Shown here: one piece after another, positions 1-64,000 of the stretch
Numbering within the stretch: the stretch's first letter is position 1
Layout: each line of letters opens with the position of its first letter
Source: Pseudoalteromonas sp.
GTDB taxonomy: Bacteria; Pseudomonadota; Gammaproteobacteria; Enterobacterales; Alteromonadaceae
NCBI RefSeq assembly: GCF_018402495.1
Contig: NZ_JAGYIU010000002.1
Coordinates: forward strand, 896,984-960,983
Length of the DNA: 64,000 nt
Direction: 5' to 3'
The notes under the pieces: model-generated
Database searches by the model: none
What the model was told of the DNA's origin: nothing
What the model saw: only the letters and a program-made list of their open reading frames with translations
Position numbers and translations under genes: made by a program

Positions 1-1
1 A

Positions 2-1579
2 GCGCAAACCGCCTTAGTTAATAACCTGCATGCCTACGATATGCGTCACGGGTTTAGAGGCCCTGAAGCAATATTATGGGATCCGCAAACAGAGCCACCA
101 TTAGCGCAGTCGACATTATTAGAAACTTTAAAAGCGGTTGAAGAGCTTGGACCTTTAAAAACGGCTGCGGTGTTAAGCGTGAGCGATAGAAGCGCTGAAG
201 TCATACTTAAAAGCGGCGAGCGCACAACCCTTACTTGGGATAACCTAAAGTGGGCACGTAAGTTTATTACACGCTATCGGCAAAGCTTTGCGCCTGAAAC
301 AGCAAGCGATATATTAACGCCAGGCATGCAAATATGGCTGCGCAAAAATGACGATAATAGCTATATTTTAAGTCAAATACCTGAAGCGGCGAGCGCCATT
401 GTTTCTTTAGACCCACAAGACGGGCGCATAAAAGCCATTGTTGGTGGATATAGTTTTGAACAAAGCCAATATAACCGAGCTGTACAAGCTAAACGCCAAG
501 TAGGCTCAAATATTAAGCCGTTTATATATTCAGCTGCGCTTGAAAAAGGCTATACACTAGCGTCAATTTTAAATGATGCTCCTATAAATCAATGGGATAA
601 GAGCCAAGGCGTTGCATGGCGACCAAAAAACAGCCCAGCTATTTATAATGGCCCAATAAGAATTCGTCGTGCTTTAGCCCAATCTAAGAATGTAATTTCC
701 GTACGTTTATTAAGGGGCGTTGGACTGCAAAGTACAGCCGATCATTTATTAAAATTTGGTTTTGACGATAAAGATATAAATCGTAGTGAGTCACTGGCAT
801 TAGGCAGTGCATCCATTACGCCGCTTGAATTAGCACGCGGGATGAGTGCGTTTGCTAATGGTGGCCACTTAATTGAGCCATATTTTATTTCTGAGATCCA
901 AGATGCGATGGGCAATACTTTATTTAGAACTAATCCCACCATTATTTGTGATGATGAAACGACAACACCTAGCTCGCTAATGCTAGGTGAGCAAGTAGCA
1001 CCAAATTGTGCGCCGCAGATCATCTCTAAGCAAAATGCATTTTTAATTGCCAGCGCAATGAATAGTGCAATTTGGGGTGGCGGTAGCTGGTCACATAAAA
1101 CCGGTTGGAGTGGAACAGGCTGGCGCGCACAAGCGTTAAAACGTCGTGACCTTTCCGGTAAAACAGGAACAACTAATGACTCTGTAGATACTTGGTTTAG
1201 TGGCTTTAACCGCGATGTGATGACATCAGTTTGGGTTGGCTTTGATAATCCAGGTAATGCCTTGGGGCGCTCAACCTATAATAATAACTTAGGGAGTGGT
1301 CAAATATCTGGTGCAGAGTCGGGTGCAAAAACAGCATTACCTGCCTGGGTTGAATTTATGAGTGTGGCGCTCGATGGTAAACCTGACGCACCAATCGAGC
1401 CACCTGAAGGATTAGTGTCAATTCGTATTGATTTAGAAACTGGGTTATTAAGCCACAAAAACGATTACACTAGCCGCTTTGAATACTTTGAAAAAGGCAC
1501 TGCTCCTACCAAATATGTGTTATCACAACCAAATGACATATTTGAAGAAAACACTAAAACTGAAGAAGAGCTATTTTAA
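2..1579 (+). CDS. mrcA: Penicillin-binding protein 1A, C-terminal part (cut by window edge)
   Basis: Bifunctional class A PBP that polymerises and cross-links peptidoglycan in the periplasm, anchored in the inner membrane. The frame is open to the first base, so the N-terminal membrane anchor and glycosyltransferase domain lie outside the window. What remains is the OB-like insert and the transpeptidase domain. The active-site SxxK is SNIK (serine codon at nt 506), followed by the SKN triad and KTGTT near nt 1160. About 525 codons are present against about 850 in E. coli PBP1A. It converges on metL and shares a bidirectional terminator with it. Family assignment is firm; mrcA rather than another class A PBP rests on the long insert between the two domains. 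Confidence 0.93.
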   Translation, partial: AQTALVNNLHAYDMRHGFRGPEAILWDPQTEPPLAQSTLLETLKAVEELGPLKTAAVLSVSDRSAEVILKSGERTTLTWDNLKWARKFITRYRQSFAPETASDILTPGMQIWLRKNDDNSYILSQIPEAASAIVSLDPQDGRIKAIVGGYSFEQSQYNRAVQAKRQVGSNIKPFIYSAALEKGYTLASILNDAPINQWDKSQGVAWRPKNSPAIYNGPIRIRRALAQSKNVISVRLLRGVGLQSTADHLLKFGFDDKDINRSESLALGSASITPLELARGMSAFANGGHLIEPYFISEIQDAMGNTLFRTNPTIICDDETTTPSSLMLGEQVAPNCAPQIISKQNAFLIASAMNSAIWGGGSWSHKTGWSGTGWRAQALKRRDLSGKTGTTNDSVDTWFSGFNRDVMTSVWVGFDNPGNALGRSTYNNNLGSGQISGAESGAKTALPAWVEFMSVALDGKPDAPIEPPEGLVSIRIDLETGLLSHKNDYTSRFEYFEKGTAPTKYVLSQPNDIFEENTKTEEELF

Positions 1580-1586
1580 TTATAGC

Positions 1587-1628
1587 GAACATCAAAAAGG
1601 CCGCTAATTAGCGGCCTTTTTGATGTTC
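1587..1628. terminator. Bidirectional terminator between mrcA and metL
   Basis: A near-perfect 42-nt palindrome with arms reading AACATCAAAAAGGCCGCTAA and the complement, so the stem carries an A-run on one side and a T-run on the other. It can end both the mrcA transcript and the opposing metBL transcript. It reaches the last base of the metL stop codon. Confidence 0.92.
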
Positions 1629-3973
1629 TAACTAATATTTTGTACCAACCAGTATAAGTCAGAGTGAACGCCAGCAGCAGTCACTTCTTTACCCGCACCG
1701 GGGCCTTGTATCACTAATGCATTTTGGTTATACCATTGGGTATTGATCACAAAAATATTATCGCCTGGGGTCAAATTAGCTACCGCTTCGCTTTTTGGTA
1801 CATAGGCAATCCCTACCTTAGCGTTTAGCGTGTTGTTTTCAAACTCTAATAACCCGGTGTAGCACAGTGCAGCATTTTGTTGCTGAGCCGCTTGCGCATG
1901 CTGCTCAATAAACGCATCTAAACGAGTCTTATTATCAATAAAGTCATTCCAGCTGCCTACAGTTAGCTCATCGGGCATCAATGCGGATAAAGAAATATCA
2001 TCAAGTTCCAATTCAATACCTAATTCACGCGCCAAAATAAGCAACTTACGTTGCATATCTCGTCCAGATAAGTCTTCTCGAGGATCAGGCTCTGTAAACC
2101 CCAAAGCTTGGGCTTCAAGGACTAAATCTGAAAACGCTTTACTGCCATCATACATACTGCATAACCATGACAGCGTGCCTGAAAACACACCTTCTATTCG
2201 CGTTATTTTATCGCCACTATTTTGTAAATCAGCCAAGGCAAAATTAATCGGTAGTCCGGCCCCTACACTTGCATTATAACGCCAATGTAAGCCACGTTGA
2301 GCTAGGCTTTCACGTAGTGTTTGATACCACGAAAGCGATGCGGTTCCCGCGTATTTATTAGCACTAATTAGATGGCAGTTTAATTCAACTAACTTACTAT
2401 AAAGCTGACTAAAATGTTCACTTGCGGTAATGTCGATCACTATTTTATGTTCATACTCAAGAGTATCTATGTATGACAATAAACCGGCTTGTTTATAGGA
2501 GCTTGCATGGTTTTTCCATTGAAGTTGCCAGTTTTCACTGTCTAATCCATTAGCATTCACCAGCATCTGCTCTGAGCGTAAAAGCGCTACTAACTTGACG
2601 TTAAAATCAGTTGATAAACGTGCTAGTTGAGCGGGTAATTGGCGCATAAACTCAGCACCTACATTACCAAGTCCTGCAATAATTAAAGCTATTTCTTGTG
2701 CTTTATTAATGAGCTTGTCATGTAACAGGCTCAGCGCATCACTTTCAAGTACTTGATCGGTTAACAGTAACGTATATCCCTCACCATAATGGATAAACCG
2801 AGGGTGGATAGATTGTGTTTGTAATAAGGCTTCACTTTGCTTACCAAGCGGCGCTACCTCTTGATCAGGTGCAATAATCGCCACCCCATTTAAGTTTGAC
2901 TCACTAATATTGGCGCGGCCAGCAAAATAATTAGCCACCTGATGTGTCGCTGACGCAGGGACTAGTAAGTAGATTTCGCCTTCGTGTTCAAAGTGATGCA
3001 AACTATGCTGAATAAGTTGGCTAACATGTGCTACTTCGCCTTCACTCAGATCATCAACAATGAGTAAATCCACATTATTTACTGTGGTTAAAAAGCGTTT
3101 TTGTTTACTCATTCCTAGTTTAACTATTTCGGTATGACTGCCTTGAGGATCGTAACTACTGAGAACAACTAATTCTATATCGGTATCTTTTAATGGCGAT
3201 AATGTTTTAGCGTGTAATACTGGATTACCTAATCTCGCTAATAAATTCGCTTGATCACGGCACACTCGCGCATACTTAACCGCATTAGCAACCTTACGCG
3301 GATCAGTACTAAAAACACCTTGAGTGTCAGTCCAAATAGAGACTTTTTTAGCATTGCAATACCGCGCTAATAAAGTGGCACTGTAATCACTGCCATTTCG
3401 CCCTAAGGTCACTGTTTCACCATGTAAATCAGCCGCAATAAACCCAGTAACTACATTAATTTTACTCGTCTGTATGGCTTTTAAGCACTGCTGCTGATTA
3501 TTAGCATGCTGCAGCTGTCCAGCATCTAACGTAAATAACTGCCTAGCGTCATGGGCACAAGCGCTAACGTTAAGCTGTTCTAAGTAAGCGCTTAGTAACC
3601 TTGCAGACCACAATTCACCATGCGCTAATAACGCAGCCTCAGCTAATGTCCCTTGCTTAGCCTGCTTGGTAATAATACTGAGCTCAGTTTCAAGTAAATC
3701 AAGCGCATGGTGCTTAGCGTTAGCTATTAATAATTGCTCAATCAGAGCTATTTGATGATTACTCAATAGCAATACAATATCAGCAATAGCTTGAGTGTCT
3801 TGCTGTTGATAGCTTTGCCACAGTTTAACTAAGGTATCTGTGGTTTTACCGGCAGCCGATACCACCACACAATCCCCAGCTTGAGCATGAGTTAAAATAA
3901 TATTTGCGACACTTTTAAAGCGATCCGCTGAGCTTAAACTCGAACCACCAAATTTATGAACCTGATTTACCAT
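1628..3973 (-). CDS. metL: Bifunctional aspartokinase II / homoserine dehydrogenase II
   Basis: Catalyses the first and third steps of the aspartate pathway towards methionine and threonine (aspartate phosphorylation and reduction of aspartate semialdehyde to homoserine) in the cytosol. The N-terminal half starts with the aspartokinase motif KFGGSS; the C-terminal half has a Rossmann motif GLGNVG and the homoserine dehydrogenase SANKYAG region. Length about 781 residues, close to E. coli MetL (810). I chose the ATG at 3973, which gives MVNQVHKFGG; an ATG six codons upstream (3991) is also possible and neither has a strong ribosome site. It lies 49 nt behind metB and is probably co-transcribed and MetJ-controlled. 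MetL is preferred over ThrA because of metB and metJ next door. Confidence 0.95.
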   Translation of the reverse strand: MVNQVHKFGGSSLSSADRFKSVANIILTHAQAGDCVVVSAAGKTTDTLVKLWQSYQQQDTQAIADIVLLLSNHQIALIEQLLIANAKHHALDLLETELSIITKQAKQGTLAEAALLAHGELWSARLLSAYLEQLNVSACAHDARQLFTLDAGQLQHANNQQQCLKAIQTSKINVVTGFIAADLHGETVTLGRNGSDYSATLLARYCNAKKVSIWTDTQGVFSTDPRKVANAVKYARVCRDQANLLARLGNPVLHAKTLSPLKDTDIELVVLSSYDPQGSHTEIVKLGMSKQKRFLTTVNNVDLLIVDDLSEGEVAHVSQLIQHSLHHFEHEGEIYLLVPASATHQVANYFAGRANISESNLNGVAIIAPDQEVAPLGKQSEALLQTQSIHPRFIHYGEGYTLLLTDQVLESDALSLLHDKLINKAQEIALIIAGLGNVGAEFMRQLPAQLARLSTDFNVKLVALLRSEQMLVNANGLDSENWQLQWKNHASSYKQAGLLSYIDTLEYEHKIVIDITASEHFSQLYSKLVELNCHLISANKYAGTASLSWYQTLRESLAQRGLHWRYNASVGAGLPINFALADLQNSGDKITRIEGVFSGTLSWLCSMYDGSKAFSDLVLEAQALGFTEPDPREDLSGRDMQRKLLILARELGIELELDDISLSALMPDELTVGSWNDFIDNKTRLDAFIEQHAQAAQQQNAALCYTGLLEFENNTLNAKVGIAYVPKSEAVANLTPGDNIFVINTQWYNQNALVIQGPGAGKEVTAAGVHSDLYWLVQNIS

Positions 3974-4022
3974 ATTAATACCGACTCGCATTTATGTTTT
4001 GTATTTTGAAGATTGGTATGCA

Positions 4023-5270
4023 CTACCATAACGCCGGATGCGCCGCGTTTAACTTTGCTGAACCAAATGATTCACTAGCACCACTTTTTGCCGATAGGCC
4101 GGGATTGGCTTGCCCTGGGCGTACCAAATTAAATACCCTGTCTAAGTCAGCGAGTAAATCATTTACATCTTCAATACCCACCGAGATACGAATAAGCGTG
4201 TCGCCTACTCCGGCTTCTGCACGCGCGGTTGCGTCCATGCCGGCGTGGGTCATAGTCGCAGGGTGACAAATTAAACTTTCTACTCCACCTAATGATTCCG
4301 CTAAGCTAAATTCATTTAAGCGCGTTAAAAACGCTGCAGCATCGTTTATATCGCCTTTTATATCAAAACTAACCATAGCACCAAAGCCAAGCTGCTGCGC
4401 CTTAGCTAGCGCATGTTGAGGGTGTGATTCAAGACCTGGGTAGTAAACTTGGGCAACAAACTGGGAGCGTTCTAAATACTGTGCAATGGCGAGTGCATTT
4501 TCTTGGTGTTGCCTTAAACGCACGTTTAACGTACGTAAGCCTCTGAGCGTTAAATAGCTATCAAATGGCGCGCCAGTGATGCCAATGTTATTTGCCCACC
4601 ACGCTAACTCTTCACCTAACTCAGCAGTCGCTGCGATAACCGCGCCACCAACAACGTCTGAATGGCCATTGATATATTTTGTTGTTGAGTGCACCACAAT
4701 ATCAGCGCCAAACTTAATCGGGTTTTGTAATGCTGGCGATAAAAACGTGTTGTCGGCGGCAACCAGTGCACCACACTGTTTAGCTGTATCAGTTACCGCT
4801 TTAATATCTGTTAAGCGTAAAATAGGATTGCTAGGTGTTTCAATCCAAATCAGCTTAGGTTTAATAGCAAGGATGCGTGTCAAACTGTCACTTTTGGTAA
4901 AATCGACCACTTCTAGTTTTAATAAGCCGCGCTTTTCTAGCGAAGTAAATAAGCGATAGCTGCCCCCATAACAGTCATGAGGGATCACTAACGTATCGTC
5001 ACTATTAAGTAATTGTGTTGTTAGGTGAACGGCTGCCATGCCTGTTGCGGTAATAATGCCTTTAGCGCCACCTTCAAGCTCCGTGAGCGCTTCAGCCAAA
5101 ATGTCACGATTAGGGTTACCACTGCGTCCATAATCATACTGACGCTTGGTATCAAAGTCAGAAAATGAGTAAGTTGTTGATAAGTAAAGCGGTGGAACAA
5201 CCGCGCCATGCTGTTTGTCGGCTTCTATTCCACTACGAACAGCAATTGTTGCCTTATTTTTTTCACTCAT
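4023..5270 (-). CDS. metB: Cystathionine gamma-synthase
   Basis: PLP enzyme joining activated homoserine and cysteine to cystathionine in methionine synthesis. The PLP lysine is K198 in HSTTK, the same number as in E. coli MetB, and the Cys/Met-metabolism fold runs through residues 1-380. At 415 residues it is about 30 longer than E. coli MetB (386), the excess being a Gly/Ser/Ala-rich C-terminal tail. The start ATG has an AAAGGTAGCG ribosome site. Promoter and MetJ boxes lie directly upstream. Cystathionine gamma-synthase, gamma-lyase and O-acetylhomoserine sulfhydrylase are hard to separate by sequence; the metB-metL-metJ cluster decides it. Confidence 0.95.
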   Translation of the reverse strand: MSEKNKATIAVRSGIEADKQHGAVVPPLYLSTTYSFSDFDTKRQYDYGRSGNPNRDILAEALTELEGGAKGIITATGMAAVHLTTQLLNSDDTLVIPHDCYGGSYRLFTSLEKRGLLKLEVVDFTKSDSLTRILAIKPKLIWIETPSNPILRLTDIKAVTDTAKQCGALVAADNTFLSPALQNPIKFGADIVVHSTTKYINGHSDVVGGAVIAATAELGEELAWWANNIGITGAPFDSYLTLRGLRTLNVRLRQHQENALAIAQYLERSQFVAQVYYPGLESHPQHALAKAQQLGFGAMVSFDIKGDINDAAAFLTRLNEFSLAESLGGVESLICHPATMTHAGMDATARAEAGVGDTLIRISVGIEDVNDLLADLDRVFNLVRPGQANPGLSAKSGASESFGSAKLNAAHPALW

Positions 5271-5291
5271 TTTCGCTACCTTTACTAATTT

Positions 5292-5361
5292 GGATGTTTA
5301 GACGTCTAAAAGGTAGCGCATGCAATTTAAGATGTCAAAACATTTAAATGTCTAGATAGCT
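5292..5361. promoter_or_regulatory. MetJ operators and divergent metB / metJ promoters
   Basis: Two clusters of 8-bp met boxes (consensus AGACGTCT). Cluster A: GGATGTTT at 5292 and a perfect AGACGTCT at 5300-5307. Cluster B: four boxes in phase at 5330, 5338, 5346 and 5354, matching 6, 5, 6 and 5 of 8. On the minus strand the metB promoter is TTGACA (5333-5338), 17 bp, then TACCTT (5310-5315), so cluster B overlaps its -35 and the perfect box covers the predicted start. The metJ promoter on the plus strand is TTGACT (5375-5380), 16 bp, TAGAAT (5397-5402), just beyond cluster B. MetJ with S-adenosylmethionine would repress metBL and probably itself. Confidence 0.85.
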
Positions 5362-5468
5362 AAATAACTAGTATTTGACTATCTTTTTTAAACCGATAGA
5401 ATTTCACGCATATTTACACGCTTTGATGCTGTGTGAGCAATTTATAATCTGAGGCAATGATACATCTT

Positions 5469-5789
5469 ATGGCTAAATGGAATGGTGAATATATTCACCC
5501 ATACGCAGAACACGGGAAAAAATCCGAACAAGTAAAGAAGATCACCGTTTCGATCCCGCTAAATGTATTAAAAGTATTAACTGATGAACGTACTCGTCGT
5601 CAAATAAACAACTTACGTCATGCAACAAATAGCGAGCTTTTATGCGAAGCGTTTTTGCATGCGTTTACCGGGCAACCGCTGCCTAATGATGATGATTTGC
5701 GTAAAGATAACGCAGAAAAAGTACCTGAAGAAGTGAAGAAAATAATGCAAGAAATGGGACTAGAAGTGCCTATTTTAAATGAAGACTAG
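5469..5789 (+). CDS. metJ: Methionine repressor MetJ
   Basis: Ribbon-helix-helix repressor that binds met boxes cooperatively with S-adenosylmethionine as co-repressor. The core ([15 protein letters not shown], then the [19 protein letters not shown] helices) is almost identical to the E. coli protein. Length 106 residues from the start chosen here, against 105 in E. coli. I chose the ATG at 5469 because it matches the family N-terminus MAxWxGEY; an in-frame ATG at 5457 sits only 2 nt after GAGG, too close to use it. Divergent from metB with the shared operator region between. Confidence 0.97.
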
Positions 5790-5803
5790 AAGGGTCTTTA
5801 TAC

Positions 5804-5835
5804 AAAAAAACCTCAGCAAATGCTGAGGTTTTTTT
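5804..5835. terminator. Bidirectional terminator between metJ and malic enzyme
   Basis: Stem AACCTCAGCA / TGCTGAGGTT flanked by seven As and seven Ts, serving metJ from the left and the malic-enzyme gene from the right. Confidence 0.9.
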
Positions 5836-5856
5836 GTGCTAATTTACACTTAACAA

Positions 5857-7098
5857 TTACGCCATGTAGTTTTCTGGCATATCAATTTGTGCAACGCCAG
5901 AGTCTACCGCCGCCTGTGCAACCGCTTTAGCTATACGTGGTAACAAACGTGGATCCATTGGTTTTGGTATAATATATTTAGCACCAAACTCTAATTTGTC
6001 GATGCCTGCGGCAGTAAGCACTTCAGTCGGCACGGGCTCTTTAGCAATACTGCGAATTGCTTCTACAGCAGCAATTTTCATCTCGTCGTTTATTTCACTG
6101 GCACGTACATCTAACGCACCACGGAAAATAAACGGAAAACACAATACGTTATTAACTTGATTCGGATAATCAGAGCGACCTGTAGCCATAATTAAATCGT
6201 TACGTGCCGCGTGTGCTAATTGCGGATCGATTTCAGGATCGGGGTTTGAACAAGCAAATACCACGGGTCTATCAGCCATTAATTTTAAATCTTCAGGGGC
6301 TAATAAATTAGGGCCCGATACACCCACAAACACATCGGCATCTTCAATTACATCTTGTAAAGTACGTTTATCGGTATTGTTTGCAAATAATTGCTTATAT
6401 TCATTCAAGTCATCACGACGCGTATGAATAACTCCTTTGCGATCTAACATATAAATATGTTCACGCAACGCGCCACACTTAATTAAAAGCTCCATACAGG
6501 CAACAGCTGCAGCGCCGGCACCTAAACACACAATAATTGCATCTTCAATTGCTTTGCCCTGTACTTCCAGCGCGTTTAGCATACCCGCAGCCGTTACAAT
6601 AGCCGTACCATGCTGATCATCATGAAAAACAGGAATACTACAACGCTCTATAAGCGCTTTTTCTATTTCAAAACACTCGGGCGCTTTAATATCTTCTAAA
6701 TTAATTCCACCAAAGGTGTCGGCAATATTAGCCACTGTGTTAATAAAGTCTTCGGTAGTACGGTGCTTAACTTCAATATCTATAGAGTCTAACCCAGCAA
6801 AACGCTTAAATAGTAGCGCTTTACCTTCCATAACGGGTTTTGAAGCGAGTGGACCTAAATTACCTAAGCCTAAAATTGCGGTGCCGTTAGTAATAACCGC
6901 AACCATATTTCCTTTACCAGTATATTTGTAGGCATTTGCTGGATCAGCGGCAATTTCACGAACAGGTTCTGCGACACCGGGGCTGTATGCGAGCGCGAGG
7001 TCTTTAACCGTCTCAGCGGGCTTGGTCAGCTCAATACTGATTTTACCTGGAACGGGATGGGCATGGTAATGTAGTGCTTGTTCACGAAAGTCTGACAT
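5857..7098 (-). CDS. Malic enzyme, short MaeB-type (NADP-dependent)
   Basis: Oxidative decarboxylation of malate to pyruvate, yielding NADPH, in the cytosol. The malic N-terminal domain (about residues 15-150) contains SPGVAEP and the catalytic TDGTAIL-like stretch, here TNGTAILGLGNLG. The NAD-binding domain (about 160-400) has GAGAAAVA and CSNPDPE. At 413 residues it corresponds to the malic-enzyme half of E. coli MaeB (759) and lacks the phosphotransacetylase-like C-terminal domain, a common short form. Monocistronic by its surroundings. NADP rather than NAD preference is a family inference. Confidence 0.93.
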   Translation of the reverse strand: MSDFREQALHYHAHPVPGKISIELTKPAETVKDLALAYSPGVAEPVREIAADPANAYKYTGKGNMVAVITNGTAILGLGNLGPLASKPVMEGKALLFKRFAGLDSIDIEVKHRTTEDFINTVANIADTFGGINLEDIKAPECFEIEKALIERCSIPVFHDDQHGTAIVTAAGMLNALEVQGKAIEDAIIVCLGAGAAAVACMELLIKCGALREHIYMLDRKGVIHTRRDDLNEYKQLFANNTDKRTLQDVIEDADVFVGVSGPNLLAPEDLKLMADRPVVFACSNPDPEIDPQLAHAARNDLIMATGRSDYPNQVNNVLCFPFIFRGALDVRASEINDEMKIAAVEAIRSIAKEPVPTEVLTAAGIDKLEFGAKYIIPKPMDPRLLPRIAKAVAQAAVDSGVAQIDMPENYMA

Positions 7099-7577
7099 AA
7101 CGCGATTATATCCTGCAATTAAAGTTAAAGTGAGAGGTAGTTTTAATCTACGATACCTTTATTATTTTTAAATTCCAAGCAATATCAGGTCTATCCTGTT
7201 ATATGCTAGAACTGTTAATTTTAAGTGATTTATCAGCAACTTCCCTAGATTATCCTGACATATTTAAAATATAAATTCGTCATAAAAATGAAAAATACAG
7301 GTACTTTTTGCCCTTGTTCTATTTTTATAAAGCGTATTTTTTAGTCTTAAATTAAAATAGTGAAATACCGAATTTTATTTAACTTTAAACACAAATAACC
7401 TCACGTTACCTGCATTTGAGTATCATCTTTAAAGTTTAACAAATAAAAATATAGAGAATATTGGCTGTTTTGTCTGCAAATGTTTATGCATACTCAGAAT
7501 AAGAACAGGAAATAGTTATGCAAAAAAAATAAATACAAAATTGCTAAGAAAGCAGGTAGGAAAGTAAATTTTGGCCA
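7099..7577. other. AT-rich intergenic region
   Basis: About 480 bp between the start of the malic-enzyme gene and the rpmE terminator. It must hold the malic-enzyme promoter on the minus strand. I see no open frame above 25 codons with a ribosome site, no strong hairpin and no recognisable operator. An ATG followed by seven codons' worth of A-rich sequence and a stop near 7518 looks accidental. Confidence 0.5.
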
Positions 7578-7578
7578 C

Positions 7579-7606
7579 AAAAAAAGCACCCTAAGATGCT
7601 TTTTTT
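7579..7606 (-). terminator. rpmE terminator
   Basis: Short stem AAAAAAGCA / TGCTTTTTT around a CCCTAAGA loop, 17 nt past the rpmE stop codon in the direction of rpmE transcription. Confidence 0.75.
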
Positions 7607-7622
7607 ACATAGAAACAAAAAA

Positions 7623-7838
7623 TTATTTTTTGCTGCTAAGTGCACCGAAGCGCTTGTTGAAGCGATCAACACGGCCGCCAGTGTCTAAAATCTTTTGCTT
7701 ACCAGTGTAAAACGGGTGACACGCAGAACATACGTCTAAGTGAATGTCTTTACACAGAGTAGAACGAGTTTCGAATTTGTTTCCGCATGAACAAGTTGCA
7801 GAAATTACTTCGTACTTAGGGTGAATACCTTCTTTCAT
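7623..7838 (-). CDS. rpmE: 50S ribosomal protein L31, zinc-binding form
   Basis: Large-subunit ribosomal protein at the 30S-50S interface. The 71 residues carry the four cysteines of the C+ (zinc) form, C16 and C18 in CSC and C37 and C40 in CSAC, in place of the zinc-free YkgM paralogue. The family signature VDRFNKRFG is near the C-terminus. A good AGAGGTTCC-type ribosome site precedes the ATG. It is transcribed away from priA, the arrangement also seen in E. coli. Confidence 0.97.
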
Positions 7839-8068
7839 AGGAACCTCTAGTTAAGGCCGCATCGCTCTCCAAACCCGAAGTCTGGCACCATACGTCGTTA
7901 AAACAAATTTATTGGTCGCGAATTTTATCCAACAACCCGTACGCACACAAGCTTTAATTACCCTTTTTGCTAAAAAGTCGGCAAACACCTATTCATTACT
8001 GATTTGTCGGTAGGCTTTTAATGCTATTTTTAGTACATTAAACCATTACGTTAATTGGTTGAGTTGTT

Positions 8069-10252
8069 ATGCGTTTTGCTGAAGTTGCAATAAAAGTCCC
8101 CTTGCCTCGCACCTTTGATTATAAAGTGGATGAGCAATTAGTACCGCTGACTCAATTACAGCCTGGTATGCGCGTGTTAGTCCCTTTTGGCAATCAACGT
8201 AAAGTAGCGGTTATTCTTAGCTTAAAAGCGGAAACAGCAGTCCCGGAAGGCAAAATAAAATCTATTATTGAAGTTATTGACGACTCACCGGTGTTATCTG
8301 CGCAGCATTTAGAGCTACTGAAGTTTACAGCGCGTTATTATTGCTATCCACTCGGTGAAACTATTCATATTGCATTGCCCAGTGCACTGCGCCAAGGTGA
8401 GTGCCCTGATAAAACCAGTATAAACATGGTGACATTAAGCGAAAAGGGGGCACTTTTACCGTCTTTAAAAGCTAAAACACAGCTTAATTTGCTTAAGCAA
8501 TTATCAGCATCCGGTAAATCATCATTAACCGAACTCAAAGCCCTCGGGTTTAATAAAAAAACCATTGATACCCTTTTAGATAAAGAGCTAATAGTTCAAA
8601 CCATTGAGCACGACAATCAATGGCAACATACCTCGCCAACGGTTGGCAGCAAACCTCGTTTAAATAAAGAGCAAGCCATTGCCTGCACTGCAATTAATCA
8701 AAGTACGGGGTTTAATAGCTTTTTGCTAGAAGGTGTCACTGGCAGCGGAAAAACCGAAGTTTACCTGCAATGCCTAGAAGAAGTTTTAAAACGTGGCGAA
8801 CAGGCGTTAGTGCTCGTTCCTGAAATAGGACTAACACCACAAACGGTCAATCGTTTTAGACGTCGCTTTCCTGACACCCCTATTATGTTATGGCACTCGG
8901 CATTAACCGATAACGAGCGTCTGCAAACATGGCGCTTTTGTGAAAAAGGCAGTTGCGCCATTGTTATAGGTACCCGTTCGAGTATTTTTCTGCCATTTTT
9001 AAAGCTTGGGATGATTGTTGTTGATGAGGAGCATGATGCCTCATTCAAACAACAAGACACCTTACGCTATCATGCCCGTGATTTAGCTGCGTATCGTGCC
9101 TATCAGCATCAAATTCCGCTTATTTTAGGTAGCGCCACGCCGGCATTAGAAACACTGCATAAAGCAATTAATAACAAATACCAGTTACTCACATTAAGTG
9201 AGCGCGCACAAACCGCCACCGATAATCAGTTTAAGCTGCTCGACATGAAAGGTCAGCCTGATCGAGCCGGTATTGCGCATGCCAGTCTTGCAATAATGCG
9301 CCAGCACCTGAATAGAGGAAAGCAGGTGATGGTATTTTTAAATCGCCGTGGATTTTCTCCTACCTTGATTTGTCATGAATGTGGTTGGTTGAGTGAATGT
9401 AACCGCTGCAGCACCAGTGCGACTTTTCATAAGGCAATAGGCCAAATGATTTGCCACCATTGTGGCGATCAATATCATGTACCACATCAATGCCCTGACT
9501 GTGGTAGTACGCAAATTTTTCCTAACGGCAAAGGCACCGAGCAAATAGAAGAGTTTTTAAGTAGTGAATTTACAGACACCCCGATCAGCCGTATCGACCG
9601 TGACTCAACTCGGCGTAAAGGCAGCCTTGAAAAAGCACTGGATGAAATAAACCAAGGCGGCGCACGTATTTTAGTTGGTACGCAAATGCTGGCAAAAGGT
9701 CACCATTTTGCTGATGTTAGCCTAGTACTTATTTTAGATGTCGATAGTGGTTTGTATTCGTGTGACTTTAGGGCTACTGAGCACTTAGCACAATTAATAA
9801 CTCAAGTTGCAGGACGCGCAGGACGTTCTGGCGAACCCGGTGAAGTATTATTACAAACGCACTTTCCTGAGCACCCGTTATTACAAGATTTAGTTAATAA
9901 TGGCTATCAAGATTTTGCCCGCTTTGCACTCACTGAACGAAGCGATGCGCAGCTGCCACCTATTACGAGTATGGCAATTGTTCGCGCACAAGGGCATAAC
10001 ATAAAGCAAGTCGTCGACTTTCTAACTGATTTGGTTCCTGTCAATGGGGTATCTGGTATACAATTGCTCGGACCGATCCCCGCGCCTTTAGAAAAAATAG
10101 CGGGCATGTATCGTTTTCAATTACATATTCAAGCGCAAGATCGACGCATACTACATCAGTATCTTGCACAAATGGTTGATTATCTTAGCACTAGCAAGCT
10201 TGCTCAAAAAGTTCGCTGGAGTTTAGACGTAGACCCTACAGACATGATTTAG
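8069..10252 (+). CDS. priA: Primosomal protein N' (replication restart helicase PriA)
   Basis: 3'-to-5' superfamily 2 helicase that recognises stalled or D-loop forks and reloads the replisome. Domains in order: N-terminal 3'-end binding domain (1-105), winged helix, helicase lobe 1 with Walker A GVTGSGKT (222-229) and DEEH, then the cysteine cluster with four CxxC pairs (about residues 437-480) that binds two zincs, helicase lobe 2 with QVAGRAGRSG, and the C-terminal domain. Length 727 against 732 in E. coli. The start ATG is preceded only by a weak GAG. The SPOR gene follows 20 bp behind, and hslVU follow that, as in relatives. Confidence 0.97.
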   Translation: MRFAEVAIKVPLPRTFDYKVDEQLVPLTQLQPGMRVLVPFGNQRKVAVILSLKAETAVPEGKIKSIIEVIDDSPVLSAQHLELLKFTARYYCYPLGETIHIALPSALRQGECPDKTSINMVTLSEKGALLPSLKAKTQLNLLKQLSASGKSSLTELKALGFNKKTIDTLLDKELIVQTIEHDNQWQHTSPTVGSKPRLNKEQAIACTAINQSTGFNSFLLEGVTGSGKTEVYLQCLEEVLKRGEQALVLVPEIGLTPQTVNRFRRRFPDTPIMLWHSALTDNERLQTWRFCEKGSCAIVIGTRSSIFLPFLKLGMIVVDEEHDASFKQQDTLRYHARDLAAYRAYQHQIPLILGSATPALETLHKAINNKYQLLTLSERAQTATDNQFKLLDMKGQPDRAGIAHASLAIMRQHLNRGKQVMVFLNRRGFSPTLICHECGWLSECNRCSTSATFHKAIGQMICHHCGDQYHVPHQCPDCGSTQIFPNGKGTEQIEEFLSSEFTDTPISRIDRDSTRRKGSLEKALDEINQGGARILVGTQMLAKGHHFADVSLVLILDVDSGLYSCDFRATEHLAQLITQVAGRAGRSGEPGEVLLQTHFPEHPLLQDLVNNGYQDFARFALTERSDAQLPPITSMAIVRAQGHNIKQVVDFLTDLVPVNGVSGIQLLGPIPAPLEKIAGMYRFQLHIQAQDRRILHQYLAQMVDYLSTSKLAQKVRWSLDVDPTDMI

Positions 10253-10272
10253 GTAAGGCCACATTTAATACC

Positions 10273-10800
10273 ATGGCACAACATGATTATATTAATAAAA
10301 AACCAACAAATAGAAAAAATAGCAAACAACAACCGGCAAAAAAGCCCTTCCCAATTTTATTGACCATTATTGCACTACTGTTAGTCGGTGGTTTTGCGTA
10401 CGGACTCTGGTTTGTTAAAAATAATGCCGACCCAGAGCTGGTTGAAAAACAAGTAAACCCACTGCCAGAAAAGAAAATTGAAATAGCCAAACCACGGCCG
10501 CCAGAGTTTATCAGAGAAATTAAGGAGCATGAGATTCAGGTTGAAGTGAAAGAACTTGAACAAAAAGGCCCTTATGTTATGCAATGTGGCTCGTTTAGAA
10601 CACACGAACAAGCAGAAACATTAAAAGCTAAAATAGCGTTTGCAGGATTAATTTCAGAAATCAAAAAAACCACAGGCAGCAATGGTATTTGGTACAAAGT
10701 GCGTTTAGGGCCTTATGAAACCAAACGCCAAGCCGAAAGTGATAAGAACAAACTTAAACGAATTAGCATTGTTGGCTGCGGAATTTGGGGCTGGACTTGA
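10273..10800 (+). CDS. SPOR-domain protein, FtsN-like
   Basis: Bitopic inner-membrane protein: a basic cytoplasmic N-terminus (1-25), one membrane helix (about 27-47), a Pro/Glu/Lys-rich periplasmic linker and a C-terminal SPOR domain (about 102-172) with the typical start YVMQCGSF and the repeat YKVRLGPY. SPOR domains bind denuded septal glycan. Position between priA and hslV is that of ftsN in enterobacteria, and topology agrees, but at 175 residues it is much shorter than E. coli FtsN (319). I therefore call it FtsN-like; it may be the genuine divisome activator or a paralogue. Confidence 0.85.
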   Translation: MAQHDYINKKPTNRKNSKQQPAKKPFPILLTIIALLLVGGFAYGLWFVKNNADPELVEKQVNPLPEKKIEIAKPRPPEFIREIKEHEIQVEVKELEQKGPYVMQCGSFRTHEQAETLKAKIAFAGLISEIKKTTGSNGIWYKVRLGPYETKRQAESDKNKLKRISIVGCGIWGWT

Positions 10801-10876
10801 ATTTAAACCATTTACCCATATAACCTCTTCATTAGCGTTTTTTACGCGTTAATTTAGCGCGATAATAAGGAATAAC

Positions 10877-11395
10877 ATGACTACAATTGTAAGTGTACGC
10901 CGTGATGACAAAGTTGTTATTGGTGGTGACGGCCAAGTGTCCCTTGGTAACACAGTAATGAAGGGCAATGCCCGAAAAGTTCGACGCCTTTATAATGGCA
11001 AAGTTATCGCTGGGTTTGCTGGCGGTACTGCTGATGCCTTTACCCTTTTCGAACGTTTTGAAAGCAAACTAGAAATGCACCAAGGTAACCTCACTAAAGC
11101 TGCTGTAGAAATGGCTAAAGATTGGCGTAGCGATCGTGCCCTGCGTAAACTTGAAGCTTTACTTGCTGTTGCTGATGAAACAGCTTCGCTAATTATCACC
11201 GGCAACGGTGACGTGGTGCAACCAGAAAACGACCTAATCGCAATTGGCAGCGGCGGTAACTTTGCGCAATCAGCTGCAACCGCCTTATTAGAAAATACCG
11301 ACTTAAGTGCGCGTGAAATTGTAGAAAAAAGTCTAACAATTGCTGGCAACATCTGTGTATTTACGAATAACTTCCAAACTATCGAAGAATTGTAA
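10877..11395 (+). CDS. hslV: ATP-dependent protease subunit HslV
   Basis: Threonine protease forming the double hexameric chamber of the HslUV (ClpQY) protease. The nucleophile is the threonine right after the initiator Met (MTTIVSVRR), and the proteasome-beta motif GSGG is present near residue 125. 172 residues, near E. coli (176), and very similar throughout. Ribosome site AAGGAATAAC before the ATG. hslU follows 12 bp after the stop, so the two subunits are co-expressed. A heat-shock promoter is expected in the 76 bp upstream but I cannot point to a clear sigma-32 sequence. Confidence 0.98.
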
Positions 11396-11407
11396 TAGGA
11401 ACTCGCT

Positions 11408-12736
11408 ATGTCTGATATGACCCCAAGAGAAATTGTTCATGAGCTAGACCAGCATATTATTGGCCAAGCTAAAGCGAAAAAAGCGGTTGCTATTGCCCTT
11501 CGTAATCGCTGGCGCCGTATGCAGTTAAACGAAGACTTACGCGCAGAAGTAACGCCAAAAAACATCTTAATGATTGGCCCTACGGGTGTAGGTAAAACTG
11601 AGATTGCTCGTCGTTTAGCAAAGCTTGCCAACGCACCTTTTATTAAAGTTGAAGCCACTAAATTTACAGAAGTAGGTTATGTCGGCAAAGAAGTTGAAAC
11701 TATCATCCGTGATTTAGTTGATGTTTCAATTAAAATGACAAGAGAGCAACAAACTAAAAAGTTCAAACATCGCGCAGAAGAAGCGGCTGAAGAACGTATC
11801 TTAGATGTATTACTGCCTCCAGCGAAAGATCAGTACGGTGAAGTTCAGCGTGATGAAAATTCATCGACACGCCAATCGTTTCGTAAAAAGTTACGCGAAG
11901 GCCAATTAGATGACAAAGAAATTGATATTGATTTAGCCCAAGCTCAACCTAATATTGAAATTATGGCTCCTCCTGGTATGGAAGAAATGACCAACCAGTT
12001 ACAGGGAATGTTTCAAAACATGGGTGGTGATAAACGCACTAAGCGTAAGCTTAAAATTAAAGAAGCGTTTAAACTACTTACTGAAGAAGAAGCCGGTAAA
12101 CTGGTTAATCCTGAAGAATTAAAAGAACAGGCCATTTTTGCAGTAGAGCAAAACGGCATTGTGTTTATTGATGAAATAGACAAAATTTGTAAACGCGGTG
12201 AAGCCTCAGGCCCAGATGTAAGTCGTGAAGGTGTACAACGTGATTTACTTCCGCTTATTGAAGGCTCTACCGTTAATACCAAGCACGGCATGGTAAAAAC
12301 TGACCACATGTTGTTTATTGCCTCAGGCGCATTCCAAATGTCTAAACCATCAGACATGATCCCAGAGTTACAAGGCCGTTTACCTATTCGTGTTGAACTT
12401 GAAGCACTCACAGCCGATGACTTTAAACGTATATTAACTGAGCCACACGCATCACTTACTGAGCAACAACGCGAGCTACTCAAAACAGAACAAGTGACCA
12501 TTGAGTTTAGCGATGATGCGATTGAGCGTATTGCTAAAGCCGCGTGGCAAGTGAACGAAAAAACCGAAAATATCGGTGCGCGTCGCCTTCATACAGTGAT
12601 GGAAAGGCTAATGGAAGAGATTTCATATGACGCTTCTGAAAAAGCGGGTTCAAGTCTTGTTATTGATGCCGCCTACGTTGAAAAACACTTAGGTGCGCTA
12701 GTTGAAGATGAAGACTTAAGTCGTTTTATTCTTTAA
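11408..12736 (+). CDS. hslU: ATP-dependent protease ATPase subunit HslU
   Basis: AAA+ unfoldase that feeds substrates into HslV. Walker A is GPTGVGKT (about 57-64), Walker B VFIDEIDK (about 250-257); between them lies the I-domain (about 110-240) that contacts substrate. The sensor-2 region GARRLHT is at about 393, and the C-terminus EDLSRFIL is the tail that inserts into HslV and activates it. 442 residues, as in E. coli (443). Followed by its own terminator. Confidence 0.98.
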
Positions 12737-12759
12737 TTGAAAACACAAACAGTTATACT

Positions 12760-12786
12760 AAAAGCCTCCAATATGGAGGCTTTTTT
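12760..12786 (+). terminator. hslVU terminator
   Basis: Hairpin AAAAGCCTCC / GGAGGCTTTTTT with a 5-nt loop, 24 bp past hslU and directly before the DUF971 gene. Confidence 0.93.
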
Positions 12787-12795
12787 GTAAGCGAG

Positions 12796-13176
12796 ATGAC
12801 GATGAAACAAGTTACAAAAGTGCACTATCATAGTGTGAGTAAAAATTTAGATGTTTATTTTGATGATCACTCTGAAGTTATATTTAGCGCTGAGTTTTTA
12901 CGGGTACACTCTCCCTCAGCAGAGGTTCAAGGCCATGGTTCTGAGTCTATGAAGTTAGTACTAAATAAACAAGCAGTGGGAATTAAAACCATTACGCCGG
13001 TAGGGCATTACGCGTTACGTTTAGAGTTTGACGATGGCCATAACAGTGGGCTGTTCAGCTGGCAATATTTTGCTAAGTTACAAGCTGAGCAAACAAGCTT
13101 GTGGGATACGTATTTAGAGCGCGTTAAACAACATGAAAACAACAAAGACAGCGTACCCATAAAGTTTGTTCCCTAG
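12796..13176 (+). CDS. DUF971 family protein
   Basis: Small soluble protein of the DUF971 / gamma-butyrobetaine hydroxylase N-terminal-like family, recognised from the LRVHSPSAEVQGHG and DGHNSGLFSWQY signatures. Related domains in eukaryotic enzymes bind zinc or mediate dimer contacts; in bacteria the function is not established, though some homologues are linked to iron-sulfur carrier proteins. 126 residues, normal length. An ATG two codons downstream (12802) is an equal candidate for the start. It lies just behind the hslU terminator, a position it keeps in other gammaproteobacteria. Confidence 0.85.
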   Translation: MTMKQVTKVHYHSVSKNLDVYFDDHSEVIFSAEFLRVHSPSAEVQGHGSESMKLVLNKQAVGIKTITPVGHYALRLEFDDGHNSGLFSWQYFAKLQAEQTSLWDTYLERVKQHENNKDSVPIKFVP

Positions 13177-13205
13177 TATTTGGTCTGAACTTATACTCTG
13201 TGAGT

Positions 13206-13239
13206 GAGAAAAAAGCGGCAATTAAGCCACTTTTTTCTC
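13206..13239. terminator. Bidirectional terminator
   Basis: GAGAAAAAAG / CTTTTTTCTC arms with an inner GGC/GCC pair; convergent end for the DUF971 gene and the chemoreceptor gene. Confidence 0.85.
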
Positions 13240-13246
13240 TTAGTAG

Positions 13247-15127
13247 TTAAACTTTATATTTTGAAATTGCTTGATGAAGTACCCTTGCTTGCTCAGATAC
13301 CTCTTCACTGGTTTGCGCATTAGTTTGTGAGTGAGCCGCAGCCCCCTCTGCAATATCTCGAATTCGGACCACGTTTTTATTTACCTCAGAAGCTACCTGA
13401 CTTTGCTCATCAATAGCAGTAGCAATATGTGTACTCATTTCCATAATAGTTTGCACATCAATGGTAATTGAACCTAACAGCTCACCCGCTTTTGTTGCTT
13501 GTGTAGCACTTTCGCCACCTTGAGTACGACATTGATGCATGATACTCACAACTTCTTGAGTACGCTGTTGTAGGGTGTTAATAATGCCTTCTATTTCGCT
13601 GGTTGACTCCTGCGTACGCTGCGCAAGTGAGCGCACTTCATCTGCAACAACCGCAAAGCCACGACCTTGTTCACCCGCTCTCGCCGCTTCAATGGCAGCA
13701 TTTAAAGCAAGTAAATTAGTTTGCTCTGCAATGGCACGTATCACATCAAGCACAGAACCTATGGTTTCACCGTCTTTTTCAAGCTGAGATACCACACCTG
13801 ATGCATTAACTAAAGAATCCGATAAGGCATTAATGTGCTTAATGGTTGACTCGACTTCAACCTGACCTTGCTGGGCGCTTACATTGGTTGATTCAGCTTT
13901 TTTTGCTGCAGCTTCAGTATTGTGTGAAATATCTTGAATTGTTGCCTGCATTTCTGTGGCAGCGGTTGCTACCATATCCGCTTCATGTAATTGCTCTTGC
14001 ATACCAGAGCTCGTCGCTGAGGTTGTTTCAGATAGGTTCCCTGTTGCTATATTAAGCGTTGTTAGAGCCGTATTTACTTCGTAGATGAGATCTTTAAAGT
14101 CGCTAATTAAACTATTAAAGTCTATGGTCATTCTGGTAACTTCATCTTTTCCTTTATGCTCTATAAACAAACTTAAATCATTGTTTTGTCTTATCTTATC
14201 TATTGCTTGATAAACTTTTTCAATAGGTTGGATAATTGAACGACTGGTTAAATACACAAGTACCATAACGATGATCCCTGCAATAACAAATATAACTATT
14301 GCAAATACTTGCGCTTGTTGAGCCGTATGGCTTACCTGTTTCTCAGTAGCCTTTGTAATCAAGGTAACCACTTCATCACTCTTTTTAACACTCGCTCTCA
14401 TTTTACCTAGTGCGCCTGAACTTAAGTCGAGCCCCAAAGCAACTTGCGCTTCAACGAGTGCTGTAAATTTAGCTTGATAATTGTCAGATAACGTCATCAC
14501 CTGAGAACGTACATTATTAGGAAGTTCTGCAATGCTAACCTGTTGCTTTAGCTCACTTGATAATTTATTAAATCGATCTAGATATTTCGTATCCTGACGC
14601 AACATAAAGTCTTTTTCTGCGCGACGAAGCTGTAACATGATTGTAAGTAGTTGGTAATTATTTTGCTCATTGAGCAGTGTTTCTATTTGATGAACCGCTT
14701 CTCTGAGCTCACCATAAAGTGCATCCTTTGGGTGCAACCCAATTGTTCGTTGCAACTTTACAACAGTTTTAAAGTCATCATGATAGCGCTTGGCAAGCGA
14801 AGACATTTGATTTACCTGTTCGGTTGCAATCGCAAGCTCAGTAGATAATACCGATAACTTTTTTAGTTTTATTAATAACTGTTCGTATTCTTGCTCAAAC
14901 AAAGCAAGTCTTGATTCATCTTTGTAAAATAAAAAGTCTTTTTCGTACTTTCGCATCGTCAACTCATGAACACTCAGCTCTTGTGAATATTGCACTGTCT
15001 GATTCAATTTAAGCATAATCCGCGATTGATAAATGACGATAAAAAGCATCACAATCATTGCTAAACCAACGACTAATGCGTTCAGTTGTAAGCGGCGTTT
15101 GATGGTCAGATTTTGTAAAAAACTCAT
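13247..15127 (-). CDS. Methyl-accepting chemotaxis protein with HBM-type sensor domain
   Basis: Transmembrane chemoreceptor signalling to CheA. Order: membrane helix 1 (about 15-36); a long all-helical periplasmic domain (about 37-270) with two related helix motifs, [10 protein letters not shown] and [11 protein letters not shown], typical of the helical bimodular (HBM) domain; helix 2 (about 272-294); HAMP (about 295-350); and the cytoplasmic hairpin with the conserved tip [20 protein letters not shown]. The HBM domain of Pseudomonas McpS binds TCA-cycle acids; whether this one does is unknown. 626 residues. Alone, away from other che genes, with a terminator after it. Confidence 0.93.
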
Positions 15128-15532
15128 TGTAAATACCTATTTTAAGTTTGCCAGCGCGTAAAACTATTATTTTTATTTAAATCGTTTAAAAATAAAAAAG
15201 GAAAAGGGTCACCAGTAAAACCTAACCATCAGAAACTCCTTTTTATAACGGGCAATATAAAACTTTCGACTGTCCAATAGTATTACCTAATTTTATAACT
15301 CTCGCCAATGATAAGTTAAATACCTCACTTTTTTACTCATCAACCTAAGGTCTGTTGACCTTTCAACTTTATTATATTGTTATACGTTGATGATCAATTC
15401 ATTAAAGTTATTTTTAATATTATTGACTTAGTTCTATCGCTGGCTAAATTTACTGCAATTAAGTCGTTGTTATTGCATATAAGGCGGGTATACTAAGTCA
15501 CATAACTTATGTATCTTGTTGAGGGTAAAATA
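15128..15532. other. Intergenic region with a repeat-end fragment
   Basis: About 400 bp between the divergent chemoreceptor and rraA genes, AT-rich, holding promoters for both. The only distinctive element is TAAGGTCTGTTGACCTTTCA at 15346, which matches the terminal inverted repeat of the element at 59.24 kb. Confidence 0.6.
15346..15366. repeat. Solo copy of the 59-kb element's terminal repeat
   Basis: TAAGGTCTGTTGACCTTTCA agrees with the left end (TAGGGTCTGTTGATCTTTCA) at 18 of 20 positions. No matching partner end is visible within the intergenic region, so it is probably a remnant. Confidence 0.6.
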
Positions 15533-16030
15533 ATGGATTACAGCACTTCTGATTTATGTGATCATTTTGCAGATGTGGTTGATGTGCTTGAACCTATGTT
15601 CATCAACTTTGGTGGTCGACACAGCTTTGGTGGCCGCATTAAAACGGTAAAATGTTTTGAAAATAATGAACTGATCCGCCAATTACTTTCTCAAGATGGT
15701 ACAGATCAGATTTTACTTATTGATGGCGGCGGTTCAACTCGCAGAGCATTAATTGATATTGAATTGGCTGAGTTGGCACTTGAAAACAATTGGCAAGGTA
15801 TTATCGTGTATGGAGCGGTTCGTCATGTTGATGAACTTGAAGAGCTTGATATAGGAATTCAAGCCATTGCGTCAATCCCTGTTGCTGCCGACAGTGAAGG
15901 CGCTGGCGAAAGCGGTATAGGCGTTAACTTTGCTGGCGTATCATTTTTTGATGATGATTTTGTTTATGCTGACAGTACTGGCATTGTACTTTCTGCTGAA
16001 GAATTAGAGCTAGAAATAATAGAACTGTAG
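15533..16030 (+). CDS. rraA: Regulator of ribonuclease activity A
   Basis: Trimeric ring protein that binds RNase E and the degradosome and slows RNA decay. The sequence follows E. coli RraA closely ([38 protein letters not shown]). 165 residues against 161. I chose the ATG at 15533, eight codons inside the longest frame, because it matches the family start M-x-Y-x-T-S-x-L-C-D and has GAGGG upstream. The stop codon is one base before the hutG start, so the two are co-translated or co-transcribed. The fold is shared with HMG/CHA aldolases, but the similarity to RraA itself is decisive. Confidence 0.96.
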
Positions 16031-16031
16031 C

Positions 16032-17081
16032 GTGACTGTTCACCTTAAAGTATATAACGAAAGCACGCTCAAGCGCATTTGCTCTAACCGTGCTGGCGAG
16101 CTAAAAGCATGGCAGTCAATGGCATTACTTGACGCAAACGTTAATATACAACAAGCGCTTACTGATGCTGCACAATTTGGTATGCGCTTTGTTTTATTGG
16201 GCGTTTGCGAAGACATTGGACCTAGAGCCAATTTAGGTAAAGGCGGAGCACAGCATGCTTGGCTTGCTTTTTTACAGCACTTTTTAAATCAACCTCACAC
16301 TGATTCTATCGCCATGCAAAAAGTTCTGCTGCTTGGTGAAGTAAATCTCGACGACTTAATGGAACAAGCACATCCGCTTGATAACCAAAATCCTGACGAT
16401 TTAGATCAATTACGCCAGTTGTGCGCTGAGATTGATCTGCGCGTTGAAACTGTTTTAAGCATGATTTTTAAAGCAGGCCTTGAGCCTATCATTATTGGCG
16501 GTGGACACAACAACTGCCTAGGCATTATTCGCTCGCTTGCAAAATATAAAAATTGCGCAATTAATGCCATTAATTTAGACCCTCATGCCGATTTTAGAGA
16601 GTGTGAAGGCAGACACAGTGGCAATGGTTTTCATTATGCCTACCAAGAGCAACATCTAAATAATTACCATGTGATTGGCTTGCATGAGCTTAAAAATAAT
16701 CAACAAATTTTTAATGCAATGCAAAATGCAAAATTTAGTTTTACCAGCTATCAAGCGATTAATGTTAGGCGAAAAATAAGTTTAACGGAGGCAACTAACA
16801 ATGCACTAAACGCATTTGATAACGCACCGTTAGGAATAGAAGTTGATTTAGATAGCCTAACCAACATGCCTGCAAGCGCATTTAATTATTGCGGTTTTGA
16901 TGTTAGCGATGGCGAGCATTATGTTTATTTAGCTGCAAGTAATCATCACAGTGCTTATTTACATTTATGCGAAGCAGCACCGTCGCAACATCCTCACTCT
17001 CTTGCTGCGGGTAAATTGCAATGTGGTCAAGTTATTAGCGCCTTAGTAAATACCTACCTACAAACCAAGCAAAATATTTAA
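16032..17081 (+). CDS. hutG: Formimidoylglutamase (arginase family)
   Basis: Last step of one histidine-degradation route: N-formimidoyl-glutamate to glutamate plus formamide. It belongs to the ureohydrolase family; the manganese-ligand motifs are modified as GGGHNN (about residue 157), DPHADFRE (about 181) and VDLDSL (about 276). GTG start immediately after rraA. It converges on the GGDEF-EAL gene with a 4-bp overlap of stop codons, and hutI/hutC/hutU/hutH lie 1.8 kb further on, which supports HutG over agmatinase or arginase. The asparagines in GGGHNN, in place of the usual GGDHS, deserve notice. Confidence is high for the family, moderate for substrate. Confidence 0.85.
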   Translation: MTVHLKVYNESTLKRICSNRAGELKAWQSMALLDANVNIQQALTDAAQFGMRFVLLGVCEDIGPRANLGKGGAQHAWLAFLQHFLNQPHTDSIAMQKVLLLGEVNLDDLMEQAHPLDNQNPDDLDQLRQLCAEIDLRVETVLSMIFKAGLEPIIIGGGHNNCLGIIRSLAKYKNCAINAINLDPHADFRECEGRHSGNGFHYAYQEQHLNNYHVIGLHELKNNQQIFNAMQNAKFSFTSYQAINVRRKISLTEATNNALNAFDNAPLGIEVDLDSLTNMPASAFNYCGFDVSDGEHYVYLAASNHHSAYLHLCEAAPSQHPHSLAAGKLQCGQVISALVNTYLQTKQNI

Positions 17082-18838
17082 TCTTCCTCTTGCGCCTGTA
17101 ACCACTGCTTAAACCAACTCATTAATCCTAAACTACTTAAAGGGTGTCCGTAATAGTAGCCTTGTGAGGCATAAGCTTTTAAACTTTTCACAAACTTCAA
17201 CTGGTCTAGTGTTTCAACACCTTCAAAGATCACTTTTGTTTGTTGTTGATTATGCATTTCCACCATACCACTGACTAAGCTGCGTATATTATTTTGATTG
17301 CTAAAATCAGCAGTTAAGGCTGGAGATACTTTAATGTACTCTACCGCTAAACTTGGTAATTTAGACAGTAATACGGGGTTATCTCCCAAGCCATCAACGC
17401 ATACTTTTAAACCTAAATTATTGAGCCTTGCGATCATCGCTCTGCCTTTATCATCAAGGCTGGTGAAAACATCAAGTGGGCATTCAATTATTAAATCGCC
17501 GGGTCTTAGTTGATGCTCACCAATCACTGCGTAAACAAAATCAACAAACTCTTCATTGAGCATCTCCGAACCAAATAAATTAACACTCAAAGGGACTGGC
17601 ATTCCTTCCATACGAAGTGCCATAGCTAATTCGCCAGCACGCTCAATAACAAAAGTAGCCAGTGAATACTCAAGCCCTGCAATTCTAATATCCTTGATAA
17701 ATCGACTTGCTGATAAAATACCTTGCGTTGGGTGTTGCCAACGTAATAACAATTCTAAAAATTCAATTTGCCCATCATCATTTCGAATAACAGGTTGAAA
17801 AAACAACTCAAATTCATCGACAAAGCTAATGTTTGCAAGCTCTGCTAATCGGGCTTGTTGCTCTAGATGCTCAGTCATCATTTGTTGATGATAGGCCACT
17901 ATTTGTTTACTTGGATGACTATCAAGCGCTAAAAAAGCACGGCTAATTAACTCATCAAACGGCGTAGTTTGTTGTTCACAATGAACGTAACTGGCTCTTA
18001 CTTTTACCTCAATGGTGCAATTAGCTACATTAAATGGCTTTAATGTAGCACCAATAATTTTTTCTATAAGCTGTTGATGTAAATGGTTATGACCTTGTAA
18101 ATTACAAATAAACGCAAAATTTAACCCGCCTAAATGGGCCAATTTAGCATGCAGCTCAAGGTAAAATACCTCATCGCTTTCCAATAAATCTTTAATACGA
18201 CTTGCCGACTGCGACAGCAGTAAATCACCAAAATCACGTCCAATATGTTGATTAACTTGCGCAAACCCCTCTAGCCTTAACACGATCAGAGCCGCTCTAA
18301 ATGAATCTTCATTGCTTAGTTCATTATACTTTTGGCGTAACTGTTGTTTATTAGGAAAACTAGCTAAAGGTGACTTTTCAACATACACCTCGGTCTCGGT
18401 TTCTGGCTTTGAGGACGCAGTAACGCTTGACTCATTATCAATTAAAAAACCACTAATTGAGAGTATTAAAATAGCCACGATCAGCCACGATATATGCAAC
18501 GTGAAAAAAAGATGCCCTATGAATAATAAAACAAGTAATCCTGTTGCACAGGTACTTATAAGCCACGGTATTTTTTGTTTTTGCAAACTTACTTGATGAA
18601 AGTTAAAAACAAAACCTACTAATAACAAAAAAGCAAGCCAAGGTATTTCGCTACTGACCATCGCTAAGCCAATGAACCCAGTACATAATAAGCTTAGCCT
18701 CATGACGTTATTTTTAACGGTGAATAGCGTTGCAACCATCGCCATTAAAAGCGCACCACTTAAAAAAGTAGCGACATTGTTATAACTTAATAACGCGCCA
18801 CCCATAGCCGGCGCACTCACTGACATTAAATAGAGCAT
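17078..18838 (-). CDS. Membrane protein with degenerate GGDEF and EAL domains
   Basis: N-terminal region with about four to five membrane helices (1-140), then GGDEF-like (about 155-310) and EAL-like (about 325-575) domains. Both signature motifs are damaged: GGDEF reads GGLNF, EAL reads ELL, the DDFG metal motif reads VDGLGD and the KID motif reads KVS. It is therefore probably neither a cyclic-di-GMP synthase nor an efficient phosphodiesterase, and may act as a sensor or protein-interaction partner. It sits between hutG and hutI but is transcribed with hutI (25 bp after the hutI stop would continue into it). No clear ribosome site before the ATG chosen. Confidence 0.85.
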   Translation of the reverse strand: MLYLMSVSAPAMGGALLSYNNVATFLSGALLMAMVATLFTVKNNVMRLSLLCTGFIGLAMVSSEIPWLAFLLLVGFVFNFHQVSLQKQKIPWLISTCATGLLVLLFIGHLFFTLHISWLIVAILILSISGFLIDNESSVTASSKPETETEVYVEKSPLASFPNKQQLRQKYNELSNEDSFRAALIVLRLEGFAQVNQHIGRDFGDLLLSQSASRIKDLLESDEVFYLELHAKLAHLGGLNFAFICNLQGHNHLHQQLIEKIIGATLKPFNVANCTIEVKVRASYVHCEQQTTPFDELISRAFLALDSHPSKQIVAYHQQMMTEHLEQQARLAELANISFVDEFELFFQPVIRNDDGQIEFLELLLRWQHPTQGILSASRFIKDIRIAGLEYSLATFVIERAGELAMALRMEGMPVPLSVNLFGSEMLNEEFVDFVYAVIGEHQLRPGDLIIECPLDVFTSLDDKGRAMIARLNNLGLKVCVDGLGDNPVLLSKLPSLAVEYIKVSPALTADFSNQNNIRSLVSGMVEMHNQQQTKVIFEGVETLDQLKFVKSLKAYASQGYYYGHPLSSLGLMSWFKQWLQAQEED

Positions 18839-18862
18839 AGGTTTGGGAATTAAATCTTATAA

Positions 18863-20110
18863 TCAGCTAAGTTTACCTAATATCCATAGGTTTAACAGTT
18901 TATTTACTCCAAACTGATAACTTAATTGCGCCGGGTGGTCAATTTGCCAATGTGCTATATCTGCGCGAGCACCGACTTTTAATACGCCTCTATCAGTAAG
19001 ACCTAAAGCACGAGCAGCGTTTGTTGTTACACCTTTCAATGCTTGCTCTGGCGTTAAATTAAATAAAGTGCAAGCCATATTCATCATTAATTGCAACGAA
19101 CATAATGGTGATGTGCCGGGATTAAAGTCACTGGCGATCGCAATGGGTACTTTGTATTTATTTAACAGCTCAATTGGTGGGTATTTAGTTTCTTTTAAAA
19201 AATAAAAAGCCCCAGGCAACAATACCGCCACAGTGCCTGCGTTTGCCATAGCTTTAACGCCAGCTTCATCAAGGTATTCTAAATGATCTGCTGATAAACC
19301 ATTGTATTGTGCCACCAGCGCTGCACCGTGTTGATTTGATAATTGCTCGGCATGACACTTGATTGCCAAACCGTGTTTTTTAGCTGCATCAAATACGCGT
19401 TGAGTTTGTGCGTAGCTAAAGCCAATGTCTTCACAAAATACGTCAACTGCATCCACTAGGTCATGTTCAACAAGCGTGCTTAGCATTTCATTACATACCA
19501 AATCTATGTAATCATCACTGCGGTTTTTAAACGCCAAAGGTAGCGCATGCGCCCCTAAAAAGGTGTTAACCACTTCAATGGGGTGATGTTGATTTAACAG
19601 CCTAGCCACCTCCAATATTTTTTTCTCATTGTCTATATCAAGCCCATACCCTGACTTAATTTCAACCGTCGTCACCCCTTCAGCTAACAATGCATTTAAA
19701 CGCTCTTTTGCTGCTACAAATAACTGTTCGTGGTCAGCCTCTCGGGTTGCTTTAACTGTACTTGCTATTCCCCCTCCCTGCGCGGCTATTTGCTGATAGC
19801 TCACGCCATGCAAACGCTGCTCAAACTCTTGCGCACGAGAACCGGCAAACACTAAATGTGTATGGCAATCAATTAAGCCTGGGGTTAACCATTGCCCTTT
19901 AACACTTAATATCGGGGTGGCTAACACATCAAAATTAGGTAAATCAGCTTGCTTACCTAGCCACACTATTTTGCCATTTTTAATAGCTAACGCCGCATTT
20001 TCTATCGCCCCATAAGGCGCATCAATATTGCTATCCATAGTGGCAATGTTGGCATCTGTGAGCAATAAATCGATATCATTTAACTGTTCTGTAGATTCTG
20101 TGGCTTGCAT
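18863..20110 (-). CDS. hutI: Imidazolonepropionase
   Basis: Third step of histidine degradation, 4-imidazolone-5-propionate to N-formimidoyl-glutamate, in the cytosol. Amidohydrolase fold with the metal-binding HTHLVFAG motif (about residue 80), KCHAEQ and the late ASDFNPGT. 415 residues, normal. I chose the ATG at 20110, preceded by GGAGAAGCTT, over an upstream in-frame TTG at 20134. Divergent from hutC, with the HutC palindrome 43 bp upstream of this start. Confidence 0.96.
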
Positions 20111-20152
20111 AAGCTTCTCCGCGATAATGTTCAAACGAGTTTAACAACACAT

Positions 20153-20166
20153 CTTGTATATACAAG
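20153..20166. promoter_or_regulatory. HutC operator
   Basis: Perfect 14-bp palindrome CTTGTATATACAAG midway between the divergent hutI and hutC genes. It matches the TGTATATACA core known for HutC of Pseudomonas and other GntR/UTRA repressors of histidine genes. Urocanate is the usual inducer. One operator could control both the hutI(-GGDEF) and hutCUH transcripts. Confidence 0.85.
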
Positions 20167-20220
20167 GTAATTATGCCATCTTATTAAGTATTGTTTATTT
20201 TTAATACACCAAAAGCGTCT

Positions 20221-20949
20221 ATGCCAACACCTAAATTTACACAAATAAAACAGTTTATTGTGGACAAAATACGCAGTGGGCTTTGGCTTGAAAACCAACG
20301 CGTGCCCTCAGAAAATGAACTGGCAAAGCAGTTTGCGGTAAGCAGAATGACCGCACGTCGAGCGCTAAGTGAGCTAACTGATACAGGCATTTTAACCCGT
20401 AGCCAAGGGCTAGGTACTTTTGTCGCAAGCTTTAAGTCGCAGTCATCACTACTGGAAATAAAAAACATTGCGCATGAAGTCAAAGAGCGAAACGGAAACT
20501 ACAGCTGCACAGTACAGGTGTTGGAATCAATCAATGCCGTGGCGCCAATTGCTATTGCTTTAGGTGTTGAGGTAGATAGTGTGGTGTACCGAAGTGTCAT
20601 TATTCATAACGAAAACGACAGCCCCTTGCAAGTTGAAGAGCGCTTTGTAAACCCGTTACTTGCGAAGGATTATTTACAACAAGATTTTACCGCTCTCACC
20701 CCACACGAATACCTATCAACAGTTGCCCCATTAACACAAGCAAGGCACACCGTAGAGGCTATAACGCCAAATAATGAAATGTGTCAATGGCTTAACCTAT
20801 ATAACGAAGAGCCATGCTTACAAGTAATACGCCGCACTTGGTCGGTTAACGGGATTGTTAGCTTTGCACGACTTATATCGCCGGGCAGTAAGTACCGCTT
20901 GGGCGGACAATTAACATTTAAAAATAATAATAAAGCGCATAACGCATAA
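20221..20949 (+). CDS. hutC: Histidine utilisation repressor
   Basis: GntR-family regulator with an N-terminal winged helix (about 5-70, containing VPSENELAKQFAVSRMTARRAL) and a C-terminal UTRA ligand domain (about 90-235), the HutC subgroup layout. I chose the ATG at 20221 because the DNA-binding domain begins directly after it; the frame also allows a TTG at 20191. 242 residues. hutU follows 22 bp later, so the repressor is first gene of the operon it controls. Confidence 0.92.
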   Translation: MPTPKFTQIKQFIVDKIRSGLWLENQRVPSENELAKQFAVSRMTARRALSELTDTGILTRSQGLGTFVASFKSQSSLLEIKNIAHEVKERNGNYSCTVQVLESINAVAPIAIALGVEVDSVVYRSVIIHNENDSPLQVEERFVNPLLAKDYLQQDFTALTPHEYLSTVAPLTQARHTVEAITPNNEMCQWLNLYNEEPCLQVIRRTWSVNGIVSFARLISPGSKYRLGGQLTFKNNNKAHNA

Positions 20950-20971
20950 CACTATTTAACAGGAGTGAACA

Positions 20972-22651
20972 ATGAATCATCGACTGGACACACAACGCGA
21001 AATACGCGCGCAACATGGCAATCAAATAACCACCAAAAGCTGGCAAACCGAAGCGGCTAAACGCATGCTAATGAATAATTTAGACCCTGATGTTGCAGAG
21101 CACCCTCAAGCTCTGGTGGTTTATGGTGGTATTGGCCGTGCTGCACGTGATTGGCCAAGTTATGACAAAATAATTGCCACACTTGAACGCCTAGAAAATG
21201 ACGAAACCTTATTAGTGCAATCAGGCAAACCTGTGGGTGTATTTAAAACTCATAGCAATGCACCACGCGTGTTAATTGCCAATTCAAACCTAGTACCGCA
21301 CTGGGCAAATTGGGAACACTTTAACGAGCTAGATAAAAAAGGCTTGATGATGTACGGCCAAATGACCGCAGGGTCTTGGATTTACATTGGCTCTCAAGGC
21401 ATAGTGCAAGGCACTTACGAAACGTTTGTAGCTATGGCAAAACAGCATTTTGCTGGTAATGCTAAAGGTAAGTGGGTATTAACGGGTGGCCTTGGAGGTA
21501 TGGGGGGGGCGCAACCATTAGCGGCTACCATGGCAGGCTTTAGTGCCTTGGTGGTGGAATGTGATGAAAGCCGTATCGATTTTCGGATAAAAACAGGATA
21601 TGTCGATGTAAAAGCCACAGATCTTGAGCATGCACTAAAATTAATAACAGATGCTTGCATAAAAGGTGAAGCGCTTTCTGTGGGTTTACTAGGTAACGCC
21701 GCCGATGTGTTTAGTACCTTGGTAAAAAGTGGGGTGACCCCCGATATAGTTACCGATCAAACCTCAGCTCATGATCCACTTAACGGTTACCTGCCACAAG
21801 ATTGGAGTATGGAATACGCAGCTAAAATGCGAATCGATAACCCAAAAGCGGTTGTAAAAGCGGCTAAACAGTCAATGGCAGTCCAAGTAAAGGCGATGCT
21901 GGCACTACAAAAAGCGGGCGCAGCAACAACCGACTATGGTAATAATATTCGTCAAATGGCCCTAGAAGAAGGCGTGAGTAATGCATTTGATTTCCCTGGG
22001 TTTGTGCCTGCGTATATTCGTCCATTATTTTGTGAAGGTATTGGTCCGTTTAGGTGGGTAGCGCTATCTGGCGATCCTGAAGATATTTATAAAACCGATG
22101 CAAAAGTAAAAGAACTCATTCCAGATGATAAACACCTACATAATTGGCTTGATATGGCGCGTGAGCGAATTCAATTTCAAGGCTTGCCTGCACGTATTTG
22201 TTGGGTCGGTTTAAAAGATAGAGCGCGCCTTGCTGTTGCCTTTAACGATATGGTTAAAAGCGGTGAGCTTAAAGCGCCGGTAGTTATTGGACGAGATCAT
22301 CTCGACTCAGGCTCAGTTGCCAGTCCTAACCGTGAAACTGAAAGTATGAAAGATGGCTCCGACGCGGTCTCCGATTGGCCACTATTAAATGCTCTGCTTA
22401 ATACCGCAGGCGGTGCTACTTGGGTATCGCTTCACCATGGCGGCGGTGTAGGTATGGGTTTTAGCCAGCACTCAGGCGTAGTGATTGTTGCCGATGGTAC
22501 CGATGAAGCAGAGCAGCGTCTTGCTCGAGTATTATGGAACGATCCCGCCACCGGTGTAATGCGCCATGCTGATGCGGGTTATGAAATTGCAAAAAACTGT
22601 GCGCAACAGCAGCAGCTAGACTTACCAATGCTTAATGAGGACAAGTCATGA
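20972..22651 (+). CDS. hutU: Urocanate hydratase
   Basis: Second step of histidine degradation: urocanate plus water to 4-imidazolone-5-propionate, using tightly bound NAD+. NAD-binding glycine run [14 protein letters not shown] at about residue 173, the catalytic-domain stretch [13 protein letters not shown] (about 410) and [15 protein letters not shown] near 490. 559 residues, usual length. Strong ribosome site AACAGGAGTGAACA. Its stop overlaps the hutH start (ATGA), indicating translational coupling. Confidence 0.97.
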
Positions 22652-24180
22652 TTTCATATACACTCAAACCGGGTCAGCTTGACTTAAACACGCTAAGAAA
22701 AATTAACAAATCAGCCATACACTTAACTCTGGCCAATAATGCACAGGCGCAAATAGCTGCCAGTGCTCAAACAGTCCAAAACGTGATAAACGAACATCGC
22801 ACTGTATATGGCATTAATACTGGCTTTGGGTTATTGGCCAATACTAAAATCGCTGACGATGAACTCGAACTATTACAACGTAGTATCGTGCTTTCACACG
22901 CCGCAGGTATTGGTGAATTAATGGATGACAGCACCGTTAGGTTGATGATCACGCTAAAAATAAACTCTTTATCGCGCGGTTATTCTGGTATTCGCTTAGC
23001 TGTGCTTGAGTTTTTTATGCAGCTGCTTAAAAGTGAAGTTTACCCTTGCGTGCCTAAAAAGGGCTCAGTGGGCGCATCGGGCGATTTAGCACCGCTTGCG
23101 CATATGTGTTTGCCTTTATTGGGTGAGGGCCAAATGCGTTACCAAGGTGAGCTGATAAGTGCTGCACAAGGACTCAAGATTGCAGGCCTAGAACCTCTTA
23201 CATTAGCCGCTAAAGAAGGCTTGGCATTATTAAATGGCACGCAAGCATCCACTGCATTTGCACTTCAGGGATTATTTAGAGCCGAAGACTTGTATGCACA
23301 AAGCTGTGTTATTGGCTCTATAAGTATAGAAGCGGCCATGGGCAGTCGCGCGCCATTTGATGCACGTATTCATGACATTCGTGGTCAGCGTGGGCAAATA
23401 GATACGGCTCACGTATTTAGAGAATTACTCGATACCCACTCACAAATTAGTGACTCACATATTAATTGTGAAAAAGTACAAGACCCATATTGTCTGCGTT
23501 GCCAACCGCAAGTACTTGGTGCATGCTTAACCCAAATACGCCAAGCCGCCGAAGTACTACTGTGTGAATCAAACGGAGTAACCGATAACCCTCTCGTATT
23601 TGCCGATGTAGGGGATATTATTTCAGGCGGAAACTTTCATGCTGAGCCCGTTGCTATGGCCGCTGATAACCTGGCGATTGCTATTGCTGAAATTGGCGCC
23701 TTAGCTGAGCGACGTATTGCCCTACTGATTGACTCTAATTTATCTAAATTACCGCCATTTTTAGTAAAAAACGGTGGGGTAAATTCAGGATTTATGATTG
23801 CTCAAGTCACCGCAGCTGCGCTCGCCTCTGAGAACAAGTCACTAGCACACCCAGCCTCGGTAGATAGCTTACCAACTTCAGCTAATCAGGAAGACCATGT
23901 TTCCATGGCAACGTTTGCAGCACGACGACTGGTTGATATGGCTAATAATACGCAAGGCGTACTGGCCATAGAATGGCTCAGTGCTGCCCAAGGGCTTGAA
24001 TTTAGAGCACCACTTCGCGCGTGTGATAAAGTAGAAAGTGCCAAAGCACTGCTACGCCAACATGTTAGTTATTATGACAAAGACCGGTATTTTGCTCCCG
24101 ATATTGAAGCGGCTAACACGCTACTAAGTGAAGGTAAGTTGTGTGACTTTATAAAAAACTCGCCCTTACCTTCTTATTAA
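22648..24180 (+). CDS. hutH: Histidine ammonia-lyase
   Basis: First step of histidine degradation, histidine to urocanate plus ammonia. The MIO cofactor is self-made from Ala143-Ser144-Gly145 within [12 protein letters not shown], exactly the position found in characterised HAL enzymes. 510 residues, normal. Overlaps hutU by 4 bp. A repeat element begins directly after its stop codon and separates it from a convergent gene. Confidence 0.97.
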
Positions 24181-24382
24181 ATAGCCTGAACTCTGGTTAA
24201 GAGATTTACAAACGTATTAAATCAATATGATATTTATGTTTATTTTCTCTAGCCAGAGATTTCCAGTGAAAACAAGGCGAAATTACGCGTCAATAGCTCG
24301 CCTATTGCAAGTAAATTCAACGCAGTTAGGACTGAAAATAGCTGCTTGAGATAGATTTATTATTCAGAGTTCAGGTTAAATA
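24177..24382. repeat. MITE-like repeat with 7-bp target duplication
   Basis: A 192-bp element (24184-24375) bounded by inverted repeats, CCTGAACTCTG at the left and CAGAGTTCAGG at the right, and flanked by identical 7-bp direct repeats TTAAATA (24177-24183 and 24376-24382). No coding frame inside. Internal sequence has further partial inverted repeats (GGCGA ... TCGCC; CCAGAGATT). It lies exactly between the stop codons of two convergent genes. The layout is that of a non-autonomous transposable element. Confidence 0.85.
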
Positions 24383-25146
24383 CCATACTGATAACTAAAA
24401 CCCAGCGCTTCTATCGCTGAGCCAATAACTTTGCGCTCAGCGACTTCATCACTACTAAAGCTTGGCATTTGTGTGCCATACAGCTCACACTTTTTTGCAT
24501 AATAATCTGCTTTGGTCGGGTGCGCGGGGTTCACCACGTTATAAATGCTTTGTCCTTGCGACCAGTTATTAAGGACCACGTAAATCGCATTGATTACATC
24601 TTGTTGATGCACCATATTCACTACTTGCTGACTAGAGGTATTAAGTTCTTTACCCGCCACAAAACGACCAGGCTCTCTATTTGGCCCCAACAATCCGGCT
24701 AAGCGAAGCACTTTACCTTGCTGTTCAAGCACTTGCTCTTCAGCGTCATACAGCTTTATTTGTCGCTCGTTAGTGCCTGATATATCGCTGCTTTCACTAT
24801 AAACGCCAGGTTCTTGGTCATATACCCCAGTCGATGAGCACAATAAAAAGCCTTTGCAATTAAGCTCAGTTGCCAGCTTTAACGCCTGCTCAAGCACTTG
24901 CGGATAATCACTTTCGCTATCTCGACTGCGAGGCGGGATTGCACAGACCCAATACGCATTTTGTAAATCCACTTGGTGCTGCAGCTCGCCGTTTTGTAAA
25001 ACAAACTGACGTTCAAAATCAAATTGATGAGTGTCACTTCGATGAGTTCCCTGCACTTGCCAACCTTGCTTTTGTGCATCAATACATAAGGCTTGGCCAA
25101 GCCAGCCAGCGCCAAGAACGACTAAATTATCTTTGTTGGTTTGCAC
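24376..25146 (-). CDS. NAD(P)-binding SDR-type protein (YeeZ-like)
   Basis: Atypical short-chain dehydrogenase/epimerase fold with N-terminal Rossmann motif VLGAGWLG (about residues 9-16) and the central SSTGVY / AEEQVLEQQ region; resembles E. coli YeeZ and related nucleoside-diphosphate-sugar epimerase-like proteins. 256 residues. Substrate unknown. The usual YxxxK pair is not obvious, so catalysis is uncertain. Monocistronic, convergent with hutH; its stop codon lies within the right target duplication of the repeat element. Confidence 0.8.
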   Translation of the reverse strand: MQTNKDNLVVLGAGWLGQALCIDAQKQGWQVQGTHRSDTHQFDFERQFVLQNGELQHQVDLQNAYWVCAIPPRSRDSESDYPQVLEQALKLATELNCKGFLLCSSTGVYDQEPGVYSESSDISGTNERQIKLYDAEEQVLEQQGKVLRLAGLLGPNREPGRFVAGKELNTSSQQVVNMVHQQDVINAIYVVLNNWSQGQSIYNVVNPAHPTKADYYAKKCELYGTQMPSFSSDEVAERKVIGSAIEALGFSYQYGI

Positions 25147-25244
25147 TTTATTTACCCTTATTAAAACTCAATCAACGCGTTTTATAGCGATAAAAAATAT
25201 AATTAACTTTATGCGACTAAAAATAATATTAGCAAACGCTGATT

Positions 25245-25391
25245 GCAGAAGATATTAACACACGCTTTTTTTCGATTAGTAATCTCTTTAATGATACCGC
25301 AACCATTCATTACATACCTGCAGATAAAGCGTATGACTTAAGTGACTTACCGAGAGTAATATATAAAACGATTGCTCAATTTAAGCTTTAA
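25245..25391 (+). pseudogene. Possible 3' remnant of an unrecognised gene
   Basis: A 48-codon frame ending in TAA at 25389 with protein-like composition (including NLFNDTATIHYIPADKAYDL and VIYKTIAQFKL) but no start codon or ribosome site; the same reading appears to shift at about 25240. I do not recognise the family. It may be the C-terminus of a deleted gene, or coincidence. Confidence 0.3.
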
Positions 25392-25473
25392 AAAACGATG
25401 GCTGCTAACAAGGCGTTTAAGGGTGAAATTTAAGCGCTTTGCTCTTGTTTTTAATTTATTCAGCACCATATCT

Positions 25474-25505
25474 TTAGGGTCTGTTTATCTGCAGTTTTAA
25501 TCAAG
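25474..25505. repeat. Fragment resembling the 59-kb element's end
   Basis: TTAGGGTCTGTTTATCTGCA followed by GTTTTAATCAAG resembles the terminal repeat at 59238 (TTAGGGTCTGTTGATCTTTC). The first 12 bases are identical. No second end is visible nearby. Confidence 0.45.
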
Positions 25506-25766
25506 TTTCGTTATATAACGCTATTTTTATGAGCGAGATCTCATTTTTCTGTTTTAAATGAAGATCTTTTTATTGAGGTAGTTTGATGTTTAGCAGAGTC
25601 TGGTATAGTAGCGCAGGTAATAAACAGTGCTTTTTAAGCAGCTTAATACAAAATTGCTAATTAATGTGTCCTAAAGGTTAATTTAAAGAATACATTAATT
25701 ATCAATTGTAAAAAATGGGTTAGCCGATGCACGGCTAGCAAAAAAACACATTGTAACGGTTTTATC

Positions 25767-28475
25767 ATGATATCTAATTTATTTACCAAGATTTTTGGTA
25801 GTCGCAATGACCGCACTATTAAAAACCTAAGAAAGACGGTCGCACTGATCAATGCACTTGAAACGCAACTAGAAGCGCTTTCAGATGAAGATTTAAAAGC
25901 TAAAACAGCCGAGTTTAGAGAGCGTTACGATAACGGACAAAGCTTAGGCGATATTCTACCAGAAGCATTTGCAGTGGTACGTGAAGCATCAAAGCGTGTA
26001 AACGGTATGCGTCACTTCGACGTGCAGTTATTAGGTGGTATGGTTTTACACCAAGGTCGTATCGCAGAAATGCGTACCGGTGAAGGTAAAACACTCACAG
26101 CGACACTGCCGGCTTATTTAAATGGTTTAACAGGTAAAGGTGTTCATGTCATTACCGTGAATGACTACTTGGCCAAACGTGATGCTGAAACCAACCGCCC
26201 ATTATTTGAATTTTTAGGGTTAACCGTAGGCTGTAATGTTCCGGGCATGATGCCGCAACAGAAAAAACAAGCCTATGAAGCTGACATCACTTACGGTACC
26301 AATAACGAATTTGGTTTTGATTACCTGCGTGACAACATGGCATTTAGCATTGATGAGCGCGTACAACGCCCATTATTTTATGCCGTAGTGGATGAAGTGG
26401 ATTCAATCCTTATTGATGAAGCACGTACGCCACTGATTATTTCTGGTCCTGCTGAAGATAGCTCTGAGCTATACACTGAAATTAATACCATTGTTCCTCT
26501 ACTTGAATTACAAGAAAAAGAAGACGAGGAAGGGATTGAAGGCGATGGCGATTTCACAATCGATGAGAAATCTAAGCAAGTTCATCTTACTGAGCGTGGG
26601 CAAATAAAAGTTGAAGAGTTACTTACAGAGCGCGGCTTAATTGAAGAAGGTGATTCACTGTACTCAGCAGCGAGCATCACGCTACTTAGTCACGTTTATG
26701 CCGCTCTTCGTGCGCACAAGCTTTACCAAAAAGATGTTGATTACGTTATCAAAGAAAACGAAGTCATCATTATTGATGAGCACACAGGTCGTTCAATGGA
26801 AGGACGTCGTTGGTCAGAAGGTTTACACCAAGCTGTAGAGGCAAAAGAAGGTGTGAAAATTCAAAACGAGAACCAAACATTAGCCTCTATTACGTTCCAA
26901 AATTACTTCCGCTTGTACGAAACGCTAGCAGGTATGACAGGCACAGCCGACACAGAAGCGTTTGAGTTTCAGTCTATCTACGGTTTAGACACTGTGGTTA
27001 TGCCAACCAATAAACCAATGATCCGCGATGATCGCGCTGATTTAGTTTACTTAACGCAAGAAGAAAAGTACGAAGCGATTTTAGCAGACATTAAAGACTG
27101 TCAAGAACGTGGTCAGCCTGTACTTGTAGGTACTATCTCAATTGAAAGCTCTGAGTACTTATCGCAGTTTTTACGCAAAGAAAAAATTAAGCACAACGTA
27201 CTTAATGCTAAATTCCACGCACAAGAAGCAGACATTGTTTCTGATGCGGGCTTACCAGGCACAGTCACGATTGCCACTAACATGGCCGGTCGTGGTACCG
27301 ATATTGTACTTGGTGGTAATTGGAACAGCGAAGTTGAAAAACTTGAGAACCCAACTGACGAACAAATTGCTGAAATAAAAGCAGCATGGAAAATTCGCCA
27401 TGATGCGGTAATTGATGCTGGCGGCTTACACATTATTGGTACTGAGCGTCATGAATCACGTCGTATTGATAACCAGTTACGTGGTCGTTCTGGCCGTCAA
27501 GGTGATGCCGGTTCAAGCCGTTTCTACCTATCGATGGATGATGCGTTAATGCGTATTTTTGCCGGTGAGCGCATGACTAACATGATGCGTAAACTAGGTA
27601 TGCAACGTGGTGAAGCCATTGAACACCCATGGGTAAACCGCGCAATCGAAAACGCCCAGCGTAAAGTAGAAGCACGTAACTTTGATGTGCGTAAACAGCT
27701 ACTTGAGTACGATGATGTAGCAAACGACCAACGTCGTGTTGTTTACTCTCAACGTAACGAATTGCTTGAAGAAGGTGATATTTCAGAAACGATTACCGCT
27801 ATCCGTGGTGATGTGCTCGCCGGTGTGATTGATCAATACATTGCCCCACAAAGCTTGGCTGAAATGTGGGATATCCCAGGGCTTGAAGAACGCTTAAAAC
27901 AAGACTTCTTGATTGAGTTACCACTTTCGCAGTGGTTAGCTGATGACAATAAACTGTATGAAGAAAAACTGCGTGAGCGTATTGAAGAAGCGGTTGAACA
28001 AGCTTACAAGCAAAAAGAACAAATGGTTGGCGATTCTGTACTGCGCCAGTTTGAAAAAGCCATTATGCTTCAAAGTCTTGACCAACATTGGAAAGACCAT
28101 CTTGCTGCAATGGATCACTTACGCCAAGGTATTCACTTACGTGGTTATGCACAAAAGAATCCTAAGCAAGAGTACAAACGTGAGTCGTTTGAATTGTTCT
28201 CTGAAATGCTAGAAAACTTAAAAGTCGATGTCGTCGGTATTTTAAGTAAAGTACAAGTTCGCGCTGAAGAAGATGTTGAAAAAGTAGAAGAGCAACACCG
28301 TAAAAGTGAAAATGCCCCTCGCGAATATCAACATGAAGAAGCAGAGCACGTAGGTGGTGAAGCACCACAAAGCGCTCAGGTTATGGCGCGTAGCGAGCCA
28401 AAAGTGGGTCGTAACGATCCATGTCCATGTGGTTCAGGTCAAAAATACAAACAATGTTGTGGTAAATTAAAATAA
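25767..28475 (+). CDS. secA: Preprotein translocase ATPase SecA
   Basis: Motor that drives unfolded preproteins through SecYEG at the inner membrane. Walker A MRTGEGKT (about residue 103), DEVDS (about 210), preprotein cross-linking domain, the second nucleotide-binding fold with TNMAGRGTD, the helical scaffold, and the C-terminal zinc motif [13 protein letters not shown] that binds SecB. 902 residues, as in E. coli (901). mutT follows, as in E. coli, but secM is missing upstream. No clear Shine-Dalgarno sequence before the ATG. Confidence 0.98.
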
Positions 28476-28496
28476 CACCACTTTGTTACGTTAGAT

Positions 28497-28524
28497 AAAA
28501 AGCGACGCTTGCGTCGCTTTTTTT
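28497..28524 (+). terminator. secA terminator
   Basis: AAAAGCGACGC / GCGTCGCTTTT hairpin with a 2-nt loop and T-run, between secA and mutT. Confidence 0.92.
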
Positions 28525-28545
28525 ATGCTATTTAAGGGAGAGGTA

Positions 28546-28944
28546 ATGACTAAAGTAATCATCAATGTTGCTGTGGGTGTAATTAAAAAAAATAACAATG
28601 TGTTTATTTGTAAACGTGCAGATGAACAGCACCAAGGTGGCTTATGGGAATTTCCAGGCGGAAAAGTAGAGGCTGGGGAAAGTGTTTTTCAAGCACTGAA
28701 GCGCGAATTATTTGAAGAAGTAGGACTTACTATTCATAGCTCAAGCGAACTTGTCACTATAGAGCATGACTATGGCGATAAATGCGTACGACTTAATGTG
28801 CATGTGGTCAGTAACTTTAATGGTCAAGCTCATGGCGCAGAAGGGCAACCAAGCGAATGGGTAAGTATAGACGAACTTGATAACTATGATTTTCCTGCGG
28901 CCAATGTCGAGATTATCAGCGCCATAAAAGCAAAATACAGCTAA
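28546..28944 (+). CDS. mutT: 8-oxo-dGTP diphosphatase MutT (Nudix hydrolase)
   Basis: Removes oxidised dGTP from the nucleotide pool, preventing A:T to C:G transversions. The Nudix box GGKVEAGESVFQALKRELFE plus EVGL has every required residue (G-x5-E-x7-REL-x-EE-x-G). I chose the ATG at 28546, with GGGAGAGG upstream, over one seven codons earlier. 132 residues, close to E. coli MutT (129). Position after secA is the conserved one. Confidence 0.95.
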   Translation: MTKVIINVAVGVIKKNNNVFICKRADEQHQGGLWEFPGGKVEAGESVFQALKRELFEEVGLTIHSSSELVTIEHDYGDKCVRLNVHVVSNFNGQAHGAEGQPSEWVSIDELDNYDFPAANVEIISAIKAKYS

Positions 28945-28972
28945 TCCTACCTATACGTTTTGATTAAGCAAC

Positions 28973-29009
28973 AAAAAAGCCAGTAAGTTTAACTTTCACT
29001 GGCTTTTTT
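28973..29009. terminator. Bidirectional terminator after mutT
   Basis: AAAAAAGCCAGT / ACTGGCTTTTTT arms with a 13-nt loop, serving mutT and the opposing peptidase remnant. Confidence 0.85.
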
Positions 29010-29025
29010 ATTATGCGAATTGCTA

Positions 29026-30418
29026 TTACCAAATTTTGACGCGATTTTCAAGCTTGATATACATTTTATCACCCTCTTTAACATCAAACACTTGGTAAAA
29101 TTCTGGCCTGTTCGACAAAATACCAATCACGCGATAATGACTTGGTGAATGTGAATCGCTCATTAAACGATTACGCAGAGCTTCATCGCGGTATTTACGA
29201 CGCCAAACTTGCGACCAGCCCATAAAGAAGCGTTGGTCGCCCGTATAGCCTTCAATAATTGGTGCTTTCGAATTACCCAGCGATAGCTGATACGCTTTAT
29301 AAGCGACGGTTAAGCCGCCTAAATCACCAATGTTTTCACCCAGTATCAGCTCACCATTAACGCTGGCATCTTCAAACGGTTTATATTGATTATACTGCAC
29401 AACTAAGGCAGCACTTCGCTGTTCAAACTGCTTAAGGTCTGACTCGCTCCACCAATTACGCAAATTGCCATCACCGTCGTATTTTGCACCTTGATCATCA
29501 AAGCCATGGCCTAACTCATGGCCAATAACCGCACCAATAGCACCATAGTTAACCGCATCATCTGCTTCTAAATAAAAGAAAGGAGGCTGTAAAATCGCCG
29601 CAGGAGATACTGTTTCGTTATTCACTGGGTTGTAGTAAGCATTCCCTGTTTAATGCATCAACGGCTTACTTCCAAAGTGGCGCTTGTTCTTCAACACCGC
29701 GCAACGTGATGCTGTAAAAATTAAACTTCAAATCTACTAAATCTTTAGGGTAATTACTAACGAAATGGAATTTTAAGTAGTTTTGCCAAACCGTTAAGCC
29801 TGTATTTTTGAAAATGTCTGCAAATTTTTCAAAGTAACTTGGTTGGCGCACAATCAACTCTTGAGCATCAACACCAACTGCTTCAAAGTAAGCACTTAAA
29901 TCAAAATCTCCCATTAACGTGTTAGCTTCAGCTACTGACATTTTATTATATGATTTTGTTGCATCACGGCTTTGCACTCGGCTCCACTGTGCATCAGCAA
30001 GTGTCGTTTCAAAGGCAAGTATCGCTTTGGCTGCATCAGTGGCATTATTAACGCCAGCTTTAGCTAAAATATCGGTAATATAGGTTTGATAAGCCGCGCG
30101 AATTTTTGTGAATTTTTCATCATCTTTTAAATAATAATCACGGTCAGGTAAACCAAGTCCCGCTTGATAGGCATAGAGCGCATTTTCACTTGAGTTTTTA
30201 GCGTCATTATTAACATACCAGCCAAAAGGAAGATCTCCGCCTTTAATTGTAGCCGTGCCACTAATGTGACCAACGCAGCTTTATCTTTCACTGTATCAAT
30301 GCTTTTAATAGCTGGCTCAAGTGGTAACATCCCTAACTCTTCACGTGTATTTTCAACCATATAACTGTGAGAACGACCCATAGTTTGACTTAGCGGCAGT
30401 CATGGTTATTTTTTTCAT
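29026..30418 (-). pseudogene. Decayed M13 family metallopeptidase (PepO/neprilysin type)
   Basis: Remnant of a secreted zinc endopeptidase. A good start survives (GGAG, 5 nt, ATG at 30418, then MKKITMTAA) but the frame stops within about 21 codons. Three recognisable blocks follow in different frames: NNDAKNS...AYQAGLGLPDRDYYL, then YNKMSVAEANTL...GVEEQAPLWK, then the catalytic part with zinc motif HELGH, the GENIGDLGG ligand motif and a normal end RVKIW. After LWK comes a stop and AVDALNR, then abruptly NAYYNP: roughly 130 codons that normally separate these are deleted. The early region is shortened too. Total about 1.39 kb against about 2.1 kb for an intact gene. Clearly non-functional. 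Confidence 0.93.
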
Positions 30419-30627
30419 AAGAACTCCGTATGCTGATCGACATAAATACGTATTTCATTAAGCCTTAACGCATGCATGTAGCTTAATAAAATACACATTG
30501 CTAGCACCGAATATGAAGTACTGATCCGGCCTCATAAACCTGATCGATATAACAACAAAATCAAATATGTAACAAAGTATTTTAAAGCTAATAAAACAAA
30601 CCGAGGAAGGAGCTAAGTGGTATTTAA

Positions 30628-31107
30628 CTAAGGTTTATTTTTGCCATGTAAAGCTAAGCGCTGAAGCTTTTCTTTTAATGACGGTGGAGCAGAGTCGGCG
30701 ATCGCATTTAAATAATCAGCCGTTTGTGCACTCATTTTAAGCGAGTTAGTTGTTTTATCATCAGCAATTTTAGGGCGGGCATTTAATCGTTGCGTTGCCT
30801 GTGGATTGGCGGTAATTTTTATTTGCCCAAGCTCAGCCATACCTGCTGCTCTAAAATGAGATTGCATATCCATTTTCAAATAATTAAGCCTTAGCGCAAT
30901 AGGGGCTGAGACGGCTTCTATCATTAAGGTGCCATCGCGGTAATTACTCACTCGGCATTTATCACCTAGTTTAGGGCCTAAAAAATCTCGCAACAATTGT
31001 TGTTGTGTATCCAGAGCTTGGCTTTTTCCCGCATAGGCCGCTAAACGGTTGTTAAGCCCCGCCATAATGTCGGTTAACGGTTTTGGCGCATATCTATCTT
31101 TAGCCAT
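30628..31107 (-). CDS. dciA: DciA-like protein (DUF721)
   Basis: DUF721 proteins of the DciA type load the replicative helicase DnaB in bacteria lacking DnaC. The KH-like N-terminal domain (about 10-100) contains the typical LRDFLGPKLGDKCRV...GTLMIEAVSAPIALRLNYLK pattern in pieces; the C-terminal part is variable. I chose the ATG at 31107, with AAGGTGTGAT upstream. 159 residues. Relatives often keep this gene beside lpxC and secA; here it is 2 kb past secA on the other strand. Role by family inference. Confidence 0.82.
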   Translation of the reverse strand: MAKDRYAPKPLTDIMAGLNNRLAAYAGKSQALDTQQQLLRDFLGPKLGDKCRVSNYRDGTLMIEAVSAPIALRLNYLKMDMQSHFRAAGMAELGQIKITANPQATQRLNARPKIADDKTTNSLKMSAQTADYLNAIADSAPPSLKEKLQRLALHGKNKP

Positions 31108-31178
31108 ATCACACCTTAAAGACATCGTTTAGATCTGCTTAAATTCAGCGTGGCTGAATTTAAGCAAACAAAAATGGG

Positions 31179-32528
31179 CTAAGCCCCTGCTACTTGCATT
31201 TGTTCAATCAGCACTGAGCCCGTTTGAATACCGCCGCGTCGCTCAATATCACCACCAATGGCTGTAATACCTTTGAACATATCTTTTAAATTACCAGCAA
31301 TCGTAATTTCACTTACTGGGTATTGTATTTCACCATTTTCAATCCAAAAACCAGCCGCACCGCGAGAGTAGTCACCCGTTACAGTATTCACACCCTGCCC
31401 CATAAGTTCCGTAACCAATAAGCCCGTACCCATGGTTTTTAATAATGCGGCTAAATCTTGATGCGTTTGTTCTACTAACCAATTATGGATACCGCCAGCA
31501 TGTCCTGTTGGCGTCATATTCATTTTACGCGCTGCATAGCTTGCTAGTAAATACGTTTGCAGCTCACCACCGAGTATTATCTCTCTGTCGAGCGTTTTAA
31601 CCCCCTCGCTATCAAATGGCGATGATGCTAAGCCTTTAAGTAAGTGCGGACGCTCTGAAATATTAACCGTTTTGCTAAATACCTGCGTGCCTAAGCTATC
31701 CAATAAAAAGCTGGATTTACGATACAGTGCACCACCACCAATTGCTGATACCAAATGGCCAAACAATGAATTAGCAATATCAGCTCTAAAAATAACCGGC
31801 ACTTTCATGGTGCCTAGTTTTTGGCTGTTTAGTTTTGCTAGGGTTTCTGCTGCGGCTTCAAGTCCAACACTTGCAGCATCTTTTAACCCCGCTTGATCGC
31901 GAGAAATCGTGTAGGCTGAATCGCGCTGCATATGCTCGCCCTCTTTACCTATCACCATAGTGCTTATGCTGTGGCGAGTACGTGGAAAGCCTGCAATTAA
32001 ACCATGGCTGTTACCATATACTCGCAGCCCTTGATGCGATGAAAAGCTAGCACCATCAGAGTTCACAATTCGCTCATCGGCGTTTAATGCGGCTTGCTCT
32101 GCGGCGTGACATAAATCAATCCCTTGCTCTGGGCTTACATCCCAAGGGTGAAATAAGTCTAAATCTTTAGGGGAAAACTCAAGCAGTTCTTTATCAGCAA
32201 TGCCATTACATGGATCGTCTGAGGTGAATTTAGCAATATCGATGGCTTTTTCGACCACAGCACGTAATGTTTTAGGATTTAAATCAGCCGTTGATGCCGA
32301 GCCTTTGTTATTGCCAACATACACGCTAATACCTAAACCACCGTCTTGATTAAACTCAATGGTTTCTACCTCCCCCATGCGCGTACTTACCGACAGCCCC
32401 GAAGTGCTAGACATAGCCGCTTCTGCAGCGGTAGCACCTAGTTTTTTAGCATGTTCAAGTACTTCTGATACAGCGTCTTTTACTTGAGAGATTTGCGAAT
32501 AAATTGGATCTTGGTGTTGGCTTTTCAT
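31179..32528 (-). CDS. pmbA: Metalloprotease PmbA (TldE)
   Basis: Partner of TldD in the TldD/E protease, which processes peptide precursors such as microcins and degrades unfolded peptides. PmbA is the non-catalytic-zinc subunit, consistent with no HExxxH here. Signatures: SVYVGNNKGSAST (about 75), RDQAGLKDAASVG, NMTPTGHAGGIHNW and GDYSRGAAGFWIENG near the end. I chose the ATG at 32528 (MKSQHQ), preceded by AGGA, not the longer frame. 449 residues, as in E. coli (450). Divergent from darP, the conserved neighbour. Confidence 0.95.
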   Translation of the reverse strand: MKSQHQDPIYSQISQVKDAVSEVLEHAKKLGATAAEAAMSSTSGLSVSTRMGEVETIEFNQDGGLGISVYVGNNKGSASTADLNPKTLRAVVEKAIDIAKFTSDDPCNGIADKELLEFSPKDLDLFHPWDVSPEQGIDLCHAAEQAALNADERIVNSDGASFSSHQGLRVYGNSHGLIAGFPRTRHSISTMVIGKEGEHMQRDSAYTISRDQAGLKDAASVGLEAAAETLAKLNSQKLGTMKVPVIFRADIANSLFGHLVSAIGGGALYRKSSFLLDSLGTQVFSKTVNISERPHLLKGLASSPFDSEGVKTLDREIILGGELQTYLLASYAARKMNMTPTGHAGGIHNWLVEQTHQDLAALLKTMGTGLLVTELMGQGVNTVTGDYSRGAAGFWIENGEIQYPVSEITIAGNLKDMFKGITAIGGDIERRGGIQTGSVLIEQMQVAGA

Positions 32529-32673
32529 AAATTCTGTCCTGAGCCCTAAAGGCCATATTGCACACATTTTTTATATTTAAATGCTAACACACTCACTGCA
32601 CCACATCAGCTAATATTAATCACTAAAAGAATCGCGTATAATAGATGAAGTTATTTTTATTTAAGAGCACCCC

Positions 32674-33198
32674 ATGGCGAAGAAAAAAGGCAAGCCTGCT
32701 GAAATTGAAGAAGAAATTATATATGTATCAAAAAGTGAACTTAAGCGCGAAGCGCAAGAGTTTCATCAGTTAGGATCTGAAATTGCCAAAATGGGTAAAA
32801 AGCAGCGTGAACGCCTGCCGCTCAATGATGACTTAAAAGAAGCAATGGTGGTTGCTGATAAAATAAGTAATAAAAGTGATGCCTACCGCCGACATTTAAA
32901 TTACATCGCAAAAACCCTTCGTACGGTAGAAAATATTGAAGAAATTAAAGCGATCATTGATGTCATGCTTAATAAAAATAACCAAGCTGAGGTTATGATC
33001 AAAAAAATTGAGCAACTGCGCAGTGATTTAATTGAACAAGGCGATGACTTAATCAACGAAACAATTGAACAATATCCAGCTCTTGAGCGCCAAAAAATGC
33101 GCCAAATGGTGCGTAATGCTGCCAAAGAAGTAAAAGCTGAAAAACCAGCGAGAAGCTACAAAGAGTTATTTCAGTACTTAAAAGACGCCATAATGTAA
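32674..33198 (+). CDS. darP: Dual-action ribosomal maturation protein DarP
   Basis: DUF615 protein (YjgA in E. coli) that assists late 50S assembly around 23S rRNA helices. Lysine- and glutamate-rich, almost wholly helical, with the family core QELGxEIxKMGKKQRERLPL-like stretch at about residues 30-50. 174 residues against 183. Divergent from pmbA as in enterobacteria (yjgA-pmbA). A terminator follows. Confidence 0.93.
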   Translation: MAKKKGKPAEIEEEIIYVSKSELKREAQEFHQLGSEIAKMGKKQRERLPLNDDLKEAMVVADKISNKSDAYRRHLNYIAKTLRTVENIEEIKAIIDVMLNKNNQAEVMIKKIEQLRSDLIEQGDDLINETIEQYPALERQKMRQMVRNAAKEVKAEKPARSYKELFQYLKDAIM

Positions 33199-33217
33199 CG
33201 CAGCCGCGTTATATATT

Positions 33218-33243
33218 AAAAAGGTGCTGCGGCACCTTTTTTT
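33218..33243 (+). terminator. darP terminator
   Basis: AAAAAGGTGC / GCACCTTTTTTT hairpin with a 4-nt loop. Confidence 0.9.
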
Positions 33244-33283
33244 GTTGTAGATCAAAACCTCCTCCCCTTTGCTTTTTTACAAT
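33242..33283 (+). promoter_or_regulatory. FNR-type site and promoter of hemN
   Basis: TTGTTGTAGATCAA (33242-33255) matches the FNR/Anr consensus TTGAT-N4-ATCAA at 9 of 10 positions. A -10 element TACAAT lies at 33278-33283, placing the start near 33290 and the site centre at about -41.5, the class II activator position. No good -35 is present, as expected for an activated promoter. Confidence 0.7.
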
Positions 33284-33314
33284 ACGCAGCAACTTAAAAG
33301 ATAAGGTGCGCGTG

Positions 33315-34688
33315 ATGATTAAACTTCCTCAATGGGATCAAACTTTAATAAACAAATACAATGTATCGGGCCCGCGTTACACGTCTTACCCGACCGCGCT
33401 TTCGTTAGCTGATGGTTATCAGCAACAAGATTTGATTAGCGCTATTGAATCATCGCAAACCCGTTCGTTGTCTTTATATATTCATATTCCTTTTTGTAGT
33501 CAGCTTTGTTATTACTGTGGCTGTAATAAAGTCATTACTCGCCACCAATCTAAAGCCGATACCTACCTAGACTTTTTAGCTAAAGAAATTGCAGCACAAG
33601 CACCGCTGTTTCAAGATTATCGGGTTGAGCAATTACATTTGGGGGGCGGCACACCAACTTTTTTAACCGCAGCGCAAATGACGCGCTTAGTAAAACTGCT
33701 AGAGCAACACTTTAACTTTAGCGATACCTGCGAGCGCGGTATCGAAATCGACCCTCGCTCACTGGCTGACAATATGCTGGTTGATTTAAGCGAGTTGGGG
33801 TTTAATCGTGTGTCATTTGGTATTCAAGATTTTAATGATCAGGTTCAGCTGGCTGTTAATCGCCCTCAGCATGTTGATGAGGTAAAGCAATTAATTACCC
33901 AAGCAAAACAGTTGGGCTTTAAATCAATTAATGCTGATATGATTTATGGCCTGCCACTACAAACACCTGAGAGCTTTACGCAAACGATTGAGCAACTTAT
34001 TGCCTTAGGCCCTGATCGCGTTTCAGTGTTTAACTATGCTCATTTACCTGATCGTTTTGCCGCCCAACGTAAAATTAAAGACGCCGATTTACCCAGTGCG
34101 CATAATAAGCTCACCATGTTTAAAAATACCCTAGAGCAAATGACGCAGGCGGGCTATCAATTTATAGGTATGGATCACTTTGCAAAAGTTGATAATGAGC
34201 TAGCCATTGCACAAAATACGGATCAGCTGCATCGTAATTTTCAAGGCTACACCACTCATGGCGAGTGCGACTTATTGGGCTTAGGTGTCTCGTCTATTTC
34301 GCAAATAGGCACAGCGATATTACAAAATAAAAAAGAGTTAAAACATTATTATCAAGCAGTTGATGAGCAAGCAGGCAGTGCCATTAATAAAGGCATGCAT
34401 TTAACCCAAGATGATCTTATTCGCGCCGATGCGATTAAGCAGCTTATTTGCCAGTTTGAGCTTGATATGAGCGTATTCGCTAACAGACATAAAATCAGCT
34501 TTAATGACTACTTTCAAGATGCTTTAGAGGCACTCGCACCATTAATTGCCGATGAAATGGTAACAATAGAAAACAACCTAATTAGCGTAACACCAAAAGG
34601 GAATTTATTTATTCGTATTATTTGTATGTGCTTTGATGCGCATTTACAAAAACAGATAAATGCCACTCGCTTCTCACGCGTTATATAA
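33315..34688 (+). CDS. hemN: Oxygen-independent coproporphyrinogen III oxidase
   Basis: Radical SAM enzyme for haem synthesis without oxygen: coproporphyrinogen III to protoporphyrinogen IX. Cluster cysteines C61, C65, C68 in CSQLCYYC, followed by the HemN-specific C70, match E. coli HemN. The glycine-rich SAM motif LGGGTPTFL is at about 113. 457 residues. I chose the ATG at 33315 with TAAGGTG 6 nt upstream, over a GTG three codons earlier. This is true HemN, not the HemW-like paralogue, given the N-terminal extension and the RYTSYPTA motif. Confidence 0.96.
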   Translation: MIKLPQWDQTLINKYNVSGPRYTSYPTALSLADGYQQQDLISAIESSQTRSLSLYIHIPFCSQLCYYCGCNKVITRHQSKADTYLDFLAKEIAAQAPLFQDYRVEQLHLGGGTPTFLTAAQMTRLVKLLEQHFNFSDTCERGIEIDPRSLADNMLVDLSELGFNRVSFGIQDFNDQVQLAVNRPQHVDEVKQLITQAKQLGFKSINADMIYGLPLQTPESFTQTIEQLIALGPDRVSVFNYAHLPDRFAAQRKIKDADLPSAHNKLTMFKNTLEQMTQAGYQFIGMDHFAKVDNELAIAQNTDQLHRNFQGYTTHGECDLLGLGVSSISQIGTAILQNKKELKHYYQAVDEQAGSAINKGMHLTQDDLIRADAIKQLICQFELDMSVFANRHKISFNDYFQDALEALAPLIADEMVTIENNLISVTPKGNLFIRIICMCFDAHLQKQINATRFSRVI

Positions 34689-34706
34689 TTTAAAACTAGC
34701 ACGTAT

Positions 34707-34735
34707 AAAAAAAGCAGACCAAGGTCTGCTTTTTT
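34707..34735. terminator. Bidirectional terminator between hemN and DUF2489 gene
   Basis: AAAAAAAGCAGACC / GGTCTGCTTTTTT with a 2-nt loop. Confidence 0.93.
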
Positions 34736-34758
34736 ATATATGCCGTAAAATCTAAGCG

Positions 34759-35274
34759 CTAGTTAAAAACCACGTTTTCGCTGCCTTGGGCTGCTTTAAA
34801 CTCAACAATAATTTTTTTACAGTCAGCTTCAATTTCATCACTCAGTGATTCTTCTGCACGCCAGCGCGCCGTGTCTTGCTTAAAAATTTCTTTTTTAGCG
34901 TACTTTTTGCGCGAATCATGGGTTGGCATTTCTTTTACCACGTCGTACATTTTATAAATACCCGGGTATGCACTCGTTAGGTCGCGCTCAGTATCAAAAC
35001 TATATTGCGACATAAGCACCCAAATACGTAAGCACCCCTCAGAATAATCACATTGCTTTTCATTCATAGCACGTGCAATTAAATGAATACTATCGGCTAA
35101 CTTCGCATTACGCTTTAAACGCGACTGTTTTAGCTTTTGCTGTTGCTCTGCCTGTTTTTTGCTAATTAGCTTTTTTTGCACATTTAGCTTGTAGAGCAAC
35201 TGACCCGCATAAAATGCCAAGCCCGCTATAATAGCAGCACCTACAACTAAGGCTAAGATCACTGCTGTACTCAT
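34759..35274 (-). CDS. DUF2489 family membrane-anchored protein
   Basis: One N-terminal membrane helix (about 3-27) followed by a lysine/glutamine-rich coiled stretch and a helical cytoplasmic domain (about 55-165) of the DUF2489 family. The conserved block has CDYSEGCLRIWVLM and the AYPGIYKMYD stretch. 171 residues. No known function. It follows yihI by 12 bp and is probably co-transcribed with it; the yihI-DUF2489-hemN order recurs in Alteromonadales and Vibrionales. Confidence 0.82.
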   Translation of the reverse strand: MSTAVILALVVGAAIIAGLAFYAGQLLYKLNVQKKLISKKQAEQQQKLKQSRLKRNAKLADSIHLIARAMNEKQCDYSEGCLRIWVLMSQYSFDTERDLTSAYPGIYKMYDVVKEMPTHDSRKKYAKKEIFKQDTARWRAEESLSDEIEADCKKIIVEFKAAQGSENVVFN

Positions 35275-35286
35275 TGCGTGTCCTTA

Positions 35287-35871
35287 TTACTTATCTTCGT
35301 CGTCATCTAGCCATTCATTTGCTAGATCGTTTGATAGGTATTGATCAAAGTCTGAATTACTGTCTTCATCGCTGAAGTCATCTTCAAACTCTTCTTCATC
35401 TTCAATGCCTAATAATTTACAAAGCACTTGGTGACGCGCTATGCGGCTATTGAAGTATTTTGCATCTTTACCCGTTAGCATTTCACCTTGCTCATGACGC
35501 TCAACTAATTTAAGTAAGCGCTCATCATTTTCAAGGGCTTCTAACTCTTGTTCAGGCGTTAATTCTGGTTCAACGGCCTTTTTAAGCTCTGCTACAGGTT
35601 TAAGGTTACGTTTCATTTCGATTTTTGGTTCAGCAGCAGGTGCAACTAATGGCACTGCTTTTTTACTACCAACGCGTTTATCTTTAGCAGCCGAACCTGC
35701 TTTTTGAGTTTCATTACTCACTGCATCCGGTGCATTACGTGAACCAGGCTTAGCGCCCTTAGTTTTTTTAACACGTTGCTCTTTCAATGCGCGCATTTCT
35801 TTAAGCTTATCTTGGCTTAAACGAACGGGACCATTTGATGGAATTTTACGTGACTTTTTCTTTCTACTCAT
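35287..35871 (-). CDS. yihI: Der GTPase-activating protein YihI
   Basis: Stimulates the GTPase Der and so tunes 50S ribosome assembly. Very basic N-terminal half with an RK-rich start and APGSRNAPD-like motif (KGAKPGSRNAPD), then an acidic C-terminal half (LEALENDERLLKLVERHEQGE, in parts; then DEEEFEDDFSDED). This bipolar charge layout is typical of YihI. 194 residues against 169. The segment downstream of its promoter side carries the Csr-type RNA, which ends about 150 bp before yihI and is read in the same direction. Confidence 0.93.
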   Translation of the reverse strand: MSRKKKSRKIPSNGPVRLSQDKLKEMRALKEQRVKKTKGAKPGSRNAPDAVSNETQKAGSAAKDKRVGSKKAVPLVAPAAEPKIEMKRNLKPVAELKKAVEPELTPEQELEALENDERLLKLVERHEQGEMLTGKDAKYFNSRIARHQVLCKLLGIEDEEEFEDDFSDEDSNSDFDQYLSNDLANEWLDDDEDK

Positions 35872-36023
35872 ATCTTGATCGTCTCACTTAAGAGGTTTTG
35901 AGCGAGGCGCAACTCAATGGGCATCGCGGTGCTGGCCTAGCCAGGAGAATTCAGTTTGGGCGTTTTGCGCGCCAAAGCACAGTTAAGGTACTTTTTTTAA
36001 ACGGGGGGTATTGTAACAGGACA

Positions 36024-36331
36024 AATAAAAAGGCGGTAGAGAAAACATCTCTACCGCCTACTAATCTGAGCGCCATTATATGGACACTTCTCCCTTCGAC
36101 TTTTTAGTCTTTATTGTTTTTATTATTATTTTCTATCCGTATTTTTATTATTTATCTTCCGTGTAGCATTCCATTTTGTTTTTATTATTAAACTTCCATG
36201 AGTATTTTATTATTTTCGGTCTTCCTAACACTTTTTTGATATTTCCTTTGGTAGCACACTCTATGTGCTATTCAGTCGTGCCGCGCTACTATCCTTATAA
36301 CGTTTTCCTATTTGTTATTGTTTTTGCGACA
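36024..36331 (-). ncRNA. Csr-type regulatory RNA (CsrB/CsrC family)
   Basis: About 300 nt on the minus strand, A-rich, with nine GGA motifs (plus-strand TCC at 36091, 36136, 36158, 36170, 36195, 36223, 36244, 36292, 36306), the sequence bound by CsrA. Several have AGGA or CGGA/TGGA contexts. Hairpins such as TAGCACA / TGTGCTA (36252-36270) and GACT / AGTC (36098-36109) are interspersed. It ends in a strong terminator. A promoter TTGTAA (36360-36365), 16 bp, TAAATT (36338-36343) fits a start near 36331. In E. coli csrC sits between yihI and engB, as here. It would sequester CsrA and relieve its translational repression. Homology cannot be proved without a covariance search. Confidence 0.8.
36028..36060 (-). 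terminator. Terminator of the Csr-type RNA
   Basis: AGGCGGTAGAGA / TCTCTACCGCCT hairpin followed, on the minus strand, by TTTTTATTTG. No protein gene precedes it on that strand, which is the reason to expect an RNA gene. Confidence 0.92.
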
Positions 36332-36466
36332 GGGGTTAATTTACTCGTTAATAATTTTGTTACAACTAATTTATATCTTTTTTCTTGTACTACATATTAC
36401 AAAAAACACTAAAAAATATAAATTACAATAAGTTACATTAAAAAATAAAAATAAAATGAGACTTTT

Positions 36467-36496
36467 CTTACATTAAAGCATGGTCAATGTCTTACA
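36467..36496. promoter_or_regulatory. Possible UvrY/GacA binding half-sites
   Basis: Two TGTAAG half-sites (minus strand; plus-strand CTTACA at 36467-36472 and 36491-36496) lie about 135-165 bp upstream of the predicted RNA start. UvrY/GacA sites read TGTAAG-N6-CTTACA; the second halves here are degenerate (CTCATT, ACCATG). Suggestive only. Confidence 0.4.
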
Positions 36497-36529
36497 AGGG
36501 GAGGAGCTTTATCGGTCACGGCAAGCACA

Positions 36530-36554
36530 AAAAAAGCAGCCAAGGCTGCTTTTT
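36530..36554 (-). terminator. Cytochrome c4 gene terminator
   Basis: AAAAAGCAGCC / GGCTGCTTTTT with a 2-nt loop, 49 bp past the cytochrome stop codon. Confidence 0.88.
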
Positions 36555-36602
36555 ATCTATTTAACATTGTATTATGTTAACAACATCTAAATAAATACGA
36601 CT

Positions 36603-37235
36603 TTAGTGTAGTCCACCAAGGTATTTAGAGAGTGTTTCAATGTCTTTATCTGTTAGTTTCTTTGCAATGTCTTGCATAACACCGTTTAGGTCGTTATTAC
36701 GAACACCATCTCTGAACTGTTCAAGTTGTGACTTGATGTATTCTGGATGTTGAAAAGAAATTTTTGGAAATTTAGCAAGTGAAGAGCCATTACCACGCGG
36801 ACCATGACAAGCCGCACATGACGGAATACCGCGTTCAGCGTCACCCGCTTTATACAGCATGGCACCTGTTTCTTGAACATCTTTCGGTGTAGCACCTTCA
36901 GACATGTTCAAAGAAGCAAAGTAAGCAGCCAAGTCTTTCATATCCTGATCGCTCAATGGCATTGCCATGCCGCTCATTACTGCATTCATACGACCTTCTT
37001 TACCGCCCGAAGTCATACCTAATTTAAATTCAGTAAGTTGCTTATAGGTGTAATCTGCGTGTTGACCTGCAATTTTTGGGTAGATGTTAACCGGCGCATT
37101 ACCGTCTGGGCCGTGACAAGCCGCACACGTTGCTGATTTTTCTTTACCTGCGTTTACATCGCCATCAAATGCTGTTGCGTTGCTTGCTGACAACGCACCA
37201 AGCAATATAGTTAAAGATAGTGCTATTTTTTTCAT
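36603..37235 (-). CDS. Dihaem cytochrome c4
   Basis: Periplasmic electron carrier with an N-terminal signal peptide (cleavage after about SNATA, residue 22) and two haem sites, CAACH near residues 36-40 and CAACH near 140-144, each in a class I cytochrome domain. Distal methionines are supplied by the MAMPLSD-type and following stretch. 210 residues, normal for c4. Donates electrons to terminal oxidases such as cbb3 in relatives. Divergent from engB, a pairing seen across Alteromonadales and pseudomonads. Confidence 0.93.
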   Translation of the reverse strand: MKKIALSLTILLGALSASNATAFDGDVNAGKEKSATCAACHGPDGNAPVNIYPKIAGQHADYTYKQLTEFKLGMTSGGKEGRMNAVMSGMAMPLSDQDMKDLAAYFASLNMSEGATPKDVQETGAMLYKAGDAERGIPSCAACHGPRGNGSSLAKFPKISFQHPEYIKSQLEQFRDGVRNNDLNGVMQDIAKKLTDKDIETLSKYLGGLH

Positions 37236-37516
37236 GGTGAATTCTCTGTTTCCGACCCTGTATCATCTACAATATGGATGTTGTGATTTTTATATTCTAC
37301 ACGATATTAAATTCTCTGGCACGTTTTCTACACACATTAAACCTATAAATTATAGGGTTTTGAGTAAAATTAAACGCTAAGCCAGTTAAAATGTACTGTC
37401 AGCAATGATCTTACATGCTCAAATACACTTTTTAATAGCTACTTTATAGTATAAAATACGCGCCACGGGTGAATTTGGTTTACCCAATGTTATTTTTTTA
37501 AGTTTTAGGAGAGCCT

Positions 37517-38173
37517 GTGCTCAAATCTCGTATCAAGTATAACACTGCGTCTTTTGTTACAAGCGCGCCAGACATCACTAAATTACCTGCTGATACGGGA
37601 ATTGAAGTCGCGTTTGCCGGTCGCTCTAATGCAGGTAAATCAAGTGCGCTAAATGCCCTAACCGATCAAAAGTTAGCACGAACCAGTAAAACACCCGGCC
37701 GTACTCAGCTGATCAACACCTTTGAACTTGCCGATGTAGATAATATGCGCCTAATTGACCTACCTGGCTATGGGTTTGCAAAAGTGCCGATTGAAATGAA
37801 AAAGAAATGGCAAAAATCGCTAGGCGAATACCTGCAAAAACGTCAAAGTTTAAAAGGTATTGTGGTATTAATGGATATTCGTCATCCATTAAAAGATTTA
37901 GACCGCGACTTAATTAATTGGGCTGTAGGCAGTGAAATTCCGGTATTGGCACTATTAACTAAAGCCGATAAGCTAAAGCAAGGTCCGCGTAAATCACAAG
38001 TTCTTAGCGTACGTCGTGAGTTAAGTGAATTAGATGGCGATATTACGGTTCATGCATTTTCATCACTTAAAGGCACCGGCTTACCAGAAGTCGCTAAAAA
38101 GCTAGATGAGTGGTATTTAGGCCCAATCGTGGCCGTTCCACCTGCTGATTTAGTAGCGCCAGATAGCGAATAA
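37517..38173 (+). CDS. engB: GTP-binding protein EngB (YihA/YsxC), ribosome assembly
   Basis: Essential small GTPase for 50S assembly. G1 loop GRSNAGKSS (about 35-43), switch TPGRTQ, G3 DLPGYGFA (about 80), G4 TKADK and G5 SSLKG. 218 residues. The start is GTG at 37517 behind AGGAGAG, although the spacing is short. It stands alone and converges on the DUF1285 gene, with the two stop codons abutting. Confidence 0.96.
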
Positions 38174-38692
38174 TTACTGTAAGTAAAATTTCTGCTGTGC
38201 GGAAGTAATAAAATAGCCGAGCTCATCTGTTTCGGCTATTTCAGCCCACTGATAAAACACATTTCGCGCAACTCGCGCAAAGCAGCCGTAGGGTAACTGC
38301 ATATAAGGCACGGCAGCGCCTTTGTAGTCATTGATATAAAGTGAATCAGGACGACTTAATAACCATGTACGGTTTAAGTTATCAATACAACAAATAACAC
38401 TTCCCTCTGATGTCTTTTCACTATGCCAATTTACAATAATAAAAGGCGCATCCTTCACCTCAATCGCGATTTTTTCTACGGGTGTTTTTAAGTAAAACTG
38501 CCCATCTTCGTTGCATAATACACTCGCAAAAAGTTTCACCATTGATTGACGAGTAATTTCACTACCTGCGTAAAACCATTTACCTTGCTCATCAATCAAT
38601 AATGGTAACTGCCCGCAATGAGCGGGCTGCCATTGTTCAAAAGGTTTGCTTGGCTCGCTGAGTTGCTTACTAAGCTCGTTAAGTGAAATCAC
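38174..38692 (-). CDS. DUF1285 family protein
   Basis: Soluble protein of about 172 residues with the family pattern PAHCGxLPLLIDExGKWFYxGSxI and the block FYLKTPVEKIAIEVKDAPF (each cited in part). Structures of relatives show a beta-rich fold without assigned activity. Its start overlaps the end of the YceI gene by 4 bp, so the two are translationally coupled. Confidence 0.82.
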   Translation of the reverse strand: MISLNELSKQLSEPSKPFEQWQPAHCGQLPLLIDEQGKWFYAGSEITRQSMVKLFASVLCNEDGQFYLKTPVEKIAIEVKDAPFIIVNWHSEKTSEGSVICCIDNLNRTWLLSRPDSLYINDYKGAAVPYMQLPYGCFARVARNVFYQWAEIAETDELGYFITSAQQKFYLQ

Positions 38693-39276
38693 TGTTTTTT
38701 AAATGTCAGTGCAAAAGTAACTGGCACGGCAGTAGCAATTGAAGGTAATCCGGCTAATTTTTGTAACTGCATTATTCCATCAGTGACTTTAAAGTCATCG
38801 CTATTGATAATGATAGGGGTAAATGATGCCACACTTAAATCACCATTTTCTGCACTACTGACAAGTACATCAATAGTCAGAGGCTGTTTATGGCCGTGAA
38901 AGTCTAATTCTGCATTGATACCTTTTAATAAATGCTGACCAGGTTGTTTAATAAGTGACAATTTTTTAGATAAATCAGTTGTTAATGTAGCATGTGTAAA
39001 TGTATCAGATTCAAACAATATTTTACTTAGACGCTCGTTACGAATAGGGATAAAGGTTTCAGCTGATGTTAAATCAACTTTCACATTAAACTGACCTTTT
39101 TCGCTCAGTTGCCCTTTTAGTTGAGTAAAGTGATTAGCTTCAGCAATGCTGTTACTTTTAATAGAGACAAAACTTAACTGGCTTTTATCATTAAGTAATT
39201 GCCAGTTTGCCGATGCAAAACCTGAAACCATTAAACATGATATTGATAAACCCGTTACAAATAACTTCTTAAACAT
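38689..39276 (-). CDS. YceI-family periplasmic lipocalin-like protein
   Basis: Signal peptide (about 1-23, ending SGFASA) then a YceI domain: an extended beta-barrel that binds long isoprenoid chains in relatives. Visible blocks: ETFIPIRNERLSKILFES and the HGHKQPLTIDV stretch. 195 residues. Likely binds or carries a lipid or quinone; the substrate is unknown. First gene of a two-gene unit with the DUF1285 gene. Confidence 0.88.
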   Translation of the reverse strand: MFKKLFVTGLSISCLMVSGFASANWQLLNDKSQLSFVSIKSNSIAEANHFTQLKGQLSEKGQFNVKVDLTSAETFIPIRNERLSKILFESDTFTHATLTTDLSKKLSLIKQPGQHLLKGINAELDFHGHKQPLTIDVLVSSAENGDLSVASFTPIIINSDDFKVTDGIMQLQKLAGLPSIATAVPVTFALTFKKQ

Positions 39277-39440
39277 GACGTACTCCTAAAATAAAAAGAA
39301 TTATACCTTGGTAAATAATACTTTGATCAGCCTGACTGAAAATCATTAATGACTGCGTGATAAAACGCAAAGTAGAGTGATGGTATCACTTGAAACACTA
39401 AGTGCAATTAGAGAATAAAGTTAACAAATGTAAGGCTATA

Positions 39441-39552
39441 AAAAACGACCCATCAAATATATGATGGGCCGATATAGCAAACTGGGGAGAAGCTATCAAT
39501 ACGTTGCATCTTTCGATGCATCATCAACAGGATGTCCTACAGGATGAGGACG
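39441..39552 (-). ncRNA. Candidate small RNA at the Spot 42 locus
   Basis: A self-contained minus-strand unit behind the polA terminator: promoter TTGTAT (39583-39588), 18 bp, TAAAGT (39559-39564), predicted start near 39552, and terminator CCCATCA / TGATGGG (39451-39467) followed by CGTTTTTTA. That gives about 112 nt; E. coli Spot 42 is 109 nt, lies between polA and engB, and also ends in CGUUUUUUA. The body has C-rich anti-Shine-Dalgarno patches (TCCTCATCCT, TTCTCCCC) and a GCATC / GATGC hairpin, but I cannot align the 5' half to Spot 42. No protein frame fits. Confidence 0.5.
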
Positions 39553-39683
39553 GGCGGCACTTTACCAAAAGCAAGTGTAAAAATACAAGCATATTATTGA
39601 TAATCGTAGCGAATTGACGAACCTCTAACGATTTAATACAAACTGCTGTTTAATTTAACTTTTTTTTAACCTGCAAGATAAAG

Positions 39684-39703
39684 AAAAAGCGCCTAGCGGC
39701 GCT
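39684..39703 (-). terminator. polA terminator
   Basis: AAAGCGCC / GGCGCTTT stem with TTTTTCTTT following on the minus strand, about 65 bp past the polA stop codon. Confidence 0.8.
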
Positions 39704-39765
39704 TTATGATTCTCTTTTTGAACTCTGTATTTGGCCTATATTAAAACCAGTACAGTAGCGCTAAA

Positions 39766-42501
39766 TTAGTGTGCTTGTTCCCAGTTATCACCTTCGTCAG
39801 CTTCAACAATAAGTGGTACATCTAACTGCGCCGCTTGTGACATCAGCTCACAAATCTGTTTGGTATATTGCTCAGTACATTCTGTTTTAATCTCAAATAC
39901 CAATTCATCATGTACTTGCATGAGCAACTTAACTGTATTAGGTGCTTGCTGATTAACCCAAGCATGCACGCTTAACATCGCTTTTTTAATAATATCAGCC
40001 GCAGTGCCTTGCATCGGTGCATTAATTGCTGCGCGCTCAGCGCCTTTGCGACGAGCGCCATTGCGCGCATTTATTTCTGGTAAATGTAAGCGACGGCCAA
40101 AAATTGTTTCTACATAGCCATTTTCGGCCGCTTTCTCACGCGTTGTTTCCATGTATTCTAAAACACCTGGAAAACGCTCAAAATATTTATCAATATAATG
40201 CTGCGCTTCATGGCGAGGTACATCAAGTTGACGTGCTAAGCCAAATGCCGACATACCATAAATTAAGCCAAAGTTTACCGCTTTAGCTTTACGGCGCATA
40301 TCTGATGTTACTTCCTCTAGCTCAACCCCAAATACTTCAGCGGCCGTTGCACTATGGACATCTAAACCATTGGCAAATGCACTCAACAATCCTTTATCTT
40401 GTGAAAGATGCGCCATAATACGTAGCTCTATTTGGCTGTAATCGGCAGCCATAATTTTATATCCATCGGCGGCAATAAAAGCTTCACGAATACGACGCCC
40501 TTCCTCTGAACGAATAGGGATATTTTGTAAATTAGGATCACTTGAACTTAATCGACCCGTTGCTGTTACCGCTTGGTGATAAGAAGTATGCACTCGTCCA
40601 GTTTGTTCATTTACTATCAAGGGTAATTTATCGGTGTAAGTTGATTTTAATTTTGATAATCCACGGTGCTCAATAATCACTTTAGGCAGCGGGTAATCAT
40701 GCGCTAACTCTTGCAGTACTTCTTCTGCCGTAGAAGGCGCGCCTTTAGGTGTTTTTTTGATAACGGGCAATTCGAGCTTTTCAAATAACAGCACCTGTAG
40801 TTGCTTTGGTGAGCTTAAGTTAAACGGTTCGCCCGCTATTTCAAACGCTTCTTTTTCAAGCTCAAGTAATCGCTCACCTAAACGTTGGCTATGTGCCGCT
40901 AACATGTTGCTGTCGATAGCAACACCGGTGCGCTCTATATCAGAAATAACACTTACTAGTGGCATTTCTATATCTTCAAACACCGATTTTAGTTTTTCAT
41001 CCGCTTCAAGTTTCGGCCATAACACTTGGTGCAAACGCAAAGTAATATCGGCATCTTCAGCGGCATAAGGCGCTGCTTTTTCAAGTTCTATTTGATTAAA
41101 TGTAAGCTGCTTTTTACCTTTACCAGCAATATCTTCAAAGCTAATATTTTTGTGGCCTAAGTATTTAAGCGCCAACGAGTCCATATCATGACGGGTGCCT
41201 ACGCTATTAAATACATAAGACTCCAACATAGTGTCGAACTTAATACCATTTAATTCATAACCGGCATTGGCAAGCACGCTTTTATCGTATTTTAGATTTT
41301 GACCTACTTTAGCTTTATTTTCATCTGCTAATATCGGCCCCAACTTTTGCATCACAAATTCAAGGCTTAGCTGCTCAGGCGCACCGGGATAATCATGTGC
41401 TATTGGTAAGTAAGCCGCTTCGCCTGCTTTAACCGCAAAGCTCATACCGACCAATTGCGCTTTCATATACTCTAAACTGGTTGTTTCTGTATCAAAAGCA
41501 AATAGCTCAGCTTCATTAAGCTGCGCTATTAACGCGTCAAACTGGGCTTGCGTTAAAATCGTTTCATAGTGCGCATCTTCAACTTTTGGCAGCTCATTCT
41601 CTTGCGTTGGTACTGCTAAATGTGTGTCGGCATCTTTTGGGTTGTCTAGCAATTCAGCTAGCCAACGACGAAACTCACATTCACCGTATAAGGCAATTAA
41701 TTCGTCTTTATTCGGTGTTTGTAATTTAAAAGTATCAAGATCAGATTCAACCTCAACATCACATTTAATAGTGGCAAGCTCATAGCTTAACGGTAAATGA
41801 TCAATCGCTTTTGCCAGTTTCTCGCCTATTTTACCTTTTATATCAGAAGCATTATCAATTACGCCCTGAAGCGATCCGTACTTTTGTAACCATTTAACTG
41901 CTGTTTTAGGCCCGCACCCCTCAACGCCAGGAATATTATCTACTTTGTCGCCCATTAAAGCTAAATAATCGATAATAAGTTCAGGTCCAACACCAAACTT
42001 TTCAACCACAGTTTCGGGATCTGAAATACTGTCGGTCATGGTATTAATCAAGGTTACATGCTCATTGACCAACTGCGCCATATCTTTATCACCAGTCGAT
42101 ACCAGCACATGACGTTGTTGCTCAGAGGCGATGCGTGCAAAAGTACCGATTACGTCATCGGCTTCCACGCCCTCAATACTAATTAACGGAAAACCCATTG
42201 CTTTGATAATACTGTGCAGCGGCGCTATTTGAGTACGCAGATCATCAGGCATTGGCGGACGGTTAGCTTTATACTCACTGTACATATCATTTCTGAAGGT
42301 TTTACCTTTGGCGTCAAATACCACCACCATATGTGAGGGATCATATTGTTTGATCAAACTTTTAAGCATGTTTACCACGCCATAAATGGCACCGGTGGCC
42401 TCACCCTTAGAGTTCGTTAGATGTGGTGGTGAATGATAAGCACGAAACAAATATGAAGAGCCATCAACTAAAATAAGCGGGTTTTCGGGGATCTGAGCCA
42501 T
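39766..42501 (-). CDS. polA: DNA polymerase I
   Basis: Repair and Okazaki-fragment polymerase. Domains: 5'-3' exonuclease (about 1-290), 3'-5' exonuclease (about 315-510) with the acidic residues intact (FDTETTSL, NLKYDKS, YAAEDADIT), and the polymerase domain (about 520-911) with motif A DYSQIELR, motif B RRKAKAVNFGLIYG and motif C VHDELV. I chose the ATG at 42501 (MAQIPENPLILVDGSSYLFR), eight codons inside the longest frame, because it matches the family N-terminus. 911 residues against 928 in E. coli. Confidence 0.97.
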   Translation of the reverse strand: MAQIPENPLILVDGSSYLFRAYHSPPHLTNSKGEATGAIYGVVNMLKSLIKQYDPSHMVVVFDAKGKTFRNDMYSEYKANRPPMPDDLRTQIAPLHSIIKAMGFPLISIEGVEADDVIGTFARIASEQQRHVLVSTGDKDMAQLVNEHVTLINTMTDSISDPETVVEKFGVGPELIIDYLALMGDKVDNIPGVEGCGPKTAVKWLQKYGSLQGVIDNASDIKGKIGEKLAKAIDHLPLSYELATIKCDVEVESDLDTFKLQTPNKDELIALYGECEFRRWLAELLDNPKDADTHLAVPTQENELPKVEDAHYETILTQAQFDALIAQLNEAELFAFDTETTSLEYMKAQLVGMSFAVKAGEAAYLPIAHDYPGAPEQLSLEFVMQKLGPILADENKAKVGQNLKYDKSVLANAGYELNGIKFDTMLESYVFNSVGTRHDMDSLALKYLGHKNISFEDIAGKGKKQLTFNQIELEKAAPYAAEDADITLRLHQVLWPKLEADEKLKSVFEDIEMPLVSVISDIERTGVAIDSNMLAAHSQRLGERLLELEKEAFEIAGEPFNLSSPKQLQVLLFEKLELPVIKKTPKGAPSTAEEVLQELAHDYPLPKVIIEHRGLSKLKSTYTDKLPLIVNEQTGRVHTSYHQAVTATGRLSSSDPNLQNIPIRSEEGRRIREAFIAADGYKIMAADYSQIELRIMAHLSQDKGLLSAFANGLDVHSATAAEVFGVELEEVTSDMRRKAKAVNFGLIYGMSAFGLARQLDVPRHEAQHYIDKYFERFPGVLEYMETTREKAAENGYVETIFGRRLHLPEINARNGARRKGAERAAINAPMQGTAADIIKKAMLSVHAWVNQQAPNTVKLLMQVHDELVFEIKTECTEQYTKQICELMSQAAQLDVPLIVEADEGDNWEQAH

Positions 42502-42525
42502 GGTAAAATTGGATCCTAAATACAA

Positions 42526-42996
42526 AAAAGTAATATGAGTGTAAGCATGCCATAAGGCAGTAAATAAAACGACTGTGAATTAATGTGAGTAATCGCGCTA
42601 CATTTTTAGTAAGTTGTGGATAACTATGTAGATAACACCCACAAACTACCCATCCGAAGCATCTTGAAATGCCTAGATTAATTTGTAATTTATTGTTTTG
42701 TTTAAAAAAAGATAATTCGAGGTTCTTTTTTATTATTTTTCTATTAATGTGGAAAAAGCATTTATACCGTCACTGTTTTTATAACCCACCTTAATTATTT
42801 ACGTCCATTTAAACAACAGGATGAGCATTCTAGCATAATGGATCAAAGATCATAGCGATCCTTTATAATTTTTTTCATGCCTACCAATCACTAAATGGCA
42901 TATAGCGCATAACAACGTGCTTTACGCCTAAAAAACCAGCAAATAAATTTTTAAATCGGCTGATTCATCGTGTTAAACTTTATTTAAGAGACTTTA
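42526..42996. other. AT-rich region between polA and elbB
   Basis: About 470 bp with the two divergent promoters. Contains a perfect DnaA box (TGTGGATAA, 42615-42623), a second near box (TGTGGAAAA, 42748-42756), a long A/T tract (about 42690-42745) and three GATC sites within 20 bp (42841, 42848, 42857). No gene seen. Confidence 0.6.
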
Positions 42997-43011
42997 ATGG
43001 AGCGAAATGAT

Positions 43012-43659
43012 ATGAAAAATATAGCTGTAATTTTAGCAGGTTGTGGTGTGTTTGATGGTAGTGAAATTAATGAGGTGGTACTGACTTTATTACACATTGA
43101 AAAAAATAATGCTCAGTATCAGTGCTTTGCACCTGATATAGAGCAGTACCACACCATTAATCACATCACTGGTGAAGAAATAGCACAGCCGCGAAATGTA
43201 TTAGTTGAATCAGCTCGCATCACCCGTGGCAATATAAAGTCACTCGCTGAATTAGACGTTACACAATTTGATGCACTCATTGTCCCTGGGGGCTTCGGGG
43301 TCGCTAAAAATCTATCTGACTTTGCTATTAATGGCACTAACGCTAAAGTAAACGAGGCAGTACTTAGCGCTTGTAAAGCGTTTGCGGATGCAAAAAAAAC
43401 CACTGGTTACATGTGTATTGCACCGGCTCTATTGCCTTTTATTTATCATAAACCTCAGCTTACTATTGGTAATGATAGCGACACAGCCGAGGCTCTTAGC
43501 ACATTAGGCGCTGAACACGTAGAGTGTAAAGTGGATGATATTGTTATTGATAAAAGCAATAAACTCGTTACGACACCGGCCTATATGTTGGCACAGTCTA
43601 TTATGGATGCAAATGCAGGAATCGATAAGTTAGTGCGTAACGTATTAGCTATGAGTTAG
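43012..43659 (+). CDS. elbB: Isoprenoid biosynthesis glyoxalase ElbB
   Basis: DJ-1/PfpI-superfamily protein; E. coli ElbB has glyoxalase activity and was linked to isoprenoid production. The nucleophile cysteine is C135 in GYMCIAPA; the glutamate-bearing start ILAGCGVFDGSEI is typical. I chose the ATG at 43012, with GGAG upstream, over one five codons earlier. 215 residues against 217. Monocistronic. Confidence 0.95.
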   Translation: MKNIAVILAGCGVFDGSEINEVVLTLLHIEKNNAQYQCFAPDIEQYHTINHITGEEIAQPRNVLVESARITRGNIKSLAELDVTQFDALIVPGGFGVAKNLSDFAINGTNAKVNEAVLSACKAFADAKKTTGYMCIAPALLPFIYHKPQLTIGNDSDTAEALSTLGAEHVECKVDDIVIDKSNKLVTTPAYMLAQSIMDANAGIDKLVRNVLAMS

Positions 43660-43814
43660 TCGTAACGGGTCTGATCGCATTTAAAATACGACATACTCCC
43701 GTTTTATAATTTAACTACGCGCCAAACCATGTAATTTTATTGAGTTAAGACAATCAATAGTCGTATTTCTAAATAAAATCGGCTCTGAGCATTTTATAAA
43801 TGACTTAGTGGAGT

Positions 43815-43864
43815 TATAATTGGTTTGAATTCCGTCATTTAAAATCGTGATTGATCACGTTCAA
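43815..43864 (+). promoter_or_regulatory. Cytochrome c5 promoter with downstream FNR-like site
   Basis: A perfect -10 TATAAT at 43815-43820 places the start near 43827. Downstream, TTGATCACGTTCAA (43851-43864) matches TTGAT-N4-ATCAA at 9 of 10 positions and overlaps a palindrome CGTGAT-TG-ATCACG (43846-43859). At about +24 to +37 such a site would repress. Confidence 0.45.
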
Positions 43865-43884
43865 ATTGAAGTGGGCAAGGCAAA

Positions 43885-44277
43885 ATGAAAAAACTATCAG
43901 CTGCAGCATTACTTGTGCTAGCAACCACAGCATACGCACAGCCATATGATAACTCTATGACTGAAGATGCTATTAAAAAACGTTTAGCGCCTATTGGCGC
44001 TGTTTACCTTGAAGGTGAAAAAGCAGCGGCTGCTGAACCAACAGGGCCTCGTTCAGGCGAGCAAGTATACCAAGCAGCCTGTTTTGCTTGTCACGGAACG
44101 GGAGCTCTCGGTGCACCAAAATCTGCTGATGATTGGGCTCCTCGTATCGCCAAAGGCAAAGATGTATTACTTGAACATTCAATCAATGGCTTCAATGCAA
44201 TGCCGCCACGTGGTACATGTATGGATTGTTCAGATGATGAAATAAGCGCAGCAATTGATTTTATGACTGCTAAATAA
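43885..44277 (+). CDS. Cytochrome c5
   Basis: Small periplasmic monohaem cytochrome. Signal peptide about 1-19 (ending TAYA), haem-binding CFACH near residue 70, the c5-type cysteine pair CMDC (disulfide) and the methionine ligand in NAMPPRG. 130 residues, normal for c5. Likely electron carrier to terminal oxidases or reductases. Own promoter and terminator. Confidence 0.92.
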   Translation: MKKLSAAALLVLATTAYAQPYDNSMTEDAIKKRLAPIGAVYLEGEKAAAAEPTGPRSGEQVYQAACFACHGTGALGAPKSADDWAPRIAKGKDVLLEHSINGFNAMPPRGTCMDCSDDEISAAIDFMTAK

Positions 44278-44303
44278 AATTAGTCAGGCTAAAACTATAA
44301 ATG

Positions 44304-44331
44304 AAAGGCTTACTCACAGTAAGCCTTTTTT
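44304..44331 (+). terminator. Cytochrome c5 gene terminator
   Basis: AAAGGCTTAC / GTAAGCCTTTTTT with a 5-nt loop. Confidence 0.92.
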
Positions 44332-44451
44332 GTTTCTAATTATCGACTTTTCGCAGCATAATTAAGATAAATATCTACTTGACGCAAAATGTTAAAAGTG
44401 GAACTATAATGATTAATAACTATACAAAAAATTATAACTGGTTAAACATCA

Positions 44452-47016
44452 TTGGAAGATAAACTCATTGTACCGAGTAGCGTAGTGCGCCAAAATAAAC
44501 GACTAAAAGCACTATTGAAAAAGTACAAACATGCCTACCACCTCCACAATGCCCTGATACAGCTATCAGAGCAAGCAAGTACTGTTGCCGAATTAACCTT
44601 ACTTTACCCAGCTATTCATGACATTTTACAAAAGTATGTCCCGAGTAAAAGCTTTTATGTGGTGCTTGTTGAGCCGCAATCACAACAGTTGGAACTGTCT
44701 TATTTTTCTGATGAAAAAGATGGAATTTCTGTACCACTTAATCGGGAGAATAATTTTGAAGAAGGCGCAACGGGTTATGTGTTTAAGCAAGGAAAGACCA
44801 CTTATTTCACTAAGCAACAAATGCATGATGCTGCACAGCAAGGCTTATTCAAAGCATTAGGTACACCTGCAGAACACTGGGTAGGCGTTCCAGTTTATCA
44901 AGAAAAAAATATTATTGGCGTATTAGCAGCGCAAAGTTACGACACTGAGCAAGGTTATAGTTCGCAACAAATAAACCTACTTGAAGCAATGTCACTCTAT
45001 TTAGCGACAGCTATTGAACGCGTTAAGAAACGAGAGCTACTCGAATCAGAAGTAAAACTAAGAACCCGTGCATTAACGCAAAGCAATGATACTTTAAATG
45101 TTGAAATACAACAACGAAAAAATGCCCTGCAACGCCAGCAAATATTATTCAAAATTTCAGAGCTGACAACTCAAGCTAAAAACTTAGATGATGCTTATTT
45201 TCAAATACACAAAATAATAAAAACCATCACTTACGCAAAAAATCTTTATATTGCCTTATATGATAAAGAATCGGGTTGGATTAGTTTTCCTTACAGTGTT
45301 GACGAATTTCAAGGCAGCACCCAACCAAGGCGCTTTGCAAAAGGGTACAGTGAGCTGGTGATCAGTACCGAAGAAACACAAATAATTCACCCGCAAAGAG
45401 CACAAGAATTATTAAATAGTGGCATTGTAGAGCGTGAAACACCAATTGATGAGTCGAAAAGAGCCACCAGCTGGCTTGGCGCTCCGCTAAAAACCTCACA
45501 AGGGGTTATTGGTCTAATTGTTTGCCAAGCTTATAATAATGAACACCTTTTCACACAAGATGATGCAGAACTCATAACCTTTGTATCGCATCAAATTGCC
45601 ACGGTATTACAAACAAAATTAGCCTCACAGGCGCTGAAAAAGAGTCACCAAGAGCTCGCTTCTCGTGTAAACGAAAAAACCAAAGAGTTAAGCCAAGCAA
45701 ATTTGCATTTACAGATGCAAATTGATGAGCGTAAAAAAATAGAACAGCAGCTGTATCACGATGCGCACCATGACTCATTAACAAGCTTGCCTAATCGTAA
45801 TTTATTTTTAACTCAGCTAGAAAAAACGCTACAGTTTTATCAACGTCATCCTGATGAGCACTTTGCGGTACTGTTTATTGATCTTGATAAGTTTAAAGAT
45901 ATAAACGACCAGCTTGGGCACCATGCCGGAGACGAATTTTTAATTAGCGTGGGTCAGTTGTTCTCTCAATGTATCCGTGAGCATGATTTATTAGCACGCT
46001 TAGGGGGAGATGAATTTGTAATTTTACTCACTCATTTAACCGAGCCAAACCAAGCTGAGGATGTTGCAAATCGAATCATCAACATCATGCGAAAACCTTT
46101 CTGTACAAAAGGTATTTGTGTGCAAAGCGGCGCGAGTATTGGTATCACTTATTCAAAGCAAAGCTATAAACATACAGATGAAATTATTAGAGATGCTGAT
46201 GCCGCAATGTATTACGCTAAAAACTCCGGTAAAAATCGCTTCGAATTATTTCACCCGTTACTCACAGAGCCAATGCTGCAACATGAGTCACAAACATTGC
46301 ACCATCTTGATGTATTACCTATGACGTTTCGTAGCTCAGATATTATTTCTACGGATGAGCATTATCAATATGCCTCATTATTTGAAGCGTTTGGTGAACA
46401 CCCTGTACTTGGCTTTACTAGTTTTGATATTTTAAAGAAATTTGCGAGTGATAAAGAACAGCATATAAAAGTAGAACTCCAACTGATTTTACAGGCGTAT
46501 CAACAGGCGAAAGACGCTGAAATAAGCGTTGCTCTTCTGCCTTGCTCAAGTCTGCTTTTAGAAAAGCATGAATTCTCTTTATTAACAGCTGCACTAAAGC
46601 AGTCGGTAAACAGTGACCAGCTTTGCTTATTGTTTGATGAGCAAGAGTTGCGTTATGCCAGTTCGCTGCAATTAGAAAACTTAAAACAACTTAAAAAGAA
46701 CGGTTACTCGATTGGCTTGAACAATTTCGCAAAAGACAAATGCGAGCTTAATTTGTTGACTGAAATAGAGTGTGATTATTTACTGCTTAGCTCCACCTTT
46801 AGTAAGCGAATATTACAGCAAGAATGCTACGATTTGCAGTTGCAGGGGGTGCTTGCTATTACTAAGCTTAAACGTATCAAAGTAATAGCTAAAGGCCCGT
46901 CAATCTTAAACCTCAGAGCCCTTTTAGATAAACATGGCTTGAACTTGTTTGTTGCCAAACAGCACCCACTTAAAAGCGCGATACGTTCAACACTTATAAG
47001 CTCAGAATCAAAATAA
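44452..47016 (+). CDS. GAF-GAF-GGDEF protein with degenerate EAL domain
   Basis: Cytoplasmic cyclic-di-GMP signalling protein of about 854 residues: a basic coiled N-terminus (1-40), GAF 1 (about 45-195), coiled coil, GAF 2 (about 235-385), coiled coil, GGDEF (about 430-595) and a C-terminal EAL-like domain (about 615-850). GGDEF is canonical (518-522) and the inhibitory I-site RxxD is present as REHD five residues earlier, so it should be an active, product-inhibited diguanylate cyclase. The EAL part has lost EAL, DDFG and EGVET and is likely non-catalytic. The start appears to be TTG at 44452; a stop lies three codons upstream. No membrane helices. Confidence 0.88.
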   Translation: MEDKLIVPSSVVRQNKRLKALLKKYKHAYHLHNALIQLSEQASTVAELTLLYPAIHDILQKYVPSKSFYVVLVEPQSQQLELSYFSDEKDGISVPLNRENNFEEGATGYVFKQGKTTYFTKQQMHDAAQQGLFKALGTPAEHWVGVPVYQEKNIIGVLAAQSYDTEQGYSSQQINLLEAMSLYLATAIERVKKRELLESEVKLRTRALTQSNDTLNVEIQQRKNALQRQQILFKISELTTQAKNLDDAYFQIHKIIKTITYAKNLYIALYDKESGWISFPYSVDEFQGSTQPRRFAKGYSELVISTEETQIIHPQRAQELLNSGIVERETPIDESKRATSWLGAPLKTSQGVIGLIVCQAYNNEHLFTQDDAELITFVSHQIATVLQTKLASQALKKSHQELASRVNEKTKELSQANLHLQMQIDERKKIEQQLYHDAHHDSLTSLPNRNLFLTQLEKTLQFYQRHPDEHFAVLFIDLDKFKDINDQLGHHAGDEFLISVGQLFSQCIREHDLLARLGGDEFVILLTHLTEPNQAEDVANRIINIMRKPFCTKGICVQSGASIGITYSKQSYKHTDEIIRDADAAMYYAKNSGKNRFELFHPLLTEPMLQHESQTLHHLDVLPMTFRSSDIISTDEHYQYASLFEAFGEHPVLGFTSFDILKKFASDKEQHIKVELQLILQAYQQAKDAEISVALLPCSSLLLEKHEFSLLTAALKQSVNSDQLCLLFDEQELRYASSLQLENLKQLKKNGYSIGLNNFAKDKCELNLLTEIECDYLLLSSTFSKRILQQECYDLQLQGVLAITKLKRIKVIAKGPSILNLRALLDKHGLNLFVAKQHPLKSAIRSTLISSESK

Positions 47017-47029
47017 CGCTAAACGCATC

Positions 47030-49048
47030 CTATTGTGGTTTTTTTAGCATAGCTCTTAAATTTGCAACCCGAGCTTGGCCTTTTTCCATGCGTTCAGCTT
47101 GGGTGTTAGGCGCTTTTTTGTTTTCAAAAGCGAGATCATCTTGGGGTAGCTCTTGCACAAATCGACTCAACTCCGTTTGCGATGTTTCACCAAATTGACG
47201 ACGAATTTTAGCATACGTTAAGGTTAGCTCTTGCTGCGCACGGGTAATACCCACATACGCAAGGCGGCGCTCTTCATCTACATTATCCTCATCAATACTC
47301 ACTTGGTGTGGTAACAGCCCCTCTTCCATGCCTACCATAAATACATAAGGGTACTCGAGTCCCTTTGAAGCATGCAGCGTAAGTAATTGTACTGCATCTG
47401 CTTCATCTTCCTCTTCGTTACGCTCAAGCATATCGCGTAGGGTCAATTTACTAACCACTTCAGCCAATGTCATTGGTGGATTATCAGCATCACCTGTTAA
47501 CATATCGGTGATCCAACGGTATAACTCGGATACATTTTTCATGCGCATTTCGGCGGCTTTGGCACTCGGTGATGATTCGTATAAGTAAGCTTCGTAATTA
47601 ATATTTCGCACTAAATCTTTTACCGCTTCTAAGGTATCGCTGCGAACTGCGTTATCCGAAAGCTCAACCACCCAGCGGGCAAATCCAGCTAACGCATTAT
47701 AACCACGGCCTTTTAGTCTATACCCTAAGTCGTTATCGAAACACGTAGCAAACAAGCTTTGATGTTTTTCATTGGCTAAGGTGCCTAGTTTTTCAAGCGT
47801 CACCGTGCCTATTTCACGCCGTGGTGTATTCACAATTCTTAAAAAGGCATTGTCATCATCTTGATTTACTAATAAGCGTAAGTAAGCCATGATATCTTTA
47901 ATTTCAGAGCGGGAAAAAAACGACATCCCGCCGCTAATTTTATAGGGTATACGGTTACTCATTAAAGACTTTTCAAAGCCGCGTGCTTGGTGGTTACCTC
48001 GATATAAAATCGCATAATCTTTATAACTAGTACGTTTCATAAATTTATGAGAAATAATTTCTGCAACCACGCGTTCTGACTCATGTTCTTCATCACGACA
48101 GCCAATGACTTTAATCTGTTCGCCATAACCTAGCTCACTAAAAAGCTTTTTTTCAAACTCATGAGGATTATTCGCAATTAATATATTAGCCGCTTTTAGA
48201 ATACGCCCAGCACTACGGTAGTTTTGTTCTAGTTTTATTAATCGAAGTCCAGGGTAATCTTTACTTAATAGCACCAAGTTTTGTGGGCGAGCCCCCCGCC
48301 AAGAGTAAATTGACTGATCGTCATCTCCCACCACAGTAAAACGTGCACGCTCACCCACCAGCAATTTTACTAATTGATATTGGCTGGTATTAGTATCTTG
48401 ATATTCATCCACCAGTAAATAGCGAAAACGCTGCTGCCAACGTTCACGTGAAGTGGCGTTACTGCTTAAAAGCAGCGTGGGGATCATAATTAAATCATCA
48501 AAATCCAGTGCGTTATACGCTCTTAATTGATTTTGGTAACGCGCATAAAGCTGCGCAAATAAAGACTTTTGTGCATCGCGTGCTTCACCAATAGCTTGCT
48601 CTGGTAAAATGAGTTCATTCTTCCAGCTACCAATTTGCATTTTTAGCAGGTTCAGTAAGTCTTTGTCTTTTTTAAGCTCGTCTTCGGTTAAATCACCGAG
48701 TAATTGATTGGTATCTTGGTCGTCAAACAGCGAAAAACCGGGTTTAAACCCAAGTGTTTTTAACTCTTTTTTGATGATTTCGAGCCCAAGCGTATGAAAT
48801 GTAGAGACCCATAAACCTTTAGATTCTTGCTTGCCTAAGGTTTGCATAACCCGCTCGCGCATTTCTTTAGCTGCTTTGTTAGTAAAAGTAACGGCAGCAA
48901 TATTACGCGCTTGATACTCACACTTTTGCACTAAATAAGCGATTTTATTAGTAATAACTCGCGTTTTACCTGAACCTGCGCCAGCTAATACCAAGCAAGG
49001 ACCACTAATGTACTTTACCGCTTCATCTTGTTTAGGATTGAGTTTCAT
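47030..49048 (-). CDS. rep: ATP-dependent DNA helicase Rep
   Basis: Superfamily 1 3'-5' helicase that clears protein roadblocks ahead of replication forks. Walker A GAGSGKT (about 22-28), motif II DEYQDTN (about 214), motif [18 protein letters not shown], motif [11 protein letters not shown], motif [10 protein letters not shown]. 672 residues, as in E. coli Rep (673), and closer to Rep than to UvrD along its whole length. Divergent from ubiK; converges on the GGDEF gene. Confidence 0.97.
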
Positions 49049-49161
49049 AATGACCAGGTGATTGCAAAAAGACGGGCAATTTTAACGTAATCACTACAAT
49101 ACGCCTAGCCAATAAGGTAATATTAGTTATTATCATTTTAGGCAACAGGCAAGGGACGACT

Positions 49162-49425
49162 ATGATTAACCCAGCAAAACTTGAAGAAATTGCGAAACAG
49201 ATCACTAATAACATGCCACAAGGTGTAAAAAATCTGGCTGATACACTTGAATGTAAAACCAAGCAAGTGTTACAAAATAAGCTTGCCGAAATGGATTTTG
49301 TAAGCCGTGAAGAGTTTGATATTCAAAGCCAAGTGCTGATCCGCACCCGTGAAAAGCTGACTGAATTAGAAGCGAAAGTAGCGCTACTTGAACAGCAATT
49401 ATCGGCAAAAACAGACGCTGAATAA
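49162..49425 (+). CDS. ubiK: Ubiquinone biosynthesis accessory factor UbiK
   Basis: Small BMFP-domain protein (YqiC in E. coli) that works with UbiJ to organise ubiquinone synthesis under oxygen. 87 residues: an amphipathic start (INPAKLEEIAKQI) and a C-terminal trimeric coiled coil (about 50-83) with ELEAKVALLEQQL. Preceded by AAGGGACGACT. Monocistronic. Confidence 0.93.
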   Translation: MINPAKLEEIAKQITNNMPQGVKNLADTLECKTKQVLQNKLAEMDFVSREEFDIQSQVLIRTREKLTELEAKVALLEQQLSAKTDAE

Positions 49426-49462
49426 TAACTATAACGCCATAAAACAAACACCACTTATGGCG

Positions 49463-50119
49463 TTATTTACATTCACTCTCAAACAGTTCATCTAGCGTAT
49501 AATATGCGATTGATTGCTGCTGCTTTAAACTAACCATTAGCATTTTCTCAGCAACCTGTTCACCGGTGATAGGTTTATAGCGCTTTAACCTACCACATTG
49601 AGTTATCCACGGAAGTACTAACGCGGCTATTTTTTCTGCTACACGCAACTCTGAACGTTCGCCCAATAATAAAGACGGTTGCAACACGCTTAGTCGCGAG
49701 AAGCCAAGCTGCTTTACCTGCTGCTCAAGTTCACCTTTGATTTTTAGGTAACGGCTCATACTATGCGCATTTGCGCCACTTGATGACACCAAACAATAAT
49801 GAGGAACACCGTTATTGGCCGCCATTTGAGCACAAATAAATTGGTAGTCAAAATCAACTTTACGTTGTGCTGTTAGGCTTCCAGCTTGCTTTAGCGTAGT
49901 GCCTAAGCAAGAAAAAAACACGTCACCATTAAATAATTCAACGTAATGCGTCAGGTTTTCAAAATCAATAACATGGCTAGTTAATTTAGGGTGAGAAAGG
50001 TCTAAATGACGGCGCGATAAGCTCACTACTTTCGAATAGCGAGGACTTACTAAAAGCTGTTGTAATAACTGGCTGCCCACTAAGCCCGTACTACCGATAA
50101 TCACTGCCGTTTTAGCCAT
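49463..50119 (-). CDS. NAD(P)H-binding protein, atypical SDR (HTATIP2-like)
   Basis: Rossmann protein with N-terminal IGSTGLVGSQ (about 8-17) and the central SSSGANAHSMSRYLKIKGELE block, where Y and K of the SDR active site (YLKIK) are recognisable. Resembles YbjT/HTATIP2-type oxidoreductase-like proteins. 218 residues. Function unknown. One base separates its start from the can stop codon, so the two form an operon. Confidence 0.83.
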   Translation of the reverse strand: MAKTAVIIGSTGLVGSQLLQQLLVSPRYSKVVSLSRRHLDLSHPKLTSHVIDFENLTHYVELFNGDVFFSCLGTTLKQAGSLTAQRKVDFDYQFICAQMAANNGVPHYCLVSSSGANAHSMSRYLKIKGELEQQVKQLGFSRLSVLQPSLLLGERSELRVAEKIAALVLPWITQCGRLKRYKPITGEQVAEKMLMVSLKQQQSIAYYTLDELFESECK

Positions 50120-50120
50120 A

Positions 50121-50786
50121 CTAAGCGTGACTACCCACTGACTTATTTAGCACATGCTGTATTGCTTTTTTATAACTAGTGCATTCTTCTTCGGCGCAGC
50201 TCACTACTGATTCTAGATCGTGTAAGTGGCCATTTTCCAATCCATACACCCATCCATGAACTGTTAGATCTTGACCTCGCAACCACGCATCTTGAACAAT
50301 ACTGGTACGCGATACATTACGCACTTGCTCAATCACATTTAGTTCAATTAAACGGTCTAAGCGCTGCTTTTCTGGCATTGCATTAAGTTGCTCTAAATGC
50401 TTTTCTTTAACATCACCAACGTGGCGTAACCAGTTATCAATAAAACCAAAGCGATCTTCATTTAATACCGCTTGAACACCACCGCAACCATAGTGACCAA
50501 CAACCATAATGTGTTTTACTTTTAATACTTCGACTGCATACTGCATAACCGATAAACAATTATGATCTGTGTGCACTACCACGTTGGCAACATTACGGTG
50601 AACAAACAACTCACCTGGAAGTAAGTCAACTATTTGATTGGCTGGTACCCGAGAGTCAGAACAACCGATCCATAAATATTCTGGATTTTGTTGCATCGAT
50701 AAAATCTTAAAAAATTCAGGGTTCGCTTCGCTCGTTCTCGATGCCCAGCGTTTGTTGTTTTCTAGTAAGTTATTTAAATTTCTCAT
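50121..50786 (-). CDS. can: Beta-class carbonic anhydrase
   Basis: Reversible hydration of CO2 to bicarbonate. Zinc ligands C42, D44, H98 and C101 with R46 (CSDSRVPA, HYGCGG) have the same numbers as in E. coli Can. 221 residues against 220. Located 10 bp after the methyltransferase gene and directly before the SDR gene; the three are probably one transcript. Confidence 0.97.
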   Translation of the reverse strand: MRNLNNLLENNKRWASRTSEANPEFFKILSMQQNPEYLWIGCSDSRVPANQIVDLLPGELFVHRNVANVVVHTDHNCLSVMQYAVEVLKVKHIMVVGHYGCGGVQAVLNEDRFGFIDNWLRHVGDVKEKHLEQLNAMPEKQRLDRLIELNVIEQVRNVSRTSIVQDAWLRGQDLTVHGWVYGLENGHLHDLESVVSCAEEECTSYKKAIQHVLNKSVGSHA

Positions 50787-50796
50787 TACATCTCTT

Positions 50797-51981
50797 TTAG
50801 GTCGAGGGCGTTAAACTGGCTAAAATTAAAATATTACGGGGAGTTAATTGCTTTTCACAAAATGTACCAACACCAACGTCATAGCCTTGCTGTTGCAAAT
50901 ATAAAGCACGATCGAGCACAAGCCAAACTTCTATTGCCCTTCTAAACACATGTCGAACCAGTTCAACTCGTTCCGTTATCTTTTTTCGTGCCTGCCCAAC
51001 CAATAAAAACTTTTCATAATCAATACCTTGAGGTAATGGCAAGGCTTTTTTATCAGCAGCCCAGTTACAAAATGATGCAAACGAATCTGAAAATATCGCC
51101 TTATTCACTGATGGCACACTAACATACGCTGTCTCACCGGTGAGAGACTTTCTTAATGCATCAAACCCGAGTCGCCACTCAACTTCTGTTTTTCGCACTT
51201 TGCTAACTCGCGATGGAGCCGTGACGGTTTCTTGTAAGGCGAGTTTTAAATCTCTATGAGTTAAATTAAGCTCACTTCGCTTCGCCTGTTCGCTCATTGC
51301 TTGATAATTATTCTCGGTAAATAAATGATAACAACAAGGTGAAAAGCTAATTTGCGCTACTTTTGCCGCACTGGCTTGATACATAAAAGTTTGATGTAAC
51401 GCACCGCAGGCATGTAAAGCAACGGCATGAGTTTGCGGGTTAAAAAAGTCCTGAGTGTTATCTGTAAGTACATCAGCTTGGCTAAATTGCATAGCAAGGC
51501 CTTGTTGCTGTGCACTTGTTTGCCCTTGCTCACATAAATGAGGTTGAAGCTCAACACTGTGCACACTCGGTGCTCCATTAAACGCCAACATACGCCCTAA
51601 ATGCCCCTTGCCTGCACACCATTCTAAAATAGGCTGATTATTAGCAGGTAGGGCACCGACAAAGTCTTGAAGCTGAGTAAACTTTCGTCCTTTTATACCA
51701 TTACTGATCCAAAATGGATAATCCGCTCGACGGCTTGTTATAGTCGGCAGTGAAGCCAATTGACTTAATTGCCCTACACCGGGTATGAAAGGTGAAAAAA
51801 ATTGATAAAGCTTCGCTTGATCCGTATCTAACTCAGCAACCGCCTCATCAGATAACTCGGTTAAGCAAACATGCAACTCAGGCCACGGTAATGAGTCAAA
51901 ATCAAATGCGGTGCACTGCCAATAAGAACGTGTGCTCATCAGTAACGAATCGAGGGCAGAAAATTGCTCAGTTAAGGTCAT
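50797..51981 (-). CDS. SAM-dependent methyltransferase (Methyltransf_32-like)
   Basis: Cytosolic protein of 394 residues whose middle (about 115-270) is a Rossmann methyltransferase: motif I reads LEWCAGKGHLGRML, then SVELQPHLC and LHACGALH, a pattern of the Methyltransf_32 group. Sequence SPCCYHLF follows. N- and C-terminal parts (1-100, 290-394) are family-specific. RNA is a reasonable guess for the substrate from distant relatives, but nothing here proves it. First gene of the unit with can and the SDR gene. Confidence 0.82.
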   Translation of the reverse strand: MTLTEQFSALDSLLMSTRSYWQCTAFDFDSLPWPELHVCLTELSDEAVAELDTDQAKLYQFFSPFIPGVGQLSQLASLPTITSRRADYPFWISNGIKGRKFTQLQDFVGALPANNQPILEWCAGKGHLGRMLAFNGAPSVHSVELQPHLCEQGQTSAQQQGLAMQFSQADVLTDNTQDFFNPQTHAVALHACGALHQTFMYQASAAKVAQISFSPCCYHLFTENNYQAMSEQAKRSELNLTHRDLKLALQETVTAPSRVSKVRKTEVEWRLGFDALRKSLTGETAYVSVPSVNKAIFSDSFASFCNWAADKKALPLPQGIDYEKFLLVGQARKKITERVELVRHVFRRAIEVWLVLDRALYLQQQGYDVGVGTFCEKQLTPRNILILASLTPST

Positions 51982-52111
51982 AACAGCTTAAAATATAAAA
52001 AAGAAGATAAATTATACCAGTACACTAGCGTCTAATTAAGCGGTTATTTTTTTAAACTCATAGAGCAAGACTAGCACTTAGCTTTATATACACTTATGTT
52101 TTTAGCTGAAT

Positions 52112-53146
52112 TTAGCGTGATTTAAAAATTAGCCGTAAATAAAGCGGGATAGAAATAATACTAATAATAATGGCAGCAATCAGCATCCAAGAAAACTGCA
52201 GGGTTTCTTGCTTTTTATATTTATAAATAAAATCAGCTTTTACTGCATCAAACTTTGTTTGATCAATCTCATATAAATCAGCAATTAAGCGCCATTTTGC
52301 CATCGACATATTACCCACATTGGTGCTAGGTGGAGCAACATACTCTTTTAACACTTCCGCTTCATACGCTAATTGATGAAAACTACGTTCAGAGGCATAA
52401 AACTGCTGAGTAATCGCAATAGCTTCATCCATATTCATTAAAGCATAACGCCATCCTTTTAAACTCGCTTGATAAAATTTTTCTACCGTATCAGGATGAT
52501 ACTTAAGCATATCGTCACTGGTAAATAAAATATCTGCGTATACGTCCATACCATAACGTTGAGGGCATATGAGTCGATGAGCAATGCCTTGCTGCTCCAT
52601 ATAATAAGGTAAGTCGGTAACATAAACTTCTATGGCATCTAGCTTATTTTCCATCCATGCTTTTTGTAATTGATTACCTTTGTATATAGCTAACTTTTCG
52701 GTATCAATGCCGCTACGCTTGAGCATAGTCAATAGCTCAGAGCTGCTCTCTTTACTCACTTGACTAACACGTTTATTGACAAAATCACGGGCATGAAAAA
52801 TATCAGAGCTTTCTTTGACCATCCAGCAATAAGGAGAAAACTGTAATATGGCAGCCATGGCTACAAAGGGTTTACCTGCAATACGCTGCTGTAAAATACC
52901 AGAATGCGCAACCCCAAACTGGGCTTCACCACGCTGTACCGCGCCAAAACTATTTGGTCGTTTTTGATCTGCAGGCACAATAGTGACGTCTAAACCAGCC
53001 TCATCATAATACCCTTTTTGCTGAGCCATATAATAACCCGCAAATTGAAATTGATGTGTCCACTTTAATTGTAGTGTGACTGATTCCTGCGCCATTAACT
53101 GGTTACAAAAAAGGCAGGCGCTAATTATCATTCCTTTAAGTAACAA
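52112..53146 (-). CDS. NMT1/THI5-like periplasmic binding protein with C-terminal membrane anchor
   Basis: Solute-binding domain of the NMT1/THI5 type (about 25-310) with the characteristic start QLKWTHQFQFAGYYMAQQKGYY. A signal sequence precedes it and one membrane helix (about 318-342) closes it, after which the protein ends with about 8 residues. This domain-plus-helix is normally the sensor half of histidine kinases or GGDEF proteins; here no output domain follows, and no permease or ATPase is nearby. I chose a TTG start at 53146, which gives a compact signal peptide (MLLKGMIISACLF...LMA); an ATG at 53215 is also in frame but lies inside the hairpin at 53202-53230. Confidence 0.8.
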   Translation of the reverse strand: MLLKGMIISACLFCNQLMAQESVTLQLKWTHQFQFAGYYMAQQKGYYDEAGLDVTIVPADQKRPNSFGAVQRGEAQFGVAHSGILQQRIAGKPFVAMAAILQFSPYCWMVKESSDIFHARDFVNKRVSQVSKESSSELLTMLKRSGIDTEKLAIYKGNQLQKAWMENKLDAIEVYVTDLPYYMEQQGIAHRLICPQRYGMDVYADILFTSDDMLKYHPDTVEKFYQASLKGWRYALMNMDEAIAITQQFYASERSFHQLAYEAEVLKEYVAPPSTNVGNMSMAKWRLIADLYEIDQTKFDAVKADFIYKYKKQETLQFSWMLIAAIIISIISIPLYLRLIFKSR

Positions 53147-53201
53147 AGAGAGTTTCCAAAAAACGTAGTGATTAACGTAACTATATGTAAAGCAGCTGAT
53201 A

Positions 53202-53230
53202 AAGCAAGCATCCACAGAAGATGCCTGCTT
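53202..53230 (-). terminator. Hairpin at the end of the ilv operon
   Basis: AAGCAGGCATC / GATGCTTGCTT pair at 10 of 11 positions, starting 10 bp past the ilvA stop. The following T-run is poor (CTTTATC), so it may be a weak terminator or an RNA 3'-end stabiliser. Confidence 0.5.
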
Positions 53231-53239
53231 AAAATAGGA

Positions 53240-54793
53240 TTATGCTAAGGCGAGCTTTTCAAGCTTTTCTGCTTGAGGTTGTGTGGTTAAAAACTGGGTA
53301 AAACACGGGTTATGGGTTTCGTCTTGAACACTGTAACCTAGGCGGTTTAAGTGCTCATTAAACATCTCATATTGACTTGGCTCAATAGCAAAACCTGCCA
53401 ATACATTACCCGTAGAACCGCCATGATTACGGTAGTGAAATAAAGTGATATTCCAATTACTACCCAGTGTATCTAAAAAGCGCGCTAATGCACCTGGGTA
53501 CTCTGGAAACTCAAACCGCAGTAAGCGTTCATGTAGCTGCTCTGGCGCTTTACCACCAACCATATACCGTACATGAAGTTTTGCTAATTCGTTATCTGAC
53601 AAGTCGCAAAACGAATAGCCATTATCGGTTAGACTTAGTTTAAGCTCCTCAAGTTCTGCTAATCCTTGGCGCAGTGCAATACCAACAAAAATTTGCGCCT
53701 CGCCAGGCCCTGCATATCGGTAGTTAAATTCGGTAATAGCGCGCCCACCGAGTGAGGCACAGAATTGTTTAAAGCTACCGCGTTTTTCATCAATTGTTAC
53801 CGCTAATAATGCTTCGTTCTTCTCACCTAATGCAGTTCGTTCAGCTACATAGCGTAAGCGATCAAAATTTAAATTAGCACCAGACAAAATGGCCGCTAAG
53901 TTTAACCCCTTTAAACCCGACTGCTGAGACCATTTTTTAAGCCCTGCAGTTGCAAGTGCGCCTGAAGGTTCGGCAATAGCACGGGTTGATACAAAAATAT
54001 CTTGCATGGCAGCACATATTTCATCATCTGATACGGTCACCACTTCATCGCAAAACTTTTGCGCCAGTCTAAATGTTTCGCTACCAATTATTTTTACGGC
54101 AACACCATCGGCAAAGCTTCCTACTCTTTCTAGCTCTACAGGCTCTCCCGCTTCCATGGCAGCTTTTAAACAAGCACTTTCATTAGCCTCGACTCCAATC
54201 ACTTTGATATCTGGGCGCAGCGATTTAATGTACACCGCCATACCCGCCAGCAATCCGCCGCCGCCAACAGGAATAAATACCACGTCTAAGTCGTTCAGCT
54301 GTTGCATTAGTTCACGGGCAACTGTGCCTTGACCAACAATGACATCGGGGTCATCAAATGGAGGGACAAATACGCCGTTTCGCTGCTCAGTTAATTCAAG
54401 CGCATAAGCCTTTGCGGCATCAAACTGATGACCATGTAACACGACTTCCCCGCCCAATGCCCTTACCGCATTAACCTTAATTTCAGGTGTCGTTACGGGC
54501 ATAACAATGGTGGCTTTATGCCCTAGGTGCGAAGCACTCAGCGCCACCCCTTGAGCATGATTGCCTGCCGATGCGGTGATCACGACCGAGCCCTTTGGCA
54601 GCTTATTTAATTTATTAAAAGCACCGCGTAATTTAAACGAATACACCGGTTGCTGATCTTCACGCTTTAACCAAACATGATTACCTAATCGTGCACTCAA
54701 TTCGGCCATTTCACTCACCTCAGTCACCTTAGCTAAAGGCTCCATATTGGCTTGGATAATAGCGCGAAAATAATCGAGTTCTTGAGAAACCAT
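53240..54793 (-). CDS. ilvA: Threonine dehydratase, biosynthetic
   Basis: PLP enzyme making 2-oxobutanoate from threonine, first step towards isoleucine. PLP lysine K54 in YSFKLRGA, phosphate-binding GGGGLLAG near 185, and two C-terminal ACT-like regulatory domains (about 325-500) for isoleucine inhibition, so this is the biosynthetic and not the catabolic form. 517 residues (E. coli 514). Two bases separate its start from the ilvD stop. Confidence 0.97.
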   Translation of the reverse strand: MVSQELDYFRAIIQANMEPLAKVTEVSEMAELSARLGNHVWLKREDQQPVYSFKLRGAFNKLNKLPKGSVVITASAGNHAQGVALSASHLGHKATIVMPVTTPEIKVNAVRALGGEVVLHGHQFDAAKAYALELTEQRNGVFVPPFDDPDVIVGQGTVARELMQQLNDLDVVFIPVGGGGLLAGMAVYIKSLRPDIKVIGVEANESACLKAAMEAGEPVELERVGSFADGVAVKIIGSETFRLAQKFCDEVVTVSDDEICAAMQDIFVSTRAIAEPSGALATAGLKKWSQQSGLKGLNLAAILSGANLNFDRLRYVAERTALGEKNEALLAVTIDEKRGSFKQFCASLGGRAITEFNYRYAGPGEAQIFVGIALRQGLAELEELKLSLTDNGYSFCDLSDNELAKLHVRYMVGGKAPEQLHERLLRFEFPEYPGALARFLDTLGSNWNITLFHYRNHGGSTGNVLAGFAIEPSQYEMFNEHLNRLGYSVQDETHNPCFTQFLTTQPQAEKLEKLALA

Positions 54794-54795
54794 AA

Positions 54796-56652
54796 CTAGC
54801 TGAGCTCCTCCAGTTTGGCTAAATCACGCACCGCACCTTTATCGGCACTGGTTGCAAGTAGCGCATACGCTTTAAGCGCAGATGACACATAACGATCGCG
54901 GTTAAGCGGCTTATACGCTTGTTTACCACGAGCCAACTGTTTTTGCCTGCGAGCTTCGAGTTCCTCATCGCTTAATGCTAAAGTGATTTCTCGAGTAGCG
55001 ATATCGATGATAATTTTATCGCCATTTTCAACATAAGCTATCGCGCCACCGCTGGCTGCCTCGGGAGACACATGGCCAATTGATAAACCTGATGTGCCCC
55101 CTGAAAAACGCCCATCAGTAATTAATGCACACTTCTCTGCCAAACCTTTTGATTTTAAATAACTGGTTGGATACAACATTTCTTGCATGCCTGGCCCACC
55201 TTTCGGGCCTTCGTAGCGAATAACCACCACATCACCGGCTTTTACTTCACCATTTAAAATCCCTTCTACTGAATCATCTTGGGATTCATACACAACCGCA
55301 GTGCCTTCAAAATGCAGCATTTCATCAACCACCCCTGCACTTTTAACAATACAGCCATCTATCGCCAAGTTACCTGAAAGTACCGCAAGGCCACCATCTT
55401 GACGAAATGCATGCTCTACACTGCGAATACAGCCGTTCTCACGGTCATTATCCCCTTCGTCCCAACGGCAATCTTGGCTCATCGCTTTGGTGGTACGAAT
55501 GCCAGCAGGACCCGCGCGGTAAAACTTTCGCGCCACTTCGTTATTAGGATCCGTTGCATCCCATTTTTTTACCAACTCACCCATCGTCATACCAGCAACA
55601 TGATTAACCGATAAATCAACCAAGCCAGCTTTACCAAGCTCGCGTACTATGGCCATCATGCCACCAGCGCGGTGTACGTCTTCAATGTGGTATTGCGCGG
55701 TAGCTGGGGCAACTTTACATAAAAACGGGGTTTTACGTGAAAGTTCATCGATGTGCGACATATCAAAATCTACACCGGCTTCTTGTGCCGCTGCTAATAA
55801 GTGCAATACCGTATTTGATGAGCCGCCCATGGCAATATCAACCACCATAGAGTTCATAAATGCGGTTTTATTAGCGATGGCACGAGGCAGTACGTCTTGG
55901 TTATCTTTTTGGTAATACTCGCGGCATAGATCAACGATACGCGCACCCGCTTCAACATACAGTTGCTTACGATCTTTGTGGGTCGCAAGCGTTGTACCGT
56001 TACCCGGCAGCGCAAGGCCTATTGCTTCTAATAAACAGTTCATTGAGTTGGCAGTAAACATCCCTGAACACGAACCACAGGTAGGACATGCTGAACGTTC
56101 AACCTGCTCTGAGTCGGCATCACTTACCGATTCATCGGCGCCTTTAACCATGGCATCTACTAAATCGAGTTTAATATCGATATTGGCTAATTTAGTTTTA
56201 CCCGCTTCCATTGGGCCACCCGATACAAAAATAACCGGTATATTTAAACGCAGTGCCGCTAACATCATCCCAGGGGTGATTTTGTCGCAGTTTGAGATAC
56301 AAATCATCGCATCAGCACAATGGCCATTGACCATGTACTCTACCGAGTCGGCTATTAAATCGCGCGATGGCAATGAATAAAGCATACCGCCGTGCCCCAT
56401 GGCAATACCGTCATCTATGGCGATGGTATTAAACTCCTTTGGTACACCGCCCGCTTGGGTGATGGTTTCAGCCATTAGTTCACTGAGCTGATTAAGATGC
56501 ACATGCCCCGGCACAAATTGTGTAAATGAGTTAACCACAGCAATAATGGGTTTACCAAAGTCGGTGTCGGTCATGCCTGTTGCACGCCATAATGCTCTTG
56601 CGCCTGCGCGTTTACGTCCTTCAGTAGTCGTTGCACTTCTTAATTTAGCCAT
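54796..56652 (-). CDS. ilvD: Dihydroxy-acid dehydratase
   Basis: Iron-sulfur enzyme of valine/isoleucine synthesis. Cluster cysteines in NCDKITPGM (about 122) and [11 protein letters not shown] (about 192-200); the C-terminal GRFSGGTSG and [11 protein letters not shown] motifs are present. I chose the ATG at 56652 ([13 protein letters not shown]), behind GAGGTAACT, because it matches the family start; the longest frame adds 12 unlikely residues. 618 residues (E. coli 616). Downstream of ilvM after about 100 bp with no ilvE between. Confidence 0.97.
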
Positions 56653-56754
56653 AGTTACCTCAGTATTTGCCGCAATAAATGCGGGCATTCCTCATTCTAA
56701 AAATTGATGAGTAACCACGTGAACAGTTACTCGTAAAATCTGTTAAATTTGTTG

Positions 56755-56997
56755 TTATACAGCTTGTTGCTGTAAGTTTTGCAGCGTGACGTGCTTCACA
56801 TCAACCAGTTTATTTAGTTGACTGGTAAGCAAATAAATTGGTTTATCGCTATCAACCGTCATGGCCATATTATATTGGCCATCGTCCATATTGAGCTGTA
56901 AGTGAGTTAAATCAAAACCACGATGACGCACGACACGTAAAAAGCGCTCGATTGCGACACTTTGGCTTTTTAAGGCAATAGTTAAGTTATGTTTCAT
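56755..56997 (-). CDS. ilvM: Acetolactate synthase II small subunit
   Basis: Regulatory ACT-domain subunit of acetohydroxyacid synthase II. 80 residues, close to E. coli IlvM (87), one ACT fold with RVVRHRGFDLTHLQL. Overlaps ilvG by ATGA. The short single-ACT form distinguishes it from IlvH and IlvN-type subunits in larger isozymes. Confidence 0.93.
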   Translation of the reverse strand: MKHNLTIALKSQSVAIERFLRVVRHRGFDLTHLQLNMDDGQYNMAMTVDSDKPIYLLTSQLNKLVDVKHVTLQNLQQQAV

Positions 56998-58643
56998 TGT
57001 GCTTTCTCCGTCATCATTTCATCGTTAGCAGCCCCAGGTGGAACAAGTGGCCATACGTTTTCTTTATCATCAATACAAGCATGAACAATGTAAGGCCCAT
57101 CGCTATTTAATAAGGCTGTGATTGCATCATCCACTTGGTTGGCATGGGTAATCGTTTGCCCCGCAATACCAAAAACAGCCGCTAGCTGCACAAAGTCAGG
57201 GTTATCTGACAAGTTAGTTTCGCTATAGCGCCCTTCAAAAAATAACTCCTGCCATTGGCGCACCATGCCTAAGCGCTGGTTATCAAGTATCAGTATTTTT
57301 ACTGGTAAATTATTACGACGAATAGTGGCAAGCTCTTGGATATTCATCATGATTGAGCCATCACCTGATACGGTGATCACAAAGTCATCTTTTCTCGCTA
57401 TTTGTGCGCCGATTGCCGCAGGTAAACCAAATCCCATGGTGCCTGCACCACCACTGCTTAAGTGGTTGCATGGATGGTTAAATTTCATATGCTGCGCAAC
57501 CCACATTTGGTGCTGACCCACATCGCAGCAAACAACACTGGTGCTTGGCATACGCTGGCTTAGCTGATTAAGTAAATAAGGGGCAAATACTTTTTCACCC
57601 GGATAATCGTAGCGCCATGCATGCTTAACCATCATTTGTTTATTATGATCGCACCACGCTTTTGGCGTAACGACGCATTCAAGAGCGGGAAGTGAGGTTT
57701 TTAAATCAGCAATTAAAGAAGCCTTTGCGGGTTTACGTTTACCGACCTCGGCTGCATCTATGTCTAAATGAATCACGTTTGCTTTTGCAGCAAACTTAGC
57801 TAAGTTGCCTGTTACACGGTCATCAAAGCGAGCACCAATACACACTAATACATCACATTCTTGCACCGCTAAATTAGCCGCTTGACCGCCATGCATACCT
57901 AGCATGCCCAAATCATATTCGTAATCAGGTAATACACTACCCAATGCTTTAAGAGTTGAAACCGCTGGCATTTGCGTTTTATTTAAAAATTGCATTAATT
58001 CATTTTGCGCATCAGCAGCATGAACGCCTCCCCCCACATACGCCACGGGTTGCTTGGCTTCACTAAGTAATTGATTGGCGATAGCAACTTGGTTTAAATC
58101 CAGTTTAGGTAAGTATTCATCAGCCGCTAACCAAGGTTTAAAAGGCACTTGCGCCATTTGAATGTCTTTGGGGATATCAACTAAAACCGGGCCTGGTCGG
58201 CCGCTTTGTGCTAAATGCATCGCCTCTTGTAATATTTCGGCTAAATCTTCTGCTCGCTCAACCATATAACTGTGTTTAGTACACGAAAGCGACATTCCCA
58301 ACACGTCAATTTCCTGAAAAGCATCAGAGCCAATAGCGGCGGTTGGTACTTGCCCCGTAATAGCAAGTAAAGGCACTGAGTCCATCATGGCATCTGCCAA
58401 TGCGGTAATTAAATTAGTAGCTCCAGGGCCTGATGTTGCCAAGCACACACCTAAACGTCCAGTACTGCGTGCATAGCCCACGGCGGCAAACCCAGCACCT
58501 TGCTCATGACGAGTAAGATAATGTTTTACAGGCGCACCATACAAGGCATCGTAAATGGGCATAATAGCACCACCTGGGTAGCCAAATACTTCATCTACGC
58601 CGTGTTTGGCGAGTAAATCGATTGTTAGTTCTGCGCCTGTCAT
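56994..58643 (-). CDS. ilvG: Acetolactate synthase II large subunit
   Basis: ThDP- and FAD-dependent enzyme condensing pyruvate with pyruvate or 2-oxobutanoate, first common step of valine, leucine and isoleucine synthesis. Catalytic Glu47 (HEQGAG); ThDP motif GDGSIMMNIQELATIRRNNL (20 residues, about 430). 549 residues against 548 in E. coli IlvG. I chose the ATG at 58643 with GAGGA upstream; the frame extends to a TTG at 58670. The gene is intact, unlike the frameshifted ilvG of E. coli K-12. Confidence 0.97.
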   Translation of the reverse strand: MTGAELTIDLLAKHGVDEVFGYPGGAIMPIYDALYGAPVKHYLTRHEQGAGFAAVGYARSTGRLGVCLATSGPGATNLITALADAMMDSVPLLAITGQVPTAAIGSDAFQEIDVLGMSLSCTKHSYMVERAEDLAEILQEAMHLAQSGRPGPVLVDIPKDIQMAQVPFKPWLAADEYLPKLDLNQVAIANQLLSEAKQPVAYVGGGVHAADAQNELMQFLNKTQMPAVSTLKALGSVLPDYEYDLGMLGMHGGQAANLAVQECDVLVCIGARFDDRVTGNLAKFAAKANVIHLDIDAAEVGKRKPAKASLIADLKTSLPALECVVTPKAWCDHNKQMMVKHAWRYDYPGEKVFAPYLLNQLSQRMPSTSVVCCDVGQHQMWVAQHMKFNHPCNHLSSGGAGTMGFGLPAAIGAQIARKDDFVITVSGDGSIMMNIQELATIRRNNLPVKILILDNQRLGMVRQWQELFFEGRYSETNLSDNPDFVQLAAVFGIAGQTITHANQVDDAITALLNSDGPYIVHACIDDKENVWPLVPPGAANDEMMTEKAQ

Positions 58644-58689
58644 TAGTAAATCCTCATTCCTGTGTGACAACCCATTAAAAATTTAACTC

Positions 58690-58733
58690 TAAAACTAAAA
58701 AGCCCCCCGGACGGTTAAGTGCGGAGGGCTTTT
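58690..58733 (-). terminator. ilv attenuator
   Basis: AAAAGCCCTCCG / CGGGGGGCTTTTT hairpin followed by TAGTTTT on the minus strand, 22 bp after the leader-peptide stop codon and about 50 bp before ilvG. Position and strength fit an attenuator that is bypassed when charged branched-chain tRNA is scarce. Confidence 0.9.
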
Positions 58734-58755
58734 CAATGCTTAGTTTTTTAAAGCA

Positions 58756-58824
58756 CTACGAAGCCCTCGCGGTAATAATCACCACGATGATAATCAGGAC
58801 TAGGTTAAGTGCATTTTTAAGCAT
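58756..58824 (-). CDS. ilvL: ilv operon leader peptide
   Basis: A 22-codon frame too short for normal gene calls: MLKNALNLVL, then IIIVVIITARAS. Fourteen of 22 codons are Leu (4), Ile (5), Val (3), Ala or Thr, with an uninterrupted LVLIIIVVII run. Ribosome stalling there for lack of charged tRNA would favour the antiterminator and let transcription pass the hairpin at 58690-58733. E. coli IlvL (32 residues) works in the same way. No other function needed. Confidence 0.92.
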   Translation of the reverse strand: MLKNALNLVLIIIVVIITARAS

Positions 58825-58885
58825 AAAATTCAGTACCATTTAAGATTTAGTCATTGCGAACATAGTGTTTCGCTGTCTTTTTATA

Positions 58886-58914
58886 TTAGTACCGCGCTCA
58901 GGGCGGTAAGTCAA
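58886..58914 (-). promoter_or_regulatory. ilvLGMDA promoter
   Basis: On the minus strand TTGACT (58909-58914), 17 bp, TACTAA (58886-58891), with TAATAT overlapping as an alternative -10 (58883-58888). The spacer is a palindrome ACCGC-N7-GCGGT (58891-58907). The start should be near 58876, about 50 nt before the leader peptide. Confidence 0.6.
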
Positions 58915-59111
58915 CACCAAATTCAATTCAAAATAATTATAAAAATACGCTTGCTCAGGTTTTAAAATTCAATTGAGCCAAGTTAAATAGATTTTTTATC
59001 CCTTCATTTCAACTCAGGAAATTCACTATTCTTATAACACTGAATTCTGGTTTGATTAATTTTTAGTAAACCGCCTCACTTTTATCTAACAAAATTAAAA
59101 TAAACCGCTCC
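58915..59111. other. Intergenic, no gene seen
   Basis: AT-rich sequence between the ilv promoter and the PmrA-type box. I see no frame, hairpin or repeat of note. Confidence 0.4.
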
Positions 59112-59128
59112 CTTAAGAGTTTCTTAAG
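59112..59128 (+). promoter_or_regulatory. PmrA/QseB-type response-regulator box
   Basis: CTTAAG-AGTTT-CTTAAG: two identical hexamers with 11-bp period, an exact match to the YTTAAK-N5-YTTAAK box bound by PmrA and its OmpR-family relatives. It lies 45 bp upstream of a small frame with a good ribosome site. Confidence 0.6.
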
Positions 59129-59172
59129 CGTGGCAGCCTAGCATAACAACGTTCACTAAAAAGAGGCGTGTT

Positions 59173-59241
59173 ATGAACTCAACTTTCAAACTCAGTAAGC
59201 AACCGCAAGAAAATACTAAAAAACACCCGAGTAAACTTTAG
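59173..59241 (+). CDS. Small basic peptide of 22 residues
   Basis: ATG preceded by AAGAGG at 7 nt; the peptide begins MNSTFKLSKQPQE and ends KKHPSKL, with six lysines and one histidine. No family recognised. The stop TAG is formed at the junction with the repeat element beginning at 59238; if the element inserted at TA, the original stop would have been TAA at the same codon, so the peptide would be unchanged. The PmrA-type box 45 bp upstream is the main reason to take it seriously. Confidence 0.4.
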   Translation: MNSTFKLSKQPQENTKKHPSKL

Positions 59242-59603
59242 GGTCTGTTGATCTTTCAAGGTTAAATTTACAGCAGTCTGTTTGGTATTTAGGCAAGGCA
59301 GAGCCTATGTAGTGTGGTTATTCCCCATAAATAGGCAATAACGCAGCATCAATGCCAAACAGGCGCTGCCCGAAGGGTTCTGTCTAGGTGCAATTTCCTT
59401 TTTGTTGCCACCATAGATGGTGGTATGGGGCGTGAGCAGGACGCACACGCTTTGCTCGATTTTTTACTTATTCTTACTTGGATATAAGCCAGTAGAATAA
59501 CGCAGGAGCAGTTATCGAGCCCACTAGGTTACAAACCTCTTGGGGCGATTAAATCGCCCCTATTTTGAACAAATTTTAATCCGTAAAGGTCAATAGACCC
59601 TAA
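59238..59603. repeat. MITE-like element, 366 bp
   Basis: Ends are imperfect inverted repeats of about 30 bp: left TTAGGGTCTGTTGATCTTTC..., right (reversed) TTAGGGTCTATTGACCTTTA..., matching at 16 of the first 20. TA at both borders suggests a TA target like IS630/Tc1-mariner elements. Inside are long partial inverted repeats (GTTTGGTATT ... AATGCCAAAC; GCCTAT ... ATAGGC; GAGCAGGACG ... CGCTTTGCTC; GGGGCGATTTAATCGCCCC-like hairpin near 59540-59560). No coding frame. Ends resembling it occur at 15346 and 25474. Confidence 0.8.
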
Positions 59604-59698
59604 TTGGCCTAACACTTATTAATCAGGCATTTTTACGTTACCTATAAAGTAAACTAAGTTAGTATTTATAAAACAATTTAAACTTGATTAGGATTTTT

Positions 59699-60577
59699 AT
59701 GAAAATGTTACTGCGTATTAGTCATTTATTTGTGGTGTTATTACTTTTAGCCTATAGCGTTAATGGCTATACAGCTCCAGCTTTATTCAAAATAGAAAAA
59801 CAAGGCGCAAGCTCGTATTTATTTGGCACCGTACACGTTGGTGATGCCAGCATGAAAGGGCTACCACAAAAAGTAACACATGCATTAGATAACAGTAATC
59901 AAGTTGTTGTTGAAGTGGATATTAGTAAATTATCACCATTACAAATGCAGCAACGCTCAATGCCGTTTATGTTGCTTACCAACGGGCGCACCCTGCAAAG
60001 CGAGCTTTCAGAGAAAAATTATCAACAACTCAAAGACTACTTTGCTAAAAAATCGATTGATATAGCTATGTTCAGCAACTTTAAGCCTTGGGCTGTCATG
60101 TTGACCATAATGCAAATCGAGTTTCAAAACGCAGGCTATTCAGATAAAAATGGTATCGATAAGCAAATACTTGAGTACGCTCAAAAGCATAATATTGACA
60201 TTGCAGAACTTGAAACTGTAGAGCAACAATTACAAATGTTCGATGGCTTAGAGTCGCTAAGCAATGCCATGATGACAGACACTTTTGAGCAACTAAGCGA
60301 TATAAACACCTACTTTATTACCCTAGTCGATGCGTGGAAAGAGGGGGATATGCAAACTCTTACTAATTATTATCATACCAGCTTTGATAACAGTCAATAT
60401 GGCCAACAAAGCAAACACGTCATGCTGATAGAGCGTAATAATAACTGGATTACACAGCTCACTCCCAAACTTGAGCAAGGTAATGTATTTATTGCGGTAG
60501 GTGCCCTGCACTTAGTTGAGCAACATGGTTTAATTAAAAAACTGCAAAACAAAGGCTTCAATATTACTCGCCTGTAA
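59699..60577 (+). CDS. TraB/GumN family protein
   Basis: Secreted or periplasmic protein of the TraB/PrgY/GumN (Tiki-like) superfamily, some members of which are metal-dependent proteases. Signal peptide about 1-25 (after MKMLLR). The two conserved motifs are present: FGTVHVGD near residue 42 with its histidine, and VGALHLVEQHGL near 268. 292 residues from the ATG at 59699, which has TTAGGA 5 nt upstream; the frame also allows a TTG 15 nt earlier. Monocistronic. Substrate unknown. Confidence 0.88.
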   Translation: MKMLLRISHLFVVLLLLAYSVNGYTAPALFKIEKQGASSYLFGTVHVGDASMKGLPQKVTHALDNSNQVVVEVDISKLSPLQMQQRSMPFMLLTNGRTLQSELSEKNYQQLKDYFAKKSIDIAMFSNFKPWAVMLTIMQIEFQNAGYSDKNGIDKQILEYAQKHNIDIAELETVEQQLQMFDGLESLSNAMMTDTFEQLSDINTYFITLVDAWKEGDMQTLTNYYHTSFDNSQYGQQSKHVMLIERNNNWITQLTPKLEQGNVFIAVGALHLVEQHGLIKKLQNKGFNITRL

Positions 60578-60671
60578 TACTTGGTATGTTGAAATTTGCT
60601 AAAGCTCGCCTCTAAATTACGCCATTTCACTAATTTAGGTAAGCGATTTTGAGGTAAGAAAATTACATCCT

Positions 60672-61744
<1,073 letters not shown>

Positions 61745-61862
61745 AAGCATCGATAGCAAGGCCAAAATTCGTTTTTTAGTTGCGCTAAGTGAAGGGTTTT
61801 TAACATAGCTAGCGTCATATTTATTCCTTTAAAATGATTAAGTATCATTGCAAATTAGTATA

Positions 61863-61889
61863 AAAAAGCCCAGCTATATAAACTGGGCT
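61863..61889 (-). terminator. cti terminator
   Basis: AGCCCAG / CTGGGCT hairpin followed on the minus strand by TTTTTTATAC, 13 bp past the cti stop codon. Confidence 0.88.
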
Positions 61890-61901
61890 ATAAATATAAT
61901 A

Positions 61902-64000
61902 CTAACGGTTCTCTAACCGATTATAATCAAATACTCCAAACTCAACGCCTCGATATTGGCGGGCAACCTGATGTAATATATCGCTGTATTGCCAAAATTG
62001 CGGGTGAGTTCGGCGAATCGCGAACTGAGACTTCAAAGCGCGATAATCAGCTTCCTCTTGCATTAGTGGTAACTGCTCTGCAAAAGCCGTCATCTGTTGC
62101 GGATTATTCAAATACCAAATTGCCGAAGGATAATCACCAATAAAACCCGGTACTATTGTCACCGTGTCTTCTTCGTAAGCCCGTTGTCCATCTTCGTTTA
62201 ATAAACTGGAAATATTGTAATGCGCATTATGGTGGATAATTGTATACCCTTTGTGGCTATCTTGCTCTTTAACCAGCACAAATGAGAGTTGCGGCAATAA
62301 ATTAATTGCTTTAGCAGGCATGGAATTAATCGCATTTAATGGCGCTGGTACCTTTTTGTAATCATAACGTTGGCTTAATACCGGCTCTAATGCTTCTTTA
62401 ATTAAGCCGTATAGCTCTGACTGTGGGTTATTTGTTTGATAGCTAATACCACTTGGTTGACTAAACTCTCGGTTATTCTCAAAGAATGTCGATAAACTTG
62501 GCGGAGATTTACGGTACCAACTTTGCTTAATAGCTTCGCGCTTCGACTCAGGTAACAGTGCAAGAAAATTTTGCTCACCTTCAAGGCGTAAAAAGTCCAT
62601 ATACAAACGAGTTATTAGCTGATGACCAACGTTGCCATACACATCAAAACCCGCCACTAACAAGTAATGAATACGTTCAAACAATGCGTAATCCAAAATC
62701 CACATAGTTTTGGGCTCTTGACCAACAAACCCTTTAACCACTGTAGCACTATCAAAATGTCTAAAAATAGTTAATGCCGCATTTTGGTTATGTCCATCCC
62801 CTTTCCATAATAGATCGGTAGTCAAATGCTCGCCATTTTCAAATAATTTATTAGCAAGCTCTACTTTAGCTTTTAAGTAACGTTTCTCACGCACTGAATA
62901 CTTCACCCAATTAGAAATAGGTAAAGCATTACTTTCCTGAGCTGCGGGTAGCTCTAATGCATCTTCATGCTGCATTAGCATTTGGCCAACAGCAGGTGTT
63001 GCTGCTTTTTTTGGATCAGCAAATGCCACCCAAAAATGATCATTAATTACATTAAGTGCAATTTGGCCACGACAGACCGGCCCTTTAATAAAGCCCATAA
63101 TAATTAATTCAGCTTCATCAAGCATAAATTGATACTTCGCGTCTATTGGTAGCGCTTCAAACGTTTTAAATGGATTTGAAGCAAGCGCAGGTTTATAACT
63201 TGGTAACTGCTCTACACTATAATCTGGCGCAATAAATTGAGTATATAAACGTGCTAACTTTTCGTCATTTAACTTAAGAGGAAGGTGAGTCTTAGATAAT
63301 ATAGTTGAACGTTCATGCATTAAGCGATAATAAACACGATCTATTTTTGGATCGTCATAAGGGCGACGAGTACTAATAAGTTGAATGTCTTCACCAGGCG
63401 GTGTACTTGAACGAACTAGCTTAAAAAAGCTAGGTTTGTCAGTATCAATAAAATAAATATTTGCTAAAAACCAATGCTCATAAATATAACGCGCTGAAAG
63501 TTGATATTTTAAGCTATCTTGATTTAAAAATTCCTCCCAGCTTTTCACTTGCGCTAACTCAGCAGCTGATGGCGGCTTAATATGCGCCATTTTAGCGCCT
63601 TTTTTCATCCAGCTTTGTAAGTGCTGAAACTCTTTAACCGATACCCCAGGCAGACCATAAGGCATTCCTGCATGAGGTTGATCATTGGCAAACTGGTCAA
63701 ATTCACCCATAGTGGCACAGGTTTGAGCGCGATTAAGTGAAAAGTCAAAGCGTTTATCTAGTACTTCATCTTTAGGCAATGGCGAGCTTTGCTTTAACAC
63801 TAGAGTATTAAACAACACACTACCGGCTAAATTAGCCTCTTCAGTTTGCTCTCGCTCGTTTAGCACTGGACTAAACTCTTTATCGCGCCATTGCTCAGTA
63901 CGGGTTGCATCAAATAATAAACGGCTGGGGGTCGAGGCTAACAATCGAGTGCCATCGTATACAAGTTCCTTGCTAAGCCCCCTGTCGATCCCTTCGGGTG
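61902..64000 (-). CDS. cti: Fatty acid cis/trans isomerase, C-terminal part (cut by window edge)
   Basis: Periplasmic haem enzyme that converts cis- to trans-unsaturated fatty acids in membrane phospholipids, a fast response to heat and solvents. The frame is open to the window's last base. Present: DGTRLLASTPSRLLFDA, ATRTEQWRDKEFSPVLNE (the region just behind the haem site), the central FATTY-acid-isomerase body and the end YRGVEFGVFDYNRLENR (each in part). The signal peptide and the CxxCH haem motif should lie beyond the edge. About 699 codons are visible against about 760-790 in characterised Cti. Confidence 0.93.
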   Translation of the reverse strand, partial: PEGIDRGLSKELVYDGTRLLASTPSRLLFDATRTEQWRDKEFSPVLNEREQTEEANLAGSVLFNTLVLKQSSPLPKDEVLDKRFDFSLNRAQTCATMGEFDQFANDQPHAGMPYGLPGVSVKEFQHLQSWMKKGAKMAHIKPPSAAELAQVKSWEEFLNQDSLKYQLSARYIYEHWFLANIYFIDTDKPSFFKLVRSSTPPGEDIQLISTRRPYDDPKIDRVYYRLMHERSTILSKTHLPLKLNDEKLARLYTQFIAPDYSVEQLPSYKPALASNPFKTFEALPIDAKYQFMLDEAELIIMGFIKGPVCRGQIALNVINDHFWVAFADPKKAATPAVGQMLMQHEDALELPAAQESNALPISNWVKYSVREKRYLKAKVELANKLFENGEHLTTDLLWKGDGHNQNAALTIFRHFDSATVVKGFVGQEPKTMWILDYALFERIHYLLVAGFDVYGNVGHQLITRLYMDFLRLEGEQNFLALLPESKREAIKQSWYRKSPPSLSTFFENNREFSQPSGISYQTNNPQSELYGLIKEALEPVLSQRYDYKKVPAPLNAINSMPAKAINLLPQLSFVLVKEQDSHKGYTIIHHNAHYNISSLLNEDGQRAYEEDTVTIVPGFIGDYPSAIWYLNNPQQMTAFAEQLPLMQEEADYRALKSQFAIRRTHPQFWQYSDILHQVARQYRGVEFGVFDYNRLENR

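Follow-up and report, generated by a model that had tools for sequence, protein, structure and literature searches.

The window, by which we mean the whole 64-kb stretch of Pseudoalteromonas DNA that was analysed, carries on its minus strand an sRNA gene of 309 nt (positions 36023 to 36331), treated below as the ortholog of both csrC and Pf3. The gene ends in the T-run of its terminator, and a conserved 5' end, UGUCGC, probably marks its start at 36331. The gene downstream is yihI (35287 to 35871, minus strand; Pfam YihI, 107.5 bits), the one upstream encodes a two-domain cytochrome c (36603 to 37235, minus strand; Pfam Cytochrom_C and Cytochrome_CBB3), and beyond it lies an engB/yihA-type GTPase gene on the plus strand (37517 to 38173; Pfam MMR_HSR1), whose product and E. 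coli YihA hit identical places in other loci. A first reading of this DNA, made from the letters without database searches (the sequence-only reading), had named these neighbours, and Pfam matched all of them, the label 'cytochrome c4' aside. Behind the cytochrome gene, at positions 36531 to 36554, we noticed a perfect hairpin with T-runs on both strands, that is, a bidirectional terminator-like site.

Gene anatomy and conserved structure

The strong intrinsic terminator announced by the sequence-only reading was found as a 12-pair stem followed by a T-run (36059 to 36031, minus strand). The plausible promoter it had proposed gave a mixed result. This promoter (36338 to 36365, minus strand) consists of a −35 sequence TTGTAA (36365 to 36360), 16 nt and a −10 sequence TAAATT (36343 to 36338); the standard sigma-70 consensus scan did not pick it up and was empty on the minus strand there, but in relatives its elements are near-invariant at a fixed distance from the start (GTTGTA in 43 and GTANAT in 44 of the 45 genus sequences described below).

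Looking at the body of the RNA, nine GGA motifs (first bases at 36308, 36294, 36246, 36225, 36197, 36172, 36160, 36138 and 36093, minus strand) span 218 nt of the gene, and the count claimed earlier was thereby confirmed. Over both strands of the 64 kb, one stretch of 218 nt holds nine GGA, a fraction of 7.8e-6. The excess over shuffled sequences is real but modest: nine motifs compare with a mean of 5.1 in dinucleotide-preserving shuffles (p 0.017, and 0.012 for the 309-nt transcript), and a 218-nt body shifted by some bases, which holds eight of the nine motifs, gave p values of 0.0018 with dinucleotide and 0.0063 with mononucleotide shuffles.

All 108 genus genomes searched at the DNA level, the window's own among them, contain the element. 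We took 50 of the genus loci, the 30 best and 20 chosen for their divergence; both flanking genes (the cytochrome gene and yihI) were present in 47, and the other three were dropped because they had no cytochrome match. After removal of two further loci identical to others, 45 distinct sequences were left, 44 of which have a transcript of 274 to 320 nt. The last one (L051, positions 924 to 1665) reaches 742 nt, the extra length being made up of tandem repeats that follow the 5' domain and precede the third GGA. All 45 distinct transcripts carry 8 to 11 GGA motifs (seven have 8, thirty-five 9, two 10 and one 11) and the terminator helix is conserved; conservation of both among relatives had been set beforehand as a test of the sequence-only reading.

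For the structure, we aligned 31 of the 45 sequences, hand-chosen for spread and with L051 left out. RNAalifold gave four conserved helices, namely P1 (UGUCGC/GCGRCA), a GUYAGGAWGAC stem-loop, stem-loop B (AGUGUC/GRCRCU) and the terminator. In these helices 99.4% of the cells were paired and 5 pairs had changed on both sides, and in a slid control, with the helix partner moved by 1 to 3 columns, pairing went down to 31–63%; this test is biased towards the four-helix structure, since the latter was derived from the same alignment. The small hairpins expected from the sequence were found in part, as four short conserved helices among which the terminator is counted. P1 (UGUCGC/GCGGCA, 36279 to 36331, minus strand) closes a 5' domain with two GGA; 100% of its cells are paired in the 31 sequences, and two of its pairs have changed on both sides. 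Folded alone, the single sequence has a stable MFE structure (z −3.06), from which P1 in its consensus form is absent, both results being for an input stretch shifted by one base. Stem-loop A, GUUAGGAAGAC (36219 to 36229, minus strand), has AGGA in its loop and is the only one for which the consensus clearly places a GGA in a hairpin loop; a similar motif occurs in many loci of the family. The conserved 3' module, AAAAGUCGAAGGGAGAAGUGUCC...GGCGCU (36069 to 36104, minus strand), includes stem-loop B, and its GTCGAAGGGAGA is invariant in the 31 aligned sequences. A model named R2 lost stem-loop B through four misaligned rows, and no claim made here rests on it.

Upstream operators and the csrC locus

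The UvrY/SirA site of csrB is described as a near-perfect palindrome and that of csrC as a weaker, distinct box, TGTGAGACATTGCCGATA in E. coli and TGTGAGACATTGACCATT in Salmonella (PMC4682653). Upstream of the element we found a csrC-type UvrY/SirA operator, TGTAAGACATTGACCAT (36480 to 36496, minus strand), whose first base is at −165 and which has one mismatch to the Salmonella csrC box. The box at −165, TGTAAGACATTGACCATG, is the sole place in the 64-kb window with at most three mismatches. These UvrY/SirA sites were described by Zere and coworkers in 2015. A second UvrY/GacA-like site, TGTAAGAAAAGTCTCAT at −141 (36456 to 36472, minus strand), has two mismatches to the palindrome pattern, and 500 shuffles of the upstream region never gave better than three. 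The sequence-only reading had pointed to upstream TGTAAG half-sites and to UvrY/GacA control; the half-sites are those at −165 and −141, and an operator of this type is supported at the level of sequence. UvrY probably binds upstream of the element.

The csrC-type operator was present in 32 of the 45 genus sequences (zero to three mismatches of 17), at −165 or −166, to be compared with −168 from the annotated csrC start in E. coli. Counted over all 45, the mismatches to the Salmonella csrC box were 0 in 7 sequences, 1 in 15, 2 in 6, 3 in 4 and five or six in 13; reversed and permuted control strings had 5 to 8 mismatches in the same sequences. The remaining 13 sequences all possess a csrB-type palindrome (zero to two mismatches) at −186 to −189, meaning that a UvrY-type site is found in 45 of 45. 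No csrC-type box within three mismatches was found on the RNA's strand at 69 loci from other genera and families.

The gene order in E. coli K-12 is polA, spf, yihA(−), csrC(+), yihI(+), hemN(+), and that in the window is polA, two ORFs, engB (opposite), the cytochrome gene, the element, yihI, a DUF2489 gene and hemN. The E. coli order is largely matched, as had been claimed; extra genes intervene and hemN is opposite to yihI, unlike in E. coli, but the element lies between engB/yihA and yihI and on the yihI strand, as E. coli csrC does. Position, orientation and operator make the element the positional ortholog of csrC in E. coli, and csrC is extended beyond the enteric bacteria. What it shares with CsrC of E. 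coli and Salmonella (RF00084) is the locus, the strand, the type of UvrY operator and its distance (−165 versus −168), multiple GGA motifs and a terminator. In contrast, its body can be aligned with that of E. coli CsrC in the terminator only, it has 9 GGA where CsrC has 14, CsrC is without the motif AANAANAA discussed below, and the E. coli site is without a cytochrome gene. A covariance model of the 3' domain, R1, did match E. coli csrC with 30.8 bits; we rejected this match as evidence of homology between the RNA bodies because, in the alignment, it is the terminator that accounts for it.

A check with the Rfam models, which the sequence-only reading had proposed, failed. RF00084 (CsrC) reached 8.8 bits at the element for a cut-off of 61, and E. 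coli csrC gave 278.7 bits with this model as a positive control. With RF00018 (CsrB, cut-off 71) the own genome had one match, of 20.1 bits, at a 24-GGA RNA on contig C5 and none at the element, and the RsmY model gave sub-threshold matches only, none of the matches listed being at the element. No Csr-family match above cut-off was obtained at the element with gathering or relaxed thresholds, and in 14 loci of the family Rfam at its cut-offs found nothing in a run that did find E. coli csrC. The element can serve as seed for an RNA family missed by Rfam in the loci scanned. The sole gathering-level Rfam match within the 64-kb window is a gammaproteobacterial L31 leader at 7843 to 7894 (minus strand; 61 bits, cut-off 33.2).

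Model R1 was run on 395 genomes of the family and matched 61 of them, 29 outside the genus. All 29 loci were fetched: 21 are on the right strand and flanked by a cytochrome gene and yihI, and the other 8 lie elsewhere. In a set of named genomes, R1 matched two loci from Alishewanella, one from Arsukibacterium and several from Rheinheimera. The pattern GGGAGARGTGTCN(2-13)GRCRCT occurred once per genome in 117 of the 395 family genomes (32 of 32 in the genus, 85 of 363 in the other genera) and its control in none; it is this exact pattern, not the RNA itself, that is absent from the other 278 of the 363. Outside the family, it was found in one of 271 genomes. Among 19 of the 85 pattern loci that were fetched, 18 lay at the csrC site, one of these 18 on a contig ending before yihI. 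Two pattern matches, L153 in the family and L165, the sole one outside it, are not at the csrC site and were rejected. Judging from sequence, other genera of the family have RNAs with the same 3' hairpin motif at the csrC site. We also looked upstream of yihI in 11 other families (20 regions) for a GGA-dense stretch, defined as at least 11 GGA in 250 nt, that lies on the expected strand and is bounded by yihI on one side and by engB or the cytochrome gene on the other; six regions, from five families, had one, and the 14 without include L137 and L138 with 7 to 8 GGA.

Pf3 and the sister Csr RNAs

In P. fuliginea BSW20308, three Csr sRNAs named Pf1, Pf2 and Pf3 were described, with 25, 21 and 9 GGA, respectively (Duan et al. 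2025, PMC11882849). According to this paper, the Pf3 promoter works (as tested in E. coli), CsrA bound Pf3 in EMSA, and Pf3 antagonised CsrA in E. coli, where it raised glycogen; CsrA RIP-seq also enriched it, with a rank in the wild type behind the two other sRNAs. The Pf3 locus lies between D172_RS16045 and D172_RS16040, and matches to it were found in 470 of 672 Pseudoalteromonas genomes; those outside the genus were mainly in eukaryotes such as zebrafish and wasp (AAT/TAA repeats), plus one Thalassotalea (PMC11882849). AAT/TAA runs may be behind the matches of these authors in animal genomes. The CsrA targets reported for P. fuliginea include motility, biofilm and secretion genes.

The element has the traits described for Pf3 in a different species: nine GGA, an intergenic position, AAT/TAA-rich sequence and conservation throughout the genus (PMC11882849). 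P. fuliginea KMM 216 has, next to yihI, an RNA that is 88% identical and likewise contains exactly nine GGA; a second RNA of this genome carries the GacA box published for Pf1, with 25 GGA in its best 450 nt, and a third one has 24 GGA, unlike the published 21 of Pf2. Since KMM 216 has this nine-GGA RNA beside yihI plus two other GGA-rich RNAs, the element is almost certainly the Pf3 ortholog. As an sRNA it was already known, through the P. fuliginea counterpart published in 2025 as Pf3; its placement as positional ortholog of csrC with a csrC-type operator is new here, as are its relatives at this site in other genera and the A-R-N tracts discussed below. The name yihI has no occurrence in the main text of PMC11882849, and the sections covered mention neither csrC synteny nor A-R-N tracts. 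In the portions of the open-access literature that were covered, no paper places Pf3 at the csrC locus or describes A-R-N tracts in a Csr RNA of the group, and the yihI site is not named in the passages covered of the papers on Vibrio csrB synteny (PMC6262261) and Shewanella csrB1/B2 (PMC3171408). Pf3, whose origin was untraceable for its authors, becomes a csrC ortholog recognisable by locus and operator.

The own genome encodes CsrA and two further Csr RNAs, one on contig C1 with 19 GGA (79% match to the KMM 216 Pf1 locus) and one on contig C5 with 24 GGA (83% match to the other GGA-rich locus of KMM 216). An exact csrB-type palindrome pattern lies upstream of each; no csrC-type box was found upstream of these two genes, the best having six mismatches. 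After the terminator of the 24-GGA RNA on C5 (L054), we observed a GCGGTCA-type tandem repeat. The sequence-only reading had made the element the main regulator of CsrA activity; with RNAs of 24 and 19 GGA in the own genome and Pf3 third of three in RIP-seq, this is unsupported. Of the three Csr RNAs, the element is not the principal one if P. fuliginea is a guide. GGA-rich CsrA-type sRNAs are also described in another marine gammaproteobacterium, Alteromonas macleodii, where the three, Aln1a-c, share one 404-nt intergenic region between Te101_04650 and Te101_04655 (PMC5864184).

Multiple GGA motifs above expectation and, in sequence, a UvrY/GacA-type operator upstream are traits of the CsrB/CsrC/Rsm class found in the element. 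We are highly confident that it is a csrC-type regulatory RNA, activated by UvrY and sequestering CsrA; the Csr-type RNA proposed by the sequence-only reading is supported, below Rfam cut-offs. Gene anatomy, conservation, operator sequence, position and the match to the P. fuliginea counterpart were observed directly, and CsrA binding and antagonism by the element would follow by transfer of the Pf3 results to the window's species. In the mechanism that we propose, UvrY/GacA would bind the csrC-type operator about 165 nt upstream and activate transcription of an RNA of about 309 nt, ending at the intrinsic terminator. Its nine GGA motifs would be presented to several CsrA dimers, and sequestration of CsrA would relieve its control of mRNA targets. 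Predicted Hfq binding would add a layer, through either stabilisation, as appears to be the case for RsmY (PMC8395346), or true titration.

A-R-N tracts and competing readings

Four (A-R-N)n tracts, all read on the minus strand, lie between the GGA motifs: n = 5 at 36311 to 36325, n = 5 at 36175 to 36189 (AATAATAAAAACAAA, nearly ungapped across the genus alignment), n = 4 at 36141 to 36152 and n = 7 at 36110 to 36130. The motif AANAANAA occurs 14 times in the element, for a shuffled mean of 3.2, and none of 500 shuffles was as high. The C1 and C5 Csr RNAs and E. coli CsrC have none, a contrast that is weak alone because only 0.3 to 0.6 would be expected by chance. We then looked at column entropy in the genus alignment: the third (N) position of the tracts has a mean of 0.89 bit, the first 0.26 and the second 0.05, and none of 20,000 within-tract permutations gave as high a phase pattern. 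When the test was made on reference-A columns alone, with 6 third-position columns, p was 0.0004, which is the fairer figure because the phase of the tracts was set on the reference sequence. A coding cause of this three-base periodicity was rejected as unlikely, because the tracts do not share a frame and ORF length is not conserved.

Taken singly, 14 loci of the family showed enrichment at p < 0.05 for AANAANAA in 7 cases and for GGA in 4. Over 38 loci of other genera, which are not independent (20 of the 21 R1 loci, one near-copy being left out, and the 18 pattern loci), the sum of AANAANAA was 200 versus 36.8 shuffled (maximum of 200 sets, 61) and that of GGA 258 versus 183 (maximum, 209). 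Phase-conserved A-R-N tracts would be the signature expected for the distal face of Hfq, and the own genome encodes Hfq. In Pseudomonas, Hfq is titrated by CrcZ, which has six (A-R-N)n repeats with n of at least 4 (PMC4063720). The element shares with CrcZ (RF01675) repeated tracts of this length but differs from it in having GGA motifs, a UvrY operator and yihI beside it, and the RF01675 model gave a weak sub-threshold match there, 16.8 bits for a cut-off of 95.

Would the element, besides holding CsrA at its GGA motifs, titrate or recruit Hfq through predicted distal-face binding to the four tracts, and so unite a CsrC-like with a CrcZ-like function? The count of AANAANAA (14 versus 3.2), the phase-conserved entropy and the sum over the other-genus loci (200 versus 36.8) argue for it, as do the presence of Hfq, the CrcZ precedent (PMC4063720), the apparent stabilisation of RsmY RNA by Hfq according to a review (PMC8395346) and the Csr-Hfq crosstalk that the Pf3 authors suspect in general, although none of the 12 Hfq passages covered, of 24 in their paper, reports a Pf3-Hfq test (PMC11882849). 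We hold this possibility tentatively, since Hfq stabilisation alone would leave the same signature, single-locus enrichment of AANAANAA reached p < 0.05 in only 7 of 14 family loci, and tracts and phase were defined on one sequence, with 6 third-position columns in the A-only test. In addition, the own Hfq (L145) has F in place of the distal-face residue Y25 of E. coli Hfq. With the same reserve, csrC of this family might be a two-protein decoy for CsrA and Hfq, a UvrY-controlled RNA coupling the Csr and Hfq networks, with the two sister Csr RNAs acting on CsrA only. If the tracts do bind Hfq, this would be a natural RNA joining two post-transcriptional networks, a role directly testable in a genetically tractable marine strain. 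The chances are nearly even that the A-rich tracts are instead unstructured spacers between GGA sites, or RNase E sites, in a plain CsrA decoy: A-rich linkers would leave the GGA accessible and the ortholog has been published as a CsrA decoy (PMC11882849), but spacers do not predict the strict conservation of positions 1 and 2 versus 3.

The invariant 3' module (GUCGAAGGGAGAAGUGUCC) could also have a function of its own, as a base-pairing seed or a turnover signal. Such a role would fit the invariance of GTCGAAGGGAGA in 31 of 31 sequences and the single occurrence per genome of the motif in 117 of 395 family genomes, against none for its control, but we consider it unlikely, as the module contains a GGA and may merely be the best CsrA site. 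We regard it as highly improbable that the element is a yihI leader or a small protein gene and not a free sRNA. Although yihI lies downstream on the same strand, as a leader would require, a strong conserved terminator separates the two, and the distance from the RNA end to yihI is 147 to 220 nt in 28 of the 45 genus loci and 676 to 863 nt in the other 17. As for a small protein, the A-R-N tracts do not keep to one reading frame, and in 31 sequences the longest ORF has anything from 11 to 69 aa. In the 17 loci with the longer gap (L033 to L052), there is room for another gene between the csrC-type RNA and yihI.
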